This document shows, piece after piece, positions 1 through 33,035 of a stretch of 33,035 nucleotides of DNA (position 1 is its first letter; the number at the start of each line of letters is the position of its first letter). The DNA lies in NCBI GenBank assembly GCA_035703895.1, contig DASSXJ010000292.1, positions 1 to 33,035 of the forward strand, in the 5' to 3' direction. Origin of the DNA: a bacterium (GTDB lineage Bacteria; Sysuimicrobiota; Sysuimicrobiia; Sysuimicrobiales; Segetimicrobiaceae). The notes under the pieces were generated by a model. It ran no database searches. It saw only the letters and a program-made list of their open reading frames with translations, and was not told the origin of the DNA. The translations under genes were made by a program, and so were the position numbers.

Positions 1-1
1 C

Positions 2-178
2 TCACTGGTCATGGGGGGCTTCACCCCGATCGGCTCGCTCGTGGCCGGGACGCTCGCGCAGATTTGGGGCGCCCCGGGAGCGTTCCTCGTCGGGGGGGTG
101 GTGGGACTCGCCGCCGTCGCCGCGGTGCTGCGATGGCGCACCGTGATGCCGCCGGGCGGGGTGGCGCCGGCCGCTTAA
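2..178 (+). CDS. MFS transporter, C-terminal fragment
   Basis: The window opens inside a gene; the readable frame gives 58 residues ending at TAA (176-178). The fragment has the pattern of the last two membrane segments of a major facilitator: a glycine-rich stretch with FTPIGSLVAGTLAQ, then a hydrophobic run of about 20 residues ending in a basic LRWRT. In the MFS_3 / enterobactin-exporter-like group the last helices look like this. Substrate cannot be told. It converges on the dehydrogenase gene, whose stop lies 16 bp away. The start is outside the window. Family call is moderately sure, subfamily weak. Confidence 0.6.
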   Translation, partial: SLVMGGFTPIGSLVAGTLAQIWGAPGAFLVGGVVGLAAVAAVLRWRTVMPPGGVAPAA

Positions 179-194
179 CATCGCGCCGCGCCCC

Positions 195-1748
195 CTACCG
201 GTACTTGTGAGCCACCACTTTGGGTTGGAGAAAATTCAGCAGGTAATCCGGCCCGCCAGCCTTGCTGTCGGTCCCCGACATGTTGAAGCCCCCGAACGGA
301 TGGCTCCCCACGAGCGCCCCGGTGCTCTTCCGGTTGAGGTAGAGATTCCCGCACATGAACTCACGCCGGGCCTTCGCCAGTTTTTCCGGGTTGAGGGAGT
401 ACACCGACCCGGTCAGGCCGAACGCCGTCCCGTTGGCGATCCGGATCGCGTCATCGAAATCGCGCGCGGGGATCGCGGCAACGACCGGGCCGAAGATTTC
501 CTCCTGGGCGATGCGCGCCGTTGGGGACACGTCGATGAACACCGTCGGCGCGACGTAGTGGCCGCCCTCGCGCGCGCGCCGGCCGCCGGCGACGAGCCGC
601 CCTTCGCGCTTCCCGACCTCGATATACTCGAGCACCTTCTGCTCGGCGCGGGCGTTGATGACGGGGCCCGCCGGATAGTTCTCCGGAGCCGGGCCCACCT
701 CGAGCCGCCGGACGCGATCGGCGATCATCTCGACGACGTCGTGATAGACTTTGGGCGTCACCACGACTCGGGATCCCGCGGAGCACTTCTGCCCCTGATA
801 GCCGTACCCCGACGCCACGACTCCCGTCACCGCGTCGTCGAGCGTCGCGTCGTCGTCGACGATGATCGCGTTCTTCCCGCCCATCTCCGCGATGATGCGC
901 TTCAGCCAGATCTGGTCGGGGGGCGTCCGAGCCGCCAGCGCGAACATCGATGTGCCGACCTCGCGCGACCCGGTGAACGCGATCATGCGCACTTTCGGGT
1001 GGGTGACCAGGGCCTCTCCGACCGCGCTGCCGGGGCCGGCTATCAGGTTCATCACTCCGGGAGGCAGGCCCGCCTCGCTGAGCGCCTCCGCGATCAAGTA
1101 CGCGGTCGCGGCGGAGTCGCTGGCGGGTTTCATAATCACGGTGTTGCCGGACACGATCGCCCCAAACGCCATCCCCGCAGGGATGGCCACGGGGAAGTTC
1201 CAGGGGGAGATGACCGCGACGACCCCGATGGGAATGTACTGGTATTCGCTCATCTCTCCGGCCGCCGGAGGCAGCGGCCGGCCGGGGCCGTATCTCAGGA
1301 TCTCCCGCGCGTAATACTCTGCGAAATCGATCGCCTCGGCAACATCCCCGTCGGCCTCCGCCCAGTTCTTGCCGACCTCGTAGACCATCCAGGCCGAGGC
1401 TTCCATGCGACGGCGCCGCAGGATGTTCGCCGCGCGCATCATCAAGGCGGCCCGCTCCTCTGCCGGCACCCACCGCCACGATTCGTAGGCGCGGAGCGCC
1501 GCCTCGACGGCGGCGGCCACGTCGCGCGGCCCGGCCTGGTGGACCACGGCCACGACCTGGTCGGCCGCCGACGGGTTGAAGGACCGGAACGTCTCCCCCG
1601 TCCGGACCGGCATGCCGCCGATCAAGAGGGGGAACTCGCGCCCGAGCTGGGCGCCCACCGCGAGGAGCGCCGCGTCCATCGCCTTCCGGCCGGGGGCCGT
1701 CGAGAACTCGGTGAGGGCCTCATTGCGGAACTCTGGAAGCGTCATCAT
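195..1748 (-). CDS. rocA: L-glutamate gamma-semialdehyde (1-pyrroline-5-carboxylate) dehydrogenase
   Basis: A 517-residue aldehyde dehydrogenase of the RocA/PutA-C type, which oxidises glutamate semialdehyde to glutamate with NAD+ in proline and arginine breakdown. Visible motifs are SPWNFPVAIP (about 181-190), FTGSREVG (258-265), the general base Glu288 in AEMGGKNAI, and the nucleophile Cys322 in GYQGQKCSAGSR. The QIWLKR stretch just before the catalytic Glu and the length of about 515 favour P5C dehydrogenase over other ALDHs. The start has two consecutive ATGs, and an AAAGGGG site lies about 7 nt upstream of the first. No proline dehydrogenase is nearby. The aminotransferase lies 35 bp upstream on the same strand, so the two may be co-transcribed for glutamate-family amino-acid use (inferred). 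Confidence 0.9.
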   Translation of the reverse strand: MMTLPEFRNEALTEFSTAPGRKAMDAALLAVGAQLGREFPLLIGGMPVRTGETFRSFNPSAADQVVAVVHQAGPRDVAAAVEAALRAYESWRWVPAEERAALMMRAANILRRRRMEASAWMVYEVGKNWAEADGDVAEAIDFAEYYAREILRYGPGRPLPPAAGEMSEYQYIPIGVVAVISPWNFPVAIPAGMAFGAIVSGNTVIMKPASDSAATAYLIAEALSEAGLPPGVMNLIAGPGSAVGEALVTHPKVRMIAFTGSREVGTSMFALAARTPPDQIWLKRIIAEMGGKNAIIVDDDATLDDAVTGVVASGYGYQGQKCSAGSRVVVTPKVYHDVVEMIADRVRRLEVGPAPENYPAGPVINARAEQKVLEYIEVGKREGRLVAGGRRAREGGHYVAPTVFIDVSPTARIAQEEIFGPVVAAIPARDFDDAIRIANGTAFGLTGSVYSLNPEKLAKARREFMCGNLYLNRKSTGALVGSHPFGGFNMSGTDSKAGGPDYLLNFLQPKVVAHKYR

Positions 1749-1783
1749 GGCTCGTTCCCCTTTGCGAGGGTACGTCCTCGCCG

Positions 1784-2965
1784 CTAGGCCCGCGCCGCGA
1801 CCGCCTTCGCGATCCGGTCGAGACCCTCTTCAATACGGGACAGCGACGTCGCATAGGTGAGGCGCATGAAGCCTGGGGCTTCGAACGCCTCTCCCGGCAC
1901 GATCGCGACGTGCGCCCCCTCGAGGAGATCCTCGCACAGCGCCGCCGCGGTCGCGGGGCGGCCGGGCCGGCCGAGCAGGCCGCGCACGTCCGGAAACGCG
2001 TAAAAGGCGCCCCGCGGGGTGGCGCACCGGACGCCGGGGAGCGCGTTGAGCCGGGAGACGATGTACCGGCGGCGCCGGTCGTACTCGGCGACCATCTCGG
2101 CGGGGTCGACGTGCTCTTGGAGCGCGGCCAGCGCCGCCCGCTGCGCGATCGAGTTCGGATTGCCCGCCAGGTGCCCCTGGATGTCCGTGATGGCCGTGGC
2201 CACGGGCGCGGGCGCCGCGGCGAACCCGATCCTCCACCCGGTCATCGCATAGGTCTTGGACATCGAGTTGAGCAGCACGACCCGCTCGCGCGCCTCAGGC
2301 CAGACCGCGGACACGCAGTGGTGTTTGGCGCCGTCGTACACCATGCTCTCGTAGATCTCATCGCTCAGGAGGATGAACTCGTGCTTGCGGCTCAACTCCA
2401 CAATCCCGGCGAGCGTCTCCCGGCTGTAGACAGCGCCCGTAGGGTTGTGCGGAGAGTTGAGCACGAAGGCGCGCGTCCGCGGGGTGATGAGCGGCGCAAT
2501 CCGGGACGGGAGCGGCTGGAAATCCTCCCCGGCCTCGGTCGGGACCGGGACCGGCCTCGCGCCCGCCAGCTTCACCTGCTCTATGTACGACACCCACGCC
2601 GGGATCGGCACCAAGACCTCATCGCCCGGCTCGCAGATCGCCAGCAACGCGTAGTACAGCGCGGGTTTACCACCGGCGGTGATCACGACCTCCTCCGGCG
2701 CGTACCGGGCGCCGTAGTCGGCCTCCAGCCGCGCCGCGACGGCCTGCCGGAGCTCGATGATGCCGGCCGGGGCCGTATATTTCGTGAACCCTTCCTGAAT
2801 CGCCCGCTCCGCCGCCCGCTTGATGACCTCGGGGGTGTCGAAGTCGGGTTCGCCCGCGGCGAAACTGATCACGTCGACGCCCTGCCGGCGCAGGCGCCGC
2901 GCGCGGTCGTCCATGCCGATGGTCATCGAGGGGGTGATCGCGCGGGCAGCCGTCGAGATGTGCAT
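1784..2965 (-). CDS. Class I/II pyridoxal-phosphate aminotransferase (aspartate aminotransferase type)
   Basis: A 393-residue fold-type I aminotransferase, subgroup Ib like bacterial AspC/AspB. Key residues: the GEPDFDTP substrate loop (38-45), Asn174 in SPHNPTG, Asp202 and Tyr205 in SDEIYE, and the PLP lysine Lys237 in NSMSKTYAMTGWRIGF. It transfers amino groups between aspartate (or a related amino acid) and 2-oxoglutarate in the cytoplasm; exact substrate is unresolved. The reading frame is open for about 97 more codons upstream, but that stretch has no family features. The chosen ATG at 2965 has an AGGAGGG site 5 nt upstream and starts the conserved N terminus. It is followed by the dehydrogenase gene 35 bp downstream. 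Confidence 0.88.
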   Translation of the reverse strand: MHISTAARAITPSMTIGMDDRARRLRRQGVDVISFAAGEPDFDTPEVIKRAAERAIQEGFTKYTAPAGIIELRQAVAARLEADYGARYAPEEVVITAGGKPALYYALLAICEPGDEVLVPIPAWVSYIEQVKLAGARPVPVPTEAGEDFQPLPSRIAPLITPRTRAFVLNSPHNPTGAVYSRETLAGIVELSRKHEFILLSDEIYESMVYDGAKHHCVSAVWPEARERVVLLNSMSKTYAMTGWRIGFAAAPAPVATAITDIQGHLAGNPNSIAQRAALAALQEHVDPAEMVAEYDRRRRYIVSRLNALPGVRCATPRGAFYAFPDVRGLLGRPGRPATAAALCEDLLEGAHVAIVPGEAFEAPGFMRLTYATSLSRIEEGLDRIAKAVAARA

Positions 2966-3170
2966 CCATTCCCTCCTGGACCGGGCGCTTCTACCGCGAC
3001 ACCGGACTGCGTCCACCGTCAGGGTCTGATATTCGCCCACGGAGGGGGCGCCTCCCGTTGCGCGTTGGGGCCGCCGGTGAAACCTCCACAATCTCTCCAC
3101 ACTGCGCTCACGGTCCGTCCACAGCCCTACCTTACCCTGGTTCTTGAACGTACATGAGGAGGGATATGCG

Positions 3171-3542
3171 ATGAGAATCCTGGTGGGCATCCTGCTCGTG
3201 CTTGTGGTGGTCGGTGGCGTAGCTGGGATCGCGACGTATTCGTATAATTCCGGCATGGCTCAAGGCCTCGCCGAGAGTGGCAAATTGCCGGCCCCCGGTG
3301 CGGGGGGCGGGCCGTATCCGGTCTACCCGTACCCGGGTTATCCGTACGGCTACGGATTCCACGGGCCGTTCGGCTTCGGTTTCTTCGGATTCCTGTGGCC
3401 GCTCCTGTTCATCTTCCTCGTGTTCGCGCTCCTGCGAGGGGGGCGTGGATATGGGTGGGGCCATCACGGAGGGGTGCCGCACCGGTTTGAAGAATGGCAC
3501 CGCCGGGCCCACGAATCCAAAGGCACCACCGGCACTGTGTGA
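3171..3542 (+). CDS. Small Tyr/Pro/Gly/Phe-rich membrane protein preceding a two-component system
   Basis: A 123-residue protein with an N-terminal membrane anchor (about residues 3-22), a linker, a central stretch rich in Pro, Tyr and Gly and then Phe and Gly (about 45-75), a second hydrophobic segment (LWPLLFIFLVFALL), and a basic, His-rich tail. The ATG at 3171 is preferred because GAGGAGGG lies 7 nt upstream; a TTG 27 nt earlier has no such site. It is the first gene of a plus-strand cluster with a response regulator 83 bp downstream and its kinase. The position suggests a sensing or accessory role at the membrane, but no function is known to me. It diverges from the aminotransferase gene over a 205-bp gap. 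Confidence 0.72.
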   Translation: MRILVGILLVLVVVGGVAGIATYSYNSGMAQGLAESGKLPAPGAGGGPYPVYPYPGYPYGYGFHGPFGFGFFGFLWPLLFIFLVFALLRGGRGYGWGHHGGVPHRFEEWHRRAHESKGTTGTV

Positions 3543-3625
3543 GCACCGCTCGGGGCGAGGGGCCGCACCCCTCGCCCGTCCGTCTTGACGCGAACCCCCA
3601 GCCGGGAGCAGGTCGGATCTCCGTC

Positions 3626-4306
3626 ATGAAGACGATTCTCGTGGTCGACGACGAGCCCAAGATCGTTCAGATCGCGCGCGATTACCTGGAGCGCGCGGGC
3701 TTCGGCGTCGTGGCCGCCGGAGACGGCCGCTCGGTGCTCCCCATGGTCAGGAGCGCCAAGCCGGATCTTATCGTCCTCGATCTGGCCCTACCGGGGATGG
3801 ACGGCCTTGACGTGACGCGCGCGCTCCGGAGGGAATCCGAGATTCCCATCATCATGCTCACCGCCCGCGACGACGAAGCCGACCGGCTGGTCGGGCTGGA
3901 GCTGGGCGCGGATGACTACATCGTCAAACCCTTTAGCCCGAAGGAATTGGTGGCGCGTGTGCGCGCCGTCCTGCGCCGCTGGGATGGCGCGCGCGCGGGG
4001 ACGGAAGTCGTCCGCGCCGGCGCCCTCGTGCTCGACGTCCCGCGAATGCAGGCAACCATCGGCGATCGGGCGCTCAGCCTCACGCCGACCGAGTTCCAGG
4101 TGCTCGCGGTGATGGCGCGCCAGCCCGGCCGGATTTTCACCCGCGGCCAGCTGCTGGAAGCGGTGCACGGCATCGCCGTGGAATCGTACGAGCGGGCGAT
4201 CGATTCCCACATCAAGAACATCCGGCGCAAGCTCGAGCCCGACCCGCGCCATCCGCGTTACATCCTGGCCGTCCACGGCATCGGCTACAAGTTCGCGGAC
4301 GAATGA
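3626..4306 (+). CDS. OmpR/PhoB-family response regulator
   Basis: A 226-residue DNA-binding response regulator. The receiver domain (1-118) has the acidic pair in VVDDEP (8-9), phospho-acceptor Asp52 in LIVLDLALPG, Thr79 in MLTARDDE, and Lys101 in YIVKPF. A winged-helix output domain follows (about 130-225), with LTPTEFQVL and a C-terminal SYERAIDSHIKNIRRKL recognition helix region. The frame is open further upstream, but the receiver domain begins at this ATG. The ribosome site is weak. It overlaps the kinase gene by 4 nt (ATGA), so translation is probably coupled. Its target genes cannot be read from the sequence; the preceding membrane protein gene is a natural candidate. Confidence 0.92.
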   Translation: MKTILVVDDEPKIVQIARDYLERAGFGVVAAGDGRSVLPMVRSAKPDLIVLDLALPGMDGLDVTRALRRESEIPIIMLTARDDEADRLVGLELGADDYIVKPFSPKELVARVRAVLRRWDGARAGTEVVRAGALVLDVPRMQATIGDRALSLTPTEFQVLAVMARQPGRIFTRGQLLEAVHGIAVESYERAIDSHIKNIRRKLEPDPRHPRYILAVHGIGYKFADE

Positions 4307-5442
4307 ATCCGCCGGAGTGCGGACAATCCCGACGGGGGCCCTGGCGCAGCCGTCCGCCGTGGTGGCCGGAGGACGAGCCCTGGCCGCCCGCCGGACCGCC
4401 TGGGACCCAGGCGTGGCAGCGTATGCGCCGCCATTTCTTCCGCCGCGCCGTACTGTTCTTTGCCACGGTCGTCATCTTGACGGTGGGGCTGTCCGGGCTC
4501 CTTTTGTGGGGCGCGGTGAGCCTGCTCGGCATCCTCCACGTACCGGCGGGCTGGGCCGCGTTCGGCCTGACCACGCTCGCGGTGATGCTCCTGTTCGTAC
4601 TGGTGGCCACCGCGTTGATAGCCCGAGCGTTCCGCCGGATGGCCGCCCCGATTGAGGATTTGATGGCCGCGCTGGGTCGGGTCGCCGACGGCGACTACGC
4701 CACACGCGCCCGGGAACGCGGGCCTCAAGAGGTCCGGACCCTGACGCGGGCGTTCAACACGATGGCGGAGCGGCTGCAACGCCAGGAGGAACAGCGCCGC
4801 AGCCTGTTAATGGATATCTCGCACGAGCTCCGGACGCCGCTCGCCGTACTCCAGGGGAATCTGGAAGGCATGCTCGACGGGGTGTATCCGCGCGACGAAG
4901 CGCACCTGTCGTTGATCCTGGAGGAGACGCAGATCCTGGCGCGGCTGATCGACGACCTGCGGACGTTTTCCCTCGCCGAGAGCCTCGGGCTGAACTTGGT
5001 CAAGACGATGAGCGATCTGGCGGAGCTCGCAAGAGATGCGATCGCCTCGTTCCGGGCGCAGGCGGAAGCGGCGGGGGTCACGCTCCGGCTCGACGCCGAG
5101 CCCGATCTCCCGATCGTCGACGTCGACCCGGAACGCATCCGCCAAGTGCTCAACAACCTGCTATCGAACGGGCTCCGCTACACGCCGGCCGGCGGGACCG
5201 TCCGGGTGCGCTTGGCTGCGGACTCCAGACAGGTGGTCGTGTCCGTCGAAGACACGGGGACCGGCATCACCGCCGAAGCGCTGCCGCACATCTTCGACCG
5301 GTTCTCCAAATCCAAGGACTCCCGCGGGACGGGCCTCGGCCTCGCCATCGCCAAGAGCCTGATCGAGGCGCATGAGGGCGAGATCTCGGCTCAGAGCGTC
5401 CGCGGCGAAGGAACGGCGATCCGCTTCACGTTGCCCCGCTGA
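4303..5442 (+). CDS. HAMP-domain sensor histidine kinase
   Basis: A 379-residue membrane kinase partnered with the regulator whose stop codon it overlaps. The Pro/Trp-rich cytoplasmic N terminus (1-45) is followed by TM1 (about 48-72), a very short outside loop of about 10 residues, and TM2 (about 84-107). Then come HAMP (108-160), a HisKA domain with phospho-acceptor His174 in DISHELRTPL, and an HATPase domain with an N box (QVLNNLLSNGLRYTP), G1 (EDTGTGI), F box (FDRFSKS) and G2 (GTGLGLAIAKSL). The near absence of an extracytoplasmic domain suggests sensing within the membrane or through a partner such as the upstream membrane protein (inferred). It converges on the SDR gene with only 4 bp between stops. 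Confidence 0.92.
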   Translation: MNPPECGQSRRGPWRSRPPWWPEDEPWPPAGPPGTQAWQRMRRHFFRRAVLFFATVVILTVGLSGLLLWGAVSLLGILHVPAGWAAFGLTTLAVMLLFVLVATALIARAFRRMAAPIEDLMAALGRVADGDYATRARERGPQEVRTLTRAFNTMAERLQRQEEQRRSLLMDISHELRTPLAVLQGNLEGMLDGVYPRDEAHLSLILEETQILARLIDDLRTFSLAESLGLNLVKTMSDLAELARDAIASFRAQAEAAGVTLRLDAEPDLPIVDVDPERIRQVLNNLLSNGLRYTPAGGTVRVRLAADSRQVVVSVEDTGTGITAEALPHIFDRFSKSKDSRGTGLGLAIAKSLIEAHEGEISAQSVRGEGTAIRFTLPR

Positions 5443-5446
5443 GCAG

Positions 5447-6202
5447 CTAGTGTCCGAACAACCAGCCGCCGTTGACGTGCAGCACCTCGCCCGTGACGAA
5501 TGAGGCATCGGGAGAGGCCAGGTAGAGGACCGCGGCCGCGATGTCGTCGGGCCGACCGCCTCGTCCGACGGGGGTCTCGCCTACGATGCCGCGGACTCGC
5601 TCCTCCGACCACTGCCCGGTGAACTCGGTGCCGGCGACAAAGCCCGGCGCGATCGCATTCACCGTGATGCCGTGGGGACTCAGTTCGCGCGCGAGCGCAT
5701 AGGTCAGCCCGATGAGACCGGCCTTGGCTGCGGCGTAGGCGACGGCGCCGGGCCGGCTTCCACCGGTGAACGCGGCGATGGAGCTGATGTTGATGATGCG
5801 GCCGCCGGGTCGGGGGAGATGCCCGGCAGCCGCCGTGGCCATCAGGAACGCCCCTTTGAGATTGGCGTCCACCACCTCGTCCCATAGACGCTCCGCTTCG
5901 GCAAGCGGGGTCTCCGTGGTGATGCCGAGGACAAACCCGGCGTTGTTGACCAAGACGTCGATGCGGCCAAACCGCTCGGCAATCGCGGCGACGCCGGAGG
6001 CGATGCTGTCGCGCCGGCTCACATCGACCCGTTGCCAGGTGACCTCGGGGCCCAGTGCCTCGGCGACAGCGTGCAGCCGGTCCTCGCGCCGCCCGAGGAT
6101 GACGACCCGGTCGCCGGCGCGCGCAAACGCTTCTGCCGTGGCGCGGCCGATGCCGCTGCCCCCACCGGTGACGACGACTACGCGATCCGTTTTGGCGACC
6201 AT
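5447..6202 (-). CDS. SDR-family NAD(P)-dependent oxidoreductase
   Basis: A 251-residue classical short-chain dehydrogenase, FabG-like in layout. Visible are the cofactor motif TGGGSGIG (12-19), NNAG (87-90), the catalytic Ser in INISS (around 140-141), and Tyr156 and Lys160 in YAAAK. The C terminus, SFVTGEVLHVNGGW, is typical of the family. Arg residues at 38-39 after the second strand (LGRRED) suggest NADPH preference. Substrate is unknown. The ATG at 6202 is chosen because the Rossmann fold begins right after it and a GCGGGGA stretch lies just upstream. An in-frame ATG at 6217 is possible, and the frame stays open to 6283. It is a single gene with no obvious operon partner. Confidence 0.87.
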   Translation of the reverse strand: MVAKTDRVVVVTGGGSGIGRATAEAFARAGDRVVILGRREDRLHAVAEALGPEVTWQRVDVSRRDSIASGVAAIAERFGRIDVLVNNAGFVLGITTETPLAEAERLWDEVVDANLKGAFLMATAAAGHLPRPGGRIINISSIAAFTGGSRPGAVAYAAAKAGLIGLTYALARELSPHGITVNAIAPGFVAGTEFTGQWSEERVRGIVGETPVGRGGRPDDIAAAVLYLASPDASFVTGEVLHVNGGWLFGH

Positions 6203-6464
6203 CCGTCCCCGCTCCATTCCCCTGCTGGGTGGCGCGCTGCCGCGCGCACTGGAGATATGATCAGTCAGCGCCGGCCGGGTCACAACCGGCGGGTGGCCGG
6301 GGAGACGCCTGTACGGTCGAGCAGGGGGAATCGCCGAGGGGTCCTCAGGCGAACATATGATCGATCGTCGCGAAATTCACGAGATCCGCATATCCGCCGC
6401 ACGTCCGCTGCACATCCCCTGGGTAAGATGACCATGAGCAACGACGCGAAAGGAGGTGTCTCTC

Positions 6465-6533
6465 ATGATAGTGGCGCTCCTCCTGCTTGCCGGGTTGTTC
6501 TTGTGGGCAACGGGCCACATGGTCCTTCGCTAA
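6465..6533 (+). CDS. Possible 22-residue single-pass membrane microprotein
   Basis: A short frame starting with ATG at 6465 and ending at TAA (6531-6533). The predicted peptide is almost wholly hydrophobic: MIVALLLLAGLFLWATG, then HMVLR, which could form one short membrane helix with a basic end. What supports it is the ribosome site: AAAGGAGGTG (6449-6458) sits 6 nt before the ATG, close to consensus and among the best in the window. The 262 bp before it (6203-6464) hold no other gene I can support. A strong inverted repeat follows at 6557-6586. No homologue is recognised, and a chance ORF cannot be excluded. Confidence 0.45.
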   Translation: MIVALLLLAGLFLWATGHMVLR

Positions 6534-6556
6534 CCGCACAATACACGCACGTTGGT

Positions 6557-6586
6557 GGGGCGCGTCCCGATCAGGGGGCGCGCCCC
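6557..6586. terminator. Inverted repeat between convergent genes, candidate bidirectional terminator
   Basis: The arms GGGGCGCG (6557-6564) and CGCGCCCC (6579-6586) pair perfectly over 8 bp around a 14-nt loop that can pair further (CCC with GGG). It lies 23 bp after the microprotein stop and spans the livM stop codon (6571-6573). No long T run follows on either strand, so termination is possible but not proven. Confidence 0.4.
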
Positions 6587-7572
6587 GCCTGTTGGAGTGG
6601 CCGCTCGGATCGGCCCCGCGCGCGGGTCAGGACCGCTCGAACCAGGCCGACCAGTCCCAGGGGGTACAGCCGCATCATCCCGATGACCACAAGCGCGAAC
6701 AGCACCATGCGGATCTGGCCATACGCGCGCAGCGCCTCCGAGACGACCTCCACGACCACCGCGCCGAGCACGGGGCCCGCGAGCGTACGCTGGCCGCCGA
6801 GGATCACCATGATGATGATGAGCGCCATCTCGTCGAACTTCATCCCGATGGGGCTCAAGAGCCCAATGTAATGGCCGTACACCGCCCCTGCGACCCCTGC
6901 GATGGCGCTGCTGGCGGCGAACACGAACCGCTTCCAGCGAAACGTGTTGACGCCAACGGCCCGGGCGGCGCCTTCGTCGTCGCGGATCGCCCGTAACCGG
7001 TACCCGATCCGGGAGCGCAAGAGGACAGCGAGGCCGCCAACCGTGAACGCGGCCAGGAGCAGGAAGATCTCGTAGGCAGGCCGCGGCGAGGGAGTGGAGA
7101 GGAGCTTCGGAACCGGGAGCCCCAGATCGCCGCGCGTGATCCCGTACTCCATGGAGATGAAGACGCGGGTCGATTCGGCGAACGCCCATGTCGCCAGCGC
7201 GAGGTAGAGCGCGCGCATGCGCAATGTCAGGGCGCCGATGCCATAGCCTACGATCCCGGCCGCAAGGCCGCCCGCAGCAACCCCGAGCGGGATCGGGATG
7301 CCGGAGCGGATGACGAGCAGCGCCGAGGCGTACCCACCGATACCGCTGAAGACGTGGTGCGCAAGTGAGAAGAGACCCGTGTACCCGGCGATGAGGTTCC
7401 AACTCGAGGCCATGATGACGTAGTAGCAGGCGACGGCCATGATATGGACCGGGTAATCGCCGAGGACCAGCGGGAGGAGCGCCGCCGCCGCGACCGTGGC
7501 GACGGCGAGGCCGACCCGGATGCCCGCCGCAGGCCAGGCCGCGCCGGGCGCGAGGGCGCCTGTCGCCGCCGT
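6571..7572 (-). CDS. livM: Branched-chain amino acid ABC transporter permease, LivM type; start codon abnormal
   Basis: An inner-membrane permease of the LivM family. The hallmark stretch ASSWNLIAGYTGLFSLAHHVF lies near the N terminus, and several hydrophobic helices follow, with an EAA-like loop (SRIGYRLRAIRDDEGAARAVGVN). The first ATG is at 7440 and would give 289 residues. However, the same frame upstream continues as family-like sequence (RVGLAVATVAAAALLPLVLGD), the missing first helix. No ATG, GTG or TTG occurs in frame between 7441 and the livH stop at 7576. An ACG at 7572 lies 8 nt after a GGGAGG site (7581-7586) and would give 333 residues, the usual length. I give that extent, with the real start uncertain: a rare start codon, a mutation or a base error. 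Confidence 0.78.
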   Translation of the reverse strand, partial: TAATGALAPGAAWPAAGIRVGLAVATVAAAALLPLVLGDYPVHIMAVACYYVIMASSWNLIAGYTGLFSLAHHVFSGIGGYASALLVIRSGIPIPLGVAAGGLAAGIVGYGIGALTLRMRALYLALATWAFAESTRVFISMEYGITRGDLGLPVPKLLSTPSPRPAYEIFLLLAAFTVGGLAVLLRSRIGYRLRAIRDDEGAARAVGVNTFRWKRFVFAASSAIAGVAGAVYGHYIGLLSPIGMKFDEMALIIIMVILGGQRTLAGPVLGAVVVEVVSEALRAYGQIRMVLFALVVIGMMRLYPLGLVGLVRAVLTRARGRSERPLQQAGRAP

Positions 7573-7575
7573 GGT

Positions 7576-8466
7576 TTACGCCTCCCGAGCCCGCTCGCCG
7601 AAGAGCCCGGCGGGCCGAAGCACGAGCAGCAATAACAGCAGCCCGAACCCGTAGACGTCGCGGAACGACGCCGAGAGAAATACGGATCCCAAACTCTCCA
7701 CCAATCCGAGCAGCAGCCCGCCGATGATGCTGCCCGGAATCGACCCCAGGCCGCCGATCACGATGATCTCGAACCCCTTGACCGTGCTCAGCGCCCCGCT
7801 CTCCGGGTAGACCAGAAACACCGGGGCGAGCAGCGCGCCGGCCGCTCCGGCCAGGCCGACGCCGATGCCGAAGGCGCTCATATCGAGGCGCGGCAAGTTG
7901 ATCCCGGCCGTCAGCGCCCCGAGGCGGTTCTGGGCGGCCGCCCGCAGCGCCCGCCCGAACCAGGTCCACCGCACCACGAATGCGAACGCCCCGAGGAGGA
8001 CCACCGTCCCGAGAAACGCGACAAGCCGGCTGCCGTTGAGCGGGAGCGGGCCCAGCATCACCGGCGACGCGTAATCCCGGGGAGAAAACTGGTACGGGCC
8101 GAACACGACAATCGCCAAGTTCCGGAACAATACCGTCAGGCTGATCGTCACGATCGTCGCGTACTCGTCCAGCCGCTCGACCTGGGCGACAAACATCGGC
8201 TGGAGGAGCACCCGCTGGACGAGCATCCCGAGCCCCGCCGTGCCGAGGATGGCGAGGGGCAGCGCCAGGTACCATCGCGACGGGCCGACCCACGTCGAGA
8301 TCCCCAGATACTGCAGATATCCGCCGATCATGTAAAACTCCCCCATCGCCCAGTTGATCATCTTCATGATGCTGTAAATGAAGGTGATCCCAACCGCCAT
8401 CAGGCAGTAAATCATGCCGATCACGAGCCCGGCGAGGGTGTACTGGGCGATGAGGGTGAGGTCCAC
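7576..8466 (-). CDS. livH: Branched-chain amino acid ABC transporter permease, LivH type
   Basis: A 296-residue inner-membrane permease of the LivH family. The N terminus runs straight into hydrophobic helices with GLVIGMIYCLMAVGITFIYSIM. The conserved NWAMGEFYMIGGY follows at about 38-50, and GFEIIVIGGLGSIPGSIIGGL, the family's cytoplasmic loop motif, lies in the C-terminal half. It would form the channel with LivM. It begins 11 bp after the binding-protein gene. It ends immediately before livM in the same reading frame, separated by one TAA. Its closing GGGAGG serves as a likely ribosome site for livM. The substrate is a branched-chain amino acid or a related acid or amide; the family is broad. 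Confidence 0.9.
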   Translation of the reverse strand: MDLTLIAQYTLAGLVIGMIYCLMAVGITFIYSIMKMINWAMGEFYMIGGYLQYLGISTWVGPSRWYLALPLAILGTAGLGMLVQRVLLQPMFVAQVERLDEYATIVTISLTVLFRNLAIVVFGPYQFSPRDYASPVMLGPLPLNGSRLVAFLGTVVLLGAFAFVVRWTWFGRALRAAAQNRLGALTAGINLPRLDMSAFGIGVGLAGAAGALLAPVFLVYPESGALSTVKGFEIIVIGGLGSIPGSIIGGLLLGLVESLGSVFLSASFRDVYGFGLLLLLLVLRPAGLFGERAREA

Positions 8467-8477
8467 GATCTCAGCGA

Positions 8478-9721
8478 CTAACGGGGCGCCGCGTAGCTCC
8501 CCGTTTTCATCGCGCTCGGAAAGAGAATCTGGGCCTTGTCATAGGTCTGCTCGTTCTGCGTGTACTGCAGGATGATCATCGGCGGCGACCACTGGTGCCA
8601 GGCGAGTCCGTCGGCCCGAGGGAACGTCACCTTGCCGCCGATCCAGGTATCAAACCGGCCCCGCTCCAGCTGCGCGATGATCTTCTTCGGGTCGCTGCTG
8701 CACGCCTGGTTCATCGCCTCGGCCACGATCAGTGCGTCGCCGAAGGAGTTGAGGTTGGCATAGATCGCGACGTCATGGTACCGCTTCGCGTACTCGAGCG
8801 CCGCCCACTTGCCGAACGGGCTCAACGCCATCCGGGGGTGGTAGTAGGAGAGATGAACGCGAGGTAGTTTCCCGCCGGGCCGAGGTTCTTCCAGTACTCC
8901 GGCCGCACCGGGAAGTCATACGACCCGAGCATCGCCGACTGGGGAAAGAGGCCGATATCGTGCGCCTGCTTCACGATCAGGTACGCGGGGGTGCCGACCC
9001 CGACGTTCAAGAGGAGGTCCGGCTTCGCGGCCTTGAACTTCAGGAGCTGCGGCGTCAAATCGGAGGACGTCCGGTCGAAGATCACCGCGTCCAGGGTCAC
9101 GTCGAGCTTCTTCGCCGCGATGAGCGCCTTCGTGGCCTCCACCAGTCCGATGCCGTAGTCGGTGTTCTCGGCGAGCATCGCGACCTTATGCCATCCCTGC
9201 GCCTGGATGAACCCGAGCCACGCCGCGGCGCGGTCGGGGTCGATGGGGTGGGCTCGAAACACCGCCGCGAAGTGCTTCCCGGTGACATCGGCCGCGGAGG
9301 CCTGGGTGCTGATGTAGGGGACCATGAACTGATCCGCCAGCGGCGCGGCCGCGAGCATCGCCGAGCTGTGGAACGCGCCCCACACGGCCACGGCGCGATC
9401 GTCGGAGACCAGCCGCCTGAACCCCGCGACCGCCTTCTCCGGCACGCCGCTATCGTCCTCGACGGCCAGCCGGACCTGGGTCGCCGGCAGCGGGCAGCCT
9501 TCCTTGCCTCCGAAGAGGCCGCCCATCACCGTGTTGATGTACTGGACCCCCAGCTCGGCGCCACGCTGGATCAGCTGCCCAGCTGAGGCGTCCCCCGGAG
9601 GCGAGAGCGGGGTGAGGACTCCGAGGGTAACGGGTGCCGGCGCCGACCACCCCGGCGCGTGGCTCCCGACGAACACCGATATCACCACTGCTGCTACGAC
9701 CGCAACCGTCCTTGGACTCAT
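8478..9721 (-). pseudogene. livJ: LivJ-type substrate-binding protein interrupted by a 2-nt frameshift
   Basis: This is the extracytoplasmic binding protein of the liv cluster (Peripla_BP_6 type). The first frame starts at ATG 9721 with AAGGGGGAG 5 nt upstream. It has a signal peptide ending near GWSA-PAP, then VTLGVLTPLSPPGD, and stops at 8822-8824 after 299 residues. The remaining 117 codons of the domain (MALSPFGKWAALEYAKRY onward, to 8478) lie in another frame. Removing two bases from the GA repeat at 8848-8853 joins them smoothly as NYLAFIS-YYHPRMALSPFG, a reading typical of this family. The break may be a true lesion or a base-calling error. An intact product would be about 414 residues. 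Confidence 0.82.
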
Positions 9722-9739
9722 CCGGCTCCCCCTTCCGTG

Positions 9740-9760
9740 TCCGGCGCCGTCCGCGCCGGA
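9740..9760. other. Perfect inverted repeat in the livF-livJ gap
   Basis: TCCGGCGC (9740-9747) and GCGCCGGA (9753-9760) form a perfect 8-bp stem with a 5-nt loop in the 65-bp gap between livF and livJ. It sits just before the livJ ribosome site. In binding-protein transporter operons such stems often mark RNA processing or stabilise the binding-protein message; that role here is inferred. Confidence 0.45.
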
Positions 9761-9786
9761 GATCATGTGTGCGCGAAAGCGGCCGC

Positions 9787-10518
9787 TCACGACCCCGTGG
9801 GCGACGTTCCGACCAGCGTCTCCTGGACGATGGCGCGGAGGTCGCGCGCGAACACCTCGCGCGGGCCTTCCCGCTCCACACGGCCCATGACGATCAGGTA
9901 GACGTCGTCCGCCACCGCGACGGCCTCGGAGATGTTCTGATCCACGAGCAGGACGGTGATCCCCAACCCGCGGCTGCGCACGAGCAGATCGTAGACCTCG
10001 TCGGCCACGCGGGGCGCGAGCCCGGCCGTCGGCTCGTCCACCAGGAGCAGCGACGGCAGCGCGACCAGTTCCTTGGCGATGGAGAGCATCCGCAGTTGTC
10101 CGCCGCTCAGGACCGTCGCCCGAGATCGGCGGAGGCCGGCCAGCGCCGGAAACAGATCGTAGATGCGGACCAGGCGCTCCCGCAGCGTCACCCGGTCGTG
10201 CCGGATGGTCCATCCGCCGACGAGGAGATTTTCTTCGACCGTCATCTGCGGAAACGCGCTGGGCCCTTGAGGAACGTACCCGATCCCGATCCGCTTTCGC
10301 TCGTATGCCGACAGTCCTTGCATCTCGCGATCGCGAACCCATACGCGGCCGGCACGGGGCGCAACCAGCCCGAACACCACTCGGAGCAACGTCGATTTTC
10401 CGGCACCGTTGGGACCGATCACCGCGGTGATCCGGCCCGAGACCGCCCTCAGGGTGAGGTCGTTGAGAATATCGATTCCGGGATGGTATCCGGCGACGAC
10501 GCGATCAACCCACAGCAT
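9787..10518 (-). CDS. livF: Branched-chain amino acid ABC transporter ATP-binding protein, LivF type
   Basis: A 243-residue cytoplasmic ATPase. Walker A is GPNGAGKS (35-42), the Q loop lies in GYVPQG (80-85), the signature is LSGGQLRML (137-145), and Walker B is LLLVDEP (157-163), followed by the H-loop region (VLLVDQN). VPQGPSAFPQMTVEENL is characteristic of LivF rather than LivG. Asn replaces the switch His in VDQN, as is usual in LivF. It powers import with LivG and the two permeases. It lies 14 bp after livG and 65 bp before livJ. Confidence 0.92.
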   Translation of the reverse strand: MLWVDRVVAGYHPGIDILNDLTLRAVSGRITAVIGPNGAGKSTLLRVVFGLVAPRAGRVWVRDREMQGLSAYERKRIGIGYVPQGPSAFPQMTVEENLLVGGWTIRHDRVTLRERLVRIYDLFPALAGLRRSRATVLSGGQLRMLSIAKELVALPSLLLVDEPTAGLAPRVADEVYDLLVRSRGLGITVLLVDQNISEAVAVADDVYLIVMGRVEREGPREVFARDLRAIVQETLVGTSPTGS

Positions 10519-10532
10519 GGGCCGCGTTCCGC

Positions 10533-11294
10533 TTACGCGCCGCCCGCGGACACAGCCGCCGCCCGGCGGCCTCCGAGGTAGGCTTCGATGACGCGGGGGT
10601 CACGCGCCACGTCGTCCAGCGTGCCTTCGGCGATCCACTCCCCGTTGTGCATCACCGACACCCGGCTGCACAGTCTGCGGAGCGTGGTCATCTCGTGGCT
10701 GACGACGAGAAAGGTGACACCGTCCCGCCGGTTGATCTCGAGGATCGCACCCACCATCCGGTCCTTGATGGTCGGGTGCACGCCTGCAAACGGTTCGTCG
10801 AGCAGGACCAAACGAAGCGGGCGCTGCACGAGGCAGCGGGCAAGTTGCAGCAGCATTGCCTGTCCGCCTGAGAGGTCGCGGGCCTCCGCATGCGCCAGGC
10901 CGTCCAACCCGACAAACTCGAGAGTCCGGCGGGCCGCCTCGCGCCCTTCGCCCCATGAGGCGCGCCGGTGGTCTGCGCACAGCGGCAGGAGGAGGTTTTC
11001 CAGCACGGTCATGTGCTGAAACACGCGCGGCAACTGGAATGTCCGCGCCACCCCGAGCGCGGCGACCGCATCGGGGGACATCCCCTGAATCGGCCGGTCT
11101 CCGAGCCGGATCTCCCCTTGATCGGGTAGCAGTTGCCCCCCGATCAAATTCAGCAGGGTCGTCTTCCCGGAGCCGTTCGGCCCGATCAGCCCGCGCACCT
11201 CGCCCGACCCGAGCGCGGTAGTGACATCGCGGACCGCGGCCACGCCCCCGAAGGACTTTCCGAGGCCGCGGAGCGTTAGGAGGGTCGAAATCAT
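10533..11294 (-). CDS. livG: Branched-chain amino acid ABC transporter ATP-binding protein, LivG type
   Basis: A 253-residue ATPase, partner of LivF. Walker A is GPNGSGKT (38-45), the Q loop is in RTFQLPRVF (about 84-92), the signature is LSGGQAMLL (141-149), and Walker B is LVLLDEP (162-168), then VSHEM. The order Q-loop RTFQ plus the PDAVAALGVARTFQ lead-in is typical of LivG. It is the first transporter gene in a minus-strand run and begins 48 bp after the CtaG-like gene, so it may share an upstream promoter. Confidence 0.92.
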   Translation of the reverse strand: MISTLLTLRGLGKSFGGVAAVRDVTTALGSGEVRGLIGPNGSGKTTLLNLIGGQLLPDQGEIRLGDRPIQGMSPDAVAALGVARTFQLPRVFQHMTVLENLLLPLCADHRRASWGEGREAARRTLEFVGLDGLAHAEARDLSGGQAMLLQLARCLVQRPLRLVLLDEPFAGVHPTIKDRMVGAILEINRRDGVTFLVVSHEMTTLRRLCSRVSVMHNGEWIAEGTLDDVARDPRVIEAYLGGRRAAAVSAGGA

Positions 11295-11342
11295 GCCCGA
11301 AGGTTCGCCGGGAGCCGCGAGCGGCCCTGTGCCCCCCAGAAA

Positions 11343-12773
11343 TCACCGGCCCGCCGAGAGCCTCTCGGAGGCCCGGCCGGCGCCTTCGCGTCTCAACAAG
11401 ACGTTGAGCAGGATCAGCACCGGGATCACGTACATCATCTGGCCCATCACCCACATCACCCCGCCGCCCAACCGCAGGTCATCGAGCGGGGTGAGCCCCC
11501 ACAGCCGGGGGACCTGAGTGTAATGGAGGTAGAACGGGCGGCCGGCAAACGCCAGCGCGAACCCAACGAGGAAATTGATGAGGTCCGCGGCGACGACGAG
11601 CCCGAGTCGCAATCCGTAAGATGCGCGGACCAGCCTGGGCGTGGGCGACACGATGACGCCCCAAAATACCATGCCGGCTCCCACAAAACTCAGATGTTCA
11701 ACCATGTGGACCCACCGGGACGCGAGGGTGGCATCGTACGCGAAGGGGAGGTGCCAGAACACGAGCACGCCGTTGAACAGGAGGAGCGCGGGGAGCGGCG
11801 ACCATATCGCGTGCAGGACGCGGGCGGCCCGCGGGATCTGATAGAGCCGGCCCACGAGCGTCGCGGGCACGGCAAGGGCGAGCAGGGCCGGCGCCACGAG
11901 CAGCAGGAGCATGTGCTGCACCATGTGGATCGTGAAGAGGTATTCGGACCCCGCGTCGATCGGCGACAACAATGCGACCGCCAGGGCGAGCATGCCGCCC
12001 CAAAAGTACACCGGCTGAGGCGGCCGCGGGGGAAATCGCCGCGCAGCCCACAGAAAACCGAGGGCGGTAAGGGCGAGCCCGGTGCCGATCAAAGGATCCC
12101 AGTGCCACTCGCGCCAGGTGATCGCCGGCGGAGCCCCGCGGGTCGTGTCGCCGGCCGCGATGCCGCCCTGCATCGCGTCCGGGGGGCGGACCGTGATCCG
12201 GCGAGTGACGAGGACGCGGGGCACGAACGATCTGTTGTCGCTCGCCACGTACTCGACGGTGACGGTGTGATTCCCGGCGGACACCGGCACCACGACCGAC
12301 GGGGTCCATGCCCTGCTGACGACCCGTCCGTCGACAGCGACGTGAATGCGCCCTCCGGCCGAAAGCGATGAGACAGGAGTCCAAGCCGCGCCGGCGGGTT
12401 CGAACAGCCGCACGCTTATGGGGACGTCGTGAGACTCAATGATCTGGCCATCGACCGGTGTGACCACCACCAGCCGGACGCGCGTGGTCGGGGCGCCCAG
12501 ATCGGAGATCGACGCCACAAGATCGGGCCCCCCGAGAAACGCCAGCATGCCGACGAGGAGGAGGATATATCCGGGCCGGGTGAGCCGCGGCCGACCCCGG
12601 GCGATCATCAGCCACCCCAGGATGGCCAGCGCGAGACCCCCGGCGAGCGTGGCGAGCTGCGGACCCGTCACCGGCCCGCCCGTCAGCGGGTGCGCATTCG
12701 CCGGCGACGGAAAAAGCAGCGCGCCTGCGGCGACGGCCAACGCGGAAGGCATGCCTCGCCGAATACCACGCAT
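11343..12773 (-). CDS. CtaG-type cytochrome c oxidase assembly membrane protein with an N-terminal beta domain
   Basis: A 476-residue membrane protein. The C-terminal half (about 220-462) matches the caa3_CtaG family: a chain of helices with YLFTIHMVQHMLLLLVAP (279-294), VFWHLPFAYDATL (338-350) and HMVEHLSFVGAG, whose His residues are the conserved ones. These proteins help build the copper centre of heme-copper oxidases. The N-terminal part is less usual: signal peptide (to about ANA, 27), two helices (about 38-58 and 67-88), then about 100 residues of beta-type sequence (98-196) resembling an Ig-like or CopC-like extracytoplasmic domain. The ATG at 12773 has no clear ribosome site; pyrB ends 13 bp upstream, so coupling is likely. 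No oxidase genes are in the window. Confidence 0.8.
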   Translation of the reverse strand: MRGIRRGMPSALAVAAGALLFPSPANAHPLTGGPVTGPQLATLAGGLALAILGWLMIARGRPRLTRPGYILLLVGMLAFLGGPDLVASISDLGAPTTRVRLVVVTPVDGQIIESHDVPISVRLFEPAGAAWTPVSSLSAGGRIHVAVDGRVVSRAWTPSVVVPVSAGNHTVTVEYVASDNRSFVPRVLVTRRITVRPPDAMQGGIAAGDTTRGAPPAITWREWHWDPLIGTGLALTALGFLWAARRFPPRPPQPVYFWGGMLALAVALLSPIDAGSEYLFTIHMVQHMLLLLVAPALLALAVPATLVGRLYQIPRAARVLHAIWSPLPALLLFNGVLVFWHLPFAYDATLASRWVHMVEHLSFVGAGMVFWGVIVSPTPRLVRASYGLRLGLVVAADLINFLVGFALAFAGRPFYLHYTQVPRLWGLTPLDDLRLGGGVMWVMGQMMYVIPVLILLNVLLRREGAGRASERLSAGR

Positions 12774-12786
12774 GGGTGATCGAATG

Positions 12787-13806
12787 CTAGCGGATGTTCC
12801 GGCTGGAGGCCCGGTCGACCGCGCAGGTCAGTTTCAACAGGGCCATGCGGATGTACATCCCGGCCTCGGTCTGGTCGAAGATGATCACGCGCGGATCCGC
12901 ATCAACCGAGGTCGGCAGTTCGCTGTGGGGTCCTTCGACCCGGGGCAGGGGGTGCATCACGACGGCGCGTTCGGGGAGCTGGGCAAGGATCTCGGCCGTG
13001 ACCGAGAACGCGTCCCGGACGCGCTCGTACTGAGGCCGCGCCTCGTCCTCAAATCGCTCCTTCTGGATCCGCGTGACGTACAACACATCCGCGTCGCGCA
13101 CACCCGCGGCGAGGTCCTCGGTCTGCACAAAGGGGACCTTGTGGCGGCGCAGGTAGGCAAGCAGGTCGTCCTTCATCTGTACCGCCTTGGGCGCAATCAA
13201 CCGAAACGACACCCCGGGGTACTTGGCCAGCAGGTAGCACAGCGAGCGGGCGGTCCGCCCATTCAACAGATCGCCGGCCACGGCGACGGTCGCCCCCTCC
13301 AGCCGGCCGCGGACGCGCCAGATCGTGTAGGCGTCGAGCAGCGCCTGAGTCGGATGCTGGCCGGGACCATCCCCCGCGTTGAAGACGGGAACCGGACGTC
13401 TCGTACGCGGGTCGGCCGCAACGGCGGCCGCGCGTTCCGCGGCCCCCTCCTGGTAGTGACGGATGACAATCGCCGCGGGCCGGTACCGGCAGACCACCCG
13501 AATCGTGTCCTCGATCGACTCCCCCTTGGCCGCCGAGGAGAACTCGCGCGCGGCCTCGGAGGTCAGCACCCGCCCCCCGAGGTGATAGGTGGCAAACTCA
13601 AAGGAGAGCCGGGTCCGGGTGCTGGGTTCATAGAAGAGGGTCAGGACGATTTTGCCTTTCAATAAATTGCTGCCGCCGCTGTTGATGATTTCCTCGGCGA
13701 GGCGGGCTTCCCGGAACACACAGTCTAGCGCCGCGGGATCGAACTGCTGGGCCCGAAGCACGTGGGGCCATCCGGCCCACAGATGAAGCGTTGCGGGGAC
13801 AGCCAT
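12787..13806 (-). CDS. pyrB: Aspartate carbamoyltransferase, catalytic subunit
   Basis: A 339-residue ATCase that joins carbamoyl phosphate and aspartate in pyrimidine synthesis. Motifs: the carbamoyl-phosphate loop STRTR (62-66) in FYEPSTRTRLSFE, the Lys94 loop region (FSSAAKGES), GDGPGQHPTQALLD (146-159), VTRIQKERF (244-252), HPLPR (285-289), and a C-terminal EAGMYIRMALL. ATCase is chosen over ornithine carbamoyltransferase from the QKERF and PRVEGPHSELP context. The frame is open upstream, but the ATG at 13806 has an AGGGG site 4-5 nt before it and starts the domain. No other pyr gene is adjacent. It appears to head the minus-strand run with the CtaG-like gene and the liv genes. Confidence 0.9.
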   Translation of the reverse strand: MAVPATLHLWAGWPHVLRAQQFDPAALDCVFREARLAEEIINSGGSNLLKGKIVLTLFYEPSTRTRLSFEFATYHLGGRVLTSEAAREFSSAAKGESIEDTIRVVCRYRPAAIVIRHYQEGAAERAAAVAADPRTRRPVPVFNAGDGPGQHPTQALLDAYTIWRVRGRLEGATVAVAGDLLNGRTARSLCYLLAKYPGVSFRLIAPKAVQMKDDLLAYLRRHKVPFVQTEDLAAGVRDADVLYVTRIQKERFEDEARPQYERVRDAFSVTAEILAQLPERAVVMHPLPRVEGPHSELPTSVDADPRVIIFDQTEAGMYIRMALLKLTCAVDRASSRNIR

Positions 13807-13933
13807 GTTTCCCCTGTTCTTCGGCCCGGCCCGACGCCAGCCCTCCCCTGCCACGAGGGGATGGGCGGCGAAGGAAGAATTCTCCGGGGAAGCCACCCGG
13901 GATTTCCATTCCGGGAAGAGGAAGGAGCGCACC

Positions 13934-14320
13934 ATGGTCCCCCCGGGGGCCGCGTACCACGACCTGCTCGTCGCCTATGCGGCCGCGTGGACCCGGCACG
14001 ATCTCGACGCCATCATGGGCATGATGACCCCGGATTGCCTCTTCGAAACATCGGGAGGGCCCGACCCCTGGGGCCGGCGCTACGAGGGACATGCGGCAGT
14101 CCGCGACGCCATCGCCGAGATCTTCGACATGCTTCCCGACATTCGGTTCACCAGCGCCCGCCACTTCGTGTGCGGCGAACGGGGCGTGTCGGAATGGACG
14201 ATGATCGCCACCCGGCCCGACGGAGGCCGCATCGAGGCGCGCGGGTGCGACCTGTTCGAGTTCAGAGAAGGGAAGATCTTTCGGAAGGACTCGTATCGGA
14301 AGCGCCGGCTCGTCCGGTAG
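13934..14320 (+). CDS. NTF2-like (SnoaL/DUF4440-type) protein
   Basis: A 128-residue cone-fold protein. The pattern is a helix with AYAAAWTRHDLDAIMGMMTPDCLFET, then YEGHAAVRDAIAEIFDMLPDIRFT, then strands (GVSEWTMIATRPDGGRIEARGCDLFEFREGKI), ending in FRKDSYRKRR. This is the standard SnoaL-like layout, seen in cyclases, isomerases and many uncharacterised proteins, so activity is open. The ATG at 13934 has AAGGAG 6 nt upstream. It diverges from pyrB over 127 bp and lies 63 bp ahead of the first amidohydrolase, so it may belong to the same catabolic operon. Confidence 0.78.
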   Translation: MVPPGAAYHDLLVAYAAAWTRHDLDAIMGMMTPDCLFETSGGPDPWGRRYEGHAAVRDAIAEIFDMLPDIRFTSARHFVCGERGVSEWTMIATRPDGGRIEARGCDLFEFREGKIFRKDSYRKRRLVR

Positions 14321-14383
14321 CGATCGCCTGCGCGATGCGCGGCAAAGAGGGGTTTCCCGCGGCATCGCCGTACAAAGGGCTTC

Positions 14384-15412
14384 GTGCGCATCGACGTCGC
14401 GGCCCACATCTTGCCCGAGCGGTACTACGCCCGCCTCCAGCAGATGCCGGGATTCTACATGTCCAGGCGCATCAAAGGGATCCCCGCTCTCTGGGATCTC
14501 GGCGCGCGCTTCCGCATCATGGACGGATTCACCGAGTATCAACAGGTGCTCTCCCTCGCCATCCCCCCGCTCGACCGTCTCGGGTCGCCCGACGTCACCC
14601 CCGATCTCGCCAAACTCGGCAACGAAGAACTCGCTCGGCTGGTCGATGCGCATCCCGGCCGGTTCGCCGGCGCATTCGCCGGCCTGCCGCTCAACAATCC
14701 GGACGCGAGCCTCGCCGAACTCGATCGGGTGGCTCGCGATCCGCGATTTCTTGGGGTGCAGGTCTACTCCAATGTCGCGAAGCGCCCCTTGGACGAGCCC
14801 GCCAGCTTCGCCGTGATCGAGGAGGCGGTGCGCCGAGACCTGCCGATCTTTCTCCATCCGGCCCGGGCGGCGGACCACCCCGATTACGGGAACGAGGAGA
14901 CCTCCCGGTACGATGTCTGGCAGATCTTCGGGTGGCCGTACGAAACGACGGTCGCCATGACGAGGCTCGTCTTCACCGGGCTATTCGACCGCCATCCCGA
15001 CGCGGTGATCATCACCCACCATCTCGGCGCCATGGCGCCGTACTTTTCCGGCCGCATCAGCGGAGGCTACGACCAGTTCGGCACTCGAAGCCCGGAGGGC
15101 CAGGTGGAACGCCCGCCCGTCCCGCTCGCTCGCCCCCCGCAGGCGTACTTCACCAAGTTCTACGCCGACACGGCGCTTTTTGGCTGCCCGCACGGCCTGC
15201 GGTGCGGACTCGAGTACTTCCCCATTGAACAGGTGCTCTTCGGCTCGGACACCCCGTTCGACGCAGAGGGAGGCACCCGCTACATTCGGGAAACGATCGC
15301 GGACCTCGACGCCGCCGGGCTCTCCGCCGATCGGCGCCGGATGGTCGACGAGGGCAACGTGCGCCGGCTGCTCGCCGGACGCAAGATGGTCCGCGGTCCG
15401 TCGTACCCGTGA
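14384..15412 (+). CDS. ACMSD-like amidohydrolase with altered first metal motif
   Basis: A 342-residue TIM-barrel hydrolase/decarboxylase of the amidohydrolase_2 (ACMSD-like) family. The usual N-terminal HxH metal motif reads IDVAAHILP here, so the first His is Ala6 and only His8 remains. Other ligand positions look present: LHP in PIFLHPARAADH, ITHHLG, and Asp in FGSDTPFDAE. A GTG start at 14384 has AAAGGG 5-6 nt upstream. Its stop overlaps the start of the SsuB-like ATPase by 4 nt, so the two are surely co-translated. Together with the transporter and a second amidohydrolase it suggests uptake and processing of an organic acid or aromatic compound (inferred). Confidence 0.85.
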   Translation: MRIDVAAHILPERYYARLQQMPGFYMSRRIKGIPALWDLGARFRIMDGFTEYQQVLSLAIPPLDRLGSPDVTPDLAKLGNEELARLVDAHPGRFAGAFAGLPLNNPDASLAELDRVARDPRFLGVQVYSNVAKRPLDEPASFAVIEEAVRRDLPIFLHPARAADHPDYGNEETSRYDVWQIFGWPYETTVAMTRLVFTGLFDRHPDAVIITHHLGAMAPYFSGRISGGYDQFGTRSPEGQVERPPVPLARPPQAYFTKFYADTALFGCPHGLRCGLEYFPIEQVLFGSDTPFDAEGGTRYIRETIADLDAAGLSADRRRMVDEGNVRRLLAGRKMVRGPSYP

Positions 15413-16197
15413 CCGACGGCGCGAAGATCAGCATCCGGGGGCTACGCAAGAACTTCACCACCCGCTTCGGGCGGGTCGAAGCGCTCGGCAGCTTGGACCT
15501 CGACGTGCGCGAGGGCGAACTCTGTGTGTTGGTCGGGTCGAGCGGGTGCGGGAAGTCGACGCTTCTCCGCATCCTGGCGGGCCTGGAAACCGCCTCCGAG
15601 GGCACGGTTGAGATCCGCCGCGGGCGGGATCGCCGGGCGTTAACGGCGATGGTGTTCCAGGAACCGTCCGCCCTGCCGTGGCTGACGGTGCGGTCCAACG
15701 TCGCCTACGGCCTCCGGATGCAGGGCGTGGATTCGGACCACCGGAATCGGGTGACGGCGCAGTACATCGAGAAGGTGGGGCTCACCCGTTTTGCGCGCGC
15801 GTATCCCTATCAGCTCTCCGGTGGCATGAAGCAGCGCGTCAGCGTCGCCCGCGCCTTCGCCAGCGATCCGGAGATCCTCCTGATGGACGAGCCGTTCGGG
15901 GCCCTCGACGAGCTGACGCGCCTCGTCCTCCAGGACGAGCTCCTCCGCCTCTTCGAGGAGACCGGGAAGACGATCCTGTTTGTCACCCACAGCATCGACG
16001 AGGCTCTTACGCTCGGTGACCGCGTGGTCGTGATGTCCCCGGCGCCGGGACGGATCTTGAGCACGATCGCGGTCCCTTTCCCCCGTCCCAGGCGCGTCAT
16101 CGAGCTCCGGAGGGATCCGGAGTACGGCCGTCATGTGGCGCGCATTTGGGAGCTCCTCGGCATCGACCGGGACCGCCATGCCGCATCGCCCGCCTAG
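15409..16197 (+). CDS. ABC transporter ATP-binding protein, SsuB/TauB/NrtD type
   Basis: A 262-residue ATPase. Walker A is GSSGCGKST (43-51), the Q loop is in VFQEP (82-86), the signature is LSGGMKQRV (136-144), Walker B is ILLMDEP (156-162) followed by FGALDELTR, and the switch is VTHSIDEA. The FGALDELTR and GMKQR forms mark the nitrate/sulfonate/taurine importer group. It starts at GTG 15409 inside the stop of the preceding amidohydrolase (GTGA) and overlaps the permease gene by 20 nt. The ligand is not determinable. Confidence 0.9.
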   Translation: MTDGAKISIRGLRKNFTTRFGRVEALGSLDLDVREGELCVLVGSSGCGKSTLLRILAGLETASEGTVEIRRGRDRRALTAMVFQEPSALPWLTVRSNVAYGLRMQGVDSDHRNRVTAQYIEKVGLTRFARAYPYQLSGGMKQRVSVARAFASDPEILLMDEPFGALDELTRLVLQDELLRLFEETGKTILFVTHSIDEALTLGDRVVVMSPAPGRILSTIAVPFPRPRRVIELRRDPEYGRHVARIWELLGIDRDRHAASPA

Positions 16198-16936
16198 AGT
16201 CCTCTCCTTCCTCTCGCCCTTCCTCATCCTCGCCGTGTGGGAAGGGCTCGCACGCGCCCACCTGATCGACGTCCGCTTCTTCCCGGCACCCTCCGCCATC
16301 CTCGTCGCGGGGTGGGGGGCGGCGCAGACCGGGGAGCTGTGGACCAACCTCCGCATCAGCCTGGCCCGGATCGGCGTGGGGTTTGCACTGGGGGCCGTGC
16401 CGGGGATCGCCCTCGGGATCGTAATGGGGCTCATCCCCTGGATCCGCCTCACCTGCATGCCGATCGTCTCGGCGATCTACCCCATCCCTAAGAGCGCCAT
16501 CCTTCCATTAATTATGCTGATCTTTGGGATCGGGGAGCTGGCGAAATGGATCTTTATCGCCATCGGCGTCTTTTTTCCCGTATTGATCAACTCCATGGTC
16601 GGGGTGCTCACGATCGACCAGATCTACCTGGACGTGGGGCGCAATTACGGGGCCCGAGGGCTGACCTTTCTCCTCACGGTCGCCCTCCCGGGGGCGCTGC
16701 CCGTGATCTTCGCCGGCATCAAGCTGGGGTTTGGGCTCGCGCTCATCCTGGTCGTCATCGCCGAGATCGTGGCGAGCCGGGCGGGCCTGGGGTTCTTCAT
16801 CTGGAACGCCTGGCAAATCTTCGACGTGGAGAAACTCTACACGGGCCTCATCGTCATCGGCATCCTCGGGTATCTGTCCAGCGAGGCGATCGATGCGGTG
16901 GAACGGGTCGTCGTGCCCTGGAGGCCCCGGAGCTGA
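16178..16936 (+). CDS. ABC transporter permease, SsuC/TauC type
   Basis: A 252-residue inner-membrane permease of the binding-protein-dependent class. It has about six hydrophobic segments, starting with SFLSPFLILAVWEGLAR and including LILVVIAEIVASRAGLGFFIWNAW near the C terminus, which is the family's closing motif. The EAA-like loop lies around DQIYLDVGRNYGARGLTFLLTVALPGALP (about 149-177). The ATG at 16178 lies inside the end of the ATPase gene. An upstream in-frame start exists, but it would add unrelated residues. It is followed by a second amidohydrolase 10 bp downstream. No binding protein is encoded in this operon. Confidence 0.9.
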   Translation: MPHRPPRVLSFLSPFLILAVWEGLARAHLIDVRFFPAPSAILVAGWGAAQTGELWTNLRISLARIGVGFALGAVPGIALGIVMGLIPWIRLTCMPIVSAIYPIPKSAILPLIMLIFGIGELAKWIFIAIGVFFPVLINSMVGVLTIDQIYLDVGRNYGARGLTFLLTVALPGALPVIFAGIKLGFGLALILVVIAEIVASRAGLGFFIWNAWQIFDVEKLYTGLIVIGILGYLSSEAIDAVERVVVPWRPRS

Positions 16937-16946
16937 GGGAGCGTCC

Positions 16947-17945
16947 GTGATCATCGACGTCCACACGCACTTTTTCCCACCCGGGTATCTCGCGGCGCTC
17001 GAGCGGGGACCGGATCCTTACGCCATCGACCGGGACGCCGCGGGGCGCACGATCCTGACCCTCCACGGCGCCCGCATCCTGACCATGACCCAGGAGATGA
17101 CGTCTCCCGAAGATCGGCTGACCGATATGGAGCGGCTCGGAGTCGATCGCCAGATCGTCTCGGTGACGATCCCGAACGTGTACTTCGGACCGCCGACCCG
17201 CCGGCACGACTTGGCCCGCATGGCCAATGACGGCCTGGCCGAGCTCACCCACCAATTCCCACGGCATTTTGCGGCCCTGGCAAGCGTCCCGCTCGAGGAC
17301 CCGGAGGCGGCGATTCGCGAGCTCGACCGCGCAATCTTGAATTTGGAGATGGTGGGCGTCATCCTGGGAAGCAATGTGGGCGGCCGCTACCTCGACGATC
17401 CGGCGTTCATGCCGTTTTTCGAGCGCGCGGAGGCTTTGCGGGTCCCCATCCTCGTGCATCCGATGCCCCCGGCAGATCCGGACCCGACCTTCACGCGGGG
17501 GCTCGTGCCCCTGCTCGGGTTCGTGTTCAACACTTCGGCGAGCGTCGCTCGAATGGTCCTGGCGGGGGTCTTCGAACGGCTCCCGAAGCTCCAGATGATT
17601 GTCGCACACCTCGGCGGGACCCTCCCCTATCTGATGCAGCGGCTCGATAACGGCTACCGCGCCTACCCGGAGGCCCGGGCGACTCTCCCGCACGTCCCCA
17701 GCCATTACCTCAAGCGCCTCTACTACGACACGGTGTCCTTCTCGGTCCCCTCGTTAGAGTGTGCGCTGGGCGCGGTGGGACCCGAGCACATCGTGATGGG
17801 CACCGACTACCCGCACGTGATCGGCGACATCGGCGCAGCACTGGAAAGTGTCCGGTCGCTCGCGGTTCCACCCCCGGCGATCGCGGGGATCCTCGGAGAC
17901 ACTGCCGCCCGATTGTTTCCGCGGCTGGTGACCCGGGCAAAATAA
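16947..17945 (+). CDS. ACMSD-like amidohydrolase, metal motif intact
   Basis: A 332-residue TIM-barrel enzyme of the amidohydrolase_2 family. The metal motif is complete: IDVHTHFFP (His6, His8), LVHPMPP, IVAHLGGTLPYL, and the catalytic Asp in GTDYPH. Members decarboxylate or hydrate aromatic and related acids. The start is GTG 16947 with GAGGGA about 7 nt upstream; upstream in-frame sequence belongs to the overlapping permease. It is the last gene of the operon 14384-17945. Having one intact and one altered amidohydrolase in the same operon suggests divided labour or a heteromeric enzyme (inferred). Confidence 0.87.
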   Translation: MIIDVHTHFFPPGYLAALERGPDPYAIDRDAAGRTILTLHGARILTMTQEMTSPEDRLTDMERLGVDRQIVSVTIPNVYFGPPTRRHDLARMANDGLAELTHQFPRHFAALASVPLEDPEAAIRELDRAILNLEMVGVILGSNVGGRYLDDPAFMPFFERAEALRVPILVHPMPPADPDPTFTRGLVPLLGFVFNTSASVARMVLAGVFERLPKLQMIVAHLGGTLPYLMQRLDNGYRAYPEARATLPHVPSHYLKRLYYDTVSFSVPSLECALGAVGPEHIVMGTDYPHVIGDIGAALESVRSLAVPPPAIAGILGDTAARLFPRLVTRAK

Positions 17946-18101
17946 TCCGAGCAGGAACCGAGGACTCGGCGTCGGATCTCTCGAATACGTTTGTGCCAAC
18001 CAACGAAGGCATTGAAAACGCACGAGGTGACGGGGGCCGCCTCGTAACGCGGGGACGGCCGTCTGTGGTTGTCGTTCTAAGACCCTGACGAGGCGGCGCG
18101 A

Positions 18102-19076
18102 TTGACCACCGAAGCCAGACCCGACGACTCATCCGGCACGCTCCTTTCGGAGCGTCCTTCGGCTGACCCGAATCCTGCCGAACTGTATCTCGCTGGCTGC
18201 TCGCCGCCGTCACGGGAGGGAACCCGTGCCGCCCTCAGTACGATGGCGGCGCTGCTCACGGCGGGGCACGGAACCGTACAGACGCTGGCGTGGCATCTTC
18301 TCAGGGATGGACACGTGGAGGAACTCCGCGCCGCGCTCGCCGCGCGATATCAGGCCGCGGCCGCCAAGAGAATGCTGGCCGCGCTGCGGGGAGTCCTCAA
18401 GCAGTGCTGGGAACTCGGACTCCTCCCGCCCGAGGAGTACCAACGCGCCCATGCCGCGGCCGCCGTGGGTGGACACCCGGTGGCCCGAGGCGAACTCCGC
18501 TCGGTGTTCGAGTCCTGTGCTGAGGACGGACCGCCGGCCGTGGGGCGGGGCGGCGCCGTGCGGACGCTCTTGTATGGAAACGGCGCGAAGGACAGCAAGG
18601 CGCTTCCCGTGCCGCCCGTGAGAGGGAGCGCCATGTCGATGGAGCAGCTCCGTCTCCGCAGAGTGGCCCCGCGGGAAGCGATCGCGCATGCGCTGTGGGA
18701 GGCCGGCGCCTGCCTCAGGTCATCGGCGTTCTGCGCGAGCCTCGCGATGCTACGAAAGGCACTCGACCTATGGAGCACGGACTATCGCGAGCGGCACGGG
18801 TTCGACGGCGACCGCGGTGAGGGCGAGCCCGGCGACCTGGACCGGCGACTGACGAAGATCGCCGACGAAAACAAGATCTACCGCGATGCGATCCACACGA
18901 TCCTCGACTGCCTCGGCCACGACGCGGTCAGGCCCGAGATGGGCATCGTCTGTCGCGGGGGATATGTGAACGGCTACGACGGGTACGCAGTCACGCGGAT
19001 CAAAGAGACGTACCGCAACCTCCACGACCTGGTGGTCACCCTCATCACCGCGACCACGCCCGAACTGCCCCTCTAA
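18102..19076 (+). CDS. Chimeric protein: truncated tyrosine-recombinase N terminus joined to a DUF4145-like domain
   Basis: A 324-residue protein in two parts. Residues about 24-135 look like the SAM-like core-binding domain of phage integrases: NPAELYLAGCSPPSREGTRA, then KRMLAALRGVLKQCWELGLL. The catalytic domain would begin at VGRGGAVRTLLYGNGAKDSKAL (148-168). There the usual G-L-R-R-S-E with the first active-site Arg reads GAKDSK, and the rest of the recombinase, including its Tyr, is absent. Residues about 188-316 (REAIAHALWEAGACLRSSAF, then LDRRLTKIADENKIYRDAIH) resemble DUF4145, a helical domain found with restriction and defence proteins. The start is TTG 18102 with GAGG about 8 nt upstream. 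It may be a decayed fusion or a real new architecture. A 156-bp gap with nothing recognisable precedes it. Confidence 0.6.
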   Translation: MTTEARPDDSSGTLLSERPSADPNPAELYLAGCSPPSREGTRAALSTMAALLTAGHGTVQTLAWHLLRDGHVEELRAALAARYQAAAAKRMLAALRGVLKQCWELGLLPPEEYQRAHAAAAVGGHPVARGELRSVFESCAEDGPPAVGRGGAVRTLLYGNGAKDSKALPVPPVRGSAMSMEQLRLRRVAPREAIAHALWEAGACLRSSAFCASLAMLRKALDLWSTDYRERHGFDGDRGEGEPGDLDRRLTKIADENKIYRDAIHTILDCLGHDAVRPEMGIVCRGGYVNGYDGYAVTRIKETYRNLHDLVVTLITATTPELPL

Positions 19077-19082
19077 CCGGAC

Positions 19083-20612
19083 ATGCCCTCCACACCGGCC
19101 GACCCCCTTCGGGATCTCCGCCCGCAGCTTGCGATGATCCAGGACCTCCAATCGACGGTCGCTGTGCTGCGCTGGGACCAGGAGACCTACATGCCCCCCG
19201 GAGGGGCGGCCGGACGCGCGGAAGTTCTCGCCACGCTCTCCCGCCTCGCGCACGAACGATTTGTGTCAACAGCGACGCAGGACCTGCTCGACGCCGCCCG
19301 CCCGTTGGAGGATCGCCTCGACCCGGACTCGGACGACGCGGCGTTGATCCGGGTGACGCGGCGCGACCTCGAGCGCGCGCGGAAACTCCCCGCCGAGTTT
19401 GTCGCCGAGCGGGCACGGGCGGCGTCCCGGAGCGTCCATGTCTGGCGGGACGCCCGGCCGCGCAACGACTTCGCCGCGTTCCGGCCCGCCTTGGAGCAGA
19501 TGGTGGAGTTGGCGCGGCGGACGGCAGATTACCTGGGCTACGTCGAGCACCCGTACGACGCCCTCCTCGACAAGTACGAGCCCGGGATGACGTCCCGGGA
19601 GGTTCTGGACCTCTTCGCCCGCCTGCGCGAAGCGACCGTCCCCCTCGTCCGCGCGATCGCCGGGCGTGCCTCGGCGATCGACGACAGTCCGGTTCGACAG
19701 GATTACGGCGAAGAGCCGCAGCGCAGGTTTGGGCTGACGATCATCCAAGCCTTTGGGTTCGATACCGCCCGGGGGCGCTTGGACACCTCCGCCCATCCGT
19801 TCTCCACCGGGTTCAACCGAGACGACGTTCGGATCACCACCCGGTATCCCCGCCGATCGCTCTCGGCGATCTTCGGCATGTTTCACGAATCGGGGCACGC
19901 GATGTACTCTCAGGGCACGGCCCCGTCCCTCGAGCGTACCCCACTGGCCGGCGGCGCCAGCAACGGCATCCACGAATCACAGTCGCGCCTGTGGGAAAAT
20001 CTCGTGGGTCGGAGCCGGCCCTTCTGGCAGCACGCATTTCCGGTGTTGCACGAGCTGTTCCCGGAGCAATTGAGGGCCGTGGATGCGGAGAGATTCTACC
20101 GCGCGGTGAACCGCGTCGAGCCAAGCCTGATCCGCGTCGAAGCCGATGAGGTGACCTACAACCTCCACATCATTCTTCGGTTCGAACTCGAACGGGCGCT
20201 GGTGGCCGGCGAGCTCAACCCCAGTGATCTCCCCGAAGTCTGGAACGCGAAGATGGCGGAGTATCTCGGAGTGACCCCGTCGACCGACGCGGACGGCGTG
20301 ATGCAGGACATTCACTGGCCGAGCGGGCTGATCGGCTACTTCCCCTCCTACACGATTGGCAACGTCGCCTCGGTCCAGCTGTTCGAGGCCGCGCGGCGGG
20401 CGCACCCGGACCTTCCCGATCAGATCCGGCGGGGGGAGTTCGCCTCCCTCTTGACCTGGCTGCGAGCGAACGTGCACAAGCACGGCCGGAAGTTCTTTCC
20501 GCGAGACCTGCTCGTGCGGGCCACGGGCGGTCCGCTCACCCCCGAGCCCTATCTCCGATACCTCCACGAGAAGTTCGGGGAGATCTACGAGGTGCGGACT
20601 CCGGACGCGTAG
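19083..20612 (+). CDS. Carboxypeptidase M32 (Taq/Pfu type)
   Basis: A 509-residue zinc or cobalt metallocarboxypeptidase that removes C-terminal residues from peptides in the cytoplasm. The metal site is HESGH (268-272), with the third ligand Glu298 in GIHESQSR. The family motif region HPFSTGFNRDDVRITTRY (238-255) and a C-terminal IGYFPSYTIGNVASVQLF are also clear. The length is standard for M32. The ATG at 19083 lies 7 bp after the chimera's stop, with no clear ribosome site. It faces the opp operon, and its stop abuts the opp stop with no gap. It may recycle peptides brought in by that transporter (inferred). Confidence 0.93.
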   Translation: MPSTPADPLRDLRPQLAMIQDLQSTVAVLRWDQETYMPPGGAAGRAEVLATLSRLAHERFVSTATQDLLDAARPLEDRLDPDSDDAALIRVTRRDLERARKLPAEFVAERARAASRSVHVWRDARPRNDFAAFRPALEQMVELARRTADYLGYVEHPYDALLDKYEPGMTSREVLDLFARLREATVPLVRAIAGRASAIDDSPVRQDYGEEPQRRFGLTIIQAFGFDTARGRLDTSAHPFSTGFNRDDVRITTRYPRRSLSAIFGMFHESGHAMYSQGTAPSLERTPLAGGASNGIHESQSRLWENLVGRSRPFWQHAFPVLHELFPEQLRAVDAERFYRAVNRVEPSLIRVEADEVTYNLHIILRFELERALVAGELNPSDLPEVWNAKMAEYLGVTPSTDADGVMQDIHWPSGLIGYFPSYTIGNVASVQLFEAARRAHPDLPDQIRRGEFASLLTWLRANVHKHGRKFFPRDLLVRATGGPLTPEPYLRYLHEKFGEIYEVRTPDA

Positions 20613-21638
20613 CTACTCGACGCCTCTTAGGGAGAGCTCGCGCGCTCGATGACAGCTCACGAAATGACCGGGGGCAACCGCCTCGAGCTTCGGACGCTCG
20701 ACCCGGCACACGGGAGCGGCGTACGGGCACCGGGGATGGAAATAGCACCCCGACGGCGGATGGGCCGGGTCCGCGACCTCACCTTCAAGGACGATCCGGT
20801 TCGCGCGGAGCCGCGGGTCCGGCTTCGGCACCGCGGAGAGCAGCGCCTCGGTGTATGGGTGCTTGGGGGTGGTGAAGAGCGGTACGGTCGGTGCCATCTC
20901 GACGATCTGGCCGACGTACATGACGGCGACGCGGTCACTCACGTGCTTGACCACGGAGAGATCATGCGCCACGAACAAGTAGGTCAACCCGAGCTGGGCC
21001 TGGAGATCCAGCATCAAATTCAGAATCTGGGCCTGCACCGACACGTCGAGGGCAGAGACCGGCTCGTCGGCCACGATCAGGCTCGGATTCAGCGCAAGGG
21101 CGCGGGCGATCCCGACGCGCTGGCGCTGCCCGCCGCTGAAGGCGTGGGGGAAGCGGCGCATATACTCGGGCCGCATCCCGACGAGGCGCAGCAGCTCTGA
21201 CACCCGATCGACTCGATCCCCGCGGTTCTTCATGCCGTTGACCAGCAACGGCTCTCCTACGATATCGAGCAGCGTCTTCCGAGGATTCAGCGAGGAGAAG
21301 GGATCCTGAAAGATCATCTGCATCTGTCGCCGCAGCGGCCGGAGGCGGTGCTTCGAAAGCCGAGCGATGTCTACGACTCCCCCCACATCGGTGTGAAAGA
21401 CGATGTGCCCCTCGGTAGGGGAGATCGCCCTGAGAATGCAACGCGACGTGGTCGTCTTGCCGCACCCGCTCTCGCCGACGAGCGCGAGCGTCTCACCTCG
21501 GTCGATGTAGAAGCTCACATCGTCGACAGCCCGCACATGCCCGGCTGTCTTTTGCAGAAAGCCCTGGCGAATCGGGAAGTACTTCCGCAGGCCCGTCACC
21601 TCGAGGACACGACCCGGCGACCGGCCGGCCGCTGTCAT
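20613..21638 (-). CDS. Oligopeptide/dipeptide-type ABC transporter ATP-binding protein, OppF/DppF-like
   Basis: A 341-residue ATPase. Walker A is GESGCGKT (55-62), the Q loop is in [12 protein letters not shown] (109-120), the signature is FSGGQRQRV (167-175), and Walker B is LIVADEP (187-193). The C-terminal oligo_HPY region reads [14 protein letters not shown] and carries the Cys residues common in the group. [11 protein letters not shown] marks OppF rather than OppD. The ATG at 21638 overlaps the OppD-like stop by 4 nt (ATGA). It is the last gene of the minus-strand operon, and its stop abuts that of the carboxypeptidase. Confidence 0.9.
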
Positions 21639-22657
21639 CGGGACTCCTCGTATAAGAAGCAGCTCGCCGACTGCCCGTCGCCCACCGCACGGGGGCCCGG
21701 CTCGCTCAGGTCGCACACGCCCGATATCCGCTCGGGGCAGCGGGGGTGGAACGGGCAGCCGGCTGGCCGGTTGTACGGATGGGGAATCGAGCCGGCGATC
21801 GTGGGGAGCTTCGTGCGCACCGAGGCCCGGATCGATGGGATGGATCGCAACAGCGCTCGAGTGTACGGATGCTTTGGTGCGTGGAAGATCGCGTCCACGG
21901 AACCGCGTTCCACCACGCGCCCGAGGTACATCACCACCACCTCGTCGCACATCTCCGCGACGACGCCGAGGTTGTGCGTGATGAGGACGATGGCCATCTG
22001 CTCCTGCGCTTGGAGGGAGCGCAGGAGATCGAGAATCTGGGCCTGCGTCGTGACGTCCAACGCCGTCGTCGGCTCGTCGGCGATGAGGATCCGGGGGTGG
22101 CACGAGAGCGCCACCGCGATCATGGCGCGCTGGCGCAGGCCTCCGCTCAACTGGAAGGCGTACTCGTCGATCCGCCGTTCCGGCTTGGGGATCCCGACGA
22201 GACGCAACATCTCGATGGCGCGCTCCCGCGCCGCCGCTTTCTCGACGCGGGTGTGGAGCCGGATCGTCTCCTCCATCTGGTTGCCGATCGTATGGACCGG
22301 GCTGAAGGAGGTCATCGGCTCTTGGAACACGAGGCCGATGTCGCCGCCCCGGATGCCCCGAATCTCAGGGCCGCTGGGGTCGAGCTTCACGAGATCGACC
22401 GTGGCTGCACGCCCGTTCCCCTCCGGAGCGCGGAGCTGGATCTCCCCGCCTACGATGCGGCCGGGGCGTTCGACGATTCTCAAGATCGACTTGGCCGTCA
22501 CGCTCTTGCCGCATCCACTCTCGCCCACGATCCCGAGCGTGCGGCCCGCGTAGACCTCGAAGCCGACGCCGTCGACGGCCTTGACCGTGCCCTCGTCAGG
22601 GAAGAAATACGTCCGGAGATCCCGGACCTCGAGAATGGGCGGCTCGTGTGCGGCCAT
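21635..22657 (-). CDS. Oligopeptide/dipeptide-type ABC transporter ATP-binding protein, OppD/DppD-like
   Basis: A 340-residue ATPase. Walker A is GESGCGKS (45-52), the Q loop is in [11 protein letters not shown] (110-120), the signature is [10 protein letters not shown] (170-179), Walker B is ILIADEP (190-196), the switch is ITHNLGVV, and the C terminus is [22 protein letters not shown] marks the OppD half. The ATG at 22657 overlaps the permease stop by 1 nt (TGATG); the frame is open farther upstream, but that sequence belongs to the permease. It pairs with OppF to power import. Confidence 0.9.
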
Positions 22658-23868
22658 CAATGCCCGTAGGGATCGGCGGCGTCGCGGAGCCCGTCGCCCA
22701 TGAAGTTGAACGCGAGGATCACCACGATCACCGGAATCGCCGGGAACAGGAGCCACGGCGAGATGGCGAGTGCTTGGACGTTCTGGGCCTGCTGTAGGAG
22801 TACGCCCCAGCTGACGGCCGGGGGCCGCAGGCCGAGCCCGAGAAACGAGAGCGAGGTCTCGCTGATGATCATGGCCGGGAGGGCCAGCGTGGTCGCGGCG
22901 ATGATGTGGCTCAAGAACGACGGCACCATATGACTCAGGATGATCCGCGCCTGGCTGCTACCGGCCAGCTCAGCGGCCATGACGAACTCTTCCTCTCGAA
23001 GCGAGAGGAATCGACCACGCACCACCCGCGCCAGCTCCGTCCAGCCGATTAGCGAGATAATGATCGTGATGGCGAAGTACACCTGACCGACCGTCCAATT
23101 GTTCGGCAACGCCGCCGCGAGGCCCAGCCACAGCGGGATCGTTGGGATCGACCGGAGGATTTCGATCACCCGCTGAATGACGGTGTCGATGGGCCCCCCG
23201 TAGAACCCCGAGATGCCGCCGAGGAGCACGCCGAGCACAAGCGAGAAGCTCACCCCGAGGAGGCCGATGCTCAGGGAGGTGCGGGTCGCGTACACGAGCC
23301 GGGACCAGAGATCCCGCCCCTGCTCGTCCGTGCCGAGCAGGAACAACGTCTCCTCCGCATTGGCCCCTGCCACTCCAATGAGGTGCCTGTCCATCGGGAT
23401 CAGGGCGAAAAGGCGATACTCGAACCCCCGTGCAAGGAAATGCACGGGGGTCTTCTTGGCAGGATCGGGGGTGTAGACGCGCTTGAACGTCGCAGGGTCG
23501 CGGATTCCGGAGAAGCCGAAGACGTGCGGCCGGAACCGTCCTCCGTCGAACCAGCGGATGGGCTGGGGAGACAGGAGAGAACGCTGGGCCTCCGATGCCG
23601 TCGGCGGAGCATAGGCGAGGAAATCCGCGAACAGCACGACGCCGTAAAATAGCAGGACAACGAGAGTCCCCAACATCGCCAGCTTGTGACGCCGAAAGCG
23701 CCACCACATCAACTGCCATTGGGTGGCCACCGAAATCCGCTCTTCGACGAGCGTGGAGGGGGCGCCGGCCTCAGCCAGCCTGCCCTCGGCGGCGGGGACG
23801 GCGGATGGAGACGGGGCGACGGGCTCGACTATTGCTTGCCCTCCAGACGAATACGGGGGTCGATCCAC
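22657..23868 (-). CDS. Oligopeptide/dipeptide-type ABC transporter permease, OppC/DppC-like, with a large outside loop
   Basis: A 403-residue permease. After a cytoplasmic tail of about 60 residues, TM1 lies at about 66-85. A long extracytoplasmic stretch (86-178) precedes the conserved LLGTDEQGRDLWSRLVYATRTSL, where most DppC proteins have about 40 residues. The rest is standard, with the EAA loop in AAELAGSSQARIILSHMVPSF and SLSFLGLGLRPPAVSWGVLLQ. The start is uncertain: GTG 23868 overlaps the upstream permease by 40 nt and has no clear ribosome site. The long loop is shared, as far as I know, with permeases paired with binding proteins near 690 residues. A perfect inverted repeat (23424-23451) lies inside this gene. 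Confidence 0.85.
   Translation of the reverse strand: MDRPPYSSGGQAIVEPVAPSPSAVPAAEGRLAEAGAPSTLVEERISVATQWQLMWWRFRRHKLAMLGTLVVLLFYGVVLFADFLAYAPPTASEAQRSLLSPQPIRWFDGGRFRPHVFGFSGIRDPATFKRVYTPDPAKKTPVHFLARGFEYRLFALIPMDRHLIGVAGANAEETLFLLGTDEQGRDLWSRLVYATRTSLSIGLLGVSFSLVLGVLLGGISGFYGGPIDTVIQRVIEILRSIPTIPLWLGLAAALPNNWTVGQVYFAITIIISLIGWTELARVVRGRFLSLREEEFVMAAELAGSSQARIILSHMVPSFLSHIIAATTLALPAMIISETSLSFLGLGLRPPAVSWGVLLQQAQNVQALAISPWLLFPAIPVIVVILAFNFMGDGLRDAADPYGH
23424..23451. repeat. Perfect 11-bp inverted repeat inside the OppC-like gene
   Basis: ACCCCCGTGCA (23424-23434) pairs with TGCACGGGGGT (23441-23451) around a 6-nt loop. In the message it lies in codons for TPVHFLARG (about residues 140-148), in the long outside loop of the permease. 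Chance is possible in GC-rich DNA, but an 11-bp perfect stem with a short loop is noteworthy. Confidence 0.5.
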
Positions 23869-24821
23869 AGCAGCAGGAGGTCCGAGAGGAACGTCCCCAC
23901 GACGGTCATCACGCCGAGGAGCAGCACGATGGTGCCGGCCAGGAACATATCCTGGGCAATGAGGGCGCGGAGGAGGAGGGGGCCAACGGTGGGCAGGCCG
24001 AGCACGAGCGAGACGATGATGCTGCCCGAGACGACGTAGGGCAGAAGATAGCCGATCGTGCTGGCGAACGGGTTGAGCGCCACGCGGACGGGGTATTTCA
24101 AGATCACGCGCATCTCACTGAGCCCGCGCGCGCGCGCGGTGACCACATAGGGTTTCCCGAGCTCGTCCAACAGATTGGCCCGCATGATCCGGATGAGTTG
24201 GGCGGTGCCGGCGAGACCCAGGATCAACGCGGGGAGCGGCATATGCTTCGTCAGGTCCCACACCTTGGCGAGGCTCCAGGGCGCCAGGAGGAACCGGTCA
24301 GAGAACAGTCCGCCGATGTTGGCGTTGAACAACTTGAAGCCGAGATACATGAGGACGAGCGCCAGCATGAAACTCGGCACAGCGAGTCCGATGAACCCCA
24401 CAAACGTGGCGAGGTAATCGCCCACCGAGTACTGTCGCACCGCCGAGTAGATGCCGATGGGCAGCGCGAGCACCCAGGTAATGATGATGGCCGCCACGGA
24501 GACGACCATCGTCATCCACAATCGGTCGCCAATCACCTCCACGACGGGGCGCTTCCACTCGAGCGCCATGCCGAACCGGCCGTGCAGGACCAGCTTCATC
24601 CACCGAACGTATTGCACGTAGCCGGGCTGGTCGAGCCCGTACTCCCGCCGGAGCGTCTGGGCCTCCTGCTCGGACACGTAGCCGCCCGACATGGACATCT
24701 GGGCGATGTAGGACGTCACGTAGTCTCCCGGTGGGAGCTTGATGATCACGAAGGACAACACCGAGACCGCCCAGATGGTGAGGACGGCAAGGATCAGCCG
24801 GCGGACCAGATACGCAAGCAT
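23829..24821 (-). CDS. Oligopeptide/dipeptide-type ABC transporter permease, OppB/DppB-like
   Basis: A 330-residue permease with the standard N terminus MLAYLVRRLILAVLTIWAVSVLSF, the outside stretch with LRREYGLDQPGYVQYVRWM, and the EAA loop in ARARGLSEMRVILKYPVRVALNPF. SGSIIVSLVLGLPTVGPLLLRALIAQD follows near the C terminus. The ATG at 24821 has GAGGG about 3-5 nt upstream. It is preceded by a 76-bp gap containing a hairpin, then the binding-protein gene, and it overlaps the OppC-like gene. Confidence 0.9.
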   Translation of the reverse strand: MLAYLVRRLILAVLTIWAVSVLSFVIIKLPPGDYVTSYIAQMSMSGGYVSEQEAQTLRREYGLDQPGYVQYVRWMKLVLHGRFGMALEWKRPVVEVIGDRLWMTMVVSVAAIIITWVLALPIGIYSAVRQYSVGDYLATFVGFIGLAVPSFMLALVLMYLGFKLFNANIGGLFSDRFLLAPWSLAKVWDLTKHMPLPALILGLAGTAQLIRIMRANLLDELGKPYVVTARARGLSEMRVILKYPVRVALNPFASTIGYLLPYVVSGSIIVSLVLGLPTVGPLLLRALIAQDMFLAGTIVLLLGVMTVVGTFLSDLLLLWIDPRIRLEGKQ

Positions 24822-24848
24822 GAGCCCTCAGCGCTTACTCCAACCCGG

Positions 24849-24880
24849 CCTCCCTCTCCCCGCGCCGGAGGAGTGGGAGG
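24849..24880 (-). other. Intercistronic hairpin between binding-protein and permease genes
   Basis: CCTCCCTCTCC (24849-24859) pairs with GGAGTGGGAGG (24870-24880) at 10 of 11 positions, with one T-T mismatch and a 10-nt loop. It fills the 76-bp gap after the binding-protein stop and ends 28 bp before the permease start. Stem-loops in this place in binding-protein transporter operons usually protect the upstream message or partly terminate, raising binding protein over permease. No T run follows, so stabilisation seems likelier than termination (inferred). Confidence 0.55.
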
Positions 24881-24897
24881 AACGGCACCGGGAGCTC

Positions 24898-26961
24898 CTA
24901 TGCCTTGAAGTAAAACGTCGACGGCTGAGAGCTTCCCGGCGTCCGGCAGTGCTGGGCATTGATCTCTCGTGTTGGGATGTTCCCCATCTTCCGGCTGACG
25001 ACCCTGACCCCCATTGTCGCCGGCGACTGGCCGACGGTCCCGATCGAGTACACTTGGTCGACGAGGATGGTCCAGATCTCCTGCGCGATCTTGTATCGCT
25101 CCTGCACCTTCTTCCCGCCCGCCGATCGGAACATCTCAAGGGCCCGGAGCAGCTGCGGGTCCTTCGGCGCCTTCCCCTGCGTGCCGCCCGACGCGTACCA
25201 GACCGCGATGGGGCGCCCCAGGTTGCATTCGGCCGGGTCGACCGGCAGCGCGTGGCGGGGGAAGAGGTACAGCACCTCGGACCCGTCGTTCGCCCACACG
25301 GCGATCTGATGCTGGTTGCTGGCGACCCTCGTGAAGAACAGGCTCCGCTCGTGCTCCTTGACGTCGGCCTGGATCCCGATCTTCTTCCAGTGCTCCTTGA
25401 TCATCTCCCCGATCTGCGTGTGGGGAATGAATGCGCCGGCCGACGTTTGGAGCTCGATGCGAAGCCGCCCCTTACCATCGCTGCGGAGCCGGTAGCCCTC
25501 ACCATCCTTCTTCGAGAGCCCGATCTTGTCGAGGAGGGCGCTGGCCTGCTTGACGTCGAGCGTGGCCCACTTCTTCCTCGCCTCCGGCCCGGGACTGTAC
25601 GGCACGCTCTCGCTCGGTGCAATGGAACCGGGCACCCCGATCCCGAGCCAGAAGGTCTCGTTGAGCTGATCCCGGTCGATCCCCATCGACAGGGCGCGCC
25701 GGAAATCGGTGGTTTGGAGCCACTTCGCCACCTCGGGATCCCCATCGTACGCCTGGTTCGTGTGCAGCGTCGCGTCGGACCCATTGAGCGCGGGATCGAG
25801 ATGGAGGTCGTAGCCCACCTTGTCACGGTTCTCGAGGAAGACGGGGATCTTTGTCATGGCGGTGTGCCGTTCCTGGAGATCGTACTGTCCAGCGATCGCG
25901 CGGAGGTTGATCACCTCCAGGTTCTCACCGAGGGTCAGCTGGATGCGGTCAAGATATGGGAGTTGGTTCCCGGCCGTATCGACCTCGTAGAAGTACGGGT
26001 TCCGCTCCAGCACCCAGGTGGGCGTGTTGATCGGCGTCGCGGTCTTCCACGGCGTCAGCACAGGGAGTTCGGTGTTGAGCCGCCAGTCCCACCGGTTCTT
26101 GATGTAGGCGACCCAGTTGTCGAACCCCGCGGCCTTGGCCTTGCGGTCCGCCTCGTCTTTGCCGATGTATTTGGGATGGAACTGCTTGACGTAGTGGGCC
26201 GGCGTATACGCCCCCATGGTGCGGCCTTCCATCTGCCAGAGGGCCTGGCCCCCGCCCATCGATGTGCTTCCCGCCAGGATGTCGAGGAACAGGTAGTTCG
26301 GCTCCGGGAACTCGAAGGTGACCGTTGTGTCGTCGACCTTCTTGAGGCTCCCCGGTTTGCCGTTGATCGTGAAGTCCGGGTGCGGGGTCGGCACGAGATC
26401 CTTGTTGAGGAAGACGTCCTCGTACCAGAACACGAAGTCGTTCGCCGTGAACGACTGGCCGTCGGACCACTTCATGCCCTTGCGGAGGTAGATCGTCAAC
26501 GACTTCCCATCCGGGGGAAGCAGCCACGCCTTGGCGACGGAGGGCACGACCTTGTTCCCCGTGTAATCCCAGAACAGGAGCTTGTCGGACGACACCCAGC
26601 GGTTGCCGTTCTCGCTGTCGCCGGGCCCGGTGAACGCTCGGCGCAAGGTGCCCCCGTAGCGACCGATCTCGTGGACGGGCTTGATGACGAGGGGCTCTTG
26701 GGGCACGCGCTGCTCGACCGGCGGGAGCTTCCCCTGCTTCACCAATTCCGCCAGCATGGGTGCCTCGTTGAACTTCTTCGGCCACTTGGCAGGATCGCGG
26801 ATCAGCTCCGGGCCTTCGAGCTTGCCGATCAACTGCGCGCCGAGCTTCGGTGGCGTCTGTGCCCAGGCCTCGGGAATCAGATCGGCAAAAATAAAACCTC
26901 CGGTCGCCAGTGTGGCGCCCCGGAGGAGCTGCCGTCGCGTAAACCCTCTCCGCTTGTCCAT
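24898..26961 (-). CDS. ABC transporter substrate-binding protein, family 5 (DppA/OppA superfamily), Tat-exported
   Basis: A 687-residue extracytoplasmic binding protein. The N terminus has a twin-arginine signal, TRRQLLRGA (Arg9-Arg10), a hydrophobic run and a likely cut after AWA (34). The body has SBP_bac_5 features: GGTLRRAFTG, KGMKWSDGQSFTANDFVFWYEDVF, and MGIDRDQLNETFWLGIG. At about 690 residues it is longer than typical dipeptide binding proteins (about 530). It resembles the class that includes alpha-galactoside-binding AgpA and similar oligosaccharide binders, so a sugar ligand is possible. The ATG at 26961 has AAGGGGGG 9 nt upstream. It is the first gene of the five-gene operon. Confidence 0.9.
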   Translation of the reverse strand: MDKRRGFTRRQLLRGATLATGGFIFADLIPEAWAQTPPKLGAQLIGKLEGPELIRDPAKWPKKFNEAPMLAELVKQGKLPPVEQRVPQEPLVIKPVHEIGRYGGTLRRAFTGPGDSENGNRWVSSDKLLFWDYTGNKVVPSVAKAWLLPPDGKSLTIYLRKGMKWSDGQSFTANDFVFWYEDVFLNKDLVPTPHPDFTINGKPGSLKKVDDTTVTFEFPEPNYLFLDILAGSTSMGGGQALWQMEGRTMGAYTPAHYVKQFHPKYIGKDEADRKAKAAGFDNWVAYIKNRWDWRLNTELPVLTPWKTATPINTPTWVLERNPYFYEVDTAGNQLPYLDRIQLTLGENLEVINLRAIAGQYDLQERHTAMTKIPVFLENRDKVGYDLHLDPALNGSDATLHTNQAYDGDPEVAKWLQTTDFRRALSMGIDRDQLNETFWLGIGVPGSIAPSESVPYSPGPEARKKWATLDVKQASALLDKIGLSKKDGEGYRLRSDGKGRLRIELQTSAGAFIPHTQIGEMIKEHWKKIGIQADVKEHERSLFFTRVASNQHQIAVWANDGSEVLYLFPRHALPVDPAECNLGRPIAVWYASGGTQGKAPKDPQLLRALEMFRSAGGKKVQERYKIAQEIWTILVDQVYSIGTVGQSPATMGVRVVSRKMGNIPTREINAQHCRTPGSSQPSTFYFKA

Positions 26962-27000
26962 AGAGCTGTTCCCCCCTTCACCGCTCGCCCATGGACTGCC

Positions 27001-27031
27001 AAAAAAACGCCGCCGGAGACTGCTCCGCCGG
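27001..27031 (-). terminator. Intrinsic terminator-like hairpin in the leader of the opp operon
   Basis: Read on the minus strand, CCGGCGGAG, a 4-nt loop, then CTCCGGCGG (within 27010-27031) form a 5-bp stem, one mismatch and 3 further pairs. Two bases later comes a run of seven T (27001-27007 as A on plus). This is a classic rho-independent layout. It lies 65 bp beyond the stop of the CAP-domain gene and 39 bp before the binding-protein start, just downstream of a strong promoter, so it could end the first gene or attenuate the second. Confidence 0.65.
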
Positions 27032-27040
27032 TTAGTTCAT

Positions 27041-27068
27041 CCTATACCAGTCCTTCAGCGCCTGTCAA
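27041..27068 (-). promoter_or_regulatory. Sigma-70-type promoter for the opp operon
   Basis: On the minus strand a perfect -35 TTGACA (27063-27068) is followed after 16 nt by TATAGG (27041-27046), a 4-of-6 match to the -10; TAGGAT two bases on gives an 18-nt spacer. It is the clearest promoter I see in this window. Transcription would start near 27033, at the very foot of the terminator-like hairpin, about 72 nt before the binding-protein ATG. Confidence 0.6.
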
Positions 27069-27096
27069 GAAAACCCGGCCGCGCACAGCCGCGCAC

Positions 27097-27594
27097 TTAG
27101 GTAAAGTCTTCGGTGATCATGATCCCCATCTCTCCTGCGGTTGTCACGCCGATTCCCACCCGGTGAAACCCCGGATCGAGCATGTTCCGGAGATGGTGCT
27201 GGCTTGCGACAAATGCCCGTTGCCCCTCTTCCACTGATTGCACCATCGCCACATTTTCTCCGACCCGAGAGCCTGAACGCAAGAATCCTCCCAGACGGTC
27301 TCTCATTGTCTGGCCGCCTAAGGAGTCGTGACCAACGTACCCCCGCAACGCCATGTCTTGAGCATGCCGTCGGGCGGCCAACCGCAGCGACGGGTCTGAG
27401 ATCAACGGAGACAGACCATGAATCCGCCGCTCACGGTTCACCATGGTCAGGAGCTTGGCTTCGGCCTCGGGCAGAATGGCGCCTTGGGACACCGTCACCC
27501 CATGCCGGCCCGCCGCCATGGAAGACGCCGGCGGGGTACAGGCGAGGCCTATGATGACGAAGAGCCCGATCCAGGCATGCAATCGGCCGCCCAA
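27097..27594 (-). CDS. Exported CAP-domain (SCP/PR1, YkwD-like) protein
   Basis: A 165-residue protein with an N-terminal signal or anchor (about 5-28, IGLFVIIGLACTPPASSMAA) and one CAP domain. The pattern is LLTMVNRERRIHGLSPL (48-64), RHAQDMALRGYVGHDS (76-91) with His77 and His89, GENVA (112-116), HHLRNMLDPGFHRVGIGV (133-150), and a closing TEDFT. Bacterial CAP proteins are secreted; their chemistry is mostly unknown. The start is uncertain: TTG 27594 lies 7 nt after GGAGGTGGT, while GTG 27603 would overlap that site; the frame is open to 28086, but upstream sequence belongs to another gene's region. The domain is short but complete. Confidence 0.8.
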   Translation of the reverse strand: MGGRLHAWIGLFVIIGLACTPPASSMAAGRHGVTVSQGAILPEAEAKLLTMVNRERRIHGLSPLISDPSLRLAARRHAQDMALRGYVGHDSLGGQTMRDRLGGFLRSGSRVGENVAMVQSVEEGQRAFVASQHHLRNMLDPGFHRVGIGVTTAGEMGIMITEDFT

Positions 27595-27742
27595 TGCAGT
27601 CACCACCTCCGCTCCTAGTCGTCGACGTTCTACCCCCCTCGGTCCCGAATACAAACGCGAGCATCGTCGTCGAGCGGATAGATTTCGAGAATCTGATGAG
27701 TGATCCGGCCCACTCATCCGGTCATCTGGATAGCGGGGAATG

Positions 27743-28372
27743 TTACGGGGAACCGACCCGGAAATTGCTGTAGAGGATCTCCAGTGACGTGTTGAAGCGG
27801 CCGGCGTACAGATACTGATGCAGCAGGATCCACATGCTCCCCATTCGTCGATAGCTCTGCTCCGTATCAATGCTCCCCCAAGAGTACCCCACCGTGCCCT
27901 CGACCAGCAGGCCGTGATCGAAATCAATCCATCCCACCATGGTGTTGGGATCGTTCCTGGGGTCCTTGGCCTTTCCCTCGACCAAGTAATAGTGGTCGTT
28001 TCCGACGAGCTTTTCCCCCAGCACATCAAACTCGAACCGCGAGAGAAAGCTTTCCAATCGCTCGGTGGCTTCAAACCGCTGGCCAATGACGTACCGGTTC
28101 ACAGCCCAGCAGAGCAGGCCGGTCGTCCCCTCATCGATCTTCAAGGTCGGCTGGCCGCTCACCACCTTCGCGGTCCCCCGAAAGACACAGTCGGGTGGCT
28201 CGTTCAACGACCTTCCGACCCGCAGCCTGAACTCGGCATCCGCCGATACCGCGCTAGGGATCTCCGCAATCGTCCGCAGCATGCGGTCAAGAATGTCTTG
28301 GGCGGGAGGGACCGCGGCCATCACCCTGACCGGGAAGGCCAAGGCGATCGCCAAGGACGCGAGGTGAAGCAT
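27743..28372 (-). CDS. Exported LolA-like-fold protein (outer membrane lipoprotein-sorting type)
   Basis: A 209-residue protein with a signal peptide (LASLAIALAFPVRVMAA, cut near residue 19-20), then ILDRMLRTIAEIPSA and a mostly beta body. The C-terminal part, YYLVEGKAKDP, then DFDHGLLVEGT, SYRRMGSMWILLHQYLYAG and a closing LEILYSNFRVG, follows the layout of the LolA/LppX-like outer-membrane lipoprotein-sorting family. Function is not known. The ATG at 28372 has GAGGT 5 nt upstream; a GTG two codons earlier is possible. It lies 148 bp upstream of the CAP gene and diverges from the WXXGXW gene over 149 bp, in which I see no clear promoter. Confidence 0.65.
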   Translation of the reverse strand: MLHLASLAIALAFPVRVMAAVPPAQDILDRMLRTIAEIPSAVSADAEFRLRVGRSLNEPPDCVFRGTAKVVSGQPTLKIDEGTTGLLCWAVNRYVIGQRFEATERLESFLSRFEFDVLGEKLVGNDHYYLVEGKAKDPRNDPNTMVGWIDFDHGLLVEGTVGYSWGSIDTEQSYRRMGSMWILLHQYLYAGRFNTSLEILYSNFRVGSP

Positions 28373-28521
28373 TCTCACCTCGTTTCTGTACGCTCCTCCA
28401 GGCCAGCCTTCCTCTGTTGCCGGGTGCTGCGCTTCGATACGGGGAACTTCTTCTCAAGGTGCAGGCGCTTTAGGGGCAAGTACGGCCTCAATCAGCGTCG
28501 GTTACAAGGAGGGAAGGAAAC

Positions 28522-29079
28522 ATGGTCCGGAGGCTCAGCGCCGTTGTCGCCCTTGTGGCCGTGGTCTTTGGCGTGTTCATCGTCTCCAATCCTGTCTTCG
28601 CGGATGACGATCATAATCAGGGCCAATACGTTGCTCCGGGGCCGCCGCCCCCGGTTCCGTATGATGTCGCCCCCGCGCCGCCAGGAGGCGGCTACGTCTG
28701 GGTCGCCGGACACTGGTATTACCGGCTGACCGGATGGGTATGGGCCCCCGGGTATTGGGAATTCGCTCCCTATCCGGGCGCGGTGTGGGTACCGGGCCGT
28801 TGGGTGTATCGACCATATGGGTGGGTCTGGGTGCCCGGCCATTGGCAGGGTTATGTGGCCGTCGGTTCGAGCCCGCCCCCTCCGCCCCGGGTCGAGGTCA
28901 TCGCGGCGCCTCCATTTGCCGGCGCCGCGTGGATCGGAGGATCATGGCGGTGGGAACGCGGGTGGGTGTGGGTTCCCGGGCGTTGGGCGCCGGCGCCCTG
29001 GAGAGGAGCGGTCTGGGTACCGGGGCATTGGGCGCGCCGTCCTGGTGGTTGGGTGTGGATTGCCGGTAATTGGAGGTAG
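28522..29079 (+). CDS. Exported WXXGXW-repeat protein (YXWV-type)
   Basis: A 185-residue secreted protein. The signal peptide (about 1-27) ends at VFA-DDD. A Pro-rich linker (38-56) leads to eight repeats of the form W-V/A-x-G-x-W: VWVAGHW, VWAPGYW, VWVPGRW, VWVPGHW, AWIGGSW, VWVPGRW, VWVPGHW and VWIAGNW. A second Pro run (117-122) separates the first four from the last four. The WXXGXW family is common in the cell envelope of environmental bacteria and has no settled function. The ATG at 28522 has GGAGGGAAGG close upstream. A perfect hairpin follows the stop. Confidence 0.85.
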   Translation: MVRRLSAVVALVAVVFGVFIVSNPVFADDDHNQGQYVAPGPPPPVPYDVAPAPPGGGYVWVAGHWYYRLTGWVWAPGYWEFAPYPGAVWVPGRWVYRPYGWVWVPGHWQGYVAVGSSPPPPPRVEVIAAPPFAGAAWIGGSWRWERGWVWVPGRWAPAPWRGAVWVPGHWARRPGGWVWIAGNWR

Positions 29080-29097
29080 ACTGATTGCACAGCCTCG

Positions 29098-29127
29098 GGG
29101 GTCGCGGCTCTTTGACGCCGCGACCCC
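29098..29127 (+). terminator. Perfect hairpin after the WXXGXW gene
   Basis: GGGGTCGCGGC (29098-29108) and GCCGCGACCCC (29117-29127) form an 11-bp perfect stem with an 8-nt loop, 18 bp after the stop. The following sequence has few T residues, so it is either a weak intrinsic terminator or a 3-prime stabiliser. The rest of the gap to 29267 holds no gene I can support. Confidence 0.55.
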
Positions 29128-29267
29128 TCAGCGTCTGCCGACGTTTCTCCCCGGGTGCCCCGACAAGGGAGGCCTGCGGCCCTCACAGAAGGGTCCTCAC
29201 AGCGCGCCCGATCGCCCTCCAAATCTGATGGTTGCGCGCGTTTCGGATGACAGGAGGCCGCTGAGCG

Positions 29268-29546
29268 ATGATCGTTCATTACATGTTCCACATTCACCCC
29301 GACCACAAAGAGAAAGCCAAAGAGGAACTGCGAAAGCTCAAAGGCGTGATCCAAAAGCACGGCGGTAGAAACTTCAAGTACTTCGCGTCAACGACATCCG
29401 GAACCCCCAATCGCCTGGTCATCTATGAGATCGATAAATTCGCCCACTTCGACTCTCTGAGTGCCGATCCCGAGTTTCGCGCGGTGAAGTTAGACTCGCT
29501 GTATTCGAGCGCGACAGGAACGACCTGGGCCGAGGTGCCGCTCTGA
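29268..29546 (+). CDS. Small dimeric alpha-beta-barrel (ABM-like) protein
   Basis: A 92-residue protein whose pattern (MIVHYMFHIHPDHKEKAKEEL, then a Phe/Tyr-rich strand, NRLVIYEIDKFAHFDSL, and a helix with DPEFRAVKLDSL) fits the antibiotic-biosynthesis-monooxygenase / Dabb ferredoxin-like fold. Members bind small aromatic or lactone compounds and act as monooxygenases, isomerases or decarboxylase helpers; which applies is unknown. The ATG at 29268 has AGGAGG about 10 nt upstream. It precedes the third amidohydrolase by 74 bp and may be the first gene of that cluster. Confidence 0.65.
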   Translation: MIVHYMFHIHPDHKEKAKEELRKLKGVIQKHGGRNFKYFASTTSGTPNRLVIYEIDKFAHFDSLSADPEFRAVKLDSLYSSATGTTWAEVPL

Positions 29547-29620
29547 CGCAACACCCGCGCCTGGGACGGTACGCGCGGCACGGCGCGGGGGGAGATCCTC
29601 CGTCGAAAGGAGTGATGCCC

Positions 29621-30841
29621 GTGTCAATTACGACGGACACCCATCGGCAGGAGTCTCACACCCTCGAAGAGCCTGTTCGCCCCGAAGGGATCCTGGCAAA
29701 CGCGGCGCGGGAAGCGCTCCGGTACAAGTTGTCCGACTACCTTGTGGTCGATTGCGACGCCCATCATTACGAAGGCCTCACGCTCGCGCACCTGGTTCCG
29801 TTTGTCGACCATCCGAGCATCCGGAGGCGCCTCGAGTCGCACCTGAAGCGGAGCGCCACGGGCCGGAGCGCCAATTTCCTCCCGACGGTGCTGGGCAACC
29901 AAGAGGTGGCTGGGCGTTTGCGCCGTTATTACGCGGCACCGGAAGGCACCGTCGACGACGGAGTGCCCGCCGAGGTCACCCGTTTCCGCTACGCCATGCG
30001 TCAAATGGGCGTGGACTACGCCCTGATGTATCCAACAAACATGCTGCACATCGGCATGCACCCCGAGGTTGAGGTCGAGGTCGCCGTCACGTGGGCCTAT
30101 GCGCGGTGGATCACGGAGTGCGTGCTCCCGTTTGACTCGTCAATCAAGACGTTGCTGCTGCTGCCGTTCAATGACGCGGATGCCAGTGCGCGCATGGTGG
30201 AAGAGTTTGCGGAGCGGCCGGGTGTTGTCGGCTTCATGGTCTCCAGCCTGCGGGACCAGCCTGTGCATCACAACAAATACATGAAAGTCTACGCCGCGCT
30301 CGAGGAACGGGGGTTGCCCCTGGCGTTCCACGGCGTGACGGACTGGCAGCACCCGACCCAGCGGCTCTTCAACCGCTTCCTGTCCGTGCACGCCCTGGGG
30401 TTCCCGCTCTACAACATGATCCACATGATGAACCTCGTCGTGAACGGCATCCCCCAGCGCTTTCCCCGCCTGCGGTTCATCTGGATGGAATGCGGAGTCT
30501 CTTGGCTCCCGTTCGTGATGTACCGGCTGGATAACGAGTATATGATGCGCTCGTCCGAAGCGCCGTTGCTCGAGAAGAAGCCGAGCGAGTACATTCGGGA
30601 GTTCTACTTCACGTCCCAGCCGCTCGAGGCGACCGACAGCCATGAACACCTTGCGGCGATATTCGACATGATCCGGGCTGAGACGCAACTGCTCTACGCC
30701 TCCGACTATCCGCATTGGGATTTCGATCTGCCGACGCGGATCCTGAAGCTGCCTTTCCTGAGCGACTCAGCCAAGCGGCGCATCCTCGGCGAGAACGCTC
30801 GGGGACTCTTCCGCCTCGAGCCCGATCGACAGGGGAGATGA
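29621..30841 (+). CDS. ACMSD-like amidohydrolase (DxDxHxxE subgroup)
   Basis: A 406-residue TIM-barrel metal enzyme. The N-terminal metal motif reads VVDCDAHHYE (about 42-51), the Asp-x-His form of the large amidohydrolase_2 subgroup. Other ligand sites are FHGVTDW, FIWMECGVSWLP and the catalytic Asp in YASDYPHWDFD. Enzymes of this subgroup decarboxylate or hydrolyse aromatic and related acids; the substrate is unknown. The start is ambiguous: GTG 29621 lies 8-9 nt after AAAGGAG and is chosen, while ATG 29615 sits only 3 nt after it. It is followed by a binding protein, a Rieske protein and a small orphan, all on the same strand. Confidence 0.87.
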   Translation: MSITTDTHRQESHTLEEPVRPEGILANAAREALRYKLSDYLVVDCDAHHYEGLTLAHLVPFVDHPSIRRRLESHLKRSATGRSANFLPTVLGNQEVAGRLRRYYAAPEGTVDDGVPAEVTRFRYAMRQMGVDYALMYPTNMLHIGMHPEVEVEVAVTWAYARWITECVLPFDSSIKTLLLLPFNDADASARMVEEFAERPGVVGFMVSSLRDQPVHHNKYMKVYAALEERGLPLAFHGVTDWQHPTQRLFNRFLSVHALGFPLYNMIHMMNLVVNGIPQRFPRLRFIWMECGVSWLPFVMYRLDNEYMMRSSEAPLLEKKPSEYIREFYFTSQPLEATDSHEHLAAIFDMIRAETQLLYASDYPHWDFDLPTRILKLPFLSDSAKRRILGENARGLFRLEPDRQGR

Positions 30842-30881
30842 ACGCCGCGCCGCAGCCGTTCCCGGATCGGGCGCCCACGAT

Positions 30882-31925
30882 GTGCACGCGGTAAGCGAGA
30901 TGTGGCGGCTCCTCGGGGTTGTGTTCATCGGCGCGGTGTTCGGCCTGTGGGCTTGGGGCGGTGAGGGGGGCAGGCCGACCCTGGCCGCCGACGCCACGCC
31001 GATTCCGTTGCGTCTGGCCTACGGCGCCCCGGTCGTGCAGACACTGCCCCTCTGGGCCGCATACGAAGGCGGCTTCCTGAAGCGCAATGGGTTCGAGCCG
31101 ACGATGCCCGAGCGATTGTCGGGCCCGGAAGCGACGGCGGCACTCGTGGGCGGCCATGTGGACCTGATCGCCACGGGGGGATTCTCGACGGCCCTCGCCG
31201 CAGGATCGGGGGCGCCCGTTCGCATGATCGCTGCGGCGACGCGCTATGCGCCATTCACTATCTACACGCGCGATGCCCTCAGCTCACCGGCGCAGCTGAA
31301 AGGGCTCAAGGTGGGAACGACCGGCCCCGGCTCAGAGCCCTACATCGAGTTCCACCTCTACCTGAGGCGGGTGGGACTCGATCCTGGGGATGTCGCCTTC
31401 ATCAAAGTCGGTCTCGAGGCCGAGACCTTCGCGGCGATGCTGAACGGCGCCGTTCAGGTGGGACTGTTTCACTGGCCCATTGCTGAGAAAGCCCAAGCCG
31501 CGGGATTTCACGTCCTGGCCGATTTGAGCGCGCAGCATATCCCATGGATCTTAACCGGATTCGATGTGCCTCAGGCTATGCTGGTAGAGCATCCGGATCG
31601 TGTTCGGCGGATCGCAGAGGCATTGGTGGCAGCAACCGGTTGCGCGCTGGCCCGCCCCCCCTTCGTCGAGTCGGTCCTGGAGAAATACACCAAGATCAGC
31701 GATCCGCCGGCGCTCAGGCGCGGCGTCGACGAGTTCCGGGCGGTGGTCCCCGCGGATCTGACCCCGTCTCCGGAAGCGATTCGAAACATCGTCGCAGAAG
31801 CAGGGAGGCTGCATCCCGGGCTCGATCTGTCCGCCACGGCCAAGTTCTACGTGCCCCAGGTGCTGACCGAACTGAAAGCGAACGGTTTCATGCGACAGGC
31901 TGCGCAGTGCGGAAACGCGCCGTAA
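30882..31925 (+). CDS. Orphan ABC transporter substrate-binding protein, SsuA/NMT1-like
   Basis: A 347-residue exported protein. A hydrophobic signal (about residues 8-24) is followed by PIPLRLAYGAPVVQTLPLWAAYEGGFLKRNGFEP, the opening strand and helix of the SsuA/THI5 (NMT1-like) group. GGHVDLIATGGFSTALAAGSG, LKGLKVGTTGPGSEP and a closing KFYVPQVLTELKANGF follow. It would capture a small organic ligand outside the membrane. No ATPase or permease is nearby; the SsuB/SsuC-like pair at 15409-16936 lacks a binding protein and could be its partner (inferred). The start is GTG 30882 or ATG 30900; neither has a good ribosome site. Confidence 0.82.
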   Translation: MHAVSEMWRLLGVVFIGAVFGLWAWGGEGGRPTLAADATPIPLRLAYGAPVVQTLPLWAAYEGGFLKRNGFEPTMPERLSGPEATAALVGGHVDLIATGGFSTALAAGSGAPVRMIAAATRYAPFTIYTRDALSSPAQLKGLKVGTTGPGSEPYIEFHLYLRRVGLDPGDVAFIKVGLEAETFAAMLNGAVQVGLFHWPIAEKAQAAGFHVLADLSAQHIPWILTGFDVPQAMLVEHPDRVRRIAEALVAATGCALARPPFVESVLEKYTKISDPPALRRGVDEFRAVVPADLTPSPEAIRNIVAEAGRLHPGLDLSATAKFYVPQVLTELKANGFMRQAAQCGNAP

Positions 31926-31971
31926 CGACGCCGGAATCGGCACCCGCGAAAGGGGCTCAGGAACGATCGCG

Positions 31972-32334
31972 ATGGAGTATTTCGTCGGCAAGCTGGGCGA
32001 CCTCGCCGAGCGAAGCTGCAGGCTGATTCAGGCCGGGGACACCGAGATCGGCGTGTTCCGGGTCAAGGGACAATTGCGCGCCTATGAGAACCGCTGCTTG
32101 CATCAGGGCGGGCCGGTCTGCCAAGGAGAGGTGCTCGGTAAACTGGAGCAAATCCTCGCGCCCGACAAGACGGCAATCGGTGAGCGCTTTTCTGAGAGCG
32201 AGATCCACGTCGTCTGTCCCTGGCACGGGTGGGAGTACGACCTGGAGAACGGTGCATGCGCCACCGACCGCAGGCTGAGGCTCCGGTCATTTCGTGTTGT
32301 CCTGCGTGAAGACGATGTCTATGTTCTGGTGTGA
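31972..32334 (+). CDS. Rieske-type [2Fe-2S] protein with an enlarged inter-motif loop
   Basis: A 120-residue soluble single-domain Rieske protein. The cluster ligands are Cys42 and His44 in RCLHQGG, and Cys82 and His85 in CPWHGWEYD. The gap between His44 and Cys82 is 37 residues, about twice the 15-17 of most Rieske ferredoxins. The extra sequence (GKLEQILAPDKTAIGERFSE) looks conserved-type rather than random. Such proteins pass electrons to oxygenases, but no oxygenase is encoded nearby. The ATG at 31972 lies 46 bp after the binding-protein gene and 33 bp before the next gene. Confidence 0.88.
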   Translation: MEYFVGKLGDLAERSCRLIQAGDTEIGVFRVKGQLRAYENRCLHQGGPVCQGEVLGKLEQILAPDKTAIGERFSESEIHVVCPWHGWEYDLENGACATDRRLRLRSFRVVLREDDVYVLV

Positions 32335-32367
32335 CTCGAGTCTGCGGGTACACCGCGGGGGTGCACG

Positions 32368-32697
32368 ATGGACGAACGACCGGCCGGCACGGGGTCGCCC
32401 GCGCCCGATGGCTCCCTCGAGGACCTGTCACGCGGCTTTTGCCGCCGCTTCGCGGATCCGGCCGTTCGCTCGACCGAACGACTCAGCGACGAGACGCTGC
32501 AGGACTTGATGGCGGCGGCGATCCATGCCTATGTGCAGCGGGTCGAGTCCCGCGAGACAGACGAGGTTCTACCGCCGTTCCGGCAGGATTCGGCCGTGAC
32601 GGCCACGGAGGTCGTCGTCCTGGTGACCGAGCTCATGAAGGCGGCAGACGTGGAAATATTTGAGCTCGGCATGTGGAAGGGCCTTGGCAAGATCTGA
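32368..32697 (+). CDS. Small helical protein of unknown function next to the Rieske gene
   Basis: A 109-residue acidic protein I cannot assign. It is predicted mostly helical: LEDLSRGFCRRFADP (18-31), LSDETLQDLMAAAIHAYVQRVE (39-60), and TATEVVVLVTELMKAADVEIFELGMW (78-103). It has no signal or membrane segment and only one Cys (25). The ATG at 32368 has a GGGGGTG stretch about 5 nt upstream. Its position directly after the Rieske gene suggests a small subunit or chaperone for the same complex (inferred). It appears to end the plus-strand module; a possible stem with ACTCAT/ATGAGT arms lies at 32716-32742 in the 167-bp gap that follows. Confidence 0.6.
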   Translation: MDERPAGTGSPAPDGSLEDLSRGFCRRFADPAVRSTERLSDETLQDLMAAAIHAYVQRVESRETDEVLPPFRQDSAVTATEVVVLVTELMKAADVEIFELGMWKGLGKI

Positions 32698-32864
32698 TCC
32701 GTCCGGCCGCGGACGACTCATCCTTCGCCGGCCGGCATGAGTTCTGTGCCCACCAGGGCCTGCGGTGACGACATGGCCGCAGGAAGGACGCTGCCTCCTT
32801 GCGACTTTGGCGCGGAGGGAGCGATCACCCTCGATCTGGGGGATGAACACGTGCCTCAGAAGAG

Positions 32865-33035
32865 TCACATCACCCGCAGCGCAAGTTCCCTCGCCCGATG
32901 ACAGCTGACGAGATGCCCCGGGGAGATCTCCTCGAGCACCGGGGCTTGGGTCCGGCACAGGTCGACGGCGTGCGGGCAGCGAGGGTGGAAATAGCAGCCG
33001 GACGGTGGGTTGGCCGGGTTTGCGACTTCGCCCTG
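32865..33035 (-). CDS. Second OppF/DppF-like ATP-binding protein, C-terminal fragment
   Basis: The last 56 codons plus stop of a minus-strand gene cut by the window edge. The fragment [26 protein letters not shown] is the oligo_HPY C-terminal region of peptide-transporter ATPases. It ends [19 protein letters not shown], closely like the C terminus of the OppF-like gene at 20613. It is therefore a paralogue, and a second peptide-type importer lies beyond the right end. Confidence 0.85.
   Translation of the reverse strand, partial: QGEVANPANPPSGCYFHPRCPHAVDLCRTQAPVLEEISPGHLVSCHRARELALRVM

Follow-up and report, generated by a model that had tools for sequence, protein, structure and literature searches.

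A tyrosine recombinase core-binding domain joined to a putative DUF4145-like domain in a probably non-catalytic protein of Candidatus Segetimicrobiaceae

Introduction

The catalytic domain of tyrosine recombinases carries an RKHRH pentad and a tyrosine nucleophile. Simple tyrosine recombinases consist of a core-binding (CB) and a catalytic (CAT) domain (PMC8138268), and TnsF of Tn6022-like transposons is an inactivated recombinase that serves as target selector (PMC10293859). DUF4145 is a HEPN family that, in the parts of the survey available to us, often occurs in defence proteins and is fused to REase, helicase, TIR, sigma-HTH, AbiJ-NTD1 and other domains; a recombinase is not among the DUF4145/HEPN fusions given in those parts (PMC3710099).

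Here we describe a gene from a soil bacterium, contained in a 33,035-nucleotide stretch of DNA (the window), that joins a recombinase core-binding domain to a DUF4145-like domain. The original prediction, made from the letters of the window, knew of no described protein of this layout. We likewise found no description of a recombinase-DUF4145 protein in the open-access literature, where absence is not proof: no paper in the open-access collection searched combined DUF4145 with 'tyrosine recombinase', and those combining it with 'integrase' were unrelated to such a fusion as judged from titles and abstracts.

Domain layout of the fusion gene

By ORF reading, the gene is real: its frame stays open over 324 codons, begins with TTG and has no internal stop. 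It is divided as follows.

18102..19076, + strand: whole gene, recombinase core-binding domain plus DUF4145-like domain (324 aa; open frame, four full-length homologues)
18165..18572, + strand: residues 22-157, core-binding (SAM-like) domain of a tyrosine recombinase, running into the start of what was the catalytic domain (hhalign, AlphaFold2, Foldseek)
18573..18671, + strand: residues 158-190, variable linker in place of the catalytic domain (column comparison, dN/dS)
18588-18590, + strand: codon of residue 163, the catalytic Arg I position, here Lys (alignment to Cre)
18672..19073, + strand: residues 191-324, putative divergent DUF4145-like helical domain (hhalign with shuffle controls; profile match to a DUF4145 protein of genome G005)

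Direct scans of Pfam, NCBIfam, PHROGs and PADLOC returned only sub-threshold matches for the whole protein and for each half, and a phmmer search of the PDB gave nothing usable. A PqqD/NNH6 identity for the N half was rejected, as its matches lay below the cut-off.

A tyrosine recombinase core-binding (SAM-like) domain is present in the N half. Residues 22-157 matched the recombinase core-binding domain and the start of the catalytic domain at 99.9% in hhalign, over 145 columns and with 39% identity, and shuffled controls reached at most 0.9%. AlphaFold2 gave a pLDDT above 90 at residues ~21-122. The first Foldseek match for the model was 3nrw, a haloarchaeal integrase N-terminal domain (prob 0.98), followed by other integrase N-domains and Cre variants with weak E-values, which are expected since the remainder of the model is poor. 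Relatives bearing a catalytic domain are 32-45% identical to the N half; intact relatives come from Acidobacteriota, Chloroflexota, Cyanobacteriota and Myxococcota.

Column comparison with intact relatives separated what the domain has kept from what it has lost. The fusion family retains most of R38, R76, R96 and the L.ALRGVL..CW helix, and the net charge of the N-domain is +3 to +11, compared with +2 to +10 in intact relatives. The conserved columns that persist belong mainly to the hydrophobic core (L45, A49, W64, L92, A93, L95, V98, C102 and W103). R39-T40, T72 and T87 show little or no variation among the sampled intact relatives but are lost in all four family rows compared, and DNA binding may therefore be gone; also missing are D150, Arg I and the Glu of RRSE. 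The family N half had no direct profile match to Cre, so we make no residue-level claim about DNA contacts from Cre.

The tyrosine recombinase catalytic domain is absent from the fusion protein. The frame departs from the recombinase alignment after LLYG, where intact relatives read AGLRRSEAVAL, and alignment to Cre (LLRIAE motif) puts the catalytic Arg I in the continuation of those relatives, GAGLRRSEAVAL. In four family rows this region reads NGAKDSKAL, TEGKQDKAT, DGPGSARVV and NGFKPDPAA, with K/K/G/K in the Arg I column, and in the homologue of genome G002 the column is deleted. The C half has no match to recombinases (0.1% in hhalign). With catalytic domain and Arg I both missing, the protein cannot recombine DNA by itself.

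Five relatives from the same recombinase subfamily (L033:1549-3105, L035:7497-8768, L036:7899-8843, L043:7866-8813 and L052:7944-8831; four from Myxococcota/Deltaproteobacteria and one from a 'bacterium') end at SPEDLRRADAS or similar. They have Glu for the box II His and lack the Tyr-bearing C-terminus, no continuation being seen in other frames. These proteins form one branch (support 99/99) and, as judged from these features, are a second, independent group predicted to be catalytically dead.

In the family alignment, residues 191-324 carry an invariant EAI.H.LWEA..CLR..AFCA.LAMLR.A..LW signature. Comparison of the C half with an alignment of 28 DUF4145 domains gave 92.7% and a score of 42.3 in hhalign, against 13.1 for the reversed control and 18.8 for the best of 60 column shuffles, which reached at most 3.8%. 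When the nearest DUF4145 relative and six atypical domains were left out, the score fell to 32.6 (68%). The alignment spans about 72 columns, of which the last third aligns poorly. Across 43 genomes, the best non-self match of the C-half profile was G005:C12:22979-23167 (E 1.7e-4), a place that the Pfam DUF4145 model finds independently (E 6.3e-6). The structure model of this half is of low confidence (pLDDT 50) and its Foldseek matches were uninformative. On the profile matches, we provisionally assign the C half as a divergent DUF4145-like (HEPN-clan) domain. An R..GN...H-type motif occurs in 20 of the 28 DUF4145 domains and is not conserved among the five fusion homologues, a single species keeping R-x6-H near its place; RNase activity is therefore unlikely and has probably been lost.

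Of the relatives found, a 255-aa DUF4145 protein in a genome of the same family (L060:1072-1839 in G005) comes closest to the C half. It still has a GDLGAH motif at the place where the fusion family no longer has one, and is possibly a sister of the domain's source.

These results agree with the original prediction of a 324-codon frame without stop that starts with an integrase core-binding domain, reaches the opening of the catalytic domain with the active-site Arg lost (gone in 5/5 homologues) and has a C-terminal half resembling DUF4145. The prediction also placed a joint near codon 170; a joint exists, but it takes the form of a fast-evolving linker at about residues 158-190, with no sharp point.

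Distribution, origin and selection

A single-protein search of 100 related genomes recovered four full-length homologues, three in the same genus (G001, G002 and G003) and one in another genus of the same family (G007). Their identity to the window protein, across the two halves, is 46-61%. The original prediction would have abandoned the idea of a new architecture had full-length homologues not existed, and this search did not refute it. A profile search found the same five carriers, which are 5 of the 12 genomes of the family including that of the window, and all five hosts are species of Candidatus Segetimicrobiaceae, phylum Candidatus Sysuimicrobiota. A single-sequence scan of GTDB contigs gave no match; an alignment-based scan of these contigs gave 27 loci, 24 of them matching the N half only, in Acidobacteriota, Chloroflexota, Cyanobacteriota, Myxococcota and other groups, and three, from the family, matching both halves. 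The fusion gene was not found in viral contigs or in phage or plasmid collections.

In the tree, the N halves of all five carriers group together as one clade (support 100/99) and are shown, on this phylogeny, to share a single origin, which fits a single fusion. A search of 43 genomes of the phylum gave no intact recombinase of the same subfamily, so the ancestor probably either came from outside or was lost later.

Pairwise dN/dS ranged over 0.21-0.48 for the N half and 0.30-0.58 for the C half; the linker gave 0.4-1.3, and synonymous sites were near saturation in some pairs. This half-by-half comparison, which the original prediction had suggested, places both halves under purifying selection, with a freer linker that drifts. 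That both halves are kept by selection argues strongly against a decaying chance fusion.

Genomic neighbourhood

In the window, the fusion gene is flanked by two genes on the same strand.

16953..17945, + strand: upstream neighbour, amidohydrolase (PF04909, by Pfam), adjoining the fusion gene in three species
19083..20612, + strand: downstream neighbour, M32 carboxypeptidase (PF02074; Pfam 7e-175), 6 bp past the stop of the fusion gene

The three genes stand in the same order and are co-directional in G000, G001 and G002, and the gap to the M32 gene is 6, 26 and 75 bp in the three species. This neighbourhood is not conserved in G003 and G007, where M32 linkage is absent; the neighbour in G003 is, by inspection, a chromate-transporter-like protein. 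In the six genomes of genera g2 and g3, the M32 gene is present and the fusion gene is not. We saw no defence genes near the fusion gene, whose annotated neighbours are metabolic or transport genes by Pfam, the fusion protein had no PADLOC match, and its surroundings bore no sign of a mobile-element setting.

The G007 homologue (L005:867-1529, L030:4693-7788) lies beside a GAF-SpoIIE-HATPase-STAS signalling protein, without the amidohydrolase/M32 pair, and a small ORF overlaps its 3' end.

Discussion

The function we infer for the fusion gene product is that of a domesticated, non-catalytic host protein acting as a DNA-associated adaptor or regulator, a reading to which we give about even odds (roughly 0.5). 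Homology and the tree place a single origin of the gene in the ancestor of Candidatus Segetimicrobium and a sister genus, where the core-binding domain of a probably acquired tyrosine recombinase lost its catalytic domain and was joined to a helical domain of DUF4145/HEPN-like type. What remains of the recombinase fold most likely would still make weak contact with DNA or with a partner bound to DNA. The helical domain would serve in dimerisation or bind a partner or RNA, and would have no RNase activity. In favour of this reading we counted the full-length homologues in one clade, the domain matches of both halves, the selection on both halves, the absence from phages and plasmids, the net positive charge, R38/R76/R96, the kept N helix and the stable position among metabolic genes in three species; against it we counted the loss of R39-T40/T72/T87, the poor C-half model, the reduction of the DUF4145 match to 68% and the gene contexts of G003 and G007. 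The view that a recombinase gene was captured and reused, one of two offered by the original prediction, is supported by five species in which the recombinase part persists in a stable protein of two domains, the second of them DUF4145-like. A more ambitious version, in which a disarmed recombinase DNA-binding domain and a disarmed HEPN domain would form a new class of bacterial regulator or effector that recognises old recombination sites, or DNA like them, and brings a partner there, is tentative and in our judgement unlikely.

The main rival to a DNA-associated adaptor is a domesticated protein that no longer touches DNA, with both domains acting only as protein-protein scaffolds, for example with the products of the co-directional genes. 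The predominance of hydrophobic core among the kept N-half columns, the loss of several invariant polar columns and the short, operon-like gaps of 6, 26 and 75 bp before the M32 gene in three species speak for such a scaffold, but the net positive charge and R38/R76/R96 are largely kept, the G003 and G007 copies are unlinked to M32, and genera g2 and g3 have M32 without the fusion gene; we hold this reading to be possible, if doubtful. That the C half belongs to some other, unnamed helical family, DUF4145-like in its first two or three helices only, would be compatible with any of these readings and would accommodate the ~72-column alignment, its poor last third and the lack of Pfam recognition. 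The score far above shuffled and reversed controls, together with a DUF4145 protein as independent best profile match, makes that rather unlikely.

It is quite improbable that the protein is a toxin with HEPN-type RNase activity, or a defence effector, that its recombinase domain guides to DNA, as the DUF4145 family's place in the HEPN superfamily and its frequency in defence proteins might suggest, going by the available parts of PMC3710099. The R..GN...H-type motif of 20/28 DUF4145 domains is not conserved here, R-x6-H persists in one species only, PADLOC gave no match and the annotated neighbours are metabolic; on the same grounds the 'defence-type' label of the original prediction did not hold. 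Its other option, a decayed mobile element fused by chance and now a pseudogene in progress, could explain why the catalytic domain is absent and why some family members lack the gene. We reject it as very improbable, given the same joint in five species, the absence of stops, purifying selection on both halves and one origin, and the 46-61% identity of the homologues to the window protein speaks against recent transfers of one decayed copy.

A domesticated host protein of this kind would provide a clean bacterial case, with one origin, of a recombinase that loses catalysis and is kept by selection within a new two-domain architecture. As far as the available parts of the survey extend, its recombinase part is a fusion partner apparently not yet listed for DUF4145/HEPN domains, and the protein offers a small, testable setting in which to ask how a core-binding domain functions after the loss of its catalytic domain.

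We know of no DUF4145-like partner in domesticated Crypton genes. Those genes resemble the fusion family in that tyrosine-recombinase elements became host genes, and differ from it in being eukaryotic, according to the parts of PMC3212892 available to us. With simple tyrosine recombinases the family shares the core-binding domain and the YL..L.P.SR...AL..IA and L.ALRGVL.ECW motifs, but it lacks the catalytic domain, Arg I (5/5) and the Tyr-bearing C-terminus, and carries another C-terminal domain. The EA..C...A..A..MLR..L helices and those that follow are DUF4145/HEPN-clan-like (PF13643), whereas the family's GN..AH-type motif is not conserved and the domain lies below Pfam detection. By analogy, the nearest functional precedent is TnsF, which is likewise recombinase-derived, without a working catalytic site and kept for another job (PMC10293859). 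Architecture and context differ: TnsF combines zinc fingers with two predicted tandem CB domains and a remnant recombinase region, and is encoded in a transposon (PMC10293859), whereas the fusion protein, outside any transposon context, has one CB domain and a DUF4145-like domain.
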